Shown here in pieces: positions 1-62,149 of a DNA stretch of 62,149 bases (position 1 is its first letter; each line of letters begins with the position of its first letter). The stretch spans positions 1 to 62,149 of the forward strand of contig CALIFY010000061.1 in assembly GCA_938021675.1 (NCBI GenBank). Reading direction: 5' to 3'. The DNA comes from an uncultured Acidimicrobiales bacterium. GTDB lineage: Bacteria > Actinomycetota > Acidimicrobiia > Acidimicrobiales > SZUA-35. Under the pieces are notes generated by a model, which worked only from the letters and a program-made list of their open reading frames with translations, did no database searches and was not told where the DNA came from. The position numbers and the translations under genes were made by a program.

Positions 1-901
1 TGAGGTGGATGGCGTACAGGCTGGTGGTGGCGCATATGTAGAGTCGATTGCGTTTCTTGCCGCCGAATTCGACGTTGGACACCACCTCGGGAACGTGAAT
101 CTTTCCCAGCAGCGTCCCATCGGGGGCGAAGCAGTGGACACCGTCGCCCGCAGACGACCACAGGTTTCCGGTGGCGTCGATTCGGAACCCGTCGAACACT
201 TCGGAGTCGCAGGTGGCGAAGGTGGTGTGGTCGGCGGCGACCGAGCGGCCGTCGTCGGCCACCGGGTATGCCCGGATGACGGGCGGGCAGTTTTCGGGTC
301 CAATATGGGATTGACCGGTGTCTGAGACGTAGAGCATCGACTCATCGACCGAAAACGCCAGACCGTTCGGTTGCACCATGTTGGTGATCACCGAGGTGAG
401 GGAGCCGCCGACGTCGATTCGGTACACGTTTGAAGAGTCGAGATCGGGGCTTGACGCGTCGCCCTCGTAGTCGCTGTCGATGCCATAGGTCGGGTCGGTG
501 AACCAGATGCTGCCATCGGAACGGACGACGACGTCGTTCGGCGAATTCAAGCGGTTGCCGTCGATCCGGTCGGCCAGCACCTCCCGTCGGCCGTCATGGT
601 CGATCCGGGTCACGGCTCGCCCTCGATGTTCACAGCGGACGACTCGCCCATCGAGATCGAGGCAGTGGCCGTTCTGATTTAGGGCGGGTTCTTCGAAGGT
701 GGCGACGGTGTCGGCGACTTCGTCGTAGCGGAGGACTCGATCGTTAGGAATGTCGGAAAACAGCAGGTGGCGAGCAGCGGGAACATAGACCGGTCCTTCG
801 GTCCAGCGGCCCTTCCCCCACAGGGTTTCGAGCCGGGCGTGGGCGATCGTAAGGAGAGAAAAGCGGGGGTCGAACGCTTCGAACGGCGAGTCTGGAGCCA
901 T
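1..901 (-). CDS. SMP-30/gluconolactonase family protein (3' end off window)
   Basis: A six-bladed beta-propeller lactonase or related sugar-lactone hydrolase, probably cytoplasmic because no signal peptide is visible. I translated it directly from the minus strand from ATG at 901; 300 codons are open to the left edge with no stop, so only the C-terminal end is missing (family length is about 290-310). Family metal-site positions are present: Glu35 in WTEGPVY, Asn122 in LNSPNDV, Asn179 in PNGLAFS and Asp237 in FDGFRID. Propeller-blade repeats such as GSIWFTDPTYG and GNLWSSAGDG are clear. It is divergent from the CE6 esterase gene, and both could act on carbohydrate breakdown products, but that link is inference. 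The substrate cannot be read from sequence. Confidence 0.9.
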   Translation of the reverse strand, partial: MAPDSPFEAFDPRFSLLTIAHARLETLWGKGRWTEGPVYVPAARHLLFSDIPNDRVLRYDEVADTVATFEEPALNQNGHCLDLDGRVVRCEHRGRAVTRIDHDGRREVLADRIDGNRLNSPNDVVVRSDGSIWFTDPTYGIDSDYEGDASSPDLDSSNVYRIDVGGSLTSVITNMVQPNGLAFSVDESMLYVSDTGQSHIGPENCPPVIRAYPVADDGRSVAADHTTFATCDSEVFDGFRIDATGNLWSSAGDGVHCFAPDGTLLGKIHVPEVVSNVEFGGKKRNRLYICATTSLYAIHL

Positions 902-1455
902 CGGTCGAACTGTAGGGCCGCTCGGTGGCGTCGCCTCTCAGCGGCAGTGACGGTGGTTTGCCCTGAGGAAAATGATGCGAATCGCCAATATGTAGACCTC
1001 GAAGTCGAAACAATACAACTAGGGGAGGCCACATCGTGGTGATTTCACCGACGAAAGACGCGGTTTCTGTCGCGATCTTATGGAGGCTCGAAGTCCGGGA
1101 CGATCTTCGATGTTTTTCTGCCCATAGGAGACCTATTCCCAGTTTGCTGCGTTCTTAAACGTCGAGGGAAGCAAAAATCCTGGCCCGCTCGAATAGTGGG
1201 TAGCGAGCGTTCGTTTCTGACGGCTGCGCTGACGCAAAGTTCTCGTCTCGTCGGACTAGTCTGGCCAAAGTCGTTCTAGATCTTTGGCTTATTCTCGGAG
1301 CGAGTGGGTCTTGTGAGGCAGGCAGTGTAGGCGGACCTAGCTCGCGGTTGTGACCTGTACAGGGTTGACAAGCAGGGAGCGGCCAATTTATTTTGCCCAG
1401 AATAGTTTCCTCTAATTTCCTTTGTGAAGAATATGTGAGAGAGAGAAATAGGCAT
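902..1455. other. Divergent intergenic region, no gene seen
   Basis: About 550 bases between the divergent lactonase and esterase genes. Short open frames here overlap each other on both strands and show no family features or convincing ribosome binding site. The part from about 980 onward is richer in A and T than the flanking genes, as expected for promoter DNA. A candidate promoter for the esterase lies at 1365-1394. No hairpin with a T-run was found. Confidence 0.5.
1365..1394 (+). promoter_or_regulatory. Candidate sigma-70 type promoter of the esterase gene
   Basis: A perfect -35 hexamer TTGACA at 1365-1370 is followed after 18 bases by TATTTT at 1389-1394, which matches four of six -10 positions. 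It sits about 60 bases upstream of the chosen ATG at 1456. The -10 match is only fair, so this is a candidate from sequence alone. Confidence 0.35.
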
Positions 1456-2862
1456 ATGGAAATCGACACTCGAAGGTATGACGACGAACAGCGTTTTAGT
1501 CACTATCTGAGCATTCTTTTTGTGGTTTTCGTTGTTCTTGCGGTAGTGTCTGGCCAGTTTCGGACGTCGTCAGCCCTTGCTGATTCTGGCGGATATGTAG
1601 CGACTGCTGCTGCTGACGATGAGGTCCCATCCGTCTACCTGATAATCGGACAATCGAATGCCGCCGGTCGCGGTCCATTGCCGGCCACGCTCCAAACCTA
1701 TGATGGTGTCTCGGTCTTTGATGGCAGTGATTTCGTGCCCGCAACGCCGAACATCAACCAGTACTCGACCGTCCAGCGATCGGTAAACGGGTATAGCCTC
1801 GGTTACACGTTCGGCGGGGCCATGCAAAGTGTTACCGGCACTGAGTCCTTGTTGGTCTCAAATGCCCGCGGCGGCACGTCGATACAGTTCTGGCTGCCAG
1901 ATGGCAACGTCGATCCCACCACTGGAGAAAACTACTTCGCCCAAGCGGTGTCGGCGGTGCGGGACGCCATCGACAGTTCGGATACCGCACTGCAGCTCGG
2001 TGGCGTCGTATGGCACCAAGGCGAGGCGGACAGTACCGACGTCGATTACACCGTGGACATTCAATATTTGGTCAACGGACTGCGACGGGAGTTCGCAGAC
2101 CCCGACCTGCCTTTCGTGGCCGGGGAGTTGGCCTACTCGCGAAACGACAGCGCCATGTTCAACGAACGCCTCAACGGGATTGCGCCGTTGATTGAAAACT
2201 TCGAAGTCGCCTCCGCCGAAGGACTGGTGACCACCGATGGCACCCATTTCGACAGTCCATCACTCCGAGAGCTGGGGGATCGATACGCCATCGCCATGCT
2301 CGGTCTGCAAGGCTACGACACCTCCGGCCTGCCCGATTGGACCCATCCTGAGCACGTCGATAATGGCGGAGCTTCTGGTGAGCAATTCGTGCCGGAGGAG
2401 GGGGCTCGCTACACGTTTACTACGAGCCAAAATCGGTTCTTGGCTGGTGACGGCGAACCAAAGAGCCCTGGGGGCGATGAGGTATATTCGGCCACGGCCG
2501 ACGTTTCGTTGTCGGACTCCGCATGGCATATCGAACCGCACCCCGCCGGCAATGGTTACTTCCAAATCAAGTTGGCTGCGGGCGGCGATGAGCAGCTTCT
2601 GTATATTGAAGAACGCGATGGGGTGTACGACCTGGAGTTGACCAGCGATGACTCCGTTGGGGTCAACACGTACTTTGATATCAACGAGAAGGAACCGGGT
2701 TTGGGGCGGTATCTCATCACGGCCGTGGATTTCGAAGTTCCTGAGAAATCCCGGATTTTCGTGACCAATGCTGGGCAGCGCGCCGGTGTCGCATCAAGTG
2801 TCACCACCGACGGCGCTTGGGCCACGTTCACCATCACCGAGGTCGAGGCTTCCGCAGCTTAG
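1456..2862 (+). CDS. Secreted SGNH/CE6 sialate-O-acetylesterase-like hydrolase with C-terminal lectin-like domain
   Basis: Predicted carbohydrate O-acetylesterase (SASA/DUF303, CE6), 468 residues. I chose ATG 1456 because GAGAGAG lies just upstream; the frame is open further back to TTG 1393. Residues 18-33 form a hydrophobic signal/anchor segment, so the enzyme is exported or membrane-tethered. Catalytic blocks are intact: GQSNAAGR with nucleophile Ser67, WHQGEAD at 186-192, and DGTHFD with Asp261/His264. Residues from about 330 to the end form an extra domain of short strands (RYTFTTSQNRFLAGDG, YFQIKLAAG, LLYIEERDGVYDLEL) that resembles a beta-trefoil or fascin-like sugar-binding fold; this part is inference. 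Probably removes acetyl groups from an extracellular polysaccharide. Confidence 0.85.
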   Translation: MEIDTRRYDDEQRFSHYLSILFVVFVVLAVVSGQFRTSSALADSGGYVATAAADDEVPSVYLIIGQSNAAGRGPLPATLQTYDGVSVFDGSDFVPATPNINQYSTVQRSVNGYSLGYTFGGAMQSVTGTESLLVSNARGGTSIQFWLPDGNVDPTTGENYFAQAVSAVRDAIDSSDTALQLGGVVWHQGEADSTDVDYTVDIQYLVNGLRREFADPDLPFVAGELAYSRNDSAMFNERLNGIAPLIENFEVASAEGLVTTDGTHFDSPSLRELGDRYAIAMLGLQGYDTSGLPDWTHPEHVDNGGASGEQFVPEEGARYTFTTSQNRFLAGDGEPKSPGGDEVYSATADVSLSDSAWHIEPHPAGNGYFQIKLAAGGDEQLLYIEERDGVYDLELTSDDSVGVNTYFDINEKEPGLGRYLITAVDFEVPEKSRIFVTNAGQRAGVASSVTTDGAWATFTITEVEASAA

Positions 2863-2942
2863 GATCCTGTCTTGGCTGGCGAGGTCGCGGCTATCGAAGG
2901 GACCTAAGGCAAGGCCACCCGGCGGCCTGCTGGGCGAACCCC

Positions 2943-4316
2943 ATGCGATTGTTTGTGCCGAAACCCGACCGATCCGCTACAACCGTTGGGGTGGTAGATC
3001 TCACTCGGGTCGAAGCCGTGGTTAGCGACGGCGTCGATGCGCTGCGCGATGTCGTCGATCCGGTTGCCGAGCGGTTTGTGGCCGCGGGGTACCGGTTGTA
3101 CCTCGTTGGTGGGGTAGTGCGCGATCTTGTGCTGTCCGATGGTTCGTCGAGTCCACCACCGGGAGACATCGACCTGACGACCGATGCCGAGCCGCCGGCC
3201 ATCAAGGAACTTCTTTCCGGCCCGGTCTCCGACGCGCTGTGGTCGCAGGGGGAACGATTTGGCACGATCGGAGCCACGGTGGCCGGTAGGAGTATTGAGA
3301 TAACGACCCACCGGGCGGAGTCGTACGACCATGGTTCCCGCAATCCGACGGTGACCTTCGGTCGGGATCTCGGCGATGACCTCGTACGTCGTGATTTTAC
3401 GGTCAATGCGATGGCGGTCGAGCTACCCAGTCGGCGGCTTCATGATCCTTATGGTGGCGTGTCCGATCTGGAGCGCAAGCGGCTTCAGACGCCGTTGTCT
3501 CCGGAGGTGTCGTTTGGCGACGACCCACTTCGAATGCTCCGGGCCGCTCGTTTCGTTGCTCGCCTCGACTTGACGCCGGCTCCCGAACTGGTGGAAGCGG
3601 CGACGGCCATGGCCGAGCGGCTGGCGATCGTATCGATCGAGCGGGTAACCGATGAGCTTGAGCGCCTGTTCTCGATCGCCGATCCCGAGCCCGGCTTGGA
3701 CTTCCTGGTCGCTTCCGGCCTTCTGGCCACCGCTGTTCCAACCCTGAATCGTTCGGGGGGCGACGTAGAGCTTGCGGCCAAAGCGGTAGCTCGGTTGCCG
3801 CTCTCCGACGGTGGGTTGGCTCGACGAGCGGGACTGCTCTGGCCGGCTCGAACCGAGGCCAGCTCTGAGCTGACCCGATTGCGGTACTCAAAACGGGACC
3901 GGGTGCGTACGGTCAGGCTTCTCAACTCTGCAGAACGGATGCTCGGTCCGGCGTCGACTGTTGGCACCGTCCGACGGTTCGTGGCCGCCTCCTCCGTCGA
4001 AGATCTTGCGGTGCTTCGAGGGTTCATCGCCCTCATCTCACAGATCGACCCGTCGATCGATGGTGTTGCTGGGCGGCGAGCCTGCGATCTCATCGATGCC
4101 GTCCCGCCACACGATCTGGACGACTTGTCCGCCCCGTTATCAGCGTCTGAGATCATGGAGATCCTTGATCTGGATCCCGGTCCGAAAGTCGGCAGGGCGC
4201 AACGCCACCTGCTGGAACGCCGACTCGATGAAGGCCCGGTCGCCGCCTCGGAAGCCAAGAGAATCCTGCTGGAATGGTGGCGGCAGGAACGCGACGGCCC
4301 TGATTCGCTACGCTAG
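2943..4316 (+). CDS. CCA tRNA nucleotidyltransferase (poly(A) polymerase family)
   Basis: Adds or repairs the 3' CCA end of tRNAs using CTP and ATP. Class II nucleotidyltransferase signatures are complete: YLVGGVVRDL (GG 56-57), GDIDLTT with metal-binding Asp75/Asp77, RRDFTVNAMAV, the DPYGG loop, and FGDDPLRMLRAARF. No HDxGK-type HD motif is visible in the C-terminal half, unlike some bacterial relatives. Start is uncertain: ATG 2943 or GTG 2991 are both in frame ahead of the conserved part and neither has a strong ribosome binding site. The DUF5318 gene begins five bases after the stop and ponA follows, so the three probably share a transcript. Actinobacteria commonly carry these genes near the origin. 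Confidence 0.92.
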   Translation: MRLFVPKPDRSATTVGVVDLTRVEAVVSDGVDALRDVVDPVAERFVAAGYRLYLVGGVVRDLVLSDGSSSPPPGDIDLTTDAEPPAIKELLSGPVSDALWSQGERFGTIGATVAGRSIEITTHRAESYDHGSRNPTVTFGRDLGDDLVRRDFTVNAMAVELPSRRLHDPYGGVSDLERKRLQTPLSPEVSFGDDPLRMLRAARFVARLDLTPAPELVEAATAMAERLAIVSIERVTDELERLFSIADPEPGLDFLVASGLLATAVPTLNRSGGDVELAAKAVARLPLSDGGLARRAGLLWPARTEASSELTRLRYSKRDRVRTVRLLNSAERMLGPASTVGTVRRFVAASSVEDLAVLRGFIALISQIDPSIDGVAGRRACDLIDAVPPHDLDDLSAPLSASEIMEILDLDPGPKVGRAQRHLLERRLDEGPVAASEAKRILLEWWRQERDGPDSLR

Positions 4317-4321
4317 ATACC

Positions 4322-4720
4322 GTGAGCTTCGTACCGAGTAGCGCCGGCGGCGACGCCGACCGCATTGCTCCGGCCGGTGTGATCAGTTATCGCCTGGCCC
4401 GGCAGCGTACTGTCGATGCGTTTCTCCGCGGCCAGAAGACAACCGAAGAAGTCTGTGATGCGCAGCCAGAGCTCCGGCGGGTAGCTCACTCCTTCGGTCG
4501 GTCTGTGCCAGATCCGTGCCCAATATGTGAAGGTGGCGATCTCGTCACCGTGATGTTCGCGTTCGGGCCCGGTCTTCCGAATTCGGGTCGGGTTTTGGCC
4601 GACCTCGCTGAGACCCGCAAGTTGCGTACCCGCGGTAAACCTTCCACCTGCTACCTGATAGAAGTATGTAGGCAGTGCTGGTGGAATCACCTGCGTGAAT
4701 CCTACGGAGTCTCCGGCTAG
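4322..4720 (+). CDS. DUF5318 family protein
   Basis: A 132-residue protein starting at GTG. It has two paired-cysteine knuckles, CPIC around residue 62 and CRQC near 120, spaced as in a small zinc-binding fold; this is read directly, while zinc binding is inference. Its place directly before a class A penicillin-binding protein matches Mycobacterium, where a DUF5318 member (Rv0049) precedes ponA1. No catalytic motif is seen and the family has no settled function. The five-base gap after the CCA-adding enzyme and 20-base gap before ponA suggest one operon and possibly a role linked to cell-wall synthesis. Confidence 0.8.
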   Translation: MSFVPSSAGGDADRIAPAGVISYRLARQRTVDAFLRGQKTTEEVCDAQPELRRVAHSFGRSVPDPCPICEGGDLVTVMFAFGPGLPNSGRVLADLAETRKLRTRGKPSTCYLIEVCRQCWWNHLRESYGVSG

Positions 4721-4740
4721 TTCGAGAGTAGATCCACATC

Positions 4741-7290
4741 ATGGCGTTTCAACTTCCCCCCGGGCCCTTGTCTGGCCCCACCCCGACACGAAACCGTCGT
4801 CGGAACCCCTTTTGGCGGTTTCGACGGTTTCTGTTCGTTATCGGCATCGTCGGTGTCGTCGCCCTCGGTGGCGTGTGGGCGTTCATCAGTCAGGTAGAGG
4901 AATTGGGCGATGATGATTTCGACCAGTTGTTCGAGACGACCTACATCTGCACCGGTGAGGTGGACGAGGAATGCGGCCCCGACGTCGCCGCCAATGAGAT
5001 CTTCCGTGGAGAAGACCGCATCATCGTCGGCTACGCAGACATTCCCCCGGTTCTGATCAACGCGGTGGTGGCCACCGAGGATCGAACCTTCTTCGAACAC
5101 AAAGGCGTTGACCCCGGTGGCCTGTTGCGAGCCGCCTATCGCACAGCCCGGCAGAAGCTGAGCGGTGAGGGCAGCGTTCAGGGCGGTTCGAGTATCACAC
5201 AGCAGTACGTGAAGCTGGTGAGTGATGACGCCGAGAACAGTTTCGAACGAAAGGCCCGCGAGATCGTTCGGGCCGTCAACCTCGAACAGAATCTGACCGA
5301 GGAGCTCGGCTCGCCAGAGGCGGCCAAACAACAGATCATCGAGCGCTACCTCAACCGGGCCTACTTCGGCCGCGGCGCCTATGGGGTGCAAGCTGCGTCC
5401 CGTAGCTATTTCGACAAGGACATCGCCAACCTCTCCCTCCCCGAGGCGGCATACCTGGCCGGATTGTTACGCAACCCGGAAAACGGTGATGCCAGCGAGC
5501 GGCTCGATGAAGGAAACCGCCGCCGCTACGAAACGTTGCGCCAGATGTACAACGAGGGATACATCACCGAGGCCGAGTGGGCTGAGGCCGACGCCGACAC
5601 CTGGCCGGCGTTGATTCCTCAGCAGAGCCGCGAAGGGCTTGGCGAAGTAAAGGGAAGCGAGTACGGCACGGAGTTCTTTGTCACCGCGGTGATCGCCCAG
5701 CTCAACGAGCTGTACCCCGATGGCGAACTGTTCCAACAAGGGCTTCGGGTCTACACAACCCTCGACCCCCAGCTGCAGCAACTAGCCCACAGCACTATCA
5801 CCGCGCGGCTCGATCCCAACAACCCCGATATGCCCCTCGGGGCGCTCGTATCTGTCAACGAGCAAGGCGAGGTTGTCGCCATGATGGGCGGCGCCGACTT
5901 CAACGAAAACAAGGTCAACCTGACGATGGGCAGGGCCGGCGGTGGGTCTGGCTTCCAGCCGGGTTCGCTCATGAAGATCTTTACCCTCGCCGAGTTCGTC
6001 GAGCAGGGTTTTTCGCCCGAGTCCTATTTCGCGGCGCCATGGACGATTGAGTATCCGGCCGACGGTGAGGGCAAATGCGATCAATGGAATGTCCGAGGCG
6101 GGGTCAGCAATAGACCGACCGTTGAAACCCACCGGTCGGTCTACCGGGCGACGACATGGTCGATGAACACCGTGTATGCCCAGATGATCACTCAGGTCGG
6201 AGCTGAGCAGTCCAAAGACATGGCTGAACGGCTCGGCATCGTTTCAGAGATGTTGGGCTGCCCATCCGATGTGCTGGGAACCAACGTGGTGTCACCTCTT
6301 GAAATTACGGCGGCTTACGCCAACCTTGCCCGAGAAGGGGAGCGGCTTGCACCGGTGCTCATCGAGCGCATCGAGGACGCCCAAGGAAACGTGTTGTGTT
6401 GGTATCCGACGACCTCGTGCGATCCGAACAGCCCCAGCGTCAGGGTTGGTGAGCAGACCGTAGACCCGTCGGTGATTCGGCAGGTAAACGGTGCGATGGT
6501 AGAAGTGGTCAACTCTGGCACCGGCCGCTCAGCCCGACTGGTAGACGAGGAGACCGACGTCGTTCGGCCGGCAGCGGGCAAGACAGGCACGACTCAACAG
6601 AACCGAGATGCCTGGTTCACCGGCTTTACTTGTGGACTGACCACCTCGGTGTGGATGGGGTATCCAGGGGTGAACGGCGAGACCCCCCGGTATATGAACG
6701 ACGAGGTGAACGTCGAGAATGGGGTGGAGCTCACCTCGATGGTCGAACTGTTCGGCGAGCAATACACCAGTGACTCAGGGAACGGTCGGATAAATGGCGG
6801 TGATGTGCCGGCCGAACTGTGGCATGGGTTCATGATGGCTGCGACGGCCGACGATCCGCCGTGTGAGGGGCTGCCGGTCGAAGGCCCGTCGGGTGATCAG
6901 CGTGTTGTCGGTACCGAATTGTTGACGACAACTTTGCTCTGCGAACAGGCCGACCCTGCGCTTGCGGCGGCGTCCGGGCAGCCGGTAACGACCATCGAGG
7001 GGTCGCCTCCGACGAGCCGGTTTGTCGGTACGTCACCAAACGGCCGGCCGTGCACGCCGATCGACCTCGATGGTCGGCCGATAACGACGCCGACGGTAGA
7101 TCCGGCATCGCCGTCCACAGTCGACCCGAACAATCCACGACCAGACGACGACAACGACAACGACGACGACAACAACAACGGCGACAACAACAACAACGAC
7201 AACAACGGGAACGGCGACAACAACGGCAACGACAACAACAACGGGAACGGCGACAACGACGGCCGGGGTGATGACGACGACGATGACTAG
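4741..7290 (+). CDS. ponA: Class A penicillin-binding protein (transglycosylase/transpeptidase)
   Basis: Bifunctional peptidoglycan synthase, 849 residues, anchored by one membrane helix at about 29-49 with the rest outside the cell. The GT51 glycosyltransferase domain has ATEDRTFFEHKGVDPGG with catalytic Glu113 and QGGSSITQQ. The transpeptidase domain has all three motifs: SLMK with nucleophile Ser409 and Lys412, SMN at 474-476, and KTG at 614-616. From about residue 795 the protein ends in a Pro/Thr stretch followed by roughly 50 residues of almost only Asp, Asn and Gly, encoded by GAC/AAC-type repeats. The tail has no counterpart in the catalytic family and its length may vary by slippage. 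The preceding DUF5318 gene supports a ponA1-like identity. Confidence 0.95.
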   Translation: MAFQLPPGPLSGPTPTRNRRRNPFWRFRRFLFVIGIVGVVALGGVWAFISQVEELGDDDFDQLFETTYICTGEVDEECGPDVAANEIFRGEDRIIVGYADIPPVLINAVVATEDRTFFEHKGVDPGGLLRAAYRTARQKLSGEGSVQGGSSITQQYVKLVSDDAENSFERKAREIVRAVNLEQNLTEELGSPEAAKQQIIERYLNRAYFGRGAYGVQAASRSYFDKDIANLSLPEAAYLAGLLRNPENGDASERLDEGNRRRYETLRQMYNEGYITEAEWAEADADTWPALIPQQSREGLGEVKGSEYGTEFFVTAVIAQLNELYPDGELFQQGLRVYTTLDPQLQQLAHSTITARLDPNNPDMPLGALVSVNEQGEVVAMMGGADFNENKVNLTMGRAGGGSGFQPGSLMKIFTLAEFVEQGFSPESYFAAPWTIEYPADGEGKCDQWNVRGGVSNRPTVETHRSVYRATTWSMNTVYAQMITQVGAEQSKDMAERLGIVSEMLGCPSDVLGTNVVSPLEITAAYANLAREGERLAPVLIERIEDAQGNVLCWYPTTSCDPNSPSVRVGEQTVDPSVIRQVNGAMVEVVNSGTGRSARLVDEETDVVRPAAGKTGTTQQNRDAWFTGFTCGLTTSVWMGYPGVNGETPRYMNDEVNVENGVELTSMVELFGEQYTSDSGNGRINGGDVPAELWHGFMMAATADDPPCEGLPVEGPSGDQRVVGTELLTTTLLCEQADPALAAASGQPVTTIEGSPPTSRFVGTSPNGRPCTPIDLDGRPITTPTVDPASPSTVDPNNPRPDDDNDNDDDNNNGDNNNNDNNGNGDNNGNDNNNGNGDNDGRGDDDDDD

Positions 7291-7447
7291 TCGACGCCTG
7301 ATGGCAATCGGTCGGGGGTAGCCGACTGGAGCGTCACACCGTCTGGTTACGTTCTATGTCGTGAACAAGCTCGATCCCGATAGCGTTGTCCCTCGGGTCT
7401 ACACGTCAGCTGATCTTGTGGCGTCTGATTCCGCAACAAAACACCCT

Positions 7448-7481
7448 GCCCCCGAACGTCGGGGGCTCCGGCCTTGCCGGA
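7448..7481 (+). promoter_or_regulatory. Two back-to-back hairpins in the rpsF leader
   Basis: Perfect stem GCCCCCGA-ACG-TCGGGGGC at 7448-7466 abuts a second perfect stem TCCGGC-CTT-GCCGGA at 7467-7481. The ribosome binding site AGGGAGG starts six bases later and ATG of rpsF is at 7503. rpsF leaders in many bacteria bind the S6:S18 protein pair for autogenous control; whether these hairpins are that element is inference, because the known motif also needs a bulged CCG which I cannot assign with confidence. They could alternatively be an attenuator. Confidence 0.55.
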
Positions 7482-7502
7482 TCCGTAGGGAGGTTATTGC
7501 CC

Positions 7503-7826
7503 ATGAGGGCTTATGAGCTCATGGTCATCTTCAGAGATGAATCTGATGAATCGACCATTCAAACCTTTGTGAACCGCCTGGAGAGTATGGCGGCCGACGC
7601 TGGCGGCACCCTTGAAAAGCTCGATAAGTGGGGTCCTCGAGACTTCGCCTACGAGATCCACAAGGCCCGGCGTGGGTTCTATGTCGTCATGGAGTTCCTG
7701 GCTCCCAATGCCCTGACCGAGTTGGATCGGGTTCTGCGGCTCGCGGATGACGTCATCCGCCACAAATTCATACGTCTGCCAGTGGACGAGGCGCACCGCC
7801 GCGGCCTGGCCGGCGCGTCAGTCTGA
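7503..7826 (+). CDS. rpsF: 30S ribosomal protein S6
   Basis: Small-subunit protein that pairs with S18 on 16S rRNA. The 107-residue sequence shows the S6 pattern: MRAYELMVIF at the start, an Asp/Glu-rich helix, KLDKWGPRDFAYEIHKARRGFYVVMEF in the core (typical GxRxLAYxI-type strand) and a final strand ending IRLP. ATG 7503 has AGGGAGG eight to nine bases upstream, while the longer open frame from 7386 lies in the hairpin leader. First gene of rpsF-ssb-rpsR-rplI, with 13 bases to ssb. Length is normal for the family. Confidence 0.97.
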   Translation: MRAYELMVIFRDESDESTIQTFVNRLESMAADAGGTLEKLDKWGPRDFAYEIHKARRGFYVVMEFLAPNALTELDRVLRLADDVIRHKFIRLPVDEAHRRGLAGASV

Positions 7827-7839
7827 GAGAGCAGATCCG

Positions 7840-8304
7840 ATGGCAATAGATAACAATGTGACTATTACCGGAAACGCCACCCGAGAGCCAGAGCTTCGGT
7901 GGACGCCTTCCGGTCAAGCGGTCGCCAACTTTGGCGTCGCGGTCAACCGCCGGTGGCAAAACCGGCAGACCCAAGAATGGGAAGAAGCGGTCTCCTTCTT
8001 CGACGTCACCGCGTGGGCGCAATTAGCCGAAAACACTGCCGAGTCCATCTCTAAGGGATCTCGGGTCACCGTGACCGGTCGGCTCGATCAACGCAGCTGG
8101 GAGACTCAGGACGGCGACAAGCGATCGAAGGTCGAGATCGTGGCCGATGACGTCGCTGTCAGCCTTCGGTGGGCCACCGCCGAAGTAATGAAGAACGAGC
8201 GCCCCGATGGCGCGAGCGGCCGATCGACCGGTGGCGGCCGTCCCGGTGGTGGTGCCCCTGCGGGCAACGTGCCGCCGTACAACCCGGATGAGGAGCCCTT
8301 CTAA
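7840..8304 (+). CDS. ssb: Single-stranded DNA-binding protein
   Basis: Binds exposed single strands in replication and repair. It has a typical OB-fold of about 110 residues ([49 protein letters not shown]) followed by a Gly/Pro-rich linker and an acidic tip ending DEEPF, a variant of the usual DDDIPF partner-docking tail. 154 residues. ATG 7840 sits 13 bases after rpsF. The stop codon overlaps the rpsR start by one base (TAATG), which suggests translational coupling. Confidence 0.97.
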
Positions 8305-8735
8305 TGGCAAAAGGAAATGCGAGAAAGCGCGTAAAGCCGAAACCGGTCGGCCGGAAGGGCAAGAAGAAGATCAGCCCGCTGGTTACCGAGAGCGTTACGT
8401 ACGTCGACTACAAAGATGTCGATTTGCTCCGGCGTTTTATGTCCGACCGAGCGAAGATCCGGTCACGCCGGGTTACGGGTAACGACTCCCAACAGCAGCG
8501 AGAAATCGCCCGGGCGGTCAAGAACGCTCGCGAGATGGGCCTGTTGGCCTACACCAGCCGAGTCACGACCCAACGTCGCGGCAACCGACGCGATGATCGC
8601 GACGGTGATCGTGGTCGTGGTGAGGATCGTGGCCGTGGTCGCGATGGCGATCGGGATCGTAAGCCATCCGAACCACCAGCGAGCAGCGGTGCGGCCGAAA
8701 AGCCGGCAGAGACCGAAACCCCGGTGGAGGCCTGA
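8304..8735 (+). CDS. rpsR: 30S ribosomal protein S18 with long charged C-terminal extension
   Basis: The S18 core is clear from about residues 20-90: [24 protein letters not shown] and the helix [20 protein letters not shown]. Known S18 proteins are usually about 75-95 residues; this one has 143. The additional 50 or so residues are an Arg/Asp/Gly repeat tract ([17 protein letters not shown]) then a Pro/Glu/Ala tail. The tract uses the same high-GC codons as the core and runs to a normal stop just before rplI, so it does not look like a frameshift artefact. The start overlaps the ssb stop. Confidence 0.93.
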
Positions 8736-8737
8736 GC

Positions 8738-9184
8738 ATGCGAATCGTTCTCCACAAAACGATCGACGGGCTCGGCAACCGTGGCGATCTAATCGAAGTA
8801 TCCGACGGCTACGCCCGAAACTCGTTGATTCCAAAGGGGCTTGCTCAGCAGGCCAGTGTCGGAGTTGAGGTTCAAGCCGATGCTATGAAACGGACTTGGC
8901 AGCTGCGAAACGCCAAAGAGCGTGAAGCGGCTGAGGAGATGGCCAAGGTCTTGGTGGCTCGACCGATCGAGATCCCAGCACGCGCCGGGGTCGAGGGCAA
9001 GCTGTTTGGTTCGGTTACCGCGGCTGATGTCGCGGCAGCGATCCAAGAGCAGGCAGGGGTCGAGATCGACCGCAAGATGCTTGATCTAAGCGAATCGATC
9101 CGGTCAATCGGTACACACTCCATTGCGGTAAAACCGCACCCCGACGTCCAGTTCCCGATCGTGGTTTCTGTCGTCGAGGCATAA
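8738..9184 (+). CDS. rplI: 50S ribosomal protein L9
   Basis: 148 residues, normal length. The N-terminal domain has the L9 signature GNRGDLIEVSDGYARNSLIPKGLA, then a long connecting helix rich in Lys/Glu/Ala, and a C-terminal domain with EGKLFGSVTAADVAAAI that closes with a typical strand (HPDVQFPIVVSVVEA). It stabilises the L1-stalk side of the large subunit. It begins two bases after the rpsR stop. A 216-base gap with DnaA-box-like sites separates it from dnaB. Confidence 0.97.
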   Translation: MRIVLHKTIDGLGNRGDLIEVSDGYARNSLIPKGLAQQASVGVEVQADAMKRTWQLRNAKEREAAEEMAKVLVARPIEIPARAGVEGKLFGSVTAADVAAAIQEQAGVEIDRKMLDLSESIRSIGTHSIAVKPHPDVQFPIVVSVVEA

Positions 9185-9280
9185 CAGCAACCGAATAGAG
9201 GGTCTCGAGGCTGGATTTGTGCTGCCCGCGATCTTGGCGGGCTAGTTTGTCGCGCCGTCAGTTGACGTCCCGGTCGGGAC

Positions 9281-9376
9281 TTCTACACAGGAAGGCGTAT
9301 CTATCCACAGATTTGTCCACCAAGGGGTTGGGGTTATGAACAGCTTTCCAACAAGTTGTCGGTCTAGAGATCCACA
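9281..9376 (+). promoter_or_regulatory. Cluster of DnaA-box-like sites upstream of dnaB
   Basis: Five same-strand matches to the actinobacterial box (T/C)(T/C)(A/G)TCCACA occur within 96 bases. CTATCCACA at 9301-9309 is a full match and TTGTCCACC at 9313-9321 matches eight of nine. Weaker seven-of-nine matches are TTCTACACA at 9281, TTATGAACA at 9334 and AGATCCACA at 9368. The cluster ends 25 bases before the dnaB start. The weak sites alone would not be notable. DnaA control of dnaB or DnaA titration is inference. Confidence 0.4.
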
Positions 9377-9400
9377 ACGTCGAGCGACCATGATCAGAAG

Positions 9401-10801
9401 ATGTCCAACGGCACGGCACCGATAACCCCTCCAAGGGTTCCGCCAAATAACCTTCGCGCTGAAGAGTCGGTGCTGGGGGCGATGTTGCTGTCGCGCGAGG
9501 CCATCGCCGAAGTGGTGGAGACGCTAGACCCCGACCACTTCTATAAACCGGCTCACGGCCACCTCTACGACGCCATCATGGGCTTGTACGGTGCCGGTCA
9601 ACCGGTTGATGCCGTGACCGTCGCCGAGGAGCTTCAGCGGGCCAGCCTGCTCGATGACCTTGGTGGTCCGGGGTTACTCCTCGATCTACAGGCTTCCACC
9701 CCGGCTATCAGCAATGCCGCTCACTACGCCAAGATCGTCGAAGAACACGCGTTGCTTCGGAGGCTCATCTCTGTCAGCAACGAGATCGCTGAAATGGCCT
9801 ACGGCGTACCGGATGACGTAATCAAAGCCATCGATGAGGCTGAGGCTCGGATGTTCGAGGTGGCACAGCGACGGGTCACAAACACCACATCCCCGATCAA
9901 GGACCTGCTCTCGGCCAACCTCGATCGGCTTGAGACCTTGTACGAGCGAGGCGATTCGATCACCGGTACGAGCACCGGCTACCTCGATCTAGATGAGATG
10001 CTGGCTGGTCTCCAGCCCAACGCCCTCTATGTCGTGGGTGCCAGGCCAGCGATGGGTAAGACCGCGTTCTCTCTCGGAATGGCTACGAACGCAGCGATCC
10101 AGGATCAAAAACCGGTCCTCTTGTTCAACCTGGAGATGAGCCAACTCGAGTTGTCTCAACGGATCCTCTGCTCTGAGGCCCTCGTCGATTCGAGTCGGAT
10201 TCGTACCGGTCGGATCGAAGAGCCCGAGTGGAACCGGATCAGTCATGCCGTCGGCCGCCTCGCCGAGGCCCCCATTTACATCGACGACAACCCCCAGACG
10301 TCGGTTATGGAAATTCGGGCAAAAGCTCGAAGGCTGAAGAGTCGCGTCGGGGAACTCGGGATGGTCGTCGTCGACTACATCCAGCTGATGACTGGGCGGT
10401 CCACGGCCGAAAGCCGGCAGGTCGAGGTGTCGGAGATCTCCCGCGGTCTAAAAATCTTGGCCCGCGAGCTGGAAACGCCGGTCGTCGCGTTGGCCCAGCT
10501 CAACCGTCAATTGGAGCAACGGGTCGACAAACGCCCGATGCTTTCCGACCTGCGAGAATCCGGCTCGCTCGAACAGGACGCCGACGTCGTCATGTTCCTC
10601 TACCGCGATGAGGTCTACGACGAGCAGTCTCCAGATACCGGCGTGGCTGAAGTGATCGTGGCCAAACACCGGAACGGCCCTACCGGTCGAGCCAAACTGG
10701 CCTTCCGTGGGCAGTACACCCGATTCGACAACATGGCTCGTTCCTTGCCGAGTGGCGGGGGACAACCAGGCGGTGCTCCACCTCCGACGGAAGACTTCTA
10801 G
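9401..10801 (+). CDS. dnaB: Replicative DNA helicase DnaB
   Basis: Hexameric 5'-3' helicase of the replication fork, 466 residues. The N-terminal collar domain (NLRAEESVLGAMLLSREAI) is followed by a RecA-like core with Walker A GARPAMGKT at 213-221, Walker B VVVDYIQ with Asp325, and the C-terminal DLRESGSLEQDADVV and arginine-finger region (KHRNGPTG). No intein interrupts the Walker A or later motifs, although these are common in actinobacterial dnaB. Its position after rplI matches Mycobacterium and relatives. The DnaA-box-like cluster lies immediately upstream. Convergent small membrane-protein genes follow. Confidence 0.97.
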   Translation: MSNGTAPITPPRVPPNNLRAEESVLGAMLLSREAIAEVVETLDPDHFYKPAHGHLYDAIMGLYGAGQPVDAVTVAEELQRASLLDDLGGPGLLLDLQASTPAISNAAHYAKIVEEHALLRRLISVSNEIAEMAYGVPDDVIKAIDEAEARMFEVAQRRVTNTTSPIKDLLSANLDRLETLYERGDSITGTSTGYLDLDEMLAGLQPNALYVVGARPAMGKTAFSLGMATNAAIQDQKPVLLFNLEMSQLELSQRILCSEALVDSSRIRTGRIEEPEWNRISHAVGRLAEAPIYIDDNPQTSVMEIRAKARRLKSRVGELGMVVVDYIQLMTGRSTAESRQVEVSEISRGLKILARELETPVVALAQLNRQLEQRVDKRPMLSDLRESGSLEQDADVVMFLYRDEVYDEQSPDTGVAEVIVAKHRNGPTGRAKLAFRGQYTRFDNMARSLPSGGGQPGGAPPPTEDF

Positions 10802-10807
10802 CCCTGA

Positions 10808-11125
10808 TCAGTCGGTTTGCACGAGTGCCGGAGGCGGTGGTGCATCTGGCGATGTTGCATCGGGTTGTACTGCACCGCCAACGGATCGGGCGATGCCGAC
10901 GATGCTGAGCGCCAGTGCCATGAGTAGCAGAGCCCTAAAGATAAACGAGCTGCCGGTTGTGGTAAGCCATCGATTGCCTCGCCCGAACCCAAGGCCAATC
11001 TGTTCGACCCCGAAGATGGGTGATGCCTTGTTGGCGTTCTGTTCTATGCCTTCAGGGTTTGGATTGGCGACAACCGGCACCCATGGTTCTGGTTTGGCTC
11101 CCAACACGGTACCGATATCGGCCAC
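10808..11125 (-). CDS. Small membrane protein, function unknown
   Basis: 105 residues from GTG 11125. The N-terminal half is polar with a Pro/Asn-rich stretch; one hydrophobic helix at about residues 65-84 (FIFRALLLMALALSIVGIA) is followed by a Pro-rich tail. No family recognised. It ends six bases after dnaB on the opposite strand and lies 73 bases downstream of another small membrane protein on the same strand, so the two may be cotranscribed. Codon use looks normal for the window, which supports coding, but there is no strong ribosome binding site. Confidence 0.55.
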   Translation of the reverse strand: MADIGTVLGAKPEPWVPVVANPNPEGIEQNANKASPIFGVEQIGLGFGRGNRWLTTTGSSFIFRALLLMALALSIVGIARSVGGAVQPDATSPDAPPPPALVQTD

Positions 11126-11198
11126 TAACAGATCAACTGTAGGGTTTGGGTGAAACAGCCCAAAGCTAGTTGTGCCGATACTCGACCGTTGACCGGAG

Positions 11199-11516
11199 CT
11201 AGTTGAGTAACGAGGCGACCGCCCAAATCGAAACGCTCAGCCCGATGGCTACCTGAACCATCGACCGGATGATGGGAGGGCGTTCCAACTCGCCATCGTC
11301 GACCTCCGCCTTTGGTCGGAGGAACGCAGAGATCGTCCCAACCGCCAGCCCGCCACCGATCGCCAGCGTCAACAACGGCAATAGGTCCTCACCGAGAAAC
11401 ACAGCCCAAGCATAGGTCGGAACCCCCGAGGCTGATGATCGCCCATTCCGTTGGTTCGAATTTGTCTCAAGTATTCGGGCTCTTCCGACGATGATCGGTA
11501 TGCCGGTGACATTCAC
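11199..11516 (-). CDS. Small membrane protein with two helices, function unknown
   Basis: 105 residues from GTG 11516, although the start may be further in. Two hydrophobic segments are visible, LLPLLTLAIGGGLAVGTISAF at about 45-65 and SMVQVAIGLSVSIWAVASLL near the C-terminus, joined by an acidic loop EVDDGELERPP. The acidic loop and termini fit a two-pass inner-membrane protein. No domain family recognised. It precedes the other small membrane protein on the same strand. Confidence 0.55.
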   Translation of the reverse strand: MNVTGIPIIVGRARILETNSNQRNGRSSASGVPTYAWAVFLGEDLLPLLTLAIGGGLAVGTISAFLRPKAEVDDGELERPPIIRSMVQVAIGLSVSIWAVASLLN

Positions 11517-11679
11517 CCTTCACTGGTATCAGGGCATCTGAGCGGGGGACGTCACTCCTCCACACGCATCGCCACGGCACCTTCGGGTGCCGACGCCCGG
11601 CGTCTTCCGCTCAGGCCCAACCCACGAAGGAGAAAGCCGACTTTGTGGGCGCTCACCGGCACACCTACCGTAAGAGCCG

Positions 11680-12426
11680 ATGAGTGACGACAGCGAACTG
11701 ATTCCGGCCGCAACCGTGCTGCTCCTACGAGATCCACGGCCTGAGGCCGTGCAGGGTTCGCGGCCTGAGGCCGTGCAAGGTTCACTGCCTGAGGCCGTCC
11801 AAGGCCCGGAGGTCCTGATGCTGCGCCGGAACTCACGAATCGCGTTTGGCGGTATGTGGGTCTTCCCCGGAGGCCGTGTCGATGACGGTGATGCGGTGGC
11901 TGGTGATCCGATTGGGTCGGCTCGTCGTGCTGCGGTCCGCGAAGTCAAAGAGGAGACGGGGCTCGATCTCGATGTCGAACGGTTGTCGACCTGGTCGTAC
12001 TGGATTCCACCGCCAGCCCAAGCGATGGCGACCCGAGGCCCGCAACGCCGCTTCGCAACGTGGTTCTTCGTCGCCCCTGCCCCCGACGGCGACGTGAGAA
12101 TCGACCACGGCGAAATCCACGAGTATCGATGGCTGTCAGCATCGGACGGTCAGCGCCAGCAGCGCGACGGAGCAATCGAGCTGGCGCCACCGACCTGGAT
12201 CTCCCTCCACCAGCTTGGACAGCATCGGTCTACGGCCGAGGCGTTGGCATGGGCCGAAGCCAACGAGCCGAGTGAGTTCCGAACGAGACCGATCGGAGGA
12301 GAACCTGTCGTTCTCGCCTGGTCCGGCGATTCGGCATACGAAACCGGCGCCGTCGATGGACCAGGCGCCCGCAATCGACTGATCATGGACCCAAACGGTT
12401 GGCGGTATGAACTGGCTTCTGCGTGA
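11680..12426 (+). CDS. Nudix hydrolase with N-terminal in-frame repeat
   Basis: 248-residue Nudix protein that probably hydrolyses a nucleoside-diphosphate-linked compound. The Nudix box is GGRVDDGDAVAG...REVKEETGL, with the spacing widened before the REVKEE helix as in RNU7-type/NUDT19-like members; substrate unknown. After PAATVLLLRD the protein contains three copies of RPEAVQGS-like octapeptides (about residues 20-43), encoded by a 24-base tandem repeat, before the sheet resumes with PEVLMLRRNSR. The insertion is in a surface loop between the first two strands and preserves the frame. The gene ends 18 bases from the convergent alkD gene. Confidence 0.85.
   Translation: MSDDSELIPAATVLLLRDPRPEAVQGSRPEAVQGSLPEAVQGPEVLMLRRNSRIAFGGMWVFPGGRVDDGDAVAGDPIGSARRAAVREVKEETGLDLDVERLSTWSYWIPPPAQAMATRGPQRRFATWFFVAPAPDGDVRIDHGEIHEYRWLSASDGQRQQRDGAIELAPPTWISLHQLGQHRSTAEALAWAEANEPSEFRTRPIGGEPVVLAWSGDSAYETGAVDGPGARNRLIMDPNGWRYELASA
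11737..11808 (+). repeat. 24-bp palindromic tandem repeat, three copies, inside Nudix gene
   Basis: Units at 11737-11760, 11761-11784 and 11785-11808. Each of the first two contains the perfect dyad CGGCCT-G-AGGCCG; the third has one changed base (CTGCCT). The repeat length is a multiple of three, so it adds RPEAVQGS to the protein without breaking the frame. Read directly from the sequence. It resembles palindromic elements that insert in coding regions, but spread elsewhere in this genome cannot be judged here. Confidence 0.85.
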
Positions 12427-12444
12427 CGCGGTCCGCCAGCCCGC

Positions 12445-13134
12445 TCAGCCGTCGAGGTGCTTCAACGCTTCTCGTCGCGATAGTCCCGACAGCCGGCCTT
12501 CGTTGTCCAACACGAACTCACGCACCGCGACGGGGTCGACCCGGGCATATTGGCGTAGCGCCCACCCGATCGCTTTCCGAATGAAGAATTCGCGATCCTC
12601 GGCCCGCAACGACGAGTAGTTGAAGAGGCGTTCGGCATCGGTGTGCTCTTTGAAACCGAGCTGATGAATGATCGCCGTGCGGGCCACCCAGATGTTGTCG
12701 CTCTCGATCCACCGATCCATGTCCTCGACTAGCGCTGGCTCAGCCCGGACCAGCGGTCCGACGCTCCAGGCGGCCAAACCATCGACGGTATCCCACCACG
12801 ATTTGGTGGTGATATACCGATGAAGGTCGTCGAGGTGCTGCGGTTCGAGCAGGTCGGCAAAGCGCCTGAGTAGGAGTACGCCCGCACTCTGAAACTCGCG
12901 CTCCGGCGCGGCCCAGCAGCGGTCGACCAGTCCGATTAGCCCGTCGACGCCGCGCTGTTCAACGGTGTCGAACATGGCTTTCGTCGCCGTCCGAATCCCT
13001 GGGCTCCGAACCCCCAGAAACTCGAATTGGTTTCGCATGTAGGCCGCCATCGCCTCGACGTTCTCGGGGACTGCAGCTGATTCCAGTCGGTTCCGAAGGT
13101 CGGTGAGCCCACTCGCATCATCCTTGGAGGTCAC
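12445..13134 (-). CDS. AlkD-type DNA alkylation repair glycosylase
   Basis: 229-residue all-helical HEAT-repeat protein of the AlkD family, which removes N3- and N7-alkylated purines. Family positions are present: KSWWDTVDGLA at about 111-121, where Trp114 and Asp118 align with the catalytic Trp109/Asp113 of Bacillus cereus AlkD, and the later helix REFFIRKAIGWALRQYA. The start is GTG 13134 with AGGAG nine bases upstream (GAACAGGAGAAACATCG). It is convergent with the Nudix gene. Length is typical. Confidence 0.9.
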   Translation of the reverse strand: MTSKDDASGLTDLRNRLESAAVPENVEAMAAYMRNQFEFLGVRSPGIRTATKAMFDTVEQRGVDGLIGLVDRCWAAPEREFQSAGVLLLRRFADLLEPQHLDDLHRYITTKSWWDTVDGLAAWSVGPLVRAEPALVEDMDRWIESDNIWVARTAIIHQLGFKEHTDAERLFNYSSLRAEDREFFIRKAIGWALRQYARVDPVAVREFVLDNEGRLSGLSRREALKHLDG

Positions 13135-13182
13135 CGATGTTTCTCCTGTTCGTCGTCACACGGTGGGACCCATGTCGTCGCA

Positions 13183-14550
13183 TCATCTCACCCGTCGGCG
13201 TTTCGGCCACCGCAGCATCCATATCCCGAGGAAAAACGCTACCACCGTCCCAATGGTGTAGGTGAGGGCACCGATCAGCCCAAGACGGCCACCGGCTTCG
13301 AGCAGCGGTTCCTGGGAGTTGTAGTCGATCGTTCCGCTCTGGCGTAGCAGGCCGACCAAGAACAGGGTCAGGCCAATGACGAAGACCACGAACGACGCGA
13401 TCAATCCGCGGATGATGGCCAGAAGTAGGTCGATGGGACCGCGTCGTCGGCGCCGCGGTGGTTTGAATGGAGCAGGCTCGAACGGACGGTCGGCTCCAGC
13501 CGATCGACGGGCGCCTCGATCGTTCACCTGGGGATTCGCACCAGCGCCGAAACCGAGTGACGGGTTGGGTTGAAACGGAGGTGGCGCACCCGGTGGCGGG
13601 TGCGATGGCGCGTTGACCGGGAGCGGTGCATGAGGAGTCGGCGGGTGCGGTGTTCTCGCTCGACTCGGCGGCGGGGTCAGCGGAGTGCTCGGCGGTGGCG
13701 GTGGCGGTCGCTCGGCCGGATTCGATCCGTGTACCGGCCTCGACGAGGCAGCCAACGCCTTGAGGCGCTCCTCCATCTGCCAGGCGGTAGGTCGCTTGTC
13801 GGGGTTCTTATCCATCGCCCACTCGATAAGCCGGCAGACGCCGTCCGGTATCCCGTGGTGCCGGAGGTTGGGAACCGGATCGTTCATGACCCTCGAAGCG
13901 AGCGCCACCAAGCTTTGCGGAGAACCGGTCGGGTCCACGAATGGCAGTCTGCCGCTGACCGAGTAGAACAACATCGCACCCAACGCGAACACGTCGGCTG
14001 GCTTCTCGGCCGGCGTTCCGGCGATCGTTTCCGGAGCGACATATCCTTCGCTGAACGCCACCGAGTTTGTCTGGTCCAAGGTCAGCCCCGACGCTACGGC
14101 GATCCCGAAGTCGGCTACCAAAGGCTCGTCGTCGGGGGACATGAGGATGTTTGCCGGCTTCAGATCCCGATGGACGACACCGAGGTCGTGCGCTGCGGCC
14201 ACCGCTCTGGCGATTGTGGCTAGCAGCTCACAGGCGGCAGGGGGTGAAAGTGGACCGCTGTTACTCAAACGATCCTGAAGTGACGTTGGGCAGAGTTCGA
14301 GCACCAAATAGGGCTGCCCGTTTGCGGTGAGCCCGGCATCGTGCACGGTGACGATGCCCGGTTTCTGACTGAGCTTGCCGAGGGTACGAGCTTCTCGCTC
14401 AAACCTCCGAACGAACGCCGGGTCGACGTTGGTCAAAACTTTCACAGCCACATCTCGGCGCAGTGTGGTCTGCTGCGATCGGTACACGACAGCCGAACCA
14501 CCACAGCCGATCTGGGTGGCGTCGCCCAGTCCCTCGATGCCCAGCTCCAC
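13183..14550 (-). CDS. Membrane Ser/Thr protein kinase (eukaryote-like) without PASTA domains
   Basis: Kinase core at residues 1-270: Gly-rich loop IGCGGSAVVY, Lys37 in VAVKVL, HRDLKPAN with HRD 127-129, DFG 147-149 and the APE-like VAPET. It is followed by a long Pro-rich linker with PPP and PSR repeats, an RRRRR stretch, and two hydrophobic helices near the C-terminus (IASFVVFVIGLTLFLVGLL and IGALTYTIGTVVAFFLGIWML). So the kinase is cytoplasmic and anchored from its C-terminus; no sensor domain outside the cell is visible. GTG 14550 is chosen because the kinase fold starts there, but the frame is open upstream to 14778 and no clear ribosome binding site was seen. Divergent from an MFS gene with a short shared promoter region. 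Confidence 0.88.
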   Translation of the reverse strand: MELGIEGLGDATQIGCGGSAVVYRSQQTTLRRDVAVKVLTNVDPAFVRRFEREARTLGKLSQKPGIVTVHDAGLTANGQPYLVLELCPTSLQDRLSNSGPLSPPAACELLATIARAVAAAHDLGVVHRDLKPANILMSPDDEPLVADFGIAVASGLTLDQTNSVAFSEGYVAPETIAGTPAEKPADVFALGAMLFYSVSGRLPFVDPTGSPQSLVALASRVMNDPVPNLRHHGIPDGVCRLIEWAMDKNPDKRPTAWQMEERLKALAASSRPVHGSNPAERPPPPPPSTPLTPPPSRARTPHPPTPHAPLPVNAPSHPPPGAPPPFQPNPSLGFGAGANPQVNDRGARRSAGADRPFEPAPFKPPRRRRRGPIDLLLAIIRGLIASFVVFVIGLTLFLVGLLRQSGTIDYNSQEPLLEAGGRLGLIGALTYTIGTVVAFFLGIWMLRWPKRRRVR

Positions 14551-14688
14551 GATCCAAGGGTACGGGGGACCGGTTCTCGATGCATGGCACGCCGATGCCC
14601 GGCAAGGCACGCCGATAGTCTGAGGATGCCGCAACGAATCCCACCGATCCTCGGTCGGGAGTCTGGTCTGCAACCGGCCGAGGACGCC

Positions 14689-16014
14689 ATGTCGGGGTCT
14701 GTTCCCCAAAACGAGTCGGTCGATGCGTTTGGTCCCCGACCTCGGCCTGTAGCCGAGAGCGGCACGAGGCTGGCACATGGGCGCCCGGCCCCCAGATTCT
14801 CCGGTTGGCGGATCCTGGCCGTCGCAGTGGTCGGGGTCATGCTGACCGGTCCGGGGCAGACAATCGGTGTGTCCGTGTTCATCGACCCGATGGTTGCCAC
14901 ACTGGGCGTCAGCCGCTCGGTGGTGAGCACGATGTACTTGGTCGGCACCCTTGTCGGGGCATCGACAATGCCGCTGTTCGGTCGGGCCATCGACCGAGTT
15001 GGAGTTCGTCGAGCTCAGGTACTCGTCGGGGTCGGGTTTTCCGTTTCGTTGGCCAGCATGGCCGGTGTTTCCTCGACGGTCTGGTTGGCGATCGGGTTCG
15101 CCGGCATCCGAATGTTTGGCCAGGGAGCCCTGGGCATGATCTCTACCGTTTCGGTCTCGTTGTGGTTCGAACGCCGCCGTGGTGTAGCTATGGGCGTGCT
15201 AGCCACCGTCGGCGGGGCCGGACTGGCCACTGTTCCGCTCGTGTTGAATGCCGGAATCCAGTGGACCTCGTGGCGGGCGACGTGGCTCCTGGCGGCCGGC
15301 ATCATCGCGGGGCTGGTGATCCCGCTCGGCTGGTTTGGGCTGATCGACCGACCGGGTGACGTCGATCAAGCTCCCGACGGGTGGGTCGGCGACCCAACAA
15401 CCGACGATGTCGCCTCCCCGAATCCGACGAGACCGAGCGCCACCAGGGCGCAGGCCATCCGCACCTCCCAGTTCTGGGTGCTGGCAACGATCGGGGTGGC
15501 CACCAGCATGTTGATTACCGGCCTCAACTTCCATCAGATCGATCTTCTGGCCGAGGCGGGCCTCAGTTCTGGTCGGGCGGCGGCAATGTTCCTCCCGCAG
15601 ATCGTCGGTTCGTCGGTGGCCGGAATCGCCGTTGGCTACCTCATCGATCGGGTCGGCGTGCGGTTCGTGCCGGCGGCCATGATGGCGTTGTTGATCACCG
15701 TCCACCTGTTGGCGACCGGCCTAAGCTCAGGAGCGCTGGTAGTTTTTTACGCCATTTCGCTCGGTGCTACCGGTGGCGGGGTGCGAGCCGCGCTGTCGAC
15801 GATCCTGCCCGGCTACTTCGGCGTCGATCACATCGGATCTATACAGGGCGTCATGACCCTGGCCGTGGTGGCCGGGTCGGCCATCGGGCCCGTCACGCTT
15901 GCCGTTGTCGAGGATCGGCTCGGAAGTTACCAAGCAGCCAATTCGGCGTTGGTGGTCATTCCCGCCGCGGTCCTCGTGGTCGCGCTTTTCAATCGGGCGC
16001 CGGCCGCCGGCTAG
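14689..16014 (+). CDS. MFS transporter
   Basis: 441 residues from ATG 14689 (ATG 14626 is also possible). About twelve hydrophobic helices; the first is WRILAVAVVGVMLTGPG. The MFS motif between helices 2 and 3 is seen as GRAIDRVGVRRAQ, and its repeat after helix 8 as GYLIDRVGVRF. The pattern fits the oxalate/formate antiporter or monocarboxylate-type branch of MFS, but the substrate cannot be assigned. The next gene, a short-chain dehydrogenase, starts 12 bases after its stop, so the two may be cotranscribed. Confidence 0.9.
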   Translation: MSGSVPQNESVDAFGPRPRPVAESGTRLAHGRPAPRFSGWRILAVAVVGVMLTGPGQTIGVSVFIDPMVATLGVSRSVVSTMYLVGTLVGASTMPLFGRAIDRVGVRRAQVLVGVGFSVSLASMAGVSSTVWLAIGFAGIRMFGQGALGMISTVSVSLWFERRRGVAMGVLATVGGAGLATVPLVLNAGIQWTSWRATWLLAAGIIAGLVIPLGWFGLIDRPGDVDQAPDGWVGDPTTDDVASPNPTRPSATRAQAIRTSQFWVLATIGVATSMLITGLNFHQIDLLAEAGLSSGRAAAMFLPQIVGSSVAGIAVGYLIDRVGVRFVPAAMMALLITVHLLATGLSSGALVVFYAISLGATGGGVRAALSTILPGYFGVDHIGSIQGVMTLAVVAGSAIGPVTLAVVEDRLGSYQAANSALVVIPAAVLVVALFNRAPAAG

Positions 16015-16025
16015 GATTCGGGACC

Positions 16026-16742
16026 ATGCTGGACGCTGAGGGTCGAGTGGTCATGATCTCTGGCCCGGCTCGCGGGCTGGGCCGAGCCATCGCCGAGCGG
16101 CTTCGATCCGATGGCTACACGCTGAGCCTTGGTGGGCGTACTCCCGATGCTGTTTCCGCGGTGGCCGACGGCCTTAGTGGTGTTGGTGACCTGTCGATTC
16201 ACCACTTCGATGCGCTGGATGCTGACACGGCTCGTCGTTGGGTTGCCGACACCCTCGACGCCCACGGCCGGATCGATGTGTTGATCAACAATGCCGGTGT
16301 TCTCGATCGTTTCGATCTCGATGACTACGACGAGGCGGCGTTCGATCACATGTGGCGGGTCAACGTGAAGGCCCCGACCTTACTGACCCACCTCTGTTTG
16401 CCGTCGTTGCGAACCGCCGGTCACGGTCGGGTGGTCAATATCGCTTCGTTATCCGGTAAGAGGGTCAAAGGTGGGTTCGCCCCTGGCTACGCCATGACCA
16501 AGCACGCCGTCATGGCTCTCACCCATGCCACCCGTCAACAGGGTTGGAGCGATGGTGTTCGGGCGGTCGCTGTGTGCCCGAGCTTTATCGACACCGACAT
16601 GATCGCTGGTGTGGAAACCGGCGATGAGCCCGTCATCGGTGGTGAGGACATCGCTGAACTGATCAGCACCGCCCTACGGCTGCCCGACCATGCGTCGGTT
16701 GCCGAACTGGTCGTCAACTGCCGCAAAGACGACCTTTTCTGA
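16026..16742 (+). CDS. Short-chain dehydrogenase/reductase
   Basis: 238-residue classical SDR with a Rossmann fold that uses NAD(P)H. GPARGLG (Gly13, Gly17, Gly19) binds the cofactor, NNAG lies at 88-91, and the catalytic set is Ser141 (NIASLSG), Tyr155 and Lys159 (GYAMTKH). The cofactor-loop sequence GGRTPDAV has an Arg after the second strand, which often goes with NADP(H), an inference. The substrate is unknown. ATG 16026 is 12 bases after the MFS gene; a longer open frame upstream is the MFS gene read in another frame. Confidence 0.92.
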   Translation: MLDAEGRVVMISGPARGLGRAIAERLRSDGYTLSLGGRTPDAVSAVADGLSGVGDLSIHHFDALDADTARRWVADTLDAHGRIDVLINNAGVLDRFDLDDYDEAAFDHMWRVNVKAPTLLTHLCLPSLRTAGHGRVVNIASLSGKRVKGGFAPGYAMTKHAVMALTHATRQQGWSDGVRAVAVCPSFIDTDMIAGVETGDEPVIGGEDIAELISTALRLPDHASVAELVVNCRKDDLF

Positions 16743-16786
16743 GCCGTTCAGATTCACGCCGGTCAGCGGTGAGGCAAGATAGTGGC

Positions 16787-17038
16787 ATGTGCCGAAACAT
16801 CACCATCTTGCGTGGACTCGAACCGCCCGCCTCCGCCGCTGAAATCGAGGCCGGCGCTCGGCAGTACGTCCGGAAGATCAGCGGGGTCCGCGAGCCGTCG
16901 GCGGCGATGGTTGAGGTGTTCGAGCATGCGGTCGCCCAGGTGGCAGCGGTCACCGCAGAGTTACTCGACGGGCTCCCGCCCCGCCGCCAACCGCCGACCA
17001 CGGTACCTCCGATGCGTCGCCACGGCGGGAAACCCTAA
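16787..17038 (+). CDS. DUF2277 family protein
   Basis: 83 residues beginning MCRNITILRGLEPPA, the hallmark start of DUF2277 proteins, followed by AAEIEAGARQYVRKISG and a helix that ends in a Pro/Arg-rich tail. ATG 16787 is preferred over GTG 16769 because the family begins at MCRNI. No function is established. It lies between the SDR and the DEAD-box helicase on the same strand. Confidence 0.88.
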   Translation: MCRNITILRGLEPPASAAEIEAGARQYVRKISGVREPSAAMVEVFEHAVAQVAAVTAELLDGLPPRRQPPTTVPPMRRHGGKP

Positions 17039-17128
17039 TCCGGCAGCCGGTCACGGCTGGGCGGCTGGCCGATAGACTAGGTCGGTCGCTCCATTCGCCT
17101 GTCGTGCGGGGCAGGAAGGTCGAATGTT

Positions 17129-18877
17129 ATGTCAGCAGCGTCGTTCGCTGAACTTGGAGTGCCCGACGAGCTGGTTGAGGTCCTTTCGAAGCAGCGGATC
17201 AACGAGCCATTCGCCATCCAGAAATTGACGATCCCCGATTCCCTTGCCGGTCGTGACATCCTGGCTCGAGCTCCGACCGGGTCGGGCAAGACGTTGGCAT
17301 TCGGTATCCCGTTGCTGGCTCGTCTCGGCCGCGGCACGTCCGGTAGGCCGAGAGGATTGATCCTGTCGCCGACCCGAGAGTTGGCGGAGCAGATAAGCCG
17401 GGAGCTTAGCAATCTGGCGTCGGCGGTCGACCGGTCCGTATTGGCGATCTACGGGGGAACCGGAATCAGAGCGCAGATCAAGGCGGCCAAGCGTGGCCCA
17501 GACCTACTCGTGGCCTGCCCCGGCCGGCTCCTGGACCTTATGAATCAGGGCGTGATCTCTTTGGAAGACGTCGACCTGGTGGTGGTTGACGAGGCCGACC
17601 GTATGGCCGACATGGGATTCCTGCCCGACGTTCGCCGCCTCCTGGACCAAACCGGCGGTGGCGGCCAGCGCCAGGTCGCTTTGTTTTCCGCCACGCTCGA
17701 CGACGACGTTCAGGAGCTGATTAAGCGCTACCTGGTCGACCCCGTTCAGCACGAGATCGGTGAGCCAGAACCGGATCTGCGTGGCATGGAACACCGGTTC
17801 ATAAAGACGCAGAAACAGCATAGGGTGTGGCTTGCTGCCGATCTGATCGCCGCCGCTCCCGGTCCGGTTATGGTTTTTGCCAGGACCCGACATGGCGTCG
17901 ATCGACTTGCCCGGCAGCTTCGCCAGGAAGGTATCACCACCGGTCATCTCCACGGGGGGCGTAGCCAGTCTCAGCGCGATCGCGCCTTGAAGGTTTTTTC
18001 CGGGGGCACTGTCGATGCGTTGGTTGCAACCGACGTTGCGGCAAGAGGAATCCATGTCGATGGCGTCGCCTGCGTCATCCATTTCGACCCTCCGGCCGAC
18101 AGTAAGGATTATGTCCACCGTTCTGGCCGGACCGCTCGAGCTGGAGCGGGAGGCGTTGTTGTCTCACTCCTTGAAGCGGGGCAAATCAAAGCCACATCGG
18201 CTATGAAACGCCGGCTCGGTATCGATGCCGAGATTGAGCCGACTCCGGAACGCCAACCGCGATCGTCGCGACCCGATGCCATCATCACCAGTGCCGATAC
18301 CCGTCGGGGCTCACAACGGTCGAATCGTTCTGCGAAGTCGGGTAAGCCGGGTGGGTCGGGAGACTCGTCCGGTCGGTCTCGTAACGGAACGAAGCGGTCC
18401 GGCGGGAAGAAGTCGGCCGATTCCAGGTCGAGTTCGGCAAAGCGAAACGGCGAGGACCGGTCGACCGGCCGACCGTCGCGAAACGGTGGCAAGAGCGCGT
18501 CCGGTACGACGTCGAGCACGGCTAAGAGCTCTGGCGAGTCGCGATCATCCGAGGCGACGCCCCGTCGCAGCGATTCGGGCTCCTCCAGTCGTTCTGGGTC
18601 GCCGGCATCTCGCTCTGGTGAAACGTCTGGTCAGGGAACACGGCGGTCGACCAAAAAGGCTGCCGGCAAACGGGCTGGCGCCAACAAGGGTGCCGGTAAG
18701 CGAAAAAATGCCTCTGGAAAACGGGTCGGTGCCAGCTCGACCGGCCGGAACGGGGCATCGGGCAGCCAGGCTGGTGCTGGGTCGTCGACCGGTGGCAAGA
18801 GCACTTCGTCCCGGTCGGGAAAGCCGAGACCGAAGAACCGCAAGAACAAACCCGGTGGCGCTCGTCGCCGGCCATGA
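17129..18877 (+). CDS. DEAD-box RNA helicase with long Ser/Gly/Lys/Arg-rich tail
   Basis: ATP-dependent RNA helicase of the RhlE/DeaD type, 582 residues. Motifs in order: Q-motif Gln31, AxTGSGKT at 48-55, PTREL, DEAD at 154-157, SAT, VFARTRHGVDRL, and HRSGRTAR. The catalytic core ends at about 365. The final 215 residues are low complexity, rich in Ser, Gly, Arg and Lys, and would be disordered and strongly basic, suitable for RNA contact. AGGAAGG lies upstream of ATG 17129. The 3' end is near the selenoprotein gene. Confidence 0.94.
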   Translation: MSAASFAELGVPDELVEVLSKQRINEPFAIQKLTIPDSLAGRDILARAPTGSGKTLAFGIPLLARLGRGTSGRPRGLILSPTRELAEQISRELSNLASAVDRSVLAIYGGTGIRAQIKAAKRGPDLLVACPGRLLDLMNQGVISLEDVDLVVVDEADRMADMGFLPDVRRLLDQTGGGGQRQVALFSATLDDDVQELIKRYLVDPVQHEIGEPEPDLRGMEHRFIKTQKQHRVWLAADLIAAAPGPVMVFARTRHGVDRLARQLRQEGITTGHLHGGRSQSQRDRALKVFSGGTVDALVATDVAARGIHVDGVACVIHFDPPADSKDYVHRSGRTARAGAGGVVVSLLEAGQIKATSAMKRRLGIDAEIEPTPERQPRSSRPDAIITSADTRRGSQRSNRSAKSGKPGGSGDSSGRSRNGTKRSGGKKSADSRSSSAKRNGEDRSTGRPSRNGGKSASGTTSSTAKSSGESRSSEATPRRSDSGSSSRSGSPASRSGETSGQGTRRSTKKAAGKRAGANKGAGKRKNASGKRVGASSTGRNGASGSQAGAGSSTGGKSTSSRSGKPRPKNRKNKPGGARRRP

Positions 18878-18912
18878 CCGTGAGCGGTGGCCTTAGGTGG
18901 AATTTCACCCCG

Positions 18913-19524
18913 ATGGTGCACAATGTGCCTATGTTCGATCGAAGTGGTCGCAAACCTCGGTTGTCGCGACTCGCTCCCTTGGCGTTCGGCGGCCTTGCTC
19001 TTATCGCCAGCAGCTGTTCCTCCTCAGAACCGACCGCTGCACCTGAGGTAGCCGACGGCGAGACAGGTGCGAGTCAGACTGTTTCAGAAGAACCTGTTGG
19101 TCAGCGGTTGGACCCCTCGGTACTGAGTGGTGAGTTCACGACCATCTCCGGCGAAACGATCGAACTCGGGTCGTTGGCCGACAAGGATCTCGTGGTGTGG
19201 TTCTGGGCGCCGTGGTGAACGTCGTGCCGTGCAGAAGGCCCTGCGGTCGCAGAGGTCCACGAGCAGTTTGGTGACCAGGTCGAGTTCATTGGTATCGGTG
19301 GCGAGGCGCCCGGAGCAGACTTTGCGGCGTTTGTCGACGCCACAGGCACGGGATCCTTCCCCCACCTCGACGATTCCGAAGGGCAACTCTGGGAGCGGTT
19401 TGGAACCGGAGGCCGGTCGACGTTCATGTTCGTGAACGACGATGGGAGCTTCGCCCTCACCACCTACGGGGTAGCCGACGAGGAAGTGTTGGTCTCGGAG
19501 GTCGAGCGCCTCATCGCCACCTGA
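18913..19524 (+). CDS. Thioredoxin-like selenoprotein lipoprotein (UxxC; in-frame TGA)
   Basis: A TlpA/ResA-like thiol-disulfide oxidoreductase, predicted to be a membrane-anchored lipoprotein. The signal region RKPRLSRLAPLAFGGLALIASSC gives a lipobox with Cys35. The thioredoxin strand LVVWFWAPW runs straight into TGA at 19216-19218, followed in the same frame by TSCRAEGPAVAEV and about 90 more residues of thioredoxin fold (FGDQVEFIGIGGEA, FVNDDGSF, a final helix) to TGA at 19522-19524. The TGA therefore sits exactly where the first Cys of WCxxC belongs, giving W-U-T-S-C with Sec102 and Cys105. A SECIS-like hairpin lies at the right distance. The usual cis-proline position reads RST rather than a Pro. 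ATG 18931 is an alternative start; AGGTGG lies 12 bases before 18913. The alternative is a nonsense-mutated Cys protein, but the intact downstream frame and the hairpin argue against this. Confidence 0.85.
19216..19262 (+). promoter_or_regulatory. Bacterial SECIS-like element after the Sec codon
   Basis: The TGA is at 19216-19218. The upper stem pairs GGCCCTGC (19237-19244) with GCAG-A-GGTC (19249-19257), eight pairs with one bulged A and one G-U pair. It is capped by the tetraloop GGTC at 19245-19248. The loop starts 26 bases after the TGA and opens with GG, consistent with the published general rule for bacterial SECIS (apical loop about 16-37 bases downstream with a G in its first two bases) and resembling the GGUC of Escherichia coli fdhF. 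A lower stem TCGTG (19222-19226) with CACGA (19258-19262) may close the structure. It should recruit SelB-tRNA-Sec. Confidence 0.75.
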
Positions 19525-19563
19525 GCTTAGGTTTCGTGAAGCATTCGAGTGATTCGTCTTCGG

Positions 19564-20154
19564 TTAGATCACGAATGGCCGCTTCATGCGGTGGAAGAGG
19601 TCGGCCAAGAACCGTAACGTCAGCCCCCAAATGACTTGTTCGGGGCGATTGAGCTGGATGGCAGGGAAGGTCGTTCCGGTCGGCGGGAACCGGTAGTCGA
19701 TATAGCGGGTGCGATCCCCGAGTTGGTCGAGATCGACCCAAACAATCTCAGCTACCTCGTCGTTTGGGCGGAGTTCCGGGTGTTCGTTGTCTAGCCAGAA
19801 GCCGTGTGCTGAGACGTCCATCGGGCGGTTCGTGGCCCGTCCGCCGTCGAGCTTGGTCAACGTGCCGAGGTAGCTTTCGTCGTCGAGTGGTAGCCCGACT
19901 TCTTCCCAGGTCTCACGGACCGCGGTGCGCTGCTCATCGCCGTCAGCCGGCTCCCATTTGCCGCCGGGAAACGCCATTTGCCCTGACCACGGGTCGTGTT
20001 CGCTGGTGGCCCGCTGAATGAACAACAGCTCGGTTGCCGGCCGATCGGTGGCGGCTCGAAAGATGGCGGCGACCGCTGCTGGTGACGACGAAACGTGGAG
20101 TTGGCTTGGCTGGTCCACCTGGTCGAACAGCGTTTTTAGCTGGTGACCGTTCAT
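19564..20154 (-). CDS. Nudix hydrolase, CoA-pyrophosphatase (NudL) type
   Basis: 196 residues. The Nudix box GGKWEPADGDEQRTAVRETWEEVGL contains the GX5EX7REXXEEXG metal-binding pattern in full, preceded by the LFIQRATSEHDPWSGQMAFPGG strand typical of NudL-like proteins that cleave coenzyme A into phosphopantetheine and 3',5'-ADP. Expected cytoplasmic; no signal peptide. The gene begins 21 bases after the upstream membrane-protein gene on the same strand, so they may be cotranscribed. Convergent with the selenoprotein gene, whose stop is 39 bases away. CoA specificity is by similarity only. Confidence 0.88.
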   Translation of the reverse strand: MNGHQLKTLFDQVDQPSQLHVSSSPAAVAAIFRAATDRPATELLFIQRATSEHDPWSGQMAFPGGKWEPADGDEQRTAVRETWEEVGLPLDDESYLGTLTKLDGGRATNRPMDVSAHGFWLDNEHPELRPNDEVAEIVWVDLDQLGDRTRYIDYRFPPTGTTFPAIQLNRPEQVIWGLTLRFLADLFHRMKRPFVI

Positions 20155-20175
20155 GGTGATATCCGTGCCACCACG

Positions 20176-20865
20176 TCACCGTCTCGACTGGCTGACATGG
20201 CCTGAGGCGGGGCGACCTGATGGTGTGGTGAATGGCTGCGGTGTGAACGCATCGGTAGTGGTTTGTTGCCTGCGGTGAAATCGACGGTCGAGGTTGAGCA
20301 GCAGCCTGAGCCACCATGGCTCTTCGCATGGTGGCCATTCCAAAACCGACCAACCCCCGTTGGACAGTAAATGGCCGGAGTGGTCGACGACGACACCGCG
20401 ATCGCCCTGCCGGTGCTCCTTGATAAGTAGGTCAGCGTCGTGGGTTGTACGAACGGCGCCATTGGGGCCGAGGTGGCCGGTGAATGGTGGTGTGAATGCC
20501 GGGGTCCAGTCGATGATGGCATCGGTGCCGTTTCGGATCCAAGCCACCCTGCCCTTCCGGACGAGCTGTCGGTCGTCCGGACCGTCCTCGACGAATGACA
20601 CCGTACAGCCGGCTTGGAGTCGCTCGCGTTGTTGGCGTTGGCGACTAAGGCGATCGGATCTGGCGTGATGTATGACGCGTTCACCGATCGATGTCGCCGC
20701 GTCGACAGGTACTCTGGCGGCGGCGACGAGGAGGGCTACTCCGGCCGACGCGATACGGGAGCGTTGGTTGGAAGCCAGGATGCTGATTACGAGGGCGGCG
20801 AGCGCACTAACGCCGACTTTGAACACATCGCTATCCGACCAATTCGACAGCAACCACCGGATCAC
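20176..20865 (-). CDS. Membrane-associated hypothetical protein
   Basis: 229 residues. A first hydrophobic segment, VGVSALAALVISILA (18-32), and a second, IASAGVALLVAAARV (about 38-52), are followed by a basic linker (ARSDRLSRQRQQRERL) and a folded soluble part. That part starts GCTVSFVEDGPDD and has several short strands (GRVAWIRNGTDAIIDWTP, GDRGVVVDHSGHLL, GGWSVLEWPPCEEPWW) that suggest an SH3-like or OB-like barrel; this is inference. The tail is Arg/Gln/Thr-rich. No family recognised. It precedes the NudL-type gene by 21 bases. Confidence 0.6.
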   Translation of the reverse strand: MIRWLLSNWSDSDVFKVGVSALAALVISILASNQRSRIASAGVALLVAAARVPVDAATSIGERVIHHARSDRLSRQRQQRERLQAGCTVSFVEDGPDDRQLVRKGRVAWIRNGTDAIIDWTPAFTPPFTGHLGPNGAVRTTHDADLLIKEHRQGDRGVVVDHSGHLLSNGGWSVLEWPPCEEPWWLRLLLNLDRRFHRRQQTTTDAFTPQPFTTPSGRPASGHVSQSRR

Positions 20866-20986
20866 GTCGTCCGCCTCTTCACACCGGGAACCGTCACCCC
20901 GACCGACTCTTCGAAAGAAGATCTTATCGGCGGTCGTCGTTGTCTACCGCCCCGGACCAGCTTCTCCCGTTTGACCGCTGTTCGAG

Positions 20987-21997
20987 CTATGCCCGGCCGC
21001 CGACGCAGTCGGCAAGTACCTCTACCACGGTGGTGACGTCTTCGGTGGAAACGTCGAGGTGGGTTACCATCCGGCACCTTCGGTCGTTGATGAGCAGCGA
21101 CACATCGTTACCTTTGGCCGCCTCGGCGATTCCATCGCAGTCGACGTCGAAGTGGGCGAACACCATGTTCGTCGCCTGTCGCACCACCGCTACGCCAGGA
21201 AGGTTTGCCAAACCGGCGGCGAGGTGTGCAGCGTTGGCGTGATCTTGCGAAAGCCGTTCGAGGTTGTGCTCGATCGCGTACAACCCGGCGGCGGCCAGTA
21301 CCCCTGATTGTCGCATGCCGCCCCCGAGCATCTTCCGCCACTTTCGGGCCCGATCGATGAGGGCCGACGAGCCGACGAGAACCGATCCGATCGGCGCACC
21401 GAGCCCCTTGGATAGGCAGACAGAGACCGAATCGAACGGCTCGGCGACGACCGCTGGTGGCACGCCGAGCGCAACGGTTGCGTTCCATAACCGAGCGCCG
21501 TCGAGGTGGGTGCTGAGACCACGGCTCTGCGCCAAGTCGGCGGCGTCTCGTTGGTGGTCGAGCGGCACGACCATGCCGTCGTGGGTGTTCTCCAGGCAGA
21601 GCAGCCGGGTATCGGCAAAGTGATGGTCGGCTGGTTTGATAACCGACGATGCGTGGTCGAGGTCGAGTCGGCCATCGTCATGGACCCGTACCGGTTGCGG
21701 CTGAATGCTGCCAAGCACGGCACCGCCCCCGGCCTCGAACCGGTACATGTGGGCGTTCTCACCGGCCAGGTACTCATCTCCTCGCTGGCAATGGGCAAGC
21801 AGTGCGCACAAGTTGCTTTGTGTGCCAGATGGTACGAAGACGGCGGCCTCCTTGCCTAGCAGATCGAAAAGTTTCGCTTCGAGTGCCGCCACCGTCGGGT
21901 CGTCGCCCAGGACATCGTCGCCGACCGCGGCGTCAGCCATGGCGTGGAGCATCGGTTCCGATGGCCGGCTCACCGTGTCGGATCGCAAATCAATCAC
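20987..21997 (-). CDS. ltaE: Low-specificity L-threonine aldolase
   Basis: PLP enzyme that splits threonine (and allo-threonine) into glycine and acetaldehyde. 336 residues from GTG 21997, where the conserved start VIDLRSDTVSRPSEPM begins; the open frame to 22066 is not family-like. Signatures: PSGTQSN at 56-62, ENAH with His83 stacking on PLP, HLDGARLWN with Asp166, and VSVCLSKGLG with the PLP-binding Lys197. No strong ribosome binding site is visible upstream. Divergent from the amino-acid transporter operon. Confidence 0.92.
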   Translation of the reverse strand: MIDLRSDTVSRPSEPMLHAMADAAVGDDVLGDDPTVAALEAKLFDLLGKEAAVFVPSGTQSNLCALLAHCQRGDEYLAGENAHMYRFEAGGGAVLGSIQPQPVRVHDDGRLDLDHASSVIKPADHHFADTRLLCLENTHDGMVVPLDHQRDAADLAQSRGLSTHLDGARLWNATVALGVPPAVVAEPFDSVSVCLSKGLGAPIGSVLVGSSALIDRARKWRKMLGGGMRQSGVLAAAGLYAIEHNLERLSQDHANAAHLAAGLANLPGVAVVRQATNMVFAHFDVDCDGIAEAAKGNDVSLLINDRRCRMVTHLDVSTEDVTTVVEVLADCVGGRA

Positions 21998-22398
21998 TCG
22001 ATTAGTATGGCATTGGGGTGGTGAAGAATCGCAGCTTCTTGTCCAACCTGCGCCACATATAGTCAAATACCGACCTGCATTTAGATGCTAATTGTATAAA
22101 TATATTTCCAAGAAAAGCTTGAATTTGTCAAATGGATTGACTACAAATGGTGGGGCGGGAGGGATGTTTCCGCCGACATTCCTCCCGCTCTTGCTCAGCC
22201 TCTGAGCTGTAGCCGCCACTTCTGCGGGTGCCGTCACCGGACCGATAGTGAGATGGCACTCGCAGGGTTGCGTTTTGGGAACTTTCGCCTGGGTGGGTTC
22301 TGAGCGGGTGTATGATTTGCCGCTTGCAGGATGCTTAGTCCCGGATAGCTGTCGTAAGGACGGCCGCCGAGGGCTGCGTTATGACGAGAGGATCCATT
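21998..22398. other. Intergenic region between ltaE and aapJ with stem-loop
   Basis: About 400 bases without a gene. The part at about 22060-22140 is notably AT-rich for this genome. A stem-loop pairs GCGGGAGGGA (22155-22164) with TTCCTCCCGC (22179-22188) through a 14-base loop. A TATGAT hexamer at 22311-22316 could be a -10 box for aapJ, but no good -35 was found 17 bases upstream. The region presumably holds promoters for both divergent genes. The stem-loop could be part of a 5' leader, but this is not shown. Confidence 0.4.
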
Positions 22399-23541
22399 GT
22401 GATTGGAAAGAACTGGTTACGCCTGTTGGCGTTCCTGATGACGTTCGTGTTCGTCGCTGCGGCCTGTGGCTCGGACGACTCCGACGCCGACTCCGAAGGT
22501 GATGACACCGAAGAGTCCGACGAAGAGTCGTCTGACGAGGAGAGCAGCGGCGATGGCGATACTTCGGTCGAGTTGACCCAAGAGGGCGGAACGCTCGCAG
22601 CGGTACAGGATCGTGGCACGCTCAATTGTGGCGGCAACGACACCCTTCCCGGCTTCGGTGTCGTCGATGAATCCGGCGAGTTCGCCGGCTTCGATGTCGA
22701 CTTCTGTCGAGTCGTTGCCGCAGCGGTGCTGGGCGACGCCAACGCGGTTGAATTCACCCCGCTTACCGCTGAGGCCCGCTTCACCGCGCTTCAGTCTGGC
22801 GAGGTTGACATTCTGATTCGTAACACCACGTGGACCGCAACCCGGGACGGTCAAGAGGGGGCGAACTTCCTGTTCACCACCTTCTTTGACGGTCAGGGCA
22901 TGATGGTCCCTGCCTCAACTGGCTTCACTTCTTTGGAAGACCTGGCGGACGCCAACATCTGCGTGTTGTCCGGTACGACGACCGAGCTGAACCTGACCGC
23001 TGTCCTTGGGGCCAGGGGAATCTCGTTCAACCCCGTCGTGTTCGAGGACAACACGGCACTTCGTCCGGCCTACGAAGAAGGTCAGTGTGAGGCCTGGACC
23101 TCCGACGCTTCGCAGCTAGCGGCCTTCAAGTCCTCAATCGAGGGTGAAGGCGGCGAGGATCAGGTCATCTTCGAGGAGATCTTCTCGAAAGAGCCGCTTG
23201 GTCCGGTTGTGGCCGATGGCGACACCGAATGGGCACAGGCAGTGAACTGGGCCATCATGTCGACGGTGCAGGCGTGGGAGTTCGGTCTCGATTCGTCGAA
23301 CATTGGCGACTACTCTGGCGACGACCCCAACATCTTGAACTTCCTCGGCCAGGACGGGTTCGATCCAGGTATCGGCCTCGCCCCTGATTTCGCCGCCAAC
23401 GTGATTGGTCAGGTCGGAAACTACGAGGAGATTTACAACGCAAACATCGTGCCAATCGATGACAGCTTGGCGTTGACCGAGGGCAGCCCGAACAACCTCT
23501 GGACTGAAGGCGGCCTCATGTACGTGCCGCCGTACCGCTAA
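22399..23541 (+). CDS. aapJ: General amino-acid ABC transporter substrate-binding lipoprotein
   Basis: 380-residue extracellular binding protein of the AapJ/BztA type, which captures many L-amino acids. GTG 22399 is chosen because GAGAGGA lies seven bases upstream; ATG 22381 is also in frame. The signal LLAFLMTFVFVAAAC gives a lipobox Cys, followed by an acidic, Ser-rich spacer (about 40 residues) before the fold. Conserved blocks: GTLNCGGNDTLPGFG, AGFDVDFCRVVAAAV, GEVDILIRNTTWTATRD, and the end NNLWTEGGLMYVPPYR. It precedes two permeases and an ATPase on the same strand, with a strong terminator-like hairpin 87 bases after its stop. Confidence 0.93.
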   Translation: MIGKNWLRLLAFLMTFVFVAAACGSDDSDADSEGDDTEESDEESSDEESSGDGDTSVELTQEGGTLAAVQDRGTLNCGGNDTLPGFGVVDESGEFAGFDVDFCRVVAAAVLGDANAVEFTPLTAEARFTALQSGEVDILIRNTTWTATRDGQEGANFLFTTFFDGQGMMVPASTGFTSLEDLADANICVLSGTTTELNLTAVLGARGISFNPVVFEDNTALRPAYEEGQCEAWTSDASQLAAFKSSIEGEGGEDQVIFEEIFSKEPLGPVVADGDTEWAQAVNWAIMSTVQAWEFGLDSSNIGDYSGDDPNILNFLGQDGFDPGIGLAPDFAANVIGQVGNYEEIYNANIVPIDDSLALTEGSPNNLWTEGGLMYVPPYR

Positions 23542-23627
23542 CGACTCGAGGGTCAGTGGGTTGCCATTGGCCATCTAGTTTCCCCTAGCTGCTTCCTGCG
23601 GCTCTGGGCGTATCTGAGTACATCATC

Positions 23628-23665
23628 AGTGAAAGCATCGAGCCCGACGGCTCGATGCTTTCACT
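23628..23665 (+). terminator. Intra-operon terminator between aapJ and aapQ
   Basis: A perfect 17-bp stem (AGTGAAAGCATCGAGCC / GGCTCGATGCTTTCACT) with a four-base loop CGAC, followed by CGTTTT. Such hairpins after the binding-protein gene commonly leave more binding protein than permease, by partial termination and 3' end protection. The T-run is short, so termination is likely incomplete. Confidence 0.75.
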
Positions 23666-23782
23666 CGTTTTGGCCTCGGTTGCCGTTGGCCGTTACCGAC
23701 TTCAGAGCTGATTGTGAATGATTGTTACTGGTTTCACACACATTGGGCGTTTGGTCTGTTGTTGGTGTACGGTTTCAGCCCA

Positions 23783-25015
23783 GTGACCGCTCTACAGCAA
23801 GATTCGAGGGCTGCAGCCCAAGCGAGACCGGCATTCTGGCGGGATATTCGAGTACTCCGAGTCGTCGGCCAAGTGGTGGCCGTCGTAGGTGTTGTTCTGA
23901 TAGTCAGGTGGCTGATTGGCAACTTGCTCCGCAACTTGGAGGCCGCCAATATCGACACCGGCTTCGGAGTGCTCGAGCAACCGACAAACTTCACGGTCCG
24001 AGACGATCCTGGGTTCGACAACCGAAGCCCGCTATTTCCTGACCTGTTGGTCGTCGGGATCAAGAACACCGCAATCGCCGCGGTGCTCGGTATCGCCATG
24101 GCTCTGGTCCTTGGCGTACTGATCGGAATCGGTCGGTTGTCAGACAACTGGTTGGTGGCGAAACTCTCCCAGATCTACGTCGAAGTGTTACGGAACATCC
24201 CGCCGCTGGTGATCATCACCTTCTTCGGCTTCGCCATCTTTACCTTCGGGCCATTCCCGGCCTTCAACCCCACCACGCCGCCGTGGCAGATTCAGTTCCC
24301 GGGCACCGACAACGTGGTACTTCTCCTAAGCAACGACCGTTGGGCGTTGCCATCGTTTGCCACAGACGGCAACACGGCGCTGTTCTGGGCCTTCGTGGTC
24401 GTTGCGCTGGTAGCTGCGGCCGTCGTTTGGTTCTGGCGGACCCGAGTCAATATTGCAACCGGTGCTCCTCACCGCCGCCTTCTCTGGTCGTTCACCACGT
24501 TCGTTGGCCTCGCCGCCGTTGCGTTTGTTGCGCTGGGCGGGCCGTATCGGTGGAGTTTCCCGGCGGTATCGGAGAGCGGGCGGGTCATCGAGGGCGGGTT
24601 CGCAACGAACGCCGGGTTCCTGTCGTTGACGTTTGCCCTTGGGCTCTATACCGCCAGCCATATCGCCGAGATCATCAGGGGCTCGATCCTCGCCGTGCCG
24701 CAAGGGCAGTCGGAGGCATCGAATGCTCTCGCTCTCTCTGGATTCCAGCGGTATCGGTTCGTCGTATTGCCTCAAGCGCTGCGGATCGCCATCCCGCCGA
24801 CAATCAACCAGTTCCTGAATCTCACCAAGAACACCTCGCTCGGCACAGTCGTTGCGTTCCCGGAGATCACCGCCTTGATAAAGACTGCAATTGGTAACGG
24901 CAAGCCGGCGGTCCAGCTGCTGCTTGTTCTGATGCTCATCTACCTGTCGTTCTCATTGCTGATATCGATGCTTATGAACGTGGTAAACCGACGGATGCAG
25001 CTGGTAGGGCGATGA
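23783..25015 (+). CDS. aapQ: General amino-acid ABC transporter permease AapQ/BztB type
   Basis: Inner-membrane permease, 410 residues from GTG 23783; the frame is open back to GTG 23714, but that extra segment is rich in Trp, His and Cys and looks unlike coding sequence. The N-terminal part RPAFWRDIRVLRVVGQVVAVVGVVLI leads into a helix, then the conserved NIDTGFGVLEQPTNF. About eight helices follow. The ABC-permease EAA loop SEASNALALSGFQRYRFVVLPQALRIAIPP contacts the ATPase. Next gene aapM starts 13 bases after the stop. Confidence 0.92.
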   Translation: MTALQQDSRAAAQARPAFWRDIRVLRVVGQVVAVVGVVLIVRWLIGNLLRNLEAANIDTGFGVLEQPTNFTVRDDPGFDNRSPLFPDLLVVGIKNTAIAAVLGIAMALVLGVLIGIGRLSDNWLVAKLSQIYVEVLRNIPPLVIITFFGFAIFTFGPFPAFNPTTPPWQIQFPGTDNVVLLLSNDRWALPSFATDGNTALFWAFVVVALVAAAVVWFWRTRVNIATGAPHRRLLWSFTTFVGLAAVAFVALGGPYRWSFPAVSESGRVIEGGFATNAGFLSLTFALGLYTASHIAEIIRGSILAVPQGQSEASNALALSGFQRYRFVVLPQALRIAIPPTINQFLNLTKNTSLGTVVAFPEITALIKTAIGNGKPAVQLLLVLMLIYLSFSLLISMLMNVVNRRMQLVGR

Positions 25016-25028
25016 GGGAAGGGACGCG

Positions 25029-26612
25029 ATGACCGACGCTCAGGCGGTGCCGCCACTGATATCAACGGTCGACGACGGAGTTGTCGTCGTCGAGCCGGAA
25101 GGGCCACCCTCCGAAAAACTCCCACCGAGCCAGTGGGCTCGTAAGAGGCTCTTTTCAACACCGCTCAACTCGCTTATCACCCTGGTGTTCGGCGGATTGG
25201 CACTCTTTCTTGGCTACCGGTTCTTTCGGTTCATTTTCCTAACCGGCCGGTGGGAACCGGTCGAGCAGAATCTGGAACTGTTCATGATCGGAACGTTCTC
25301 CCGTGATGAACGGTGGCGGGTCGTCGGCCAAGCACTGCTGATGGCCGCCGGGCTCGGCCTCTTTCTCGGCAACCTTGGCTCGGCCCGCCGAGACGCCGCA
25401 CAGCAAACCGGTGAACCGTTGGTCAAGGTTGGGTGGCGGACCTACGTCGGGTCGTACTGGTCGATTGCCTTGTTCGTTGCGGTGTTGCTCGGCGCGTTCT
25501 CCCGTACCCCTGGACCGTGGATGTTGGCCGGCGGCATGCTCGTTCTTGGAGTGGCGGGATGGTTGCTCACCAGCCGCTTTCCGGCCGCCGTTCGCTCCTT
25601 GGGGTGGACGTTCGCGGCGCTCTGTGTCGTCGCCAGCTTCCAATTGTTGTCCGGCACCTTCGGCTGGGCGTGGTTCTACACCACCTTGGCCTTCGTCCCG
25701 TTCGTTACCGACATGGTGGGGCGAATCGGCCCAGCTGTCGCCCGGTGGTTCTCGCCTTTGGTGATCGGCCTCGCCGGCTTGATTGCGGTCGGGACGCTCC
25801 TCACTCAGTCGACAACCATTGGCATCGCCGTTGTCCTGGTCGCCCTGTATGGTGCGATCCAGCTTCTTCAGGGTGACCGGCTCGACGCCGCCCGCACCGG
25901 AGCGGTGGTTGTGGTTGGCGCCATCGTCGTCGTAGCGTCTCGAGCGATTGGTCACGAGGGAACCGACTGGGGAAAGTGGAGCGGCTTTCACCTCAGTTTG
26001 GTCGTTGCCGCCTGTGCCATTCTTCTGGCCTTCCCGATCGGGGTCTTGCTGGCCCTCGGCCGCCGTTCCTCGTTGCCGGCGGTGCGGGTCATGTCGGTGA
26101 CCTACATCGAGTTTTTTCGGGGTGCACCACTCATCACCTTCCTTCTCGCCGGCCAGTTCTTTCTCGGGTTCTTCCTCAACACGGACTCTCCGCTGTCCAA
26201 CATCACACGAGCTATCGCCGCGATTACCTTATTTAGTGCGGCCTACGTAGCTGAGATCGTTCGTGGCGGTCTTCAAGCGGTACCGAAGGGCCAGGTGGAG
26301 GCCGGTCAGGCGTCCGGCCTGAGTGCAGCGAAGATCACCCGCCTGATCGTGATGCCCCAGGCGTTGCGGGCCGTAATCCCGGCCATGGTTGGTCAGTTCA
26401 TCTCGCTGTTTAAAGACACGTCGTTGCTGGGAATCATCGCCATATCGGAGTTTCTCGATGTGCGGGCGTTGGTTCACAGCCAGGAGTCGTTCCGCGGATT
26501 TGGTATCGCTGAGACGGCGACGTTTGTAGCCTTCGGCTATTGGGCATTCTCATTTGCCATGTCGAGAGAAAGTCAACGACTGGAGCGGCGACTTGCAGTC
26601 GGGCAGCGATAG
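25029..26612 (+). CDS. aapM: General amino-acid ABC transporter permease AapM/BztC type, enlarged
   Basis: 527 residues, longer than the roughly 380-430 usual for AapM. The start PPSQWARKRLFSTPLNSLITLVFGG and the core permease region (HLSLVVAACAILLAFPIGVLLALGRRS, then the EAA loop QVEAGQASGLSAAKITRLIVMPQALR) are canonical. Between about residues 120 and 310 there is an extra hydrophobic stretch with perhaps five or six additional helices. GAGGGAAGG precedes ATG 25029. The partner permease is aapQ. Confidence 0.92.
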   Translation: MTDAQAVPPLISTVDDGVVVVEPEGPPSEKLPPSQWARKRLFSTPLNSLITLVFGGLALFLGYRFFRFIFLTGRWEPVEQNLELFMIGTFSRDERWRVVGQALLMAAGLGLFLGNLGSARRDAAQQTGEPLVKVGWRTYVGSYWSIALFVAVLLGAFSRTPGPWMLAGGMLVLGVAGWLLTSRFPAAVRSLGWTFAALCVVASFQLLSGTFGWAWFYTTLAFVPFVTDMVGRIGPAVARWFSPLVIGLAGLIAVGTLLTQSTTIGIAVVLVALYGAIQLLQGDRLDAARTGAVVVVGAIVVVASRAIGHEGTDWGKWSGFHLSLVVAACAILLAFPIGVLLALGRRSSLPAVRVMSVTYIEFFRGAPLITFLLAGQFFLGFFLNTDSPLSNITRAIAAITLFSAAYVAEIVRGGLQAVPKGQVEAGQASGLSAAKITRLIVMPQALRAVIPAMVGQFISLFKDTSLLGIIAISEFLDVRALVHSQESFRGFGIAETATFVAFGYWAFSFAMSRESQRLERRLAVGQR

Positions 26613-26636
26613 TGCGTATCGAAAGGAGTCGAACCA

Positions 26637-27407
26637 GTGACGGTCGTCGATAGCGACGCAACAGACATCGGTGGCCGGGAGGTCATGATCGAGGTCGATG
26701 GGATCGACAAGTTCTTTGGTGATTTCCAGGCTCTACACAGCATCAACATGCTGGTAGGCCAACAGGAAGTGGTGGTGGTGATCGGGCCGTCCGGGTCCGG
26801 AAAGTCCACACTCATCCGCTGTATCAATCGGTTGGAGAAACACAATTCGGGCCGAATCGTCGTCGACGGGGTTGAACTGTCCGACGACATCCGGAACATC
26901 CAGGAGATACGCAGGGAGACCGGCATGGTCTTCCAGCAGTTCAACCTGTTCCCCCACTTGACGGTTATAGACAACATCACGTTGGCTCCTCGCCAGGTTC
27001 GTAAGGTGCCTAAAGCTGAGGCCGAGGCGACCGCAATGGAGCTGTTGGAGCGGGTCAAGATCCCGGATCAAGCCCGCAAGTTCCCGGGTCAACTGTCGGG
27101 GGGCCAGCAGCAGCGGGTGGCCATCGCTCGGTCACTGGCTATGAGCCCGAAGGTCATGCTGTTCGATGAGCCGACCTCGGCCCTCGACCCTGAGATGATC
27201 AAAGAGGTGCTCGACACGATGCAAGACCTCGCCCGTGAAGGCATGACAATGATCGTTGTCACTCACGAGATGGGTTTTGCCAGAGAGGTGGCCGATCGGG
27301 TGGTGTTTATGGCCGACGGTGAAATCGTCGAGGTCGGCACGCCGGAGCACTTCTTCACCAACCCCCAAGAAGATCGCACCAAGGAATTCCTCAGCCAAAT
27401 CTTGTAG
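26637..27407 (+). CDS. aapP: General amino-acid ABC transporter ATP-binding protein
   Basis: 256-residue ABC ATPase that drives the AapQM permeases. Walker [10 protein letters not shown] at 50-58, Q-loop [10 protein letters not shown], signature LSGGQQ at 153-158, Walker B and Glu in [11 protein letters not shown], and the switch His in VTHEMGFA. These polar amino-acid transporter hallmarks match GlnQ/AapP proteins. Starts at GTG with AAAGGAG upstream, 24 bases after aapM. Final residues are EFLSQIL. Last gene of the operon. Confidence 0.95.
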
Positions 27408-27482
27408 GAGGATTCCTGCGAGTTTCGCTTCTGCGAAACTCGGGAGTGAGGGCGGAGCCCGAGCGGCGATTCCTCAGCCAAA
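27386..27482 (+). repeat. Direct-repeat-flanked palindromic segment after aapP
   Basis: The 14-base sequence ATTCCTCAGCCAAA occurs at 27386-27399 (inside the aapP end) and again at 27469-27482 (over the stop of the next minus-strand gene). Between them lies a perfect 10-bp stem CGAGTTTCGC / GCGAAACTCG (27419-27442, loop TTCT) and a short GGGC-GGA-GCCC dyad. The hairpin could act as a bidirectional terminator. The flanking copies look like a duplication created by an inserted palindromic element. Copies elsewhere in the genome cannot be checked. Confidence 0.6.
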
Positions 27483-27854
27483 CTCACCGACGATGGCTTC
27501 TTTCGCCACCATCTCCAGTGCGGAGTCGACCTTGGCCCCAGCCGCCCGCCGGCGCTCGAGCAGCGTTGGCGGCTCGGTTGAGGCATCGAATTCGGACTCG
27601 AGTTCGGCATCGTCGCAGATGTCGGCGGCCGAACGGTCCTCGCGAACGACCATGATGTCGTCTCCGAGGATTGCGTTCCCGCTGACCAATTCGCAGCCGG
27701 TCGTCGTGTCGTCGACCGACTCGATCGTGATCTCCGTCAGATACGGTTTCTCGCTCACGACTAGTTGGGCATAGTCGTCGTCGGTCGGTCCGCTGTCGGG
27801 CCCACACCAAGCGACGAGCAAACAACAGCCGATTGCTGTCGCCACGATCCGCAT
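27474..27854 (-). CDS. Putative small lipoprotein, function unknown
   Basis: 126 residues from ATG 27854 (frame open to 27878). The start MRIVATAIGCCLLVAWCGPDSG has a short basic and hydrophobic signal with Cys that could be lipidated, although Trp before the Cys is unusual for a lipobox. The mature part is acidic and has no recognised domain; strands ITIESVDDTTTGCELV and DIMVVREDR suggest a small beta fold. Its stop codon falls inside the second copy of the 14-base repeat. Convergent with aapP. Confidence 0.5.
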   Translation of the reverse strand: MRIVATAIGCCLLVAWCGPDSGPTDDDYAQLVVSEKPYLTEITIESVDDTTTGCELVSGNAILGDDIMVVREDRSAADICDDAELESEFDASTEPPTLLERRRAAGAKVDSALEMVAKEAIVGEFG

Positions 27855-27913
27855 CCCGGTGACGCTATTGCACGGCACACGTCGCCGCGATGGCCAACCG
27901 TACCTGGTACTGG

Positions 27914-28438
27914 CTAACCGAGAAGCGAAGAATAGACCTGATAGTTCTCATCGTCGTAGCAGACGAAGATGATCTCTTCGATGCTGTGGTCTTGCCGTGA
28001 CTCCAACCAATCGATGATGGCGTTGACCGCCACGCTCGCCGCCCGGACCTTGGGAAACTTGTAGATTCCGGTGCTGATATTGGGGAACGCTATTTCTCGG
28101 GCGTTGTGCTTTGCTGCTAGCTGCAACGAATTCTGGTAGCAGCGGGCGAGCGTTTCGTCGTGCTCGGCAGTCTCGGCGTCGTCCCAGATCGGTCCGACGG
28201 TGTGGATGATGATGGCGGCATCGAGTTCCCCAGCGCCGGTTGCCACCGCTTCCCCTGGGGCACACTCACCCTGGCGGGCCACGATCTCACGGCACTGTTC
28301 AAGAATTCTCGGTCCGCCTGCTTCGTGGATCGCGCCGTCGACTCCTCCTCCACCCAAGAGGGAGGGGTTCGCCGCGTTGACGATGGCTCCAACCGACAGC
28401 GCCGTTATGTCACTCTGTTGGGCAGAGAGAACTGTCAT
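27914..28438 (-). CDS. Macrodomain protein (O-acetyl-ADP-ribose deacetylase type)
   Basis: 174 residues, essentially a bare macrodomain. ADP-ribose-binding blocks are clear: [25 protein letters not shown] (with the NAAN and GGGVDGAIH loops) and the later [13 protein letters not shown]. Such proteins hydrolyse O-acetyl-ADP-ribose or mono-ADP-ribosyl groups, and the gene here has no toxin partner beside it. Starts at GTG 28438. No other obvious partner. Sequence similarity supports the YmdB-like class. Confidence 0.92.
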
Positions 28439-28750
28439 CGAACCTCCATGCTACGGGCTGGAGGCGCTGCTGCGCTCGCGACCCCTCCGGTCGATTGCTG
28501 GCGTTGTGCCCGCCCGGCCGACTGTTGACACGTCGGTGTTTGTTGTCTTAGCTCTGAGCGTTCACCGATCATCTCGCCACGATGTGTGGTGGGTCCCATC
28601 GTGCGCCACCACTGTGCAACTCCACTGTGCAGCTCCACTGTGCAGCTCCGTATGGGCGGCGGACAGGCCGCTTCGTCAATCGCCGACTGTCACAGGCCGT
28701 CGCGATACTGGAGACAACGCCGCCGTCTACCGACCACTCAGGGGGTCTCG
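28439..28750. other. Intergenic region upstream of the 28751 gene
   Basis: About 310 bases without a convincing gene. Frames that remain open here have Cys- and His-rich translations unlike real proteins. The main structure is the three-copy 13-base repeat at 28609-28647. AGGGGGT at about 28739-28745 fits a ribosome binding site for the TTG start at 28751. Confidence 0.45.
28609..28647 (+). repeat. Three tandem 13-bp operator-like repeats
   Basis: Unit CCACTGTGCAGCT occurs at 28622-28634 and 28635-28647, with a one-base variant (CCACTGTGCAACT) at 28609-28621. Across unit junctions it creates the near-palindrome GTGCAGCTCCAC. Thirteen-base spacing is a little more than one helical turn. It lies about 100 bases before the start of the unknown gene, as expected for a regulator site, but no regulator is identified. 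Confidence 0.7.
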
Positions 28751-29458
28751 TTGCCCGTCGACCACTTGCCAACCGCCACCATCACCACCAGAAGCCTTCC
28801 AGCCGAATCGGACGTCAACGCTCTGCTTGCCGAACCGATATCGCTTACTCAGTTTTTTCCGTTCGTCCTGGCCGACTCGATAGGTAAACGGGCCGAGCTT
28901 CGAGCGATCAAGAGATCGATTGGGTCGTACTCCCCGGCAGTGGATTACTGGCGGCTGCTTCGGCTTCAGATCATGTCGTTCCATCAGTTCGAACAACCAG
29001 TAGATTCGGCCAAGTCGGATGCTCTCGATCATGCCATCGAGCTGGCGCATCCCGATCGTGTCGTTCACTATCGCACGGCCATCACCAACTACCGGCGGGT
29101 CTTCGGTCGTAAAAGGGTTGAATGGATCGGTCGACCGCGGCGGGGGATGTGGTTGGCCGATGGGTTGCAGGTCCGAGTGAATCCCGAGCTCCACCTCACG
29201 ATCGATGGTGAACCCCATGTGGTCAAGCTGTATCTCAAAGCGGATCGGCGATGGGCGCTTTCCCAACGCACGGCGAACCCGATGGCCTACCTGTTGCACG
29301 CCTGCCACGGGCATCTCGGCACGCCGCTTGTCGTCGATCTGATGCGGGGTCGAGCCTTCCGGCTGACTCGCCACGGAGTTGACTACGAGTCTTTGCTCCG
29401 GGCACAGGCCGCTGCCTTCCGTTCACTCTGGGAAAGTGAGGAGGAACTGGCCGCATGA
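28751..29458 (+). CDS. Hypothetical protein upstream of CFA-like methyltransferase
   Basis: 235 residues from TTG 28751, chosen for the AGGGGG ribosome binding site about six bases upstream; the frame is open from 28586. No family recognised. The N-terminal half is helical with several Arg/His/Leu stretches (AELRAIKRSIGSYSPAVDYW). The C-terminal half has strands around GMWLADGLQVRVNPELHLTI and EPHVVKLYLKADRRW, followed by helices. No membrane segments, so cytoplasmic. The gene stops 34 bases before the CFA-like methyltransferase and may be cotranscribed with it. Confidence 0.65.
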   Translation: MPVDHLPTATITTRSLPAESDVNALLAEPISLTQFFPFVLADSIGKRAELRAIKRSIGSYSPAVDYWRLLRLQIMSFHQFEQPVDSAKSDALDHAIELAHPDRVVHYRTAITNYRRVFGRKRVEWIGRPRRGMWLADGLQVRVNPELHLTIDGEPHVVKLYLKADRRWALSQRTANPMAYLLHACHGHLGTPLVVDLMRGRAFRLTRHGVDYESLLRAQAAAFRSLWESEEELAA

Positions 29459-29492
29459 CCCGACGTCCCTCGGTTCGTCAGGCCATGATGCG

Positions 29493-30566
29493 ATGGTGGA
29501 TAGCATTTGGGCGATCGCCTCCCGACGAGCCGTGGGCTACCTGGTCGACCGAGCTGAGCTCGGCCAGTTGCCCGATCCAATCGTCCGGGCAGGAGTTAAC
29601 TTACGCATGCGAGCCAAGGTTCGCCACGAAGGCCGCGGTGGCCCGGTCAGCGTCTCGGAACGAAAGCAGCAGCTTCTCGCCGCCCGATCCGCCGGGCCGG
29701 TTACCACCAACACCGCCGACGCCAATCGTCAACACTACGAAGTGCCGTCGGCGTTTTTCGAGCTGATGCTCGGTCCTCAGCTTCGGTACTCCTGTTGTTA
29801 TTGGCCATCGCAAGTGACCGACCTCGTAGACGCCGAGCAGTGTGCGATTTCGCAAACAATCGAGCGGGCGCGAGTGACGGACGGCGACCGCATCCTCGAA
29901 TTGGGTGCCGGCTGGGGGTCGCTGTCGCTCGCGATGGCGGAGCGGTTCCCGGCAAGCGAGATCGTCACGGTCTCCAATTCGAGGACGCAGAAAGAGTTCA
30001 TCGACGGCCAGGCCTCGGCTCGGGGGATAACCAACGTGGCGGTTCACACCGCAGACATTGCTACGTTCGTACCTGAAGGTCGGTTTGATCGGGTGGTGTC
30101 CGTTGAGATGTTCGAGCATGTGCGGAACCACCGCGAGCTCTTGAAGCGGATCCGCACCTGGCTCCAGCCCGGAGGCACATGTTTCGTCCATGTGTTCAGC
30201 CACCGATCCCTTGCGTGGCACTTTGATGTCGACGCCGAGTCCGACTGGCTCGCCCGACATTTCTTTGCCGGTGGAACCATGCCGTCCGATGATCTGCTGC
30301 TCCACGAGCAACGTGATTTGGCGGTGGTCGATCACCACTGGCTCGATGGCACCCACTACGCGAAGACTCTGCAAGCTTGGCTTGATCGGATCGACGCCGA
30401 CCCGGAGATGGCACTAGCGGCGTTGGCGACAGGCGACGATCCGACGCCGCTCGACCGACAGCTTGGCCGGTGGCGGTTGTTCCTACTGGCCAGCATCGGA
30501 ACCTGGGGTTTCGACCGCGGACGACAGTTTGGAGTGTCGCACTACCTCTTTCGCAACCCGTCCTGA
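29493..30566 (+). CDS. CFA-synthase-like SAM methyltransferase
   Basis: 357-residue class I methyltransferase of the cyclopropane-fatty-acid synthase family. After an N-terminal helical part come QHYEVPSAFFELMLGP (family-typical HYDxxxxFF region), ILELGAGWGSLSLAMAERFP (SAM-binding motif I), a VSVEMFEHV motif and the C-terminal GTHYAKTLQAWLDRID and SHYLFRN. It resembles the coclaurine N-methyltransferase / CFA group, so the acceptor might be an unsaturated lipid or an amine; this cannot be decided here. ATG 29493 is preferred. Confidence 0.85.
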   Translation: MVDSIWAIASRRAVGYLVDRAELGQLPDPIVRAGVNLRMRAKVRHEGRGGPVSVSERKQQLLAARSAGPVTTNTADANRQHYEVPSAFFELMLGPQLRYSCCYWPSQVTDLVDAEQCAISQTIERARVTDGDRILELGAGWGSLSLAMAERFPASEIVTVSNSRTQKEFIDGQASARGITNVAVHTADIATFVPEGRFDRVVSVEMFEHVRNHRELLKRIRTWLQPGGTCFVHVFSHRSLAWHFDVDAESDWLARHFFAGGTMPSDDLLLHEQRDLAVVDHHWLDGTHYAKTLQAWLDRIDADPEMALAALATGDDPTPLDRQLGRWRLFLLASIGTWGFDRGRQFGVSHYLFRNPS

Positions 30567-30637
30567 AGACCCGATCGTTCGTGAACCCAACTCGCTCCGG
30601 ACTGGTCCGCTAACCGGGGGCCTGTCACCATTTCCCC

Positions 30638-32044
30638 ATGGACTTCCTCTCCGATTCCGTCGCCGCTATCGCCGCCCGAGTACAAGCGGGTGACCAGTCG
30701 GCTCGTGAAGTGACCACTCACGCCATCGAACGGATCGAACGGTACAACCCGACGCTCAACGCCTTCGTCGCCTGGGACGGTGAGGCGGCGATGGCACAGG
30801 CCGCCGTCCTCGACGACCGGGTGGCCGCCGGCCTACCCGTCGGACCGCTGGCCGGAGTACCAGTTGGGGTAAAGGACCTTGAGGCAGTCGCCGGTTTCAC
30901 CACATCGTTCGGGTCAGCGCTCCACGCCGGCGACGCCCCCGCGGTCATGGATTCTGTCCACGTCGCCCGGCTACGAACGGCTGGTGCGGTCGTCGTCGGA
31001 AAGACGAACACACCGGAACACGGGCACAAGGGGGCAACCGACAATCTTCCGTACGGTCAAACCATCAACCCGTGGTCTTCAGATCATTCACCTGGAGGTT
31101 CGTCTGGAGGCACTGCTGCGGCCATAGCGGCCGGGCTCGTGCCGCTAGGAACCGGCTCAGACGGCGGTGGTTCGATCCGAATTCCCGCCTCAGCATGCGG
31201 ATTGTCCGCACTCAAACCCGAGACTGCTCGCGTGCCGATCGCCGGCCGGGCCATGCCAGGAAGCGGACTGCTGTCGACCAACGGGCCAATGGGACGAACC
31301 GCGATGGACACAGCGGTCGCCTTGGACGCCGTTATTGGGCCCGACGGTAGAGACCCGATGTCATTGCCTCACCCGGGCCAATCATGGGCCAAGAGGGTTG
31401 CCGAAGCTGAACTGCCGCCGCGGGTCGTGTGGTCGCCGACGATGGGGTTTGCCAACGTCGACAACGAAGTGCTGGCCGGTTGCCGGACGGTTGTCGAGGC
31501 GCTTGCGGCGGAAGGGACCGAGGTAGTGGAAGTTGATGAGATATTCCCCGATGACCCAGCCGCCGACTGGTACACGTTGTGGAGCGTCGCCAGATACAAG
31601 ACACAAGGCCACCTCATCGGTACTACCGATTGGGATCGGCTAAGCGCCACCATCAAACCGCAGATCGAATATGGAGCGACAGTCTCTGGTGTGGACCATG
31701 CGCGGGCCCAGGATGCCTGTTTCGAACTTAACTGGCGCTTGGAGGAAGTCTTTGCCGGAGAGCAGGCGCCGCTCATTCTTACCCCGACGACCGCAGGTCA
31801 GGCGCCCAGAATCGACACCGACGGGTTGTTGGTTGGTGAGGCGGAACTGGATTGGGTGCGTTTCACCTACGGGATCAACATGTCTCGAAACCCGGCGGGA
31901 ACCGTCTGCGCCGGGTTGACGTCGGCGGGTACCCCCATAGGGATGCAGATCATCGGCCGGCATTTTGCCGAAGGGGACGTGCTGGCAGCCATGGCCGTGT
32001 TGGAGCAGGTGGTGGGATTCGACGAGCGACCGCCCCTTGCCTAG
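30638..32044 (+). CDS. Amidase (amidase-signature family)
   Basis: 468 residues. The Ser-cisSer-Lys triad is visible: Lys79 in GVPVGVKD, Ser155 in SPGGSSGGT and Ser179 in GTGSDGGGSIRIPA. The closing part NMSRNPAGTVCAGLTSAGTPIGMQIIG is also typical. It hydrolyses a carboxamide to acid and ammonia. It is not the GatA subunit, as no gatB/gatC genes are adjacent. No signal peptide, so cytoplasmic. Substrate unknown. It starts 71 bases after the CFA-like gene. Confidence 0.93.
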   Translation: MDFLSDSVAAIAARVQAGDQSAREVTTHAIERIERYNPTLNAFVAWDGEAAMAQAAVLDDRVAAGLPVGPLAGVPVGVKDLEAVAGFTTSFGSALHAGDAPAVMDSVHVARLRTAGAVVVGKTNTPEHGHKGATDNLPYGQTINPWSSDHSPGGSSGGTAAAIAAGLVPLGTGSDGGGSIRIPASACGLSALKPETARVPIAGRAMPGSGLLSTNGPMGRTAMDTAVALDAVIGPDGRDPMSLPHPGQSWAKRVAEAELPPRVVWSPTMGFANVDNEVLAGCRTVVEALAAEGTEVVEVDEIFPDDPAADWYTLWSVARYKTQGHLIGTTDWDRLSATIKPQIEYGATVSGVDHARAQDACFELNWRLEEVFAGEQAPLILTPTTAGQAPRIDTDGLLVGEAELDWVRFTYGINMSRNPAGTVCAGLTSAGTPIGMQIIGRHFAEGDVLAAMAVLEQVVGFDERPPLA

Positions 32045-32064
32045 TGACCACCGCCACGGTGCAA

Positions 32065-32758
32065 TCAGTTCGGCTTTCTGGCGACTATCACGCCCCAACT
32101 GGGTCGCTCGCTGGTCAGTTCCGTCGGGGCATTCGTGCCCCGCCGCGGTTCCAATCGACCGACGGGTACTGGTAGCTGACCTCGTCGAGGCTGAGAGGCG
32201 CATCGACGTGAAGGTAGCCGCCCGGTCGTACCCGGTGATCCTTCTTCCAGGTAGCGACATACCCCAGACCGTGTCGCGACCTGACCCCCGCCGGTCCACG
32301 TCGATGCGTAGACAACAGAATTGCCACGGCACATCACGTAGTCATATTGGGCGTCGATCTGATCGAGGTTTCGCCAGTCGAGAACAAACGGGTTTGACTT
32401 TGATCCGGCGCTGCCGTGACTGCGGGGCGCGCTGAGTTCGATGAGGCGCCGGTCAGTTGTCGGCCCAAACAGCTCACGGGGCCCGAAGCACCAATTGTTG
32501 GATCATGTGCGGGTCGGCATAGGCGCAGTGAATTTCGAACCCGTCTACCGGCGGGTCGGCTTTGAGGTCGACCGCTGGGAATCCGGTGCCGGCGGCGCCG
32601 TCGAGGACCGAGGACGCGCCAACCGACCTGATGCGGTGGCGGATGGCTTCGGCTAGAGCCACTCGCCCGGTCGGGTACACAGCGTTGACGTATAGCTGGT
32701 CGAAGAACGAAGCCAACTGGTGGGGTGACGCGTCCTGTCGCCACTCCTCCAACACGGC
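32065..32758 (-). pseudogene. Decayed SAM-dependent methyltransferase
   Basis: On the minus strand from GTG 32758 (AAGGGG upstream) the frame begins VLEEWRQDASPHQLASFFDQLY and reaches SSVLDGAAGTGFPAVDL, a SAM-binding motif I, before a stop near 32473. A one-base shift there restores a frame encoding FVLDWRNLDQ and YDYVMCRGNSVVY. A further shift gives RPGGYLHVDAPLSLDEV, and a third gives a closing ERPSWGVIVARKPN. These blocks are in the right order for a glycine N-methyltransferase-like protein of about 230 residues. At least three frameshifts therefore break one ancestral gene. It is unlikely to make active enzyme, unless the assembly has indel errors at this spot. Confidence 0.7.
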
Positions 32759-32842
32759 CCCTTATGTCAAGACTCCGATTATCGGGTCGGTTAGCTCGGT
32801 GCCACCGGGTGTGGCTCGGGCAGGATAGTTGGCCGGATGTGC

Positions 32843-33829
32843 TCAACCAACGCGTCGTTCCGTCCATGAGAGCACGACTCCGTCACCCTCGCCGAGGACA
32901 ACTCCGGGTCGGCCGGCGTACATCACAAGTTCGTCGTCTCGGAGAGCTTCTATGGCCCACGCTCGTCGCTCCCCGGCCGGAAGAAACGCGATTCCTCTTG
33001 GCTCGGTGATCGACGGCGTTCGTATTTCGAGACTGAATTCGGCCAGACCCTCGATTTGGTAGCCATCGAACAGGATCGGGTAGAGCTGCCCGCCGCGAGG
33101 AAACGGGTAGCTCACGCTTATCCGAACCTGGGCGTGATCGACCTCGGGGTTTTCGAATCGGAATAGGCCTTTCCCGGCGTAGTCGCCGACGCAGCGCCGC
33201 ATCGCTTGGTGGGTCCCGCTTAGTGGCGTGTAGGCCATAATTTGGGCGCCACCGCTTTCCAGTAGGTGGTCGAGTTGATCTGATTCGAGGTCGATGAACT
33301 CGCGAAACACGCATTCCGGCTTGTCGAAGGCATCGCCAAGTTCGGAATATTCGGTGCCGAAGACCATGGTTGCGTTTTCTGGAATTCGACCTTCCCAGTT
33401 GAGGCTGGCCCTCATCCGGAGCAAGTTGGTGTCTGTGCGGTCCTCGTCGAGGGTGATGCGCATCGAGAATCTGGAACGCACCTGACGCGAGTTGGTTATG
33501 TACGCTCGCCGGATCTGCTGGAATGCAAGGTCTCGTTCGTCGTCCACGAGCTGATCGAACGTTCTGACCACGGCTTGGTAGTCGCTTGTGCGGGGCTTGC
33601 TTCGGACCTGTTCCCAACAGACGTAGATGTTCGGGTCGTCGAGCCGTTCGCTGAGTCGGCGGATAAACGCCGCCCGGGTCGGCACCGAGCCCTCGAGCCA
33701 CCGCTGGAGTGTCGTGCGGTGAAATCGGGCCAGATCGGTTTCATCGTTGCATGCGTCGAACGCCCGGCGGAGCTCCCCTGGGTTGTGCGCAGCGAGCGCG
33801 GCGGCGAATGCGTTGCGTGTTTGCTCCAT
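32843..33829 (-). CDS. Helix-turn-helix-like protein of unknown function
   Basis: 328 residues from ATG 33829. Residues about 30-70 (DETDLARFHRTTLQRWLEGSVPTRAAFIRRLSERL) look like a helix-turn-helix resembling Cro/XRE proteins, with TLQRWLEG in the recognition position. The rest forms several strand-rich blocks (QVRSRFSMRITLDEDR, GLFRFENPEVDHAQVRISVSYPF) like a ligand-binding beta domain. No family recognised. It is divergent from a small membrane protein with repeat-rich DNA between. It may regulate neighbouring genes, but nothing here shows a ligand. Confidence 0.65.
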   Translation of the reverse strand: MEQTRNAFAAALAAHNPGELRRAFDACNDETDLARFHRTTLQRWLEGSVPTRAAFIRRLSERLDDPNIYVCWEQVRSKPRTSDYQAVVRTFDQLVDDERDLAFQQIRRAYITNSRQVRSRFSMRITLDEDRTDTNLLRMRASLNWEGRIPENATMVFGTEYSELGDAFDKPECVFREFIDLESDQLDHLLESGGAQIMAYTPLSGTHQAMRRCVGDYAGKGLFRFENPEVDHAQVRISVSYPFPRGGQLYPILFDGYQIEGLAEFSLEIRTPSITEPRGIAFLPAGERRAWAIEALRDDELVMYAGRPGVVLGEGDGVVLSWTERRVG

Positions 33830-34165
33830 GGTTGCTCTGCCCCCTTTTGTGCACAAGATAGTAGCGCGGTCAGCGCACTGAGAGCAACGTCGAGCGTATC
33901 TGTGAAAGATCGTGCGAATTTACTGCGCACGCGACTTCCAAGTGCACGCTCAATGGATTACAGTTGCTCTCACAAGGCAATCAGCTCACAAAACGCAATC
34001 AGCTCACAAGGCAAAACAGGATGTGAGCCCGGAGGAACCCGGAAGCACCCGAGGCTCATCTACCGCAGACCACACGGGGGTACCTACATGCACGATTCGT
34101 CCTAAGTCGTTTCAATCGACCGCTCGCCGCTCGAAGTAGTAGCGAGCTGACGGAAGGAGGACCTG
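33830..34165. promoter_or_regulatory. Divergent promoter region with 18-bp imperfect repeats
   Basis: About 335 bases without a supported gene. At 33969-34020 three imperfect repeats follow each other: CTCACAAGGCAATCAG, CTCACAAAACGCAATCAG and CTCACAAGGCAAAACAGG, all beginning with CTCACAA. The region lies between the helix-turn-helix-like gene and a small membrane protein gene, so the repeats could be an operator for either. AAGGAGG ends about seven bases before ATG 34166. No transcript signal was assigned with confidence. Confidence 0.55.
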
Positions 34166-34411
34166 ATGCAGACATTTGCGATAGCCGCACTGTTTCTGGT
34201 CTTTGGTGTATTTCTTCTCGCAGTGACCATGGCCATCATGGAGGGCCAGAAGCGAACCCGCCGAGAGGTCAGGCGAGTGGAGGATGTGCTGGCGTCGATA
34301 CAAGCGGCCAGTCTCAGCTTGGATGAGCGGGACAGCCGTAACGCCCACATTCGAGAGATCGATCGAGAGAACGTCGCCCTTCGTTCGGTCTATGAATATG
34401 GCGGCTGCTAA
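34166..34411 (+). CDS. Small single-pass membrane protein
   Basis: 81 residues. A helix, FAIAALFLVFGVFLLAVTMAI (about 4-24), is followed by a basic stop-transfer (EGQKRTRREVRR) and an amphipathic helix (VEDVLASIQAASLSLDE) ending DRENVALRSVYEYGGC, which fits a short cytoplasmic coiled coil. A strong ribosome binding site, GGAAGGAGG, precedes ATG 34166, so it is likely expressed. No family recognised. Confidence 0.65.
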   Translation: MQTFAIAALFLVFGVFLLAVTMAIMEGQKRTRREVRRVEDVLASIQAASLSLDERDSRNAHIREIDRENVALRSVYEYGGC

Positions 34412-34656
34412 GTGGAATTTATTGCCGGTCGATGGGATCAGTTCAGTCGGCGTCGCCTTTGGCGGCCGGGTGGGCTGGTCCCATCGGTGTTGTGCATCGT
34501 GGTGTGACCGGTCACGGCAACCCGGCCGGTCGCCATGGCCGCAGGCGGGGGCTAGTCGAATCCGTACGTGCCGCCGAGACTGGCCGATCTCGTAACCGTG
34601 GTGGCTGAACGGCACCAGATCTGGACAGTCCGCCGGCCCCACTAGGCTGTCACACT

Positions 34657-35604
34657 GTGTCAAACGCCTCACTGGTGTTGTGCATCCTCGGGTTGCTCGG
34701 TTCGTCGTGTGCTCTCGGATCCCCGCCAAGCGGAGGATCCGACTCCGGTGTCGCGCTCTCGTCGCAGACCGTTCCGCTGGCCGAGACGATTCCGACCGCT
34801 GTCGAACCGGCCTCCGATGAGCCGGTCGTCGCCGATTCGGGAGAAGGAGCGCCACCATCCGAGGATCGTGACGCTCCGACCGAGCTTTCAACCGACCCCG
34901 ACATCACCTATGCACCGAACACGTGCTACGAACCGTCGGCGGAAGGTGAGACGGCGACCGAAGTCGATTGCACCCGACCTCACACCGTCGAGGTTTACGC
35001 GGTGCGAGACCTGCCCGGTGGGGCAGGGGCATCGTTTCTCGGGCTTGAGGCGGCAATCGAGCTGTGCGATGAAGACTTCACTCGCCTCACCGGCGTCGGT
35101 ATTGGGCTGGCGACCACCATGCGTCGCTCGGTCTTGCGACCTAGTGAGGAGACTTGGGGTGATGGTGAGCGGGAGGTCACCTGCTTCGTCGTCTTCCCGG
35201 CGGCCACCACCAGCCGTTTGGCCGATACCGACCCGTTGCGTTCATTCGGCCTGGTGTCGCTCTACGGCATGGATGCCGGTGACTGTTTCTCCGACTTCGC
35301 TGCCGACAGGACCGCGTTTGCCTCCGTGTCCTGCGACGAACCCCACAATGCCGAAGTATTCGTCGACGTCGAGCTGCCAGACGGCCAGTTTCCTGGAGAC
35401 GTGGCGCTCGAGGAGTCAGCAAATCAGTTCTGTTTCGGGAACAACTTCGAGAAGTTCGTCGGGGTTGCGTACGAGGCATCGGTTATCTCCTCCCTTCGCA
35501 GCCGTCCCAGTGAGGAAACCTGGCAGGCGGGCGATCGTACGATCAACTGCATCCTGACCGAGGGTGGCGTGGTGACCGAGTCATTTCGAGGCTCTAAGCT
35601 ATAG
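34657..35604 (+). CDS. Septum-formation-type lipoprotein
   Basis: 315 residues from GTG. The N-terminus LVLCILGLLGSSCALGS has a lipobox, then a Ser/Pro/Glu-rich linker of about 80 residues. Two related blocks follow: CYEPSAEGETATEVDCTRPHTVEVYAV...CDEDFTRLTG and CFSDFAADRTAFASVSCDEPHNAEVFVDVELP...CFGNNFEKFVG, each with CxxPHxAEVxxV and a third Cys, the actinobacterial septum-formation (Septum_form) pattern. Disulfides are plausible outside the cell. Function in division is named by family only. Confidence 0.8.
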   Translation: MSNASLVLCILGLLGSSCALGSPPSGGSDSGVALSSQTVPLAETIPTAVEPASDEPVVADSGEGAPPSEDRDAPTELSTDPDITYAPNTCYEPSAEGETATEVDCTRPHTVEVYAVRDLPGGAGASFLGLEAAIELCDEDFTRLTGVGIGLATTMRRSVLRPSEETWGDGEREVTCFVVFPAATTSRLADTDPLRSFGLVSLYGMDAGDCFSDFAADRTAFASVSCDEPHNAEVFVDVELPDGQFPGDVALEESANQFCFGNNFEKFVGVAYEASVISSLRSRPSEETWQAGDRTINCILTEGGVVTESFRGSKL

Positions 35605-35895
35605 TGGGCCACGGTCCTCGCGGTGACGATTGCGTCCCAGGGCCTCCATTTCGGGCGATCCTGGTTGAGCGACCCGGACACGGACTGCGCCTCCAGGAAT
35701 TTTCTCCGAAGACGAGTGACGAAACCGGCCCCGGCAGGTCAGGTCTACGGTGGCCTAGTAGTGGGTCATCGAACGTGGCGTTCTTATGAACTCGTGTCCG
35801 AGGCGGCACTAGCACAAAATAAAACGGCAAGTGGCGACCTGTGCTGAATCACAATGGCTAGCATCGTCAACTCAATTTACCTAAAAGGCGGTTCA

Positions 35896-37809
35896 GTGTA
35901 TTTTAGAAAAAAGAGAAGTCGTGTCGCAATCGCTGCGGCATCTATGTCGATATTAGCCGCATCTTGTTCGGCGGCAGGTGCCTCAGATGCTCCCGAAGAA
36001 GGGCAGTTCCCTTCGGTCGAAATCGTCAATCCGGGGTTTGAAGATGATCTCAGCGGTTGGATCCAGGTCGAGCCGGTCAATGAGTCGGAAATCGTCAACT
36101 CTGGCGAAGGCGCGGCCAAAGTGCCATCGGCCGGCGGCATGCTTTCCCAAGACGTCGCCGTCGAAGCCAATACGACCTATCGCTTAACCGCGTCCCTGCA
36201 GGGGGTTGGTCGGATCGGAGCCACGGTCGGCGGACAGACGACGATCGCCGAAAGTACCCTGTCGCCAGAAGCCGATCCTGACGCCTATGAATACCAGGAG
36301 CGCTCGCTCGACTTCGAGACCGGAGAATCGACATCGGTCACGATTTTTGCCACCTATGCCGCAGGCGAAGCCCGGTATGACGACTTCTCACTGATCAGGC
36401 TGAGAGGCGCCGACGATCCAGACCCGGACGTCCCGGGCCCGGATGAGCCACCAACAGATTCGACGACCACGGTGCCGTCGACGGATTCGACGACGACGAT
36501 GCCGTCAACAGATCCGACGACGACGATGCCTGGCGACCCTGATCCTGACCCTGATCCCACCACGCCTGCTGGAGATGTCAATCTCGTCTTCAACGGGACG
36601 TTCGAAAACGACGTGTCCGGTTGGAGTCAGGTCGAACCGGCATCGCCGTCGAACGACGCCAATACCGATGTGGGAGCCGGCAAGGTTGAAGAGGGCGGCC
36701 GTCTCTCTCAGACCATCGCGGTTGCTCCTGGCGAGGACTACTCGCTTTCGGCGATGATCAAAATTGAAGGCGACATGGCCAACGTCGGATCTTCCGGCAT
36801 AGTCGTCGGCTCCGAGACCATCGAGTTCGAGCCACGAGAGGCGGACGTCTACGAGGCCTTCGGGGCTGCGTTCAATTCTGGTGAGTCAACTGAAGTAACC
36901 ATCTTCTTCGAAGGTGGCGACATTCGGATGGACGATGTGGAACTCAACGGACCGGCACCGGCCGGTTGGGTCGACCCGGACGACGTGTTCGATTGGTCGA
37001 TCTGGGCCCTAGAGGGCCAGAACCCGCTCGTGGGCGACACGTTCGAATACAAGGCACTGGAAGAATGTGTCATGACGCCGAACGGCAACGGTTGTCGTCA
37101 TGAGAACAAGATCATCCAGAGCGAGCGTTACCCCTGCACCCAGCAGTACGAACACTTCAAGGCCAGCATTACACCGACCCTCAGCGATGGCGCCGAGACC
37201 ATTGTCCTCCAGTGGCACCCTGAGGGGCTTGCTACCTTGGGCGTGATCTACGTAGCCGATATCAACGAGAACGCCGAGTTCTTGAAGGATAAGACTGACG
37301 GCTCGCAGTGGCTCGACCTAGTGGACGGCGAAGCCGGAAACGGCATCTTCGACGTCATCTTCATCGCCCGGGAGCCGGGAGCCGGTGCCCTCTACGAAGC
37401 CGGTGAACTTCCGACTCGGTCCTATGGTGGATCCTTCCAAGAGCAAGGCTTTGGCCTAGGAACGATCACCAGTGGTGAAACGTTCGAGGTCGACGCGATC
37501 ATGGATCACGGTGTGTTCACGTTCAACACCGTCATCGGTGGCGTTGAGCGGACGGACACGTTGGATACTGACGAGAGCCCCAACTGCTACCTCAAATGGG
37601 GTTCATACGCCCAGGCCCGGCCATCGGACACCCTGGAGCGACCCCTCACCACTGAGGAAAAGGAAACTATGACCATCGAGGAGAAGGAAGCCATCTACCG
37701 GGCTTACTACACCGATTCCGGCATTACCGAAGCCGACGTCGTCTTCGAAAACGTTGAGTACGAACGGCAACTCGACCCTGATGCTGTTCAGGTCGTCGAT
37801 AGCGAATAG
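35896..37809 (+). CDS. Lipoprotein with two carbohydrate-binding modules and PL7-like lyase domain
   Basis: 637 residues from GTG 35896, with AAAGGCGG upstream; the frame is also open to 35854. Lipobox Cys24 follows AIAAASMSILAAS. Two CBM4/9-like jelly-roll modules of about 125 residues (each starting NPGFEDDLSGW / NGTFENDVSGW) are joined by an Asp/Thr/Pro linker with DSTTTVPST repeats. The C-terminal 270 residues resemble alginate lyase family PL7: IIQSERY at about 405, QWH with His441, and YLKWGSYAQ near 565 match the R(S/T)E, Q(I/V)H and YFKAGxYxQ motifs. Likely degrades or binds extracellular polyuronate; activity is inference because motif I is divergent. Confidence 0.75.
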   Translation: MYFRKKRSRVAIAAASMSILAASCSAAGASDAPEEGQFPSVEIVNPGFEDDLSGWIQVEPVNESEIVNSGEGAAKVPSAGGMLSQDVAVEANTTYRLTASLQGVGRIGATVGGQTTIAESTLSPEADPDAYEYQERSLDFETGESTSVTIFATYAAGEARYDDFSLIRLRGADDPDPDVPGPDEPPTDSTTTVPSTDSTTTMPSTDPTTTMPGDPDPDPDPTTPAGDVNLVFNGTFENDVSGWSQVEPASPSNDANTDVGAGKVEEGGRLSQTIAVAPGEDYSLSAMIKIEGDMANVGSSGIVVGSETIEFEPREADVYEAFGAAFNSGESTEVTIFFEGGDIRMDDVELNGPAPAGWVDPDDVFDWSIWALEGQNPLVGDTFEYKALEECVMTPNGNGCRHENKIIQSERYPCTQQYEHFKASITPTLSDGAETIVLQWHPEGLATLGVIYVADINENAEFLKDKTDGSQWLDLVDGEAGNGIFDVIFIAREPGAGALYEAGELPTRSYGGSFQEQGFGLGTITSGETFEVDAIMDHGVFTFNTVIGGVERTDTLDTDESPNCYLKWGSYAQARPSDTLERPLTTEEKETMTIEEKEAIYRAYYTDSGITEADVVFENVEYERQLDPDAVQVVDSE

Positions 37810-37820
37810 CGGTACCCCTT

Positions 37821-37839
37821 CCCTCCCTATCGGGGAGGG
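37821..37839 (+). terminator. Hairpin between convergent genes
   Basis: CCCTCCC (37821-37827) pairs with GGGAGGG (37833-37839) through TATCG, 12 bases after the lyase stop codon. No clear T-run follows on either strand, so a terminator role is tentative. The kinase gene on the other strand ends at 37973. Confidence 0.4.
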
Positions 37840-37972
37840 GACGTAACAAGTAGAGCGAACCCGGGTTCGTCATCCGAAAGGGTGGCGGGCCCGGTGTCGC
37901 GTCTGCCTCGCTGTCGGTGCCGTCAGCGTTGGGTGGGATTGGGTGACCAGGCTCGTTCGTCGGCTACGGCGG

Positions 37973-39397
37973 TTAGCCGTTCACGATGATCGTGCGCACG
38001 TCGCTTGGGTCACTTGCTGCATTTTCCCCTCGCGCCCAAACTCGTAGCTGATACGTCGCCGGCTCCAAAAATTGGCTGCTGACGGTGTATTGCCATTGGC
38101 GATTGCCGTCGCCATCGGCGTCGCTCAGACCGACTTGGAATTGGTGGAAAGACTGTTGGAACTTGCTGCTTACGGGATTCCAATAACCGCCGGCCACTTC
38201 ATTGTGAATCGCTAGTTCCACCGTCTCGTTTTCGTCCAATCCTGTGACTGCCCCCTGCACAACTAAGTCACCGTCGATGACCTCGTCGTCGGTAGGCGCA
38301 CCGAACGATGCTCGAGCTGTTTCCCCCTCGACCGACGTGTTCGGGTCGACTTCTGGTCGGTCGGACGACGCTCCGGCACCGCCGGACTCGGTGGCAACAC
38401 CAGCATCGGCGTCGTCGCCAGGCCGAGCTTGTTCGTTGACGGGGCTCACCGGCTGCTCGTCGAAATCAACGTATTCTCCAGCGATAACCTCTCGGGTCCG
38501 ATCGGCGACGACCCACGCCGCGACCAATCCGCCGACCACAACCCCGGCGAGCGCCCCGAACACGAGCCGTTGCGTCCGCCCGGCGATTTCAGGTCCAGGA
38601 CCAGCGCCGAGCGCCGCTCGAAACGCCTCGTGCCACGCTGACATGTTGGCAAATCGGTCCTCCGGCTCGGACGCCAGCCCTTTGTCAAAAAAGGACTCGA
38701 GGTCGTCGGCGAACGGTCCATCGTGGCTCGCCCACTCCATGATGGCGGTGGCGCTGAAGATGTCTGCTCGGTGGTCGACCATCGTGATGTCGTCACGCTG
38801 TTCTGGTGCGGCGAAGCCTCGGGTCCCGCCGCCGGCGGTGAGGCCCGACGCCAGTTCCATGTCCTTGGCGTGACCGAGATCTGCCAGGAGAAACCGCTCA
38901 CCTGGTTCGAGGAGTGACACCCCTTCGTCGCGGGAAAATCCGGTTCGCCGGGTGCGGATCAAGATATTTCCCGGCGACACATCACGATGCACGATGTCGG
39001 CGGCGTGAAGGGTGGTCAACGCCTCGTAGAGGTGATGGGCCAGCATGGTCAGATCGGCCCGACTCAGAAGTAGGCGGCTGGTCCTGATCTCCTCAAGCCG
39101 ACGCCGAAGATCTCCCCGGTCTGCCAACTCCAACACCATGAACGGTTGTCCGGTGTCGGTCTCGCCCACCTCGTAGATCTTGGCGATAGAGACGCTGTCG
39201 ACGGTGGCCAGCAGTTCGACTTCCTCAACGAACCGTCGCCGCATCTCTGGAATCAAGCTGTGATTTTCGGCAAGAACTTTGATAGCTACCTCGCGCCCGG
39301 TCGACTCATCGAGCGCCCGGTAGACGGTGGCCGAACCACCAGCTCCGATCGGCGCGATAACGCGGTAGCCGCCGATGCGGTGTTTAGCTCGCACCAC
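37973..39397 (-). CDS. Membrane Ser/Thr protein kinase paired with ECF sigma factor
   Basis: 474 residues from GTG 39397. Kinase core: IGAGGSATVY, Lys40 in VAIKVL, HRDVSPGN with HRD 137-139, and DLG (173-175) where DFG is usual. The C-lobe is short. One membrane helix at about 278-297 (RLVFGALAGVVVGGLVAAWVV) leads to an external part with an acidic linker and a beta-sandwich domain at the end (VQGAVTGLDENETVELAIHN, ATYQLRVWARGE) that may sense a ligand. It starts four bases after the sigma-factor stop on the same strand, so the two are coupled. Confidence 0.9.
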   Translation of the reverse strand: MVRAKHRIGGYRVIAPIGAGGSATVYRALDESTGREVAIKVLAENHSLIPEMRRRFVEEVELLATVDSVSIAKIYEVGETDTGQPFMVLELADRGDLRRRLEEIRTSRLLLSRADLTMLAHHLYEALTTLHAADIVHRDVSPGNILIRTRRTGFSRDEGVSLLEPGERFLLADLGHAKDMELASGLTAGGGTRGFAAPEQRDDITMVDHRADIFSATAIMEWASHDGPFADDLESFFDKGLASEPEDRFANMSAWHEAFRAALGAGPGPEIAGRTQRLVFGALAGVVVGGLVAAWVVADRTREVIAGEYVDFDEQPVSPVNEQARPGDDADAGVATESGGAGASSDRPEVDPNTSVEGETARASFGAPTDDEVIDGDLVVQGAVTGLDENETVELAIHNEVAGGYWNPVSSKFQQSFHQFQVGLSDADGDGNRQWQYTVSSQFLEPATYQLRVWARGENAASDPSDVRTIIVNG

Positions 39398-39401
39398 GAT
39401 G

Positions 39402-40055
39402 TCAATAGCCTGTGGTCGACGGAAGTGTTTCGGCCAACATGGCCCGGCCGCGCGACAGGCGCGACCGGACCGTATTGATGGCTAGGCCCTGGCGCTCCGC
39501 TATCTCGCTGTAGCTCAAACGGTGTACGTCGCGCAGGAGGACGGTTTCGCGAAACGCTGGCGGCAGGGTGTCGATGGCAGCGCGGACCATGTCGCGCTCC
39601 GCGACCAGCGAACTCATCCGTCGCTGAGCGCCGTCGTCGAGGAGGTCGTCTTCCTCGATGGCCTTGGTCGGTTTTTGCCGCCGGACCTCAGAGATGGCAA
39701 TGTTTCGGGCCATCGCGAACAACCAAGTAGAGAACTTCGACTCATGTCGGTAGCGATGAATGGACCTGGCCACCCCGATGAGAACCTCTTGTGAGACTTC
39801 TTCGGCGACGGCCGCGTCCTTGACGTATCGGACGATGGCCGGCCGTGCGAGATCGTGGTCGTCGATCAGCGCCAGCAAAAGTTCGAGAGAGTACGGCGAA
39901 CCGGCGGCCGCCGAGGTGGCCAGCCGATCGATTACCTCTGCTGCTGCGTTGTCGCTGCTGTCGAAGAGCGCGAGGAGCCGATTCTCGGCGGTCGCTGATC
40001 CCGTCTCCAGCTGGAACACCAAATCATCAACCGCGGTTTCTGGTTCCTCAGCCAT
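39402..40055 (-). CDS. ECF-family RNA polymerase sigma factor
   Basis: 217 residues from ATG 40055 (frame open to 40187). Region 2 is VKDAAVAEEVSQEVLIGVARSIHRYRHESKFSTWLFAMARNIAISEVRR, typical of sigma-70 ECF proteins, and region 4 is LPPAFRETVLLRDVHRLSYSEIAERQGLAINTVRSRLSRGRAML, a helix-turn-helix for the -35 box. No anti-sigma factor is adjacent; instead a membrane kinase gene follows after four bases. Control by phosphorylation from that kinase is a reasonable inference from known sigma/kinase pairs. Confidence 0.92.
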   Translation of the reverse strand: MAEEPETAVDDLVFQLETGSATAENRLLALFDSSDNAAAEVIDRLATSAAAGSPYSLELLLALIDDHDLARPAIVRYVKDAAVAEEVSQEVLIGVARSIHRYRHESKFSTWLFAMARNIAISEVRRQKPTKAIEEDDLLDDGAQRRMSSLVAERDMVRAAIDTLPPAFRETVLLRDVHRLSYSEIAERQGLAINTVRSRLSRGRAMLAETLPSTTGY

Positions 40056-40239
40056 CCCACTGGCACTCGTTTTCCAAACCACTGAACACAACCCTATTGG
40101 AGGACAGACATGGAACGCCAGGTTTTCTACTACCGTAGGGGCTCGAAATCCATGGGTACAGTAGCAGCGCTCATCGGTTCGGATCATCGGTTCGGCTCAC
40201 CGTAAGGCTTTCCTGGCGGTCCACCGCGGAGCGTGACCT

Positions 40240-40860
40240 ATGCTTGACGCCACTCTCCGGCCAATCGCAAACCGAGCGCTCGTCGGACCGGCGCGCTACC
40301 TAGCTCGGCGGCTTTCGGCCGATGCCCTCACCGGAATGGCGCTGATCGCCGGCCTGGGAGCGGCTGGTTTGGCGTGGAGGCAGGCCTATCTCGCGGCGTT
40401 TGGGCTATGGCTCGCCGGTCGGATCTTCGATGGACTCGATGGTCTCGTTGCGAGGACCACCGGCCAGGCCGACGACTTTGGTGGATTCCTCGACATGCTC
40501 GGCGACGTCATCGTCTACGCTGCCATCCCGCTCGGTATCGCCCTCGGTCGAGGCGACCGAGCGGTGTGGGTTGCTGCCGCGGTGCTGATGGCCAGCTTTT
40601 ATGTCAACGTCGTGTCCTGGATGTTCCTGGCCGCGGTTCTTGAAAAGCGTGGTCGTGGAGCGGCTACAACCGGTGAGTTGACGTCGATAACGATGCCGCC
40701 GGCACTCGTCGAGGGGGCGGAGACGATCGTCTTCTTCTCCGCGTTCCTTCTTTTCCCGTCGATCGCGTTGTGGCTCTTTGGCGCGATGGCCGCGCTGGTA
40801 TGGGTCAATGTCCTGCAGCGACTCATCTGGGCCAAAAGACTGCGGCGGCCGAACCGGTGA
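40240..40860 (+). CDS. CDP-alcohol phosphatidyltransferase family protein
   Basis: 206-residue inner-membrane enzyme that transfers a phosphatidyl or related group from CDP-diacylglycerol to an alcohol. The motif DGxxARx8GxxxDxxxD is complete: DGLVARTTGQADDFGGFLDMLGD with Asp67, Asp85 and Asp89 (the first Asp of the common DG pair at 64 is also present). About six helices. Acceptor alcohol unknown. Its stop codon overlaps the next gene's GTG (GTGA), so the two are coupled. Confidence 0.92.
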   Translation: MLDATLRPIANRALVGPARYLARRLSADALTGMALIAGLGAAGLAWRQAYLAAFGLWLAGRIFDGLDGLVARTTGQADDFGGFLDMLGDVIVYAAIPLGIALGRGDRAVWVAAAVLMASFYVNVVSWMFLAAVLEKRGRGAATTGELTSITMPPALVEGAETIVFFSAFLLFPSIALWLFGAMAALVWVNVLQRLIWAKRLRRPNR

Positions 40861-41549
40861 ACAGGCGACGAAGAATCGCCGTTGCTCTGACCTGGATTGG
40901 AGTGGTTGTCGTATGGTTCGGTTACCAGCGGTCGACAGACGTCGGGGCGGTCGACGCCGCCCAGGGTCTCGTCGACACCGTTCGTGGGGCTTGGTGGTCG
41001 TTGCCGGTATTCGTCGGCTTGTATACCATCCGTCCTCTCGTCCTTTTCCCCGCCACCTTGATGAGCTTGGCCGGGGGCATGCTGTTTGGCCCGATCGTGG
41101 GCATTGTTGCCGTCATCATCGGTTCCAACGCGTCAGCGGTTGTGGCTTACGGGATGGCCCGTATGGTGGCCGGCGACAACCGGTTGGCCCACCCGTCCGG
41201 GGCCGGCGACGGGTTCGTAGGCCGGTGGGCTGACCGGCTTCGAGAACGAGGTTTCGTGACGGTGTTAACCATGCGGCTCTTGCTGCTGCCATACGACCTC
41301 GTTCACTACTCCGCTGGCGTTGTCCGAGTTCCGCTTCGCTCGTTCATGGCCGCAACCGCGCTCGGATCGCTACCTGCCACCCTCTCGGTCGTAACCGCTG
41401 GTGCCTCCGTCGAGCGGATCGCCGACGGTCCATCTGGGCTCGATTGGCGCATGGTAGGTGCCGCCGCGGTCCTCCTCCTGGGATCGCTAACGCTCACGGT
41501 GTGGATCCGTCGGCGAGAGACCGCCTCGCCTGGCCCTCTAAGGTCCTGA
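40857..41549 (+). CDS. TVP38/TMEM64 family membrane protein
   Basis: 230 residues from GTG 40857, overlapping the preceding gene by four bases. About six helices. The family core is clear: the FPATLMSLAGGMLFGPIVGIVAVIIGSNASAVVAYGMARMV region, with the G-[FMW]-G-like glycine turn, and later LRLLLLPYDLVHYSAGVVRVPLRSF. DedA/SNARE-associated proteins of this kind are thought to act in lipid scrambling or membrane homeostasis. The last 56 bases overlap the end of the minus-strand fusion gene. Confidence 0.9.
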   Translation: MNRRRRIAVALTWIGVVVVWFGYQRSTDVGAVDAAQGLVDTVRGAWWSLPVFVGLYTIRPLVLFPATLMSLAGGMLFGPIVGIVAVIIGSNASAVVAYGMARMVAGDNRLAHPSGAGDGFVGRWADRLRERGFVTVLTMRLLLLPYDLVHYSAGVVRVPLRSFMAATALGSLPATLSVVTAGASVERIADGPSGLDWRMVGAAAVLLLGSLTLTVWIRRRETASPGPLRS

Positions 41550-44500
41550 CCGTCCGTGTCCTGTCTCGTTCTCTGGCGACCGCGCCGATGGCCTCAAGTA
41601 GCTGGTCGACGTCGCCCTCACTGTGCGTTGCCGTGAGACTAAGGCGAAATCCTCCGCTTTCGAGAGCCGCAGCAGGGAATACCGATGGCGTGAACAGAAT
41701 TCGATGTTCCCACATCACTCGTGAAGCAGCAATGGTTTGGCTTACGCCACCAATGGGGACGTTGATGATGGGGAACGACAATGGATTGCTGATGGGGAAA
41801 CCAAGGTCTGTCAGGCCATCGGTGACTTGTCTCGTAAGCTTGTGGAGGTGGGACCGTAGGTCGTCGCCCTGGGTCAGGTTGATCTCTATGCCGGCTTGGG
41901 CGGATGCCAAACTGGCAACGGGCACAGGACCCGAAAATACTGATGTCGAAGCCCGTTGGAAGAGTTTCCGCTGCGTTTCGTCGGCACAAGAGACGAACGC
42001 CGCCATCGAGGAGAACGCTTTTGATAAGCCCGCAACATAGACGACATTTTCATAGTCAAGGCCAAGGTGGGCCGCAATACCACCACCTCCGTAACCGTAC
42101 GGGAGTCGTTCGTCTGGATGCGCTCCGAGTACACCGAACCCGTGGGCGTCATCAACGTAAACGAGTCCTCCCTTGGCTTTGGTGAGTCGGAGTATGCTCG
42201 TCAAGTCGGCTGTGTCTCCAGTCATCGAATACACACCGTCTACCGCCACCAAAGGCCGACCTCGACAGCGGTCGAGTGCCGCTTCGAGCGTCTCCAATCT
42301 TGTGTGGTCGAATTGCCGGAGCTCGGCCCCTCTTGCCGCGGCGAGCTCGGCTCCTTCAGCAATTGAGTTGTGTGCAGCCTGATCAACCACCACGGAATCC
42401 GTTCCGGTCGCCAAGAGCGGAATGAGACCGATATGGGCAAGAGTTATGGTCGAGAAAATGAGCGAATCGGGTGCCCCAATCATTCCCGCTAGTTGAAGCT
42501 CCAGGTCTCTATATGGGCCAGGTGAGGCGACGGCCCTGGTCCAACTTGGGTGCACCCCCCACCGCTCTATGGCTGGGCCGATGGCGCTGGCAACCTCGGG
42601 GTGAAGATCCAAGCCGAGGTAGTTGACACCGCCGAAGTCGAGATACCAACGGCCATCGATCCTGACGTTGCGCCCGGACTGCTCGGACACATTGCAATTG
42701 ACCTGTGGAATCTGTGACGCTAGTTGATCGACGGCCCACGCAATGCCGTTCCCTGCGCGATTGGTAGTATCGGTAGTGCCGTCCGAGGGGCTGCTTTCAA
42801 CCAGAGCTAACACCGCACCTACGGTTGTCAAATTCCCTAGCCTGCTTTCGGGGATACCGACACCTGTTTCATTGTCGATATCGACCATCATCTCGATCTT
42901 CCGTAGAGAGTCGAGACCGAGGTCGTCTGCCAGGTCGAGATCGTCGGTTAGTGCGACGCCACGCCAGCCGCTGCGTCGTGCGTAGCGCTCGACGATCCGT
43001 CGGGCCGCATCGGTGTGGCGCTCCCCTCGGAGATCGATTGTGGTCGACGTGTTGTAATCGCCAGCAACTGGGAGAATTGCTAGAGGTGTCAGTTCACCTT
43101 GACGGAGCGCCTGGCGAAGTTTGACGTGTTGCTTCTTGCCGCTGGTGGTCCGAGGAATGGCGTTGCGGTCGACGACGAGAAGCTCATCGATCGGCAAGTC
43201 GAGAGTAGAAACGACCGACCCCGCTGCGGCAACCATGGCGGCTTTCGTGACCCCTCGTGTCGACTCGACAACTGCCGTGATCGACTCGGCCGTGGTGTCT
43301 CGCTGTAGTACTGCGCAGGAGTCGAGCGGCACGCCGAGTCGTTTTGACAGATGGCTTTCGAAGGCTGCGGCCGAATAGTTTTGGCCATTGCGGATGATCA
43401 TGTTGCGTCGTCGCTCTACTAAATAGAGCTCTCCGTCGTGTAGGAATCCGATATCTCCGGTTCGACACCCATCGTCGAATACTTCGAGCGATCCGTCTGG
43501 TTGCAAGTAGCCGGGGGAAACAACGTCTCCCCGTACGACAACTTCGCCACAAAAGTCTTGTTCTGTCGACGGTTTGCCGTCGTCGGAAACGATTTCGACT
43601 CGAACCCCGGTGGCTGGAGGTCCTAGGCAAGCGATACTGGTGACGTCAGCATCTTCGGGGTTCGAATACCCAACGATCGCCTCGACAGAACGGACGGCGA
43701 TTTGGCCCGAGATTGTCAGATCTGACATGCCAACTATGGCGTGCTTCGGGAGTTCGCCGGAGCGTGGCATCGTGACCATCAACGTCGTCTCGGCCAACCC
43801 GTAGGTTGGATGAACGACCTCTGGTCGTAAACCATGCGCGAGGAAGCGATCGACGAACCGGGCGACAGTCCCACTGTCAACTGGCTCGGCTCCGCAGTAG
43901 CATTTCTTCCAGTTCGACAGATCTAGATCGGCACTCGTTTGGATACGGGCGCGGCGCGTGGTGTAGTCAAAGGCGAAATTTGGAGCGGCGGTCACCGCAC
44001 CGGGAGAATCTTCGATTCCACGGAGCCAATGCACCGGATCTGCCAGAAAGTCGAACGGACTGAGGAGCCGCAGGTTGGCTCCTGCCACCAGCGCCGCTAG
44101 GGCCATGCCAACCAATCCCATGTCATGATATAGCGGAAGCCATGACACGACGTGATCATCAGGCCCCAGGGTCATCCGGTCGACGAGCGCATTGACGCTA
44201 GCAATCACGTTCCGATGTGTGAGCACCACCGGCTTGAAGTCGCCGGTGGAACCGCTAGTGAACTGGAGGTGGAGAGTATCGTCTGGTTCGGGGTTCAATG
44301 AGGCAAGAATGTCCGTTGCGCTTGCGGAACTGTTGTCGGTAAGTGGGATCCAGCGCCGGCCGCCTGGCTCGATGCAGGGCATGCCGCCCGTTGACTGAAT
44401 CATCAGGACGGGCTCCGGAAGTCTTGCTTCAGCCGAGAGTAGCTTGGCCGAAATCTTCTCCCGGCCGTCGAGGCTCGGGCGAATAGGAAGTAGTACGGCT

Positions 44501-44757
44501 GCCCTGCCTGCTAGAACGCAGGCTAGGAAGCCCTCCCAGAGGCCGGCCGGGGTGGATCCAGCCACCATGACCGGTCGGCGGTGCTTGGCGTCATCGTTTA
44601 GTAGGCGGCCCGCAGTCACGGCGCAGCGATCGAGGACTGTCTTTAGTGAGATATCTTCGAAACTGTGTGAATGTCTGTTGTAGTATCCGACATTCATTCC
44701 TTCGGAATTCAACTGAGCAGTGAGAACGGCGGTCAGTGTTCGCGGGCGTTCGAGCAT
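41494..44757 (-). CDS. Fatty acyl-AMP ligase / ACP / alpha-oxoamine synthase fusion
   Basis: 1087 residues with three domains. Residues 1-560 form a fatty acyl-AMP ligase: A3 loop TSGSTG 167-172, then HDMGLVGMALAALVAGANLRLLSP and PTYGLAET 317-324, and the TSGK-type end. Residues about 580-655 form an acyl-carrier domain with LGLDSLRK, phosphopantetheine site Ser617. Residues about 690-1060 form a PLP alpha-oxoamine synthase (AONS/SPT/KBL type) with DDAHG 869-873, His796 and Lys913 in VYVAGLSKAFSS. Inferred reaction: activate a fatty acid, load it on the ACP, then condense it with an amino acid by decarboxylation to give an alpha-aminoketone. The upstream methyltransferase may modify the product. 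Confidence 0.92.
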   Translation of the reverse strand: MLERPRTLTAVLTAQLNSEGMNVGYYNRHSHSFEDISLKTVLDRCAVTAGRLLNDDAKHRRPVMVAGSTPAGLWEGFLACVLAGRAAVLLPIRPSLDGREKISAKLLSAEARLPEPVLMIQSTGGMPCIEPGGRRWIPLTDNSSASATDILASLNPEPDDTLHLQFTSGSTGDFKPVVLTHRNVIASVNALVDRMTLGPDDHVVSWLPLYHDMGLVGMALAALVAGANLRLLSPFDFLADPVHWLRGIEDSPGAVTAAPNFAFDYTTRRARIQTSADLDLSNWKKCYCGAEPVDSGTVARFVDRFLAHGLRPEVVHPTYGLAETTLMVTMPRSGELPKHAIVGMSDLTISGQIAVRSVEAIVGYSNPEDADVTSIACLGPPATGVRVEIVSDDGKPSTEQDFCGEVVVRGDVVSPGYLQPDGSLEVFDDGCRTGDIGFLHDGELYLVERRRNMIIRNGQNYSAAAFESHLSKRLGVPLDSCAVLQRDTTAESITAVVESTRGVTKAAMVAAAGSVVSTLDLPIDELLVVDRNAIPRTTSGKKQHVKLRQALRQGELTPLAILPVAGDYNTSTTIDLRGERHTDAARRIVERYARRSGWRGVALTDDLDLADDLGLDSLRKIEMMVDIDNETGVGIPESRLGNLTTVGAVLALVESSPSDGTTDTTNRAGNGIAWAVDQLASQIPQVNCNVSEQSGRNVRIDGRWYLDFGGVNYLGLDLHPEVASAIGPAIERWGVHPSWTRAVASPGPYRDLELQLAGMIGAPDSLIFSTITLAHIGLIPLLATGTDSVVVDQAAHNSIAEGAELAAARGAELRQFDHTRLETLEAALDRCRGRPLVAVDGVYSMTGDTADLTSILRLTKAKGGLVYVDDAHGFGVLGAHPDERLPYGYGGGGIAAHLGLDYENVVYVAGLSKAFSSMAAFVSCADETQRKLFQRASTSVFSGPVPVASLASAQAGIEINLTQGDDLRSHLHKLTRQVTDGLTDLGFPISNPLSFPIINVPIGGVSQTIAASRVMWEHRILFTPSVFPAAALESGGFRLSLTATHSEGDVDQLLEAIGAVARERDRTRTVRTLEGQARRSLADGSTP

Positions 44758-44905
44758 CCCAGACTCTACGCGAATTTATCTTCGCTGCGCCTCTTGAAAT
44801 AGCCGGATAGACAAGGTGCGAGCTGGTCTCACCGTTGATACATCGGATTGCTCTAGGTTGGTAGTGCCTCGCAATGCGAGGAGGTGCAATTCTTCGGGCC
44901 GCGAA

Positions 44906-45775
44906 TCACTCTCCCCTTTTTGGTGCGCAACCGTCGACAAAGAAGAGGCACAAATTGTCGTGTCGAACTGAGCGGTCGTGCCAGTTGAGAAAGTAGGGGA
45001 GCAGTGCTGCCGGGATTCGACCATAGTGGTCGGAGACGTAGTCGCGGAGTCGCGAGAAGTATGGTTCGCTCCGCAGAACCGCACTAGACCGTGGAAGGAC
45101 AAAGCGCGTTACGTTGTCGATGCGCTCGGTCTTGAGCCCTGCAGCGGTGATGGCGTGGGTATAGCGATCGAGTTGCGGGATGTCGCGGTCGCCAACGGTG
45201 AGCAAGAGGTACCGCGTACGAAGGAATCGAGGTCGCATGTCCGATACATATGTCGAAAAGCAAAACCGACCTCCAGGTCGCAGCAATCGTTTGATGTTGC
45301 GAAACGCCTGGTCTTGGTCCCTTATGTGGTAAAGAGATTCGATGGCTATCGCCGCATCGAACCGCTGGATACTGTCGTACTCCAGAAAATCTTGATGAAT
45401 ACACGTGATCCGCTCGTCCAGTCCGGCTTCATGGACCCGTCGATTGGCCTGCGTGAGCATTTCGGGTACTGCATCAACGACAACGACTTCGACGCCGTGG
45501 TTCTGCGCAAGCCAGACGGCAGTTGCACCCTGGCCACCTCCAATGTCCAGCACTCGATCGCCGGGTGAGAGCTGAAGTCGATCGGACAAATGGCGCACGT
45601 ACGCCGTCTGGGCCACACCGAATTGGGCCGGGTCCTCGACGTTGGTAGGGTCAGAAGCCCCGGGCTTGTCTGCCGCCGACTGGTCAGCCCAGTATCCCAT
45701 ATGTGAATAGTCAAAGCCGAGAGATGCATTGACGTCGTCAGCGTAAATTTCGTTGAGTTGGGTCCTGCGGTTCAT
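44906..45775 (-). CDS. SAM-dependent methyltransferase next to acyl-oxoamine synthase
   Basis: 289 residues from ATG 45775. A full class I methyltransferase: VLDIGGGQGATAVWLAQNHGVEVVVVDAVPEML (motif I and the acidic end of strand 2), then DAAIAIESLYHI and IKRLLRPGGRFCFSTYV. The N-terminal FDYSHMGYWADQSAADKPG and PxxAxYVRHLSDRL resemble small-molecule C/N/O-methyltransferases of the UbiE/erythromycin type. It is upstream of the fusion gene on the same strand with a 148-base gap. It probably methylates the fusion product or a related lipid, by context. Confidence 0.88.
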   Translation of the reverse strand: MNRRTQLNEIYADDVNASLGFDYSHMGYWADQSAADKPGASDPTNVEDPAQFGVAQTAYVRHLSDRLQLSPGDRVLDIGGGQGATAVWLAQNHGVEVVVVDAVPEMLTQANRRVHEAGLDERITCIHQDFLEYDSIQRFDAAIAIESLYHIRDQDQAFRNIKRLLRPGGRFCFSTYVSDMRPRFLRTRYLLLTVGDRDIPQLDRYTHAITAAGLKTERIDNVTRFVLPRSSAVLRSEPYFSRLRDYVSDHYGRIPAALLPYFLNWHDRSVRHDNLCLFFVDGCAPKRGE

Positions 45776-45807
45776 CTGTAGAGATTACCGGTGGAGCGCC
45801 TACCGGC

Positions 45808-48800
45808 TCATGCGCTATCCGAAACGGCAGGCGTTCCGGCGATTTCCAATCGGCTTTGCCGAAGCTGCTCATCGATGACCGATGGTTCGGCTGGTCGAGC
45901 GAAGTAGAACCCTTGAGCGTAGTCACAGTTCATTTGCCGCAGTGCAGCAGCCTGTGAAGCGGTCTCTATTCCTTCGGCGACCACGTGTATGTTGGTGCTC
46001 GCGGCCATCTCGATTATTGAGGAGATCTGAGCGATTGCACGATCGTTGGCCTCGCCGCCTAACCCCATAACCAGCGATCGATCTATCTTTACACCACTGA
46101 ACGGTAGGGACTGAAGCGCGGAGTAGGACGCGAAACCCGAACCGAAGTCATCTGCGTGAAGGCCTACTCCTATGGATCTAATCCGGTTCAGGCGTTGTAC
46201 CAGGTCGGGAGCATCCTCAACTAGCACGCTTTCAGTCAATTCAATCATGACCGATGATGGTTCAACTGCGGCCAACGCGACAGCATCGGCGAATTGCTCG
46301 ACCACTCGCTCGTCTTCTAGTTGGCGACCGGAGACGTTGATGCTCATCGTCAATGGTGTTGCACTCGGGTACCGGTCTTGCCAGATTCGCAACTGGCGTA
46401 ACGCGACATCGGCGAGCCAGCGACCTATGGGAACGATAAGTCCTGTCTCCTCAGCCAGGGGGATAAAGGTGCCGGGGCCGACTAGACCCCGCTCAGCATG
46501 GTTCCATCGAAGCAACGCTTCGAAGCCGCAGACGGCACCGGTCAGCATGTTGATGACCGGCTGATAGTGAAGCAGCAGTTCGTCTCGCTCAAGGGCATAG
46601 GCTAAATCCGCCTTGAGTTCAAGCCGCTCGAACGCTCCCTGTTGCATCGACTCATCGAATATGGTCACGCGGGCCTTCCCGCGCTTCTTGGCCCCGTACA
46701 TCGCAAGATCAGCACTTCGGATCATGGTTTCTGGCGCCGGTTGTTCCACGTCCGAAGCAAACGCAATGCCGACCGATGCATTTAACCGTATTTGTCGGCC
46801 CGAGACATCGATCGGATCTTGAATGACCTGAAGGACTCGCTGCGCTATGGCTATCACTCCAGTCCGTTGAGCTATATCGGTCACGAGAATCGCAAACTCG
46901 TCGCCACCGAGTCGTGCCACGGTGTCGACGTCCCGGACCGATGCCACAAGACGAGATGCCAGATTGGTTAGAAGGTCATCACCTATTGAATGTCCGAGCC
47001 CATCGTTAATAGTCTTAAAGTCATCTAGGTCAGCGATGATTACGGCGATATTGTCGTTCGCCTCCATAGCATCGCCGATCAGGTTGCGGAGCATAACGCG
47101 GTTGGCTAGGCCCGTCAGGTCGTCGTGTAGGGCCTGGTACCGGAGGTCTTCTTCCAACGTCTTGCGTTCGGTCACGTCGTGCGCATTCAACACAAGGCCA
47201 CCCACCGCTGGCTCTGCAAATAGATTCGTGGCAGTCACCTCAACGATGCGAACCGTGCCGTCGCTGCGGAGCAGTTGGAGCTCGGTCGCCTCGCTAGCCC
47301 GACCGAGTTCGTTTTCCGTCGCAGTTTCGAGCACTGCCATCATTTCATGGCGGCTTTCTGGGTGCGAGATGTCGAGGACTGAGCGCGTAACGACATCTCC
47401 GGCCGGAATGCCGAGAACGCGAGACGATGATGGTGAGATCCACGAGATTACTTGGTCAGCATCGACTACGGCAACGAGGTCGCTGGCATGCTGCACAAGC
47501 GAGCGGAACCGGGCCTCGCTTTGTTCCAGCTTCAGTTGGGCATGTTTCTGTGCTGAGATCTCACTAGCGGTGATTACGAGACCCCGAATCTCGGGCTCTT
47601 CCAGCATGTCGGATACGTGGACGTCAAACCAGCAGTGTTTTCCGTTGCCTGCGTCGAATTGGATCTGGGTGGATGACGCGTCGCGTCGTTGGATTGCTTC
47701 GTCGAGATCCGGTTGATGTGCGGGGATAGCGAAATGGGTGAGCGGCATTCCGAGGATTCTTTCCTCCGGAACGTTGAGCAAGCGAGGGCCGGCAGGACTG
47801 ACGAACGAAACAAGTTTGTCTCGACCTACTACTACGATCATGTCTGCCGAGTTTTCGACCAGTGCACGAAACCGGCGTTCCGAACGCTCGCGGCCAAGCT
47901 GTTCTCGTATATTTGCTGCTTCGACCGCCTTTGCAAAGTCGGCGATGAGGGCCGAAAATCGGCTGAGTTCGAAGGTGTCCGGGGTTGTAGCGCTGACCAC
48001 CGAAACGGCACCCGTAAGAATCTCAGATGCTTCGAAGTGGACGTCGTGTTGGTAGCCCCCAGGGACCAGCATGGATTGCTCGGCACGGGATCCGGCCGGT
48101 CTATGGGCGAGAGGTCGGACGTGGCTGCCTTTCTCAGACAACGAGTACCACTGCCCGTCGCCCCAACCGCACACCGCAATCCTGTTGACGTCAGACACGA
48201 TCGAGGAGGTTGCGTTTACAACCACTTCGGCCATCTCAGCCGGTCCGGGGGCCGCGACTAACGCCGCATCGGCGGTGGCAAGGGCGCGGTCTAGATCGGA
48301 GAAACGTTCTCGTACGCGAGCTAGTGAGAATACTCTGACCATCACCATGATCGAGAGAACGGCCCATACGAAAATGATGGCTACGGTTTCGTATCGATTG
48401 GTACGGATGGTCTCTGCAAGCAAGAGGGCTGGCGGGATGAGGACGGCGACGGCCATTGCCGCCAACCGCTTAGTCGTCATTTTCGGGGTGACCTCAACCG
48501 GTGGCTCGGTTAGCTCACGCATTGAGGGATGCAGGGCGGCAGCGGTAAGCGAGACCACTGCAAGCGAACTGGCAAGGGCTACCAGCATCTCGGCGTTCGG
48601 GATATTTCGGTTCGAGAGCTCTAGTTCGATAACGAGTTCGGAAATAAAGCCGCCAGTGGCCCCAGCTGCTAGCAAATAGTACGACGGTGGTCGGGCGCCG
48701 GGTCCGATAGCTAAACGCACGATGACGAATCCGAGCATCAGCGAGACCAGTGTAAACGCGATGCCCGTGGCCTTTCCTGCGGTAGTAAGCAGGTCACTGC

Positions 48801-49242
48801 GGAGGTAGGACGACATTACGCCGACCCAGGCAAGGGCACCGACCCCACTCATGCCGATGAGGGCATCGAGGGTAATGGTGCGGTCGCGGCTTGCCAGCCG
48901 AGCCCTTGCCATCTGGTTGACTGCGAAGATGACGGCCACATAGGCGGTGAAGTCGAATAGCTCGCGCCCGCCTGGATACGGTGCGATAGCGTCCGGTTCG
49001 GTTGGGGCTGTCAGTACCTCTACGATGCCGCCGATGAGGAACAGGCCGACAGCTGCCGCAAGCACATACCAGACGAGGCCAGCTGTAGGTCGGTAATATC
49101 GGGCTGCTTGGACCAGTCCGACGATGCCGACCACCGCCCCCACGGCGAAGATGGCGGAGACGGCATCGACTCCAAGAGGGATCGCCACAACGGTGAGTAG
49201 GCCGTTGCACACAAGTAACCGTTTCCAGCCGAGACGGATCAC
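45808..49242 (-). CDS. Membrane GGDEF/EAL protein with two PAS domains
   Basis: 1144-residue c-di-GMP enzyme. The first 320 residues carry about nine to ten helices with loops, a possible sensor membrane domain. Next a GAF-like region (about 340-450), two PAS domains (VENSADMIVVVGRDKLVSFVSPAG and VQHASDLVAVVDADQVISWISPSS), a GGDEF domain with intact LGGDEF at about 778-783, and an EAL domain beginning FEALLRW at about 904 with HADDFGSGFASY. Both catalytic motifs are preserved, so it may both make and break c-di-GMP. Starts at GTG 49242. No partner gene visible. Confidence 0.94.
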   Translation of the reverse strand: MIRLGWKRLLVCNGLLTVVAIPLGVDAVSAIFAVGAVVGIVGLVQAARYYRPTAGLVWYVLAAAVGLFLIGGIVEVLTAPTEPDAIAPYPGGRELFDFTAYVAVIFAVNQMARARLASRDRTITLDALIGMSGVGALAWVGVMSSYLRSDLLTTAGKATGIAFTLVSLMLGFVIVRLAIGPGARPPSYYLLAAGATGGFISELVIELELSNRNIPNAEMLVALASSLAVVSLTAAALHPSMRELTEPPVEVTPKMTTKRLAAMAVAVLIPPALLLAETIRTNRYETVAIIFVWAVLSIMVMVRVFSLARVRERFSDLDRALATADAALVAAPGPAEMAEVVVNATSSIVSDVNRIAVCGWGDGQWYSLSEKGSHVRPLAHRPAGSRAEQSMLVPGGYQHDVHFEASEILTGAVSVVSATTPDTFELSRFSALIADFAKAVEAANIREQLGRERSERRFRALVENSADMIVVVGRDKLVSFVSPAGPRLLNVPEERILGMPLTHFAIPAHQPDLDEAIQRRDASSTQIQFDAGNGKHCWFDVHVSDMLEEPEIRGLVITASEISAQKHAQLKLEQSEARFRSLVQHASDLVAVVDADQVISWISPSSSRVLGIPAGDVVTRSVLDISHPESRHEMMAVLETATENELGRASEATELQLLRSDGTVRIVEVTATNLFAEPAVGGLVLNAHDVTERKTLEEDLRYQALHDDLTGLANRVMLRNLIGDAMEANDNIAVIIADLDDFKTINDGLGHSIGDDLLTNLASRLVASVRDVDTVARLGGDEFAILVTDIAQRTGVIAIAQRVLQVIQDPIDVSGRQIRLNASVGIAFASDVEQPAPETMIRSADLAMYGAKKRGKARVTIFDESMQQGAFERLELKADLAYALERDELLLHYQPVINMLTGAVCGFEALLRWNHAERGLVGPGTFIPLAEETGLIVPIGRWLADVALRQLRIWQDRYPSATPLTMSINVSGRQLEDERVVEQFADAVALAAVEPSSVMIELTESVLVEDAPDLVQRLNRIRSIGVGLHADDFGSGFASYSALQSLPFSGVKIDRSLVMGLGGEANDRAIAQISSIIEMAASTNIHVVAEGIETASQAAALRQMNCDYAQGFYFARPAEPSVIDEQLRQSRLEIAGTPAVSDSA

Positions 49243-49724
49243 GTTCCTCTATCGGAGTGATCGCAGATCTTGTTAGGAGAAAGCGGTTCGGGCTGCGCTA
49301 CCGGCACTCGATACCGAAGCCGACCGTAGATACATACAGAGGACCCAGGCCAACGGCCTGGGTCCTCTGCCTAACATCGCACAGCTCTCACGGCATTCTG
49401 CGGTAGCGCCCCTCGCGCTTACGGTTGAGAGAATGGGGGAGGATTGACGTTAGTGGTATGGAGCGATCGCTGCTCAGTCGAGCTGTCACAGCGTTCGGTG
49501 CTCACACGTTCGGTTTGGCGGCGTATTTTCAATTCCGGACCCTGCGTCCGAAACGGGACCTCCTCGTCGGCGGGTGAGGTGTAGATATGACCTACAACAC
49601 GGAGCACTTTACACACAGGTGCGGGTGGGTTGTCAACATGTCCGGCAACATCAGATGCATTTCGGGGTGGCGATCGCGATTCCGTATTCACCTTGACGTA
49701 GGGTTGATTTGCCTATCACAGCTG
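49243..49724. other. Intergenic region with hairpin
   Basis: About 480 bases between two minus-strand genes, without a convincing gene; one open frame (49419-49691) has an odd composition and no ribosome binding site. At 49337-49369 a 15-bp perfect stem CAGAGGACCCAGGCC / GGCCTGGGTCCTCTG closes a three-base loop AAC. The hairpin is 355 bases beyond the phosphoesterase gene's end and 95 bases upstream of the GGDEF/EAL start. There is no T-run, so it may be a terminator of another transcript. I looked for a tRNA and found no TPsiC loop sequence. Confidence 0.55.
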
Positions 49725-51602
49725 CTACGGGTGGTGCGGCGCACCGAATCGAGGTGGTGTCCTGAACCGCACATCGATCAGTTCAGGGTCAGTCGAAGTT
49801 GGTGGAGGAAGTGAATCGCCGTCGGTAAATGCCGACGCCCAGTCTCGACCGGGCGCCCGGATGGCGATGACATAGCACGACAGCGATCCATCTTCCCCGA
49901 CTCGGAACCGACTGAAGTGTCGGTTCTCTCCCGAGTGTCGAGCTGAGTACGATTCATTGTCGTGCATGCGGAACTGCCGGTTGGCGAACCGTAGATAGGA
50001 GCCGAGCACAACGATCGACGCCACACCGGCCAATGTGGCGATCACCGCCAGCGTAAGCGTCGCCACGATCGTGGCCGCCATGCCATCGGATCCCCCGGCG
50101 GTGACCCGAACGGCGAGGTTGCCGACAAGGCCAGCCACGGTGAACACGGCGGCTTGGATGATGCCGTGACCAAACCCGACGGCTCGGGCCCAGCGGACGG
50201 CGCCCCTGGCTGCGCTGTTAGCTCTGGCCAGGACGAACGTGGCGATTACTACGATGCCAACGGTGGCGATAGCCCCTACCGGGATGTAGAGGTCCACCAG
50301 TGTTTCGACCGCGGAGCGAAGGTCGGCATCGACACCTTGGCCGTCGATGCCCCGTCGGTTGGCTCCGGCCAAACGCATCACTAGCAGCTGCACGCAGGCC
50401 AGCGCGGCCACGAGGGTATAGGCGGTGCGGTCGAAAAGGAGATCCCACCAGCTTCCCGAACCCTCACGGCTTTCGGCGTTCGACGGCCAGCTTGCCACCT
50501 TGTGGAACGGCTGGCGATCGGCGACCTCAGGCTCGGGAAGGCCGCCGTGGCGGTTTGGGATCTCGAGGTCGAGGTTGTGGACCGGGTGTTGGAATGCGCC
50601 GCCACCCCCACTGGTCAGGTGCCATTCGGTCACGCCGTCTGTGCGGTCGCGACGGTGGAGGGCCGAAATGTGGTAATCGCCGGACAGGTACACTTCGGGT
50701 TCGACGCCAAGCGAAGAAAAGAACCTGGCGAGGTGGTCGAGTTGGTCGACATGGCGTTCTCGTAGTCGCCACGGCGGGACTGGTACGCAGGCGATCACCC
50801 TGGCGTTTTTGTCCATCTCGGCGCACACCGACCGGAAGTAGTCGACTTGGCGCTGATTTATCGTGCCGTCGAGGGCGGTATCGACGCCCCAGACCCACCA
50901 GTCGTGCGGTAGTCGGGCGGCCCACCACGAACAGGTTTGGGCCGTTCGCCAGCCGGCAATCCGATTGCCGGAGCAGAACGCACGGCGGAACGGCCCAATT
51001 CCGCCGTACCAGTCGTGGTTCGCGGGGATCGCCAGCAGGCCGGTTTCTCCGTCCGACGCCCGGTCGTCGGCGCTGCCGTCGTTGTCCTCCCAAGCCAGGC
51101 CGTATGGCCCGGTGACCTGATTTCGGTAGCGGGCGTCCGATCCGTTCGGATAGACCTGGTCACCACCCATGATCAGGAGACGCCCTCGAGGTAAACGATT
51201 TGGGATGTCGTCGTGTGGGGGGCGGGGCAGGTCGTCGGGAAGGGCGAATTCCGGATCCCTGCCGAGATTGGGGTCGATGGCGGCTCGATCGAGCCCCCGA
51301 CGTCCGAGGTGCCAGGCCACCGCCATCGTCGGATCGAACGCATCTCCGAGGTCGGCCACGTAGTCGAACCACAACTCGCCGTCGTCGTCGGTATCGGCAG
51401 AGAAGTCGAACACTTTCGGAGGTTGGTCCGGTTGGTTCTGACGCTGGTCGGCCATTCGCCGTGTGGCCCAGATCCGGAGAAGCAGCCGAAACATTGCCAC
51501 CGGTTCGAACCAGCGGGTCATTCTCTGACGGGGCGAGAAGGCGAGCGCTGTCGGCGATCGATAGTTGTTGGCGGTCTTGTGGTGCCTGTTTGCCCCAGTC
51601 AT
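49725..51602 (-). CDS. Metallophosphoesterase with C-terminal membrane domain
   Basis: 625 residues from ATG 51602 (TTG 51620 also possible). The first 400 residues form a calcineurin-like phosphoesterase: DLGDAFD, GGDQVYPN, ANHDWYGG and GDYHISALHRR match the metal-binding D-x-H/GD/GNH/GHTH series, with D in place of some H. An acidic N-terminal region leads in. Then five hydrophobic helices (YTLVAALACVQLLVMRLAG, VGAIATVGIVVIATFVLARA, AAVFTVAGLVGNLAVRV, ATLTLAVIATLAGVASIVVLG) anchor the protein, and a soluble tail follows. No known partner is adjacent. Confidence 0.82.
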   Translation of the reverse strand: MTGANRHHKTANNYRSPTALAFSPRQRMTRWFEPVAMFRLLLRIWATRRMADQRQNQPDQPPKVFDFSADTDDDGELWFDYVADLGDAFDPTMAVAWHLGRRGLDRAAIDPNLGRDPEFALPDDLPRPPHDDIPNRLPRGRLLIMGGDQVYPNGSDARYRNQVTGPYGLAWEDNDGSADDRASDGETGLLAIPANHDWYGGIGPFRRAFCSGNRIAGWRTAQTCSWWAARLPHDWWVWGVDTALDGTINQRQVDYFRSVCAEMDKNARVIACVPVPPWRLRERHVDQLDHLARFFSSLGVEPEVYLSGDYHISALHRRDRTDGVTEWHLTSGGGGAFQHPVHNLDLEIPNRHGGLPEPEVADRQPFHKVASWPSNAESREGSGSWWDLLFDRTAYTLVAALACVQLLVMRLAGANRRGIDGQGVDADLRSAVETLVDLYIPVGAIATVGIVVIATFVLARANSAARGAVRWARAVGFGHGIIQAAVFTVAGLVGNLAVRVTAGGSDGMAATIVATLTLAVIATLAGVASIVVLGSYLRFANRQFRMHDNESYSARHSGENRHFSRFRVGEDGSLSCYVIAIRAPGRDWASAFTDGDSLPPPTSTDPELIDVRFRTPPRFGAPHHP

Positions 51603-51688
51603 CAGACCGGAGTCTGACAAGATACGGGTCAGATGGGCTACCCGGGCGGGTCGAGCGTCACTGAATAGTCAACAGCGTCGCTCGATGT

Positions 51689-52096
51689 TCATGGTGTATT
51701 TGCATCCTGATCTGGGGCGTTGACGAGATGCTCGGCAGCTGTGGCGAAGTAATCGAGGAGCGTCTTCCGTACCGTGGCGTCCAAATCTGGCCCACTCTCC
51801 ACCGCGGCCGTCATATGGCGGAGCCAGGCATCTCGCTCGTTTGGCCCAATCGTGAATGGCATGTGCCGCATACGCAACCGCGGATGGCCCCGGCGGTCGC
51901 TGTAGGTCGTTGGCCCGCCCCAGTATTGGACGAGAAACTGAGTGAGGTGTCGACGGGCTAGCGTCAGATCGTCTGGCGTCGGATACATCGGCAATAGCGT
52001 GGAGTCGTCCTCTACCAGGTCGTAAAACCGGTCGACCAGAGCTTCGAAAAACGCGTGACCACCGACGAGGTGGTAGACGCTCGGGGTATCTGCCAT
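51689..52096 (-). CDS. glbO: Group II truncated haemoglobin
   Basis: 135 residues from ATG 52096. A 2-on-2 globin: YHLVGGHAFFEALVDRFYDLV at the start, Tyr25 at B10, PDDLTLARRHLTQFLVQYWGG, proximal His78 in RMRHMPF (F8) and Trp91 (G8), the combination that defines group II (O-type) globins. It probably binds O2/NO and may take part in redox or NO detoxification. It is divergent from the EamA transporter gene with 94 bases between. Confidence 0.93.
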   Translation of the reverse strand: MADTPSVYHLVGGHAFFEALVDRFYDLVEDDSTLLPMYPTPDDLTLARRHLTQFLVQYWGGPTTYSDRRGHPRLRMRHMPFTIGPNERDAWLRHMTAAVESGPDLDATVRKTLLDYFATAAEHLVNAPDQDANTP

Positions 52097-52190
52097 CGCC
52101 GTCGAGCCTACCGGTCGATTCCAGCCCGGTTGGTCGTTTGTACATCTCCCAGGCGGGGATCTAGGGTCCTTTGGTGAACAGCATGGCCGC

Positions 52191-53156
52191 GTGCCGGTGA
52201 CCGCGGGCGAGGCCGACTCGCCCAACAGAGAACGAACACGAGGCCAGCCACTGGTTGCGCTCGGTCTGGTGATTATCTGTTGGGGTGCGGGGCCGGTCAT
52301 CGCCAAGCTGATCACCGTCCCGCCGTTGTTGGCGGTTCTCGTCAGGTTCGGTCTGTCTTTTCCCGTGTTGTTCATTCTCGTGGCGCTACGGGGTGGCCGG
52401 GTGACGGTGCCGCTCCTTACGACAACGGCGTTGCCGGGAATCTCGTTTGGCATCAACCTGGTCTTCGTATTCGCCACCCTGCAGGAAGCCACGGTCGCAG
52501 TGTTGTCGGTAGCGATCGCTCTGCAGCCAGGGTTACTCCTGCTCGTCGTCGGCCCGATATTTGCCGAGTGGCCGGGACGGTCTCAGGTGCTGTTGACGTT
52601 GGTCGGTGTCGCCGGCGCGGCGGTGGTGATCCTCGGGGCCGGGGCGGGACTCCGAACGTCGCCTCTTGGTCTGCTCTTGGCGCTGACCGCATTGGTGACG
52701 TTCAGCGTGTACTTCGTGTTGACCCGACGTGCTCGATCCGTCGACGATGTCGACCCGGTCACGTGGATGGCCGGAATCAACTTGTGGGCGTTCCTGGCCG
52801 CCGTCCCGCCCGCGCTGTTGTGGCTTGACGTCGACGATCTCGGCCGGATCGACAGATCAGACCTGTTGTGGTTACTCGTGCTTTCGTATGTGACCGGGAT
52901 CGTTGGGCATGTGTTGATGAGTTGGATCCACGGCTACGTCGAGGTGGCGCGATCGTCGTTGTACTTGCTCGCCGTCAATGTGGTGGCGGTTGGCCTGGCC
53001 TGGCCAGTCCACAACGAGCCGGTCACCGCCCTTCAGGTTGTCGGTGGAGTCGTGGTGCTGTCGTCGGTCGCCGCGGTGTTGCGATCATCCTCCGGCCAGC
53101 GGCGCCGACCGGAGGATCTGGTGGAGTCGCCATCGCGATCGAGCTTGGGCACGTAG
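52191..53156 (+). CDS. EamA/DMT superfamily transporter
   Basis: 321 residues from GTG. About ten helices in two EamA repeats: PLVALGLVIICWGAGPVIAKL at the start of the first, and SPLGLLLALTALVTFSVYFVLTRRA and LVLSYVTGIVGHVLMSWIHGYV in the second. A polar Arg/Ser-rich tail follows. Drug/metabolite exporter of unknown substrate. The last 124 bases overlap an opposite-strand fragment. Confidence 0.9.
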   Translation: MPVTAGEADSPNRERTRGQPLVALGLVIICWGAGPVIAKLITVPPLLAVLVRFGLSFPVLFILVALRGGRVTVPLLTTTALPGISFGINLVFVFATLQEATVAVLSVAIALQPGLLLLVVGPIFAEWPGRSQVLLTLVGVAGAAVVILGAGAGLRTSPLGLLLALTALVTFSVYFVLTRRARSVDDVDPVTWMAGINLWAFLAAVPPALLWLDVDDLGRIDRSDLLWLLVLSYVTGIVGHVLMSWIHGYVEVARSSLYLLAVNVVAVGLAWPVHNEPVTALQVVGGVVVLSSVAAVLRSSSGQRRRPEDLVESPSRSSLGT

Positions 53157-53452
53157 AAGGCGTCGCGCGCATCGAGCTTCCACGGCGACGGTTTTGCCTT
53201 GTCAGCATCGGGTTGAATGATGCGAACGGCAAGCCGGTAGCGACCGTCGTCCACACCGTTCATCGGGACGTCGCCTTCCACGGTGAAGGCGACGCCCGGC
53301 ATGTAGCCTCTCAGGTCGTACGCCTCCGCCTCGGCCAGAGCGATGGCGCTGCCGTCGTCGTCTTCTAGCCCGAGCTGCATCGTCGAGTAGTGCCCGGTCT
53401 CTATTCGGTAGCTGCGTTGGAAATCGCCACCGCGTTCGACTTGCAGCCTCAC
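53033..53452 (-). pseudogene. Probable truncated gene fragment (carbohydrate-related tail)
   Basis: A 139-residue frame starting MRLQVERGGDFQRSYRIE. The middle part GVAFTVEGDVPMNGVDDGRYRLAVRIIQPDADKAKP looks like the closing beta-sandwich of a larger secreted or carbohydrate-active protein (DUF4832-like), suggesting a gene whose N-terminal part is lost. A 25-base duplication begins two bases upstream, and no signal peptide or full domain precedes. It overlaps the end of the EamA gene. Expression as a complete protein seems unlikely. The domain comparison is inference. Confidence 0.35.
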
Positions 53453-53454
53453 GT

Positions 53455-53504
53455 TGTTAGTGGGACCTACAGCAATGAGTGTTAGTGGGACCTACAGCAA
53501 TGAG
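53455..53504 (+). repeat. Perfect 25-bp tandem duplication
   Basis: TGTTAGTGGGACCTACAGCAATGAG occurs twice in a row, at 53455-53479 and 53480-53504, with no mismatch. It sits at the edge of a decayed stretch, immediately before the fragment at 53505-53880. Since the duplication is exact, it appears recent. Confidence 0.85.
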
Positions 53505-53880
53505 TTCGATGGCTACGTACACGATTTTGAGCCCGTCATGCGAGCGGCATGGGGCGATCGGTGGCTCGACGCTCACGTCGACCGTTCGAGCGCCCTGAGC
53601 CGCACGGTCGAACGGTGGCTGGTGACCGTCGACGCCGGGGGCCGCGGATCGATGATGGCAACGGGGCCAATGACACCGCCGACCTAAATCGGTCGAGCAG
53701 CGCATTCGAAACCGCGGCACTGGCTGGGCGCCGCGGAGCGGGATGGTCGGCCGCTTTCGGGCACCTACCGGCCTCCGAACTCGACTTTTCCGACACCGTA
53801 GAAGTGCTCTATATCTTGGGTGTTGGTATCGACGAGGTTGCCGATCCCGATGGCTTCGCCAAGCGTTTCTTGCGATAAAC
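53505..53880 (+). pseudogene. Possible decayed plus-strand gene
   Basis: Open frame 53454-53687 encodes SNEFDGYVHDFEPVMRAAWGDRWLDAHVDRSSALSRTVERWLVTV, which reads like real protein, and then meets a stop. In another frame, from about 53640 to 53878, GNGANDTADLNRSSSAFETAALAG and LDFSDTVEVLYILGVGIDEVADPDGFAKRFLR follow. Joined by one frameshift they would give a small protein of unknown family. The strand is not certain, as the minus strand also has an open frame (for example TLGEAIGIGNLVDTNTQD). Low confidence. Confidence 0.25.
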
Positions 53881-53887
53881 GCTGGCC

Positions 53888-54631
53888 TTACTCGTCGGCT
53901 TGAGGGGTGGGAATCTCCTCTGTGAAGTAGTCGATCATGGCCATGACTCCCTCGGCATAAAGATGTTCGCCGCTTTCGGTTTGGGTGATGCTGGGATTGA
54001 ACCGTTGGCGGAGTGCGAGGCCTTCGGTGAGAGCGGTGATAGCGACCGTTGCCTCGTCGATGGTGAACGGGGCTCGCATGCGCCGCCCGGCGACGGCCAG
54101 CGACAGCTCGAACATCTCGACGAAATCCCGATGAATCGAGTCGTAGCCGTTGCATACCGCGGCGGTTACCTTTGCGCTTGGTTCCTTGATTCCCCAGAGC
54201 TGGAGCGCCAGATAAAACTCAGGTCGATGGCGAAACCGCTCGAAATAGTCGATGGCATAGGAGCGGGCGGCCTCGTCGAGGTCCTCACTGACTTGGGCCG
54301 CCACCTCCTCCACAGCGCCCCGGTGGGTTTTGGCTTCGGTAGCGAGCGTCGTCTGGGCGAAGTCGAACTCCTCGGCGATGTGGGTCATGAGATCTTCTTG
54401 GAAGGAACGTTGCGAATCCCAGATGTGGTAGGCCGCGCCGGTGGTGAGTCCTTTTTGCTTCAACACCTCGGTGAGTTTGAGGTTGATTCCTGGCGGAAGC
54501 CCTTCCTCCAGTAGCATCTCGTGGGCTGCCGCCAAAAGTTCTCGACGGGTCTCGTCTTTCGATTGACGACGATTGCGCTCGTTTGGTTGCTGCTCATTCA
54601 CGTCGGTGACCCTCATACCGCCTCGGCCCAT
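53888..54631 (-). CDS. TetR-family transcriptional regulator
   Basis: 247 residues. The N-terminal helix-turn-helix KDETRRELLAAAHEMLLEEG...LTEVLKQKGLTTGAAYHIWDSQRSFQEDL is typical of TetR proteins. The C-terminal domain is all helical and may bind a small hydrophobic ligand. Starts at ATG 54631, with ATG 54616 possible. The linked target is not identified; the decayed stretch lies next to its 3' end. Dimeric binding to a palindrome would be expected, but no operator was found. Confidence 0.9.
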   Translation of the reverse strand: MGRGGMRVTDVNEQQPNERNRRQSKDETRRELLAAAHEMLLEEGLPPGINLKLTEVLKQKGLTTGAAYHIWDSQRSFQEDLMTHIAEEFDFAQTTLATEAKTHRGAVEEVAAQVSEDLDEAARSYAIDYFERFRHRPEFYLALQLWGIKEPSAKVTAAVCNGYDSIHRDFVEMFELSLAVAGRRMRAPFTIDEATVAITALTEGLALRQRFNPSITQTESGEHLYAEGVMAMIDYFTEEIPTPQADE

Positions 54632-55152
54632 GCGTCTCGTGATCGTCGGAGATCAACGATCGTTCGGAAGGGCGCCGCAATCACGAAGTCATCGAGCAGT
54701 ATCAGGCCAGCCCAATCACCGGACTCACCATCTCTTGCAGTCTTCAACCTTTGGAACCGTGCCATCAGCGCCACTCGAGTGGAGGTTACCCCATAACCCA
54801 CGATGCTCGGAAGTTGACGCGACGCCGGTCTCGGTATCGACATTGTCTCGGACTGGCGATTGGGGCGTATCCGGCTGCGGTGCGAGCGCACATTCGAGGT
54901 GGCGACGGTCGATGCTGCCAGTCGAGGCGATGGGGCCGTTCAGCTTTCCACAACCTCGCTCGAGGGTTGCCGGATCATGGCCAATTTGTGTCGTTTGGGA
55001 CGGAGTCGATCCACAGGGCGCCGAGAATAACGATTGGTTTGTTACTCTAAATGGCAAGCCGAGAACCGCCCGTCCTAGCTTTGGGACGCGAATCGATCCC
55101 CTGGTCGGGGGGTGGCGAGTTAGGCGCGCCTGTTCCCGCTACCTTGTTTGTA
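54632..55152. other. Intergenic region, no supported gene
   Basis: About 520 bases between the divergent TetR gene and the two-component system. Several short overlapping frames show Cys- and Arg-rich compositions without motifs. The region probably contains promoters for both. No obvious hairpin-plus-T signature or tRNA was seen. Confidence 0.4.
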
Positions 55153-55830
55153 GTGACATCCTGCACCACGGTGCTCGTTGCCGAAGACGATGCGGAGATT
55201 CGAACGGCACTCGAACGCATCTTGCGGTACGAGGGATTTACGCCGTTCACCGTGGCCGATGGCGCGGCAGCGCTCGATGTGATCATGAAACATGCCCCGG
55301 ATGTCATCGTGCTCGACATCATGATGCCTTTTGTCGACGGTCTCAGCGTGTGTCGTCGCTTGCGGGACCGAGGCGACCGAACCCCTATTCTGATGCTGAC
55401 GGCGCGCCACGAGGTGAGCGATCGTGTCGAAGGGCTTGATGCCGGAGCCGACGACTACCTTCGAAAGCCCTTCAATCTTGAGGAGCTGTTGGCCCGGTTG
55501 CGAGCGTTGCTCCGCCGAGTATCACCGGACGACGGAGAAGTTCTCTCAGTTGGAGAACTCACCCTAGACACCGCCCGGCACGAGGTGTGGCTTGGCGAGA
55601 ACTCGATCGAGTTGACCCGCACCGAGTTCGAGATTCTGGAGCTTTTGCTCCGCAATCCTGGGATCGTGCTCGAGCGGTGCCTTATGTATGAGCGCATCTG
55701 GGGTGATTCCGATTTGTCGTCGCGATCGCTTGACGTTCACGTCGGATATCTGCGTCGCAAGCTTGAAGCCAGTGGCGCTGAGCGAATGATCAAGACTGTA
55801 CGAGGTGTCGGATTCGTGTTGCGGGGCTAG
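55153..55830 (+). CDS. OmpR/PhoB-family response regulator
   Basis: 225 residues from GTG 55153, chosen because the receiver fold begins TTVLVAEDDAEI; the frame is open back to 55051 but that part shows no domain. Receiver: Asp55 in VIVLDIMMPF, Lys105 in DYLRKPF. The C-terminal winged helix has LTRTEFEILELLLRNPGIVLER and SLDVHVGYLRRKLE. It is immediately followed by its sensor kinase, one base apart. It regulates target promoters by phosphorylation of Asp55. The stimulus is unknown. Confidence 0.94.
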   Translation: MTSCTTVLVAEDDAEIRTALERILRYEGFTPFTVADGAAALDVIMKHAPDVIVLDIMMPFVDGLSVCRRLRDRGDRTPILMLTARHEVSDRVEGLDAGADDYLRKPFNLEELLARLRALLRRVSPDDGEVLSVGELTLDTARHEVWLGENSIELTRTEFEILELLLRNPGIVLERCLMYERIWGDSDLSSRSLDVHVGYLRRKLEASGAERMIKTVRGVGFVLRG

Positions 55831-57252
55831 ATGGTTCTCGGTCTCGGCGCTCGCTTGGCCTTGGCCACCGCGCTCTTGGCTGCGTTGACTGCAGTGGTGA
55901 CCGCAGCGGTAAGCGCTTACTCGACGGACCGTCAGGTAAATGCTGGCATCGACGATTTTCTTGGGCGGCGAGCGATAGCGATCTCACGGCGACCGCCTCC
56001 TGATCGACCCGATGAACTCCCGAATTCTCTCGTGGATGGCAGGCTACATTCTCGGCCACCTCTACCGATCGGTGGCACCATCGGCGGGGAGATCGACATC
56101 GTCGGGTCAGAGGCCGAGGTCCAAATCCTTGACGCCGAGGGGCGAGCCGTCCTCGTGGCCGGCGTCGAACTTCCCATCACCGATGTGGAGCGGTCACTCC
56201 TCACCCAACGAGACCGGCCCCAGTTGCGTACGGTTGAGATTGGCGGCGAACCGTATCGCCTCATCACACAACATCGCGATGGCGGTGGTGTCGTGCAGGT
56301 CGCCATGGCGCTGGCATCGACAAACCTTCTGCTCGGTGAGTTGAGAACCGAGTTGTTAGCGGTTGGATTGACGATGTCGGCTCTTGCCGGTTTGGGTGGA
56401 TGGCTGGTCGCTAGCCGAACAACGAAACCGTTGCGGCGACTCATCGGCCTGGTCGAAAACGTCGCCGAGACCCAAGACCTCTCGATGTCGGTGGGGCCGA
56501 AAAGGGCCGACGAGGTCGGCCGTCTTTCGGCCGAGTTTGAAACCCTTCTAAAAACGCTCGACGCAAGCCGTAAGCAGCAAAAGCTGTTGGTACAAGACGC
56601 AGCCCACGAGCTTAGAACGCCGCTGACGAGTGTTCGGGCCAATATCGACTTTCTCGAACGTGCGCCCGATCTCGACGATGCGATGCGGCGGCAGACGCTA
56701 ACCAGCATCAAATCTGAGGTGGGTGAGCTCAGTACCTTGATCGCCGAGGTTGTCGAACTCGCCGGTGAGTCACACGGCACCGCCAGTTTCGAGGAGGTAG
56801 ATCTGGCGTCGGTTGCCGAGGCGGCGGTCGCTCAGTTCGAGTTGCGTTCAACCCGATCGGTCGTGCGGAATCTCACATCCTGTGCCGTACGCGCTGACCA
56901 TGCGATGTTGACCCGAGCGGCATCGAACCTGATCGGGAATGCCGAGAAGTACAGTCCGGCCCAGTCGCCGATAGAGGTAACGGTCACCGATGGCTCGCTG
57001 TGGGTCTCTGACCACGGCCCGGGGATTGACCCGATCGACCGAGGGCGTGTATTCGATCGGTTTTATCGAAGCGATGGCGCCCGATCGGCCCCGGGGTCCG
57101 GACTCGGGCTTGCCATCGTGGCCAAAGTCGTCGCCGATCACGAAGGCGAGGTTTGGGTCCGAACCAGCGAGTACGGAGGGGCCGAGGTTGGCATGACCTT
57201 GCCTTCGGTTCGGAGGCAAGGTCATGGTGGTGATGGCCGTGGTGAGCGGTGA
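55831..57252 (+). CDS. Sensor histidine kinase
   Basis: 473 residues. A first helix (LALATALLAALTAVVTAAVSAY) and a second at about 176-193 (VGLTMSALAGLGGWLVASR) frame an extracellular sensor region of about 140 residues. Then a HAMP-like stretch, phospho-acceptor His259 in VQDAAHELRTPL, and an ATP-binding domain with NLIGNAEKY, DHGPGID and GSGLGLAIV. It is the cognate kinase of the upstream regulator, whose stop is directly adjacent. The sensor region has no recognised domain. Confidence 0.95.
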   Translation: MVLGLGARLALATALLAALTAVVTAAVSAYSTDRQVNAGIDDFLGRRAIAISRRPPPDRPDELPNSLVDGRLHSRPPLPIGGTIGGEIDIVGSEAEVQILDAEGRAVLVAGVELPITDVERSLLTQRDRPQLRTVEIGGEPYRLITQHRDGGGVVQVAMALASTNLLLGELRTELLAVGLTMSALAGLGGWLVASRTTKPLRRLIGLVENVAETQDLSMSVGPKRADEVGRLSAEFETLLKTLDASRKQQKLLVQDAAHELRTPLTSVRANIDFLERAPDLDDAMRRQTLTSIKSEVGELSTLIAEVVELAGESHGTASFEEVDLASVAEAAVAQFELRSTRSVVRNLTSCAVRADHAMLTRAASNLIGNAEKYSPAQSPIEVTVTDGSLWVSDHGPGIDPIDRGRVFDRFYRSDGARSAPGSGLGLAIVAKVVADHEGEVWVRTSEYGGAEVGMTLPSVRRQGHGGDGRGER

Positions 57253-57569
57253 TCGATCATGGACCGGTTGGTGCGACAACCTGTGACAGATTGTGGAGCT
57301 GGTTTGCCACCGAAGAGCGGACCCGATAACTGGCGCCCCGCCGTGGTGCTCTCAAGTCACGGGCGAGCCGAGCGGTGTTCGCCTGATCTTCGAGGTATTG
57401 GTGTCTGGTTCGATGAATCAGTAGGGCGTGTTCGGGGTGTACGTACATCGCGGTACTTCCTTCCAAGAGGGTTCTGAGTTGCGTGCACGACCCAGTAACG
57501 GGTCGGTGAATCAGGCGGTGCGAGACTCAGCCTTGATTGGCGAGCGCGCAGCCGAAAAGGAGCGACGAG
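57253..57569. other. Intergenic region, no supported gene
   Basis: About 315 bases between the histidine kinase and a possible small gene. It contains no convincing open frame of normal composition. Several short frames on the minus strand overlap the small gene and look like shadows. AAAAGGAG near 57556 serves the small gene. Confidence 0.4.
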
Positions 57570-57752
57570 ATGGCGCCGACTTCGGCTGAAAAGGAAATCA
57601 TCACAAGTCACTCCTTTCTCTTGGAACACGTGACTCGTATGATCGTGGCAGCCCGCCGAGGTAGCCGCAAACGAATTACCGGCTGTTGCGATCTGGTGAC
57701 GGCGTACCTGCTGTGGAACCTCCATCAAAAAGGCAACGTCTATCGATGGTGA
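57570..57752 (+). CDS. Possible small protein of 60 residues
   Basis: ATG 57570 is preceded by AAAAGGAG at a spacing of about seven bases. The translation MAPTSAEKEIITSHSFLLEHV... is partly helical and contains a Cys-Cys pair and Arg-rich patch, ending GNVYRW. There is no known family. Composition and a short gap before the DUF4349 gene make it possible but not proven. Confidence 0.35.
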   Translation: MAPTSAEKEIITSHSFLLEHVTRMIVAARRGSRKRITGCCDLVTAYLLWNLHQKGNVYRW

Positions 57753-57784
57753 CATGTCCACCACGTGCTTTGGAGGTAAGGGTC

Positions 57785-59419
57785 ATGGGACGAAAACGAT
57801 TCCGCGATGTTCGTACGGTGGTACTTCTCGCTGGGTTGTTGCTTCTGCTTTCAGCATGCGGAAGTAGCGATGCCCTCACAGCGTCGGCCGATGAGGAGGC
57901 GAGTGCCGACGCGGAGTCGATGGGTGAGGCCGGCGAAGCTTTTGAGCAGGACGAGGCTCAGGAAACCGATGACGCAGCGGTGGAGGACGGTCCGGTGGCG
58001 GCCGGAGCGAGCGACGTTGAGCCGACCGAATCGGGGGCCGATGTGAACCTGGCGGACACGGTAACCGCCGATGAGGGGCCACCGAGCGATGGCGATTCGT
58101 CCGGCGGCGAAGCGGCAGGTGACGAGACGGCAAGTGGTGAAACGGCCGAGGAGGAAGAGGGGCTGCCCGAAGAAGGCGGAGAACCACCGGAAGAAACCGA
58201 CCAGCTCGGTGCCGGAGGGGCTGCTGTCACACCGACAGCGGCTGACATCGGCCGCAAGTTGATCTTCACTGCGGCGTTGAACGTTGAGGTCGATGATGTC
58301 GCTGCCGCTTCGGCCAACGCCACGTCGATCATCGAAGGAATGGGAGGGTTTCTATTCGGTCAAAACACTACCGGCGGGGCGGAGCCGAGTTCCGAGTTGA
58401 CGTTCAAGGTCTTGCCATCCGATTTCAATATCGCACTCGAACGGCTCGGCACGGTCGGTGAGCTTCGGAATCAGACGGTGACAACCGACGACGTGACCGA
58501 GCGGATCGTCGATCTGGAGAGCCGAATCGGTGTCGCCCAGCTCGGGGTGGAACGGTTGCGCGCTGAACTCGAGTCGACCTCTTCGCTCGACGATTTTGCC
58601 GAAGTCGAGCGGCTGTTACTTGAGCGCGAAAGCGAGCTTGAAGTCATGCGGGGCCAGCTCAGAACCTTGCAAGACAGGGTCGACTTGGCCACGATCACCC
58701 TGGTCGTCAGTCAGGACCGAGTGGAGAACGCTATTCAGCTCACCATCTCCTCCTACGAAGGTCACGATGGCGGTCAGGGGTGTCCTGGTGAGTCCGGATC
58801 ATCTACCGAGGCGGGCACGCCGGTCACCGTGTGCTTCGACATCCTCAACGTCGGCGACCAGACACTCACCGACGTCGTTCTGTTAGACACCGTCCTCGAT
58901 ATCGGCCCGGAAACTCAACTGATCCCGGTATTTGGAGATTTAGCTGAATTGGCTCCTGGCCAGTCAGCTGTTGTGGGGTTCGAGTTCGAACCGGAACGAC
59001 GTCAACAGCTACGCACCCGGGTTACGGCTGTCCCGACCGATGGGGTCTCGGCTGATCCGGCTGGCCCGACGGTCACCACCCAGGTCAACTTCGATGTCCA
59101 GGCATTCGAGGCAGAGAGCGACCCCGGGTTTCGTGACGGCTTTTCAGTTGCCGTCGAGCTTTTACAGGGTCTCTGGGTGTTGGTAAAGGTGCTTGCCGGT
59201 TTCTCGCTGTTGCCGGTGCTCATATTCGGACCGCTGTTGTGGCTTTCGATCCGAAGCCTTCGCAGCTGGCGCCGCAATCGACCAGCCAGACCAACACCTT
59301 CTCAACCTGTCCGCCAACCGCCTCCTCCGCAACCGGTCGCCGCTGCGTCCGTCACAGGCGAGAGCGGTGCCAATCCGCCGGTCGCCGATGGGGACGATGG
59401 GGCGAGTGTCGAATCGTAG
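57785..59419 (+). CDS. DUF4349 lipoprotein
   Basis: 544 residues from ATG 57785 with GGAGGTAAGG upstream. Lipobox LLLLLSACGSS, then an acidic low-complexity stretch of about 120 residues rich in Glu, Ala, Asp and Gly. The DUF4349 domain follows: RKLIFTAALNVEVDDVAAASANATSIIEGMGGFL, then LTFKVLPSDFNIALERLGTVGELRNQTVTTDDVTERIVDLESRI and a coiled coil (ELESTSSLDDFAEVERLLLERESELEVMRGQLRTLQDRV). An Ig-like part with Cys residues and a final membrane helix (VLVKVLAGFSLLPVLIFGPLLWL) complete it. Function unknown; possibly envelope-associated. Confidence 0.85.
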   Translation: MGRKRFRDVRTVVLLAGLLLLLSACGSSDALTASADEEASADAESMGEAGEAFEQDEAQETDDAAVEDGPVAAGASDVEPTESGADVNLADTVTADEGPPSDGDSSGGEAAGDETASGETAEEEEGLPEEGGEPPEETDQLGAGGAAVTPTAADIGRKLIFTAALNVEVDDVAAASANATSIIEGMGGFLFGQNTTGGAEPSSELTFKVLPSDFNIALERLGTVGELRNQTVTTDDVTERIVDLESRIGVAQLGVERLRAELESTSSLDDFAEVERLLLERESELEVMRGQLRTLQDRVDLATITLVVSQDRVENAIQLTISSYEGHDGGQGCPGESGSSTEAGTPVTVCFDILNVGDQTLTDVVLLDTVLDIGPETQLIPVFGDLAELAPGQSAVVGFEFEPERRQQLRTRVTAVPTDGVSADPAGPTVTTQVNFDVQAFEAESDPGFRDGFSVAVELLQGLWVLVKVLAGFSLLPVLIFGPLLWLSIRSLRSWRRNRPARPTPSQPVRQPPPPQPVAAASVTGESGANPPVADGDDGASVES

Positions 59420-59424
59420 GGTGA

Positions 59425-59476
59425 GCCGACAGAGCCTGATCTAGCGGGGCGCTTGGAGGAATCAGGCTCTGTCGGC
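59425..59476 (+). terminator. Long-stem hairpin after the DUF4349 gene
   Basis: A perfect 16-bp inverted repeat, GCCGACAGAGCCTGAT / ATCAGGCTCTGTCGGC (59425-59440 and 59461-59476), flanks a 20-base loop, six bases after the stop codon. There is no T-run, so it may work as a factor-dependent or non-canonical terminator or as an RNA 3' end stabiliser. Confidence 0.5.
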
Positions 59477-59599
59477 GAACGTAGTGGCCGCGGCGGCAGA
59501 CCACGAGGGTCGAGCGGATGTCTGCGCACCATAGACCGGCCTCCCTGAGAGTCCGGTAAGGAAGCGACCGACCCGGATCTCAAGTCAGCGGTCGGATTC

Positions 59600-59884
59600 C
59601 TAGAGTTCAGGGGGGTGATCGTTGAGGAGCTTCGTGACCTTGGCCTCGTCGATCTTGTGGACGAGCCGACCCGCCTCGTGTTGGTCGCGAAGGGTCTTTG
59701 ACAACGAGATCGAAGAACTGATGGCCATCAGAACCGAGATTGCGAGGAAGGCCCGGATCCACGGGCCCACCGGTGCGTAGAAGATCCCGATGGTGGTCGC
59801 GGCGATCGAGATGCCAAAGGCGATCCAAACCTGGGCGACCCATCCGCTGCTGTGGGTGGCTGCTGGCGTCGTGTCGTAGCTCAT
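59600..59884 (-). CDS. YiaA/YiaB-type two-helix membrane protein
   Basis: 94 residues. Two hydrophobic helices, VAQVWIAFGISIAATTIGIFY and AFLAISVLMAISSSISLSKTL, joined by PVGPWIR, fit the YiaAB two-helix domain of inner-membrane proteins. A charged C-terminal helix follows (LRDQHEAGRLVHKIDEAKVTKLL). No function is established. Starts at ATG 59884. Confidence 0.75.
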   Translation of the reverse strand: MSYDTTPAATHSSGWVAQVWIAFGISIAATTIGIFYAPVGPWIRAFLAISVLMAISSSISLSKTLRDQHEAGRLVHKIDEAKVTKLLNDHPPEL

Positions 59885-59999
59885 GTCAACATGTTCGGCG
59901 ATCTACCGAAACCTCCACACCCGGGACTTCCCCCAAACGGGTGTGGGTTGCTCCGCCGCCCACCGGGTCGCCGCGCCCAGTATCGCGGTTGTCCCCGGG

Positions 60000-60563
60000 T
60001 TAGCTCCGGTCGTCGGTGGGCAGTGATGGGTTTTCGTCGTCAGGGGCGTCGGTGGGTTGGAGTCGTGCGAGTGCGCCGATCTGGGTTGGGAAGTCGGCTC
60101 CGGTGAGGGTGAATTGGTGGTCGCCGGGTTCGAGGTAGAAGGGCTCGGTTTTGGCAGTGGTGCCGTAGGTGTTTGGTTTGGCTGGGGTGATGAGATCGGG
60201 AAGGTCGGTGCCATCGACGTTTGTGTGAATGAGACCTTCGGTGTCCGGGTACGAGACGGTGTAGGTGACCTGGAACCATCCGGCGGTGTCGGTCGCTACG
60301 GTGTGGCTATAGGTGACGCCTTCGTCGGCCAGAAACCAGGTTGGGAAGACGTCGGGGGCATCGGGTGCTGCCGGTGTCGTCGGTGTAGTCAGTGCATCAA
60401 CGTGTGATGATCGACGTTCGTCGTGTCCGTTGGTGCTGTCTGTCGGGTTGTATGATGCGCTGTCTTTTGCGCCGGCCGGCAGTGTCGCCACCACTATGGC
60501 CAACAAGACACCCACGGCCGCAACGGCCACTACTTTGTTCGATACTCGTGCTGCGGTGCTCAC
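60000..60563 (-). CDS. Secreted protein with a beta-sandwich domain, unknown function
   Basis: 187 residues from GTG 60563, which has AGGAGG about six bases upstream. The N-terminal helix VVAVAAVGVLLAIVVATLPAGAKDS looks like a cleaved signal peptide. A Thr/Pro linker and a domain of about 100 residues follow (WFLADEGVTYSHTV, GWFQVTYTVSYPD, LYLEPGDHQFTLTG-like end), resembling a carbohydrate-binding sandwich but not assigned. The frame is open to 60626 without a better start. Function unknown. Confidence 0.65.
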   Translation of the reverse strand: MSTAARVSNKVVAVAAVGVLLAIVVATLPAGAKDSASYNPTDSTNGHDERRSSHVDALTTPTTPAAPDAPDVFPTWFLADEGVTYSHTVATDTAGWFQVTYTVSYPDTEGLIHTNVDGTDLPDLITPAKPNTYGTTAKTEPFYLEPGDHQFTLTGADFPTQIGALARLQPTDAPDDENPSLPTDDRS

Positions 60564-60705
60564 CGCGACCTCCTCGGCGTGCCACGAAACCTCGTCACAC
60601 CCCATAGTCGATAGATGTAGTAGCACCCTAGGTTCACGTTCCTGAGAGGTCGGTAAGGAACACGTCGTGGACCGCGTCCGAGAATCATTTGGTGTGCGGC
60701 GTTGG

Positions 60706-61548
60706 CTAACGGCGGTCGAACCTTTTGCCCCGTCGCTGCTCGAAGAGGTGAGGGTATGGACCGGCGCCGGCGCCGCCGGTGTAATCCCACTCGTCTGATT
60801 CGGGACCGCTATTCAACGCCCTCGCCGCGAAGCTGGTGCCGCGGATGATCAGACCGATGACCGCCCCGAACACGAAACCGCCAACGTGGGCCATCCATGC
60901 CACGCCGCTGTCATTGCCGATGAAGAATTGGGAGACGAGCCAAAACCCCAGAAACCACTTGGCACTGATGTCTCGTACGAAGAAAAAGACGAGCGTACGG
61001 ACCGGAGCATTTGGGTACCAGACCGCATAGGCGCCCATGATGGCGGCAATGGCCCCGGAAGCGCCGACGATCGGGATCGTACTGGTGGGCTGCACGGCGA
61101 AATGAGCCAACGTGGCAGCCAAGCCGCCGATGAGATAGAAGACGGCGAATCGTAGGTGGCCAAGGCGGTCTTCGACGTTGTTGCCGAAGATCCAGAAGAT
61201 CCACATGTTGCCGCCGAGATGGAGCAGGCTGCCATGGAGAAACATGGACGTCACCATGCCGAGCAGTACGATCTTGTCGGGAAAAAGCGTGGGGCTACCG
61301 TCGGTCCCATCGGCACATGCGTCCGGATCGCCTCCGCTGAACGTCTCGACGACTTCCTGTTCGCTCAGTGGTACGCCCGTTCGTATTTCGCACGGTATGG
61401 CTGCCCATTCAAGGTTGAACTCAAGGGCTTGCTGTTGGTCGGACACACCCCGCTGAGGTCCGAAGAAGGCGGCGATGCACCCGCCGATAATGATGAGCGT
61501 GATGATCGGCTTGCGGACGGTCGGATTCTCGTCCTTCAGCGGAAGCAC
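60706..61548 (-). CDS. Rhomboid-family intramembrane serine protease
   Basis: 280 residues, six or more helices. The catalytic Ser164 in VGASGAIAAIMG and His221 in AHVGGF, with Asn114 in LHLGGNMWIF, match the rhomboid dyad. A soluble loop containing Cys residues and a run of acidic residues lies between the first helix and the core (residues 30-90). It cleaves transmembrane substrates, unknown here. Starts at ATG 61548. The fasciclin-domain gene is upstream on the same strand. Confidence 0.92.
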   Translation of the reverse strand: MLPLKDENPTVRKPIITLIIIGGCIAAFFGPQRGVSDQQQALEFNLEWAAIPCEIRTGVPLSEQEVVETFSGGDPDACADGTDGSPTLFPDKIVLLGMVTSMFLHGSLLHLGGNMWIFWIFGNNVEDRLGHLRFAVFYLIGGLAATLAHFAVQPTSTIPIVGASGAIAAIMGAYAVWYPNAPVRTLVFFFVRDISAKWFLGFWLVSQFFIGNDSGVAWMAHVGGFVFGAVIGLIIRGTSFAARALNSGPESDEWDYTGGAGAGPYPHLFEQRRGKRFDRR

Positions 61549-61614
61549 AACGCAAGTCTATCTCGGTGGTGTTGGCCGGTGCCTGCCGCCGGTTGGCGAC
61601 CCCAAAAAGGGAAA

Positions 61615-61649
61615 GCTCCCCCGGCCCTGGAAGTTGGGCACGGGGGAGC
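61615..61649 (-). terminator. Rho-independent terminator downstream of the fasciclin gene
   Basis: GCTCCCCC (61615-61622) pairs with GGGGGAGC (61642-61649), and on the minus strand the stem is followed by a T-rich run (TTTCCCTTTTT). A second hairpin, CATCCCTGAG / CTCAGGGATG at 61653-61683 with an 11-base loop, lies between it and the fasciclin stop. Together they probably end the fasciclin transcript before the rhomboid gene. Confidence 0.7.
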
Positions 61650-61702
61650 GAACATCCCTGAGAGGGGGGAACACTCAGGGATGAAGGATTACCGAAAAAC
61701 GA

Positions 61703-62149
61703 CTACTCGGGCAGCAGTACCGTGTCGATGACATGGATCACGCCGTTGTCGGCCACGACGTCTGCGGTTACAACGGTTGCGTCGTTGATCATCACGGTGT
61801 CGCCGTCGAGGGTGACATCAAGGTCTGCACCGTTCACGGTGGCGACGGCTGTGCCGTCGAGCGCCACGACGTCGGCTGCGAGAACCTCGCTGGGAACGAC
61901 GTGATAGGTCAAGATGTCGGAAAGGTCCTCACGGGCCAGTAGCTCCTCGGCGGTAATGTCGAGCTCGACCAGGGCGGCCTCGAATGCTTCATCGGTCGGT
62001 GCGAACACCGTGAATGGGCCGGGCCCGCTCAGCGTGTCGACCAGGCCGGCGGCTTCAGCCGCTGCTAGCAATGTGGTGAACGAACCGTCAGCGGTAGCGA
62101 CGTCGACGATCGTGCCGGCGCCGGCAGCGTCCTCTTCTTCGCCTTCTTC
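61703..62149 (-). CDS. Fasciclin (FAS1) domain protein, 5' end off window
   Basis: Partial: the frame is open to the right edge and covers 148 residues plus stop. A FAS1 domain is complete: IVDVATADGSFTTLLAAAEAAGLVDTL, GPFTVFAPTDEAF, LTYHVVPSEVLAADV, and VVADNGVIHVIDTVLLPE (the H1 and H2 conserved strings). Before it an acidic EEGEEEDAAGAG linker suggests a secreted or lipoprotein form whose signal lies outside the window. FAS1 domains mediate cell-surface or matrix adhesion. A terminator follows it. Confidence 0.93.
   Translation of the reverse strand, partial: EEGEEEDAAGAGTIVDVATADGSFTTLLAAAEAAGLVDTLSGPGPFTVFAPTDEAFEAALVELDITAEELLAREDLSDILTYHVVPSEVLAADVVALDGTAVATVNGADLDVTLDGDTVMINDATVVTADVVADNGVIHVIDTVLLPE

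Follow-up and report, generated by a model that had tools for sequence, protein, structure and literature searches.

A predicted selenocysteine-containing, DsbE-like lipoprotein gene with a conserved SECIS-type hairpin in an uncultured Acidimicrobiales bacterium

The stretch of DNA analysed here, called the window, is 62,149 nucleotides long and comes from an uncultured Acidimicrobiales bacterium. On its forward strand, a reading frame at 18913-19524 passes one in-frame TGA and then runs to a normal stop, which is itself TGA (19522-19524). The internal TGA (19216-19218, + strand) is codon 102 of this frame and lies at the first position of a WUxxC motif; read as selenocysteine (Sec), it would give the active-site motif FWAPW-U-TSC, followed by 101 residues downstream of the TGA. 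The second cysteine of U-T-S-C (codon 19225-19227, +) is presumed to be the resolving cysteine, a role taken from the family. Upstream of the domain, a lipobox (LALIASS-C) could be recognized by eye in the sequence, with its cysteine codon at 19015-19017 (+). Behind the internal TGA lies the candidate bacterial SECIS hairpin (19237-19257, +), which has a GGTC loop at 19245-19248, one bulged A, and an energy of -10.3 kcal/mol. The original prediction had assigned the gene to 18913-19524 and had assumed that the TGA is read through to a normal stop. The frame, the stop, and the read-through stood, but the start was revised. Judged from the N-terminal lengths of orthologues before the lipobox, translation probably begins at ATG 18931 rather than at the in-frame ATG further upstream at 18913, so that the selenoprotein gene would span 18931-19524 (+).

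The neighbours are a DEAD-box helicase gene upstream (17129-18877, +) and a NUDIX hydrolase gene downstream (19564-20154, -), and neither is part of the system. An operon or conserved neighbourhood was considered and rejected, since the helicase, NUDIX, aldolase, and SDR genes found no match at 1e-5 in the approximately 3.5-kb loci of five orthologues.

On gene content, the source organism can make Sec. Its genome contains a tRNA-Sec (67.3 bits against a gathering score of 47) with the anticodon TCA according to ARAGORN; a second tRNA match above the gathering score, at 49.1 bits, is a tRNA-Ser by the same program. selA (402.9 bits) and selD (373.2 bits) were above their cut-offs, and selB scored 266 bits with a cut-off of 242.25. 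selA adjoins selB, and both are on the same contig as the tRNA-Sec. The selD gene (locus L018, 1501-2418, -) carries one in-frame TGA within the motif GUGCK and is probably a selenoprotein gene itself. The genes proposed as a check of the original prediction were thus all present.

Homologues of the window protein were found by protein search at E<=0.001 in all 61 genomes, the source genome included. Seventy-seven loci (L021-L097) were compared; these were the best matches together with hand-picked weaker ones, some of them near-copies, and are not a random sample. Seven loci among the homologues used came from a separate contig search. In best alignments that did not presuppose the residue, position 102 was a stop in 62 of the 77 loci and Cys in the other 15, with no other residue seen. 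At position 105, the best alignments to the window protein gave Cys in 64 loci and a stop in 13. A motif scan, whose pattern accepted nothing but Cys or TGA in the first position of the motif, returned 74 rows, one of which (an off-family row in L022) was dropped. It placed the site in 73 loci, with 45 UxxC, 13 UxxU, and 15 CxxC, and every stop was TGA. The four loci that the scan missed also have TGA at the site, so all 62 stops at residue 102 are TGA (58 from the scan and 4 others). Throughout the matches listed, in-frame stops were TGA, except for a single TAG in one row, and there was no TAA. The best named homologues are from Acidimicrobiia metagenome-assembled genomes (MAGs) and all have Cys. 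These results agree with the expectation that the TGA stands at the first cysteine of WCxxC (W-U-T-S-C in the protein) and that homologues would show Cys there and not random residues.

The TGA was kept in all six members of the clade to which the window gene belongs (clade support 84/96). Among the matches listed, related genomes have from one to several thioredoxin-like genes, each with an active-site TGA. Tandem pairs of TGA-bearing thioredoxin-like genes were observed in relatives at L076 and L078; their second copies, in which the stop is followed by Cys, were excluded from the hairpin, tree, and cis-proline counts. L096 is cut by a contig end and was excluded from the tree, and it has no letters at the cis-proline column.

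Selection on the codons around the TGA was examined with pairwise comparisons. Between L021 and L022, dN/dS was 0.225/1.016 over the 30 codons upstream of the TGA and 0.242/0.845 over the 100 codons downstream. For L021 and L025, the values were 0.297/1.368 upstream and 0.351/1.735 downstream. L022 and L025 gave 0.335/0.866 downstream, and the upstream dS was not estimable for this pair. Shorter stretches compared with L023 and L024 agree in having dN below dS. In the pairs that yielded values, dN was thus lower than dS upstream as well as downstream of the TGA; together with the TGA kept in the six clade members, this goes beyond chance.

Next, the distribution of the TGA-bearing copies was compared with that of selA. 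A selA match was found in 47 of the 61 genomes, in 44 of them above the cut-off. Fifty-one genomes had rows among the matches listed, and the ten without listed rows were left out. TGA copies occurred, among the matches listed, in 38 of these 51 genomes, and all 38 had a selA match (36 above the cut-off). The remaining 13 genomes had only TGA-free rows among the matches listed; nine lacked selA and four had a match, one of which was a short fragment. The association of a TGA copy with a selA match gave a Fisher p of 2.4e-7 for the 51 genomes, counted by hand and related to each other rather than independent. This co-occurrence is taken as support and not as a calibrated probability.

The hairpin after the TGA was examined by comparison among the same loci. 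In PMC13188914, bacterial SECIS elements are given a loop of 3-9 nt, an upper stem of 4-16 bp, a spacing of 16-37 nt, G in the first two loop positions, and a minimum free energy of -7.5 kcal/mol or below. The window hairpin agrees with these rules, having a 4-nt GGTC loop that starts at 19245, 26 nt after the TGA, and an energy of -10.3 kcal/mol. Folding of the stretch alone was rejected as proof of a SECIS, as the z values in three windows (-0.23, -0.51, and -0.60) indicate ordinary stability and the minimum is a different pairing. A search of the window with Rfam at gathering scores returned nothing, which means only that no curated family matches. The hairpin is therefore established by comparison of sequences and not by energy.

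A perfect 4-bp stem with a 4-nt loop beginning at +27 was present in 27 of 45 UxxC loci, in all 13 UxxU loci, and in none of the 15 CxxC loci. No other position had such a stem in more than three loci of a group. The constrained local energy at this place was -7.5 kcal/mol or lower in 31 of 45 UxxC, 11 of 13 UxxU, and 1 of 15 CxxC loci, compared to 2.3-3.6% at other in-frame offsets used as a control. A GGTC loop occurs at the fixed distance in 51 of the 58 TGA loci. These 51 were the covariation set, in which the invariance of the loop is by construction and the pairing of the stem is not. Change in both partners of a stem pair was counted in 35 cells, compared to 8.5 for shuffles and no more than 15 for slid controls, and the covariation score was 0.325 versus 0.121, with none of 500 shuffles as high. 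The covarying pair joins the wobble positions of two codons (T-A in 30 loci, C-G in 14, A-T in 1, G-C in 1, and unpaired in 5). Rare codons are introduced through the pairing; one of them is GTA, which makes up 3.7% of the Val codons elsewhere in the same genes. The SECIS-like GGTC stem-loop that had been predicted 26 nt after the TGA thus follows the published rules and covaries in relatives.

Eighteen of the 58 TGA loci lack a perfect 4-bp GGTC stem at that place. They comprise seven paralogues with the motif FWAPH or FFAPH, four loci that pair if G-U is allowed, and seven without a clear hairpin there. Four loci outside the model were also inspected; L092 (CTGC/GCAG), L073 (ATGC/GCAT), and L082 (CTTC/GAAG) extend the stem pattern, and L094 does not. 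When the source genome was searched with the covariance model R1, the window gene scored 61.2 bits and the L092 gene, which was outside the training set of the model, scored 50.5 bits, followed by a gap to 20.2 bits. A GGTC SECIS at a fixed place, present in most of the TGA loci examined, could serve as a search key for such genes.

Several observations concern other genes of this kind. L092 is a second TGA-bearing thioredoxin-like gene in the source genome (contig C43, approximately 71626-72066, -), with the motif WGAH-U-GIC and the hairpin CTGC-GGTC-GCAG as in the window type. The third-ranked R1 match, at 20.2 bits, is at L100 (contig C23 of the source genome, 37922-37960). The paralogous FWAPH/FFAPH-U-xxC group consists of L080, L081, L085, L090, L093, L095, and L097. 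It has a possible hairpin nearer to the TGA, with the loop at about +16 or +17 and energies, which are uncontrolled, of -7.3 to -17.8 kcal/mol. A different SECIS layout in this group is possible.

Two other readings of the TGA were weighed against these data. If it were a nonsense mutation or a true stop, the gene would be a pseudogene or encode a truncated lipoprotein, and under table 11 the frame does end at this codon. Such an origin would not account for a stop or Cys at the codon in 77 of 77 loci, for the TGA in 6 of 6 clade members, or for dN below dS downstream of it (0.242 versus 0.845 over 100 codons for L021 and L022). It also sits poorly with in-frame stops that are TGA apart from the lone TAG among the matches listed, and with TGA copies that occur only beside a selA match among the 51 genomes with matches listed. 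We consider it very improbable. The same low standing is given to a UGA read as another amino acid through a reassigned code or suppression, a reading for which there is nothing beyond the open frame. UGA is not reassigned genome-wide, because the window gene itself terminates in TGA. Cys in this column of the homologues, the tRNA-Sec with anticodon TCA together with the Sec genes, and a site-specific, covarying hairpin also argue against it. From its sequence and that of its relatives, the window gene is almost certainly a selenoprotein gene. Our confidence is scarcely lower for its predicted selenoprotein identity and anatomy taken together, a judgement that leaves the reaction aside. Selenoprotein genes are easily misannotated because the Sec codon resembles a stop.

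The product was then placed among known families. It matched four Pfam models above gathering: PF00578 (41.6 bits, gathering 26), PF00085 (30.7, 23.5), PF13905 (30.5, 27), and PF08534 (29.5, 26.6). Nine NCBIfam models matched at E<=0.001, all under their cut-offs, including WAxxUGC_long (NF041054) and ResA (NF002854), the best of them with 44.6 bits against a cut-off of 170. AlphaFold2, run with an alignment of eight sequences, predicted a thioredoxin fold with a mean pLDDT of 79.4; the value was above 90 in most 10-residue blocks from residue 71, and the N-terminal part was low. The best PDB match of the predicted fold was Mycobacterium tuberculosis MPT53/DsbE (1lu4, Z 23.9, rmsd 1.0), the second was DsbF (3ios, Z 22.9, rmsd 1.4), and ResA came next. 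Peroxiredoxin Q chains appeared among the fold matches from rank 20, with Z 16.8. DsbF and MPT53 also led in a sequence search of solved structures, with E of about 6e-17. A shared fold by itself shows no function. Visual inspection showed a lipobox-like Cys ahead of the domain in all six members of the window clade, and the window protein is very likely a lipoprotein as judged from these sequences. Overall, it is probably an extracytoplasmic, lipid-anchored thioredoxin-fold oxidoreductase of the DsbE/DsbF-ResA kind with Sec at its active site. Of the earlier description as an envelope thiol-redox lipoprotein, the Sec gene is supported and a lipobox-like Cys is visible, and the "envelope thiol-redox" part stays an inference.

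The relatives with two in-frame TGAs (W-U-x-x-U) comprise 13 loci in 12 genomes: L027-L033, L035, L038, L058, L062, L063, and L067. They form one clade with support 100/99. When 148 genomes drawn from the class were searched at 1e-15 for UxxU copies beyond the family, 24 were matched, and none of the 28 matches listed was a two-TGA copy. In the scanned stretch of the UxxU genes, the only perfect hairpin with a 4-bp stem and a 4-nt loop follows the first UGA at a distance of 26 nt and the second at 17 nt, and both distances are within the 16-37 nt published in PMC13188914. This arrangement suggests that one hairpin may serve both UGAs of these genes. The UxxU relatives allow one to ask how one hairpin could recode two nearby stops.

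The column assigned by alignment to the cis-proline of thioredoxins holds Ser169 in the window protein, after Arg168. This Arg-Ser (19414-19419, +) replaces the Gln-Pro of most relatives, of which the proline is the presumed cis-proline, and it is found in 6 of 6 rows of the window clade. In the same column, all 13 UxxU rows have Arg. Pro is present in 13 of 15 CxxC rows and in 37 of the 38 remaining UxxC rows that have letters at this column. Peroxiredoxins carry Arg at the cis-proline position according to PMC2757866; the Arg occupies the exact column in the UxxU relatives and lies one residue earlier in the window protein. A CxxC homologue from an Acidimicrobiia MAG (L051, 2460-2900) is also without the proline (IRSSF). 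Loss of the proline is not tied to Sec, because this CxxC homologue has RSS too. The tree gives no firm branching order for the window clade, the UxxU clade, and the rest, so the cis-proline may have been lost once or twice. Its replacement possibly connects the chemistry of thioredoxins with that of peroxiredoxins.

By the mechanism established in bacteria, SelB carrying Sec-tRNA would bind the hairpin and deliver Sec at the UGA. The signal peptide would export the protein and the lipobox Cys would anchor it. By analogy with the family, Sec102 would be the attacking residue, acting outside the membrane on a disulfide or an oxidised substrate, and Cys105 would resolve the intermediate as a selenenylsulfide. 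For the reaction, the reduction of oxidised substrates is given about an even chance, and disulfide formation appears unlikely. A peroxidase-like reaction lies between the two as a tentative possibility. In that case, the protein would be an extracytoplasmic selenoperoxidase and not a disulfide oxidoreductase, the cis-proline having been lost and the nearby Arg raising the reactivity of the selenol to peroxides as in peroxiredoxins. The Arg-Ser at the Gln-Pro columns of the window clade and the Arg in the proline column of all UxxU rows are consistent with this, as are the proline retained by nearly all remaining UxxC rows that cover this column and the peroxiredoxin Q chains among the fold matches. 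Redox partners of the disulfide pathways were also searched for in the source genome (95% complete) at E<=0.001; VKOR had no match there, with the same search positive in 3 of 14 control genomes, and DsbD/CcdA had none, with 10 of 14 control genomes positive. These negatives, which at that completeness fall short of proving absence, also count for the peroxidase-like reading. Against a selenoperoxidase, DsbE, DsbF, and ResA are the closest proteins in both sequence and fold, the Arg of the window protein is one residue before the proline column, and L051, a CxxC homologue, likewise has RSS. That loss of the cis-proline makes the site a metal or Fe-S binding site is improbable. An extracytoplasmic oxidoreductase that reduces oxidised substrates is the reading we place first among the reactions.

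A wider scenario can be drawn from the same data, which we offer as speculative and rather doubtful. A DsbE-type lipoprotein would have turned into an extracytoplasmic selenoperoxidase or diselenide oxidoreductase within one bacterial family. In it, the cis-proline would have been replaced by a peroxiredoxin-like Arg in the UxxU clade and by a Ser after Arg in the window clade, and both active-site cysteines would be Sec in the UxxU clade. A single GGTC hairpin, 26 and 17 nt from UGAs that start 9 nt apart, would direct both insertions. If true, the protein would represent an extant intermediate between thioredoxins and peroxiredoxins, and it would offer a case in which to test whether a single SECIS can serve two codons. 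As for physiology, the source organism can probably respire oxygen, as judged from a haem-copper oxidase in its genome. According to PMC13188914, selenoproteins are rarely kept by aerobic bacteria, and a milder view is taken in PMC5029168.

Compared to known systems, the nearest structures are the mycobacterial DsbE (MPT53, 1lu4) and DsbF (3ios), which share FW(A/T)PWCxxC with the window protein. They have Cys where the window protein has its predicted Sec and Gln-Pro where it has Arg-Ser. ResA, TlpA, and CcmG have the same fold, and the ResA model scores 44.6 bits; however, the window protein is far below the cut-off of 170 and DsbD/CcdA was not found in the source genome. SelL is reportedly a UxxU diselenide family (Shchedrina 2007). 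The UxxU motif is common to SelL and the two-TGA relatives, but the UxxU relative L028 scored only 14.9 bits with the SelL-related model NF040769, whose cut-off is 120.

With the bacterial SECIS consensus, as given in PMC13188914, the window hairpin agrees in loop size, in the first two G, in the 26-nt spacing, and in energy. It differs in that GGTC is stereotyped at a fixed distance (51 of 58 TGA loci) and in that the UxxU group has one hairpin beside two UGAs. PMC13188914 and PMC9312934 describe a "Prx-like thiol:disulfide oxidoreductase" with PF00578 and UxxC or UxxU as a known selenoprotein kind. The window protein agrees with this kind, of which WP_010940744.1 is the listed example, at the level of Pfam family (PF00578, 41.6 versus 26 bits) and of motifs. 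The same Prx-like family was already listed in 2006, in PMC1794560, which also names Actinobacteria as one of three phyla rich in selenoprotein families. UxxU occurs in another Prx-like family according to PMC2398784. The family was not named for Acidimicrobiia in the open-licence literature searched by lineage and motif. UxxC and UxxU selenoproteins of this superfamily are therefore already known. What appears to be new here, as read from the sequences, is a clade of DsbE-like, probable lipoproteins without the cis-proline and with a stereotyped SECIS.
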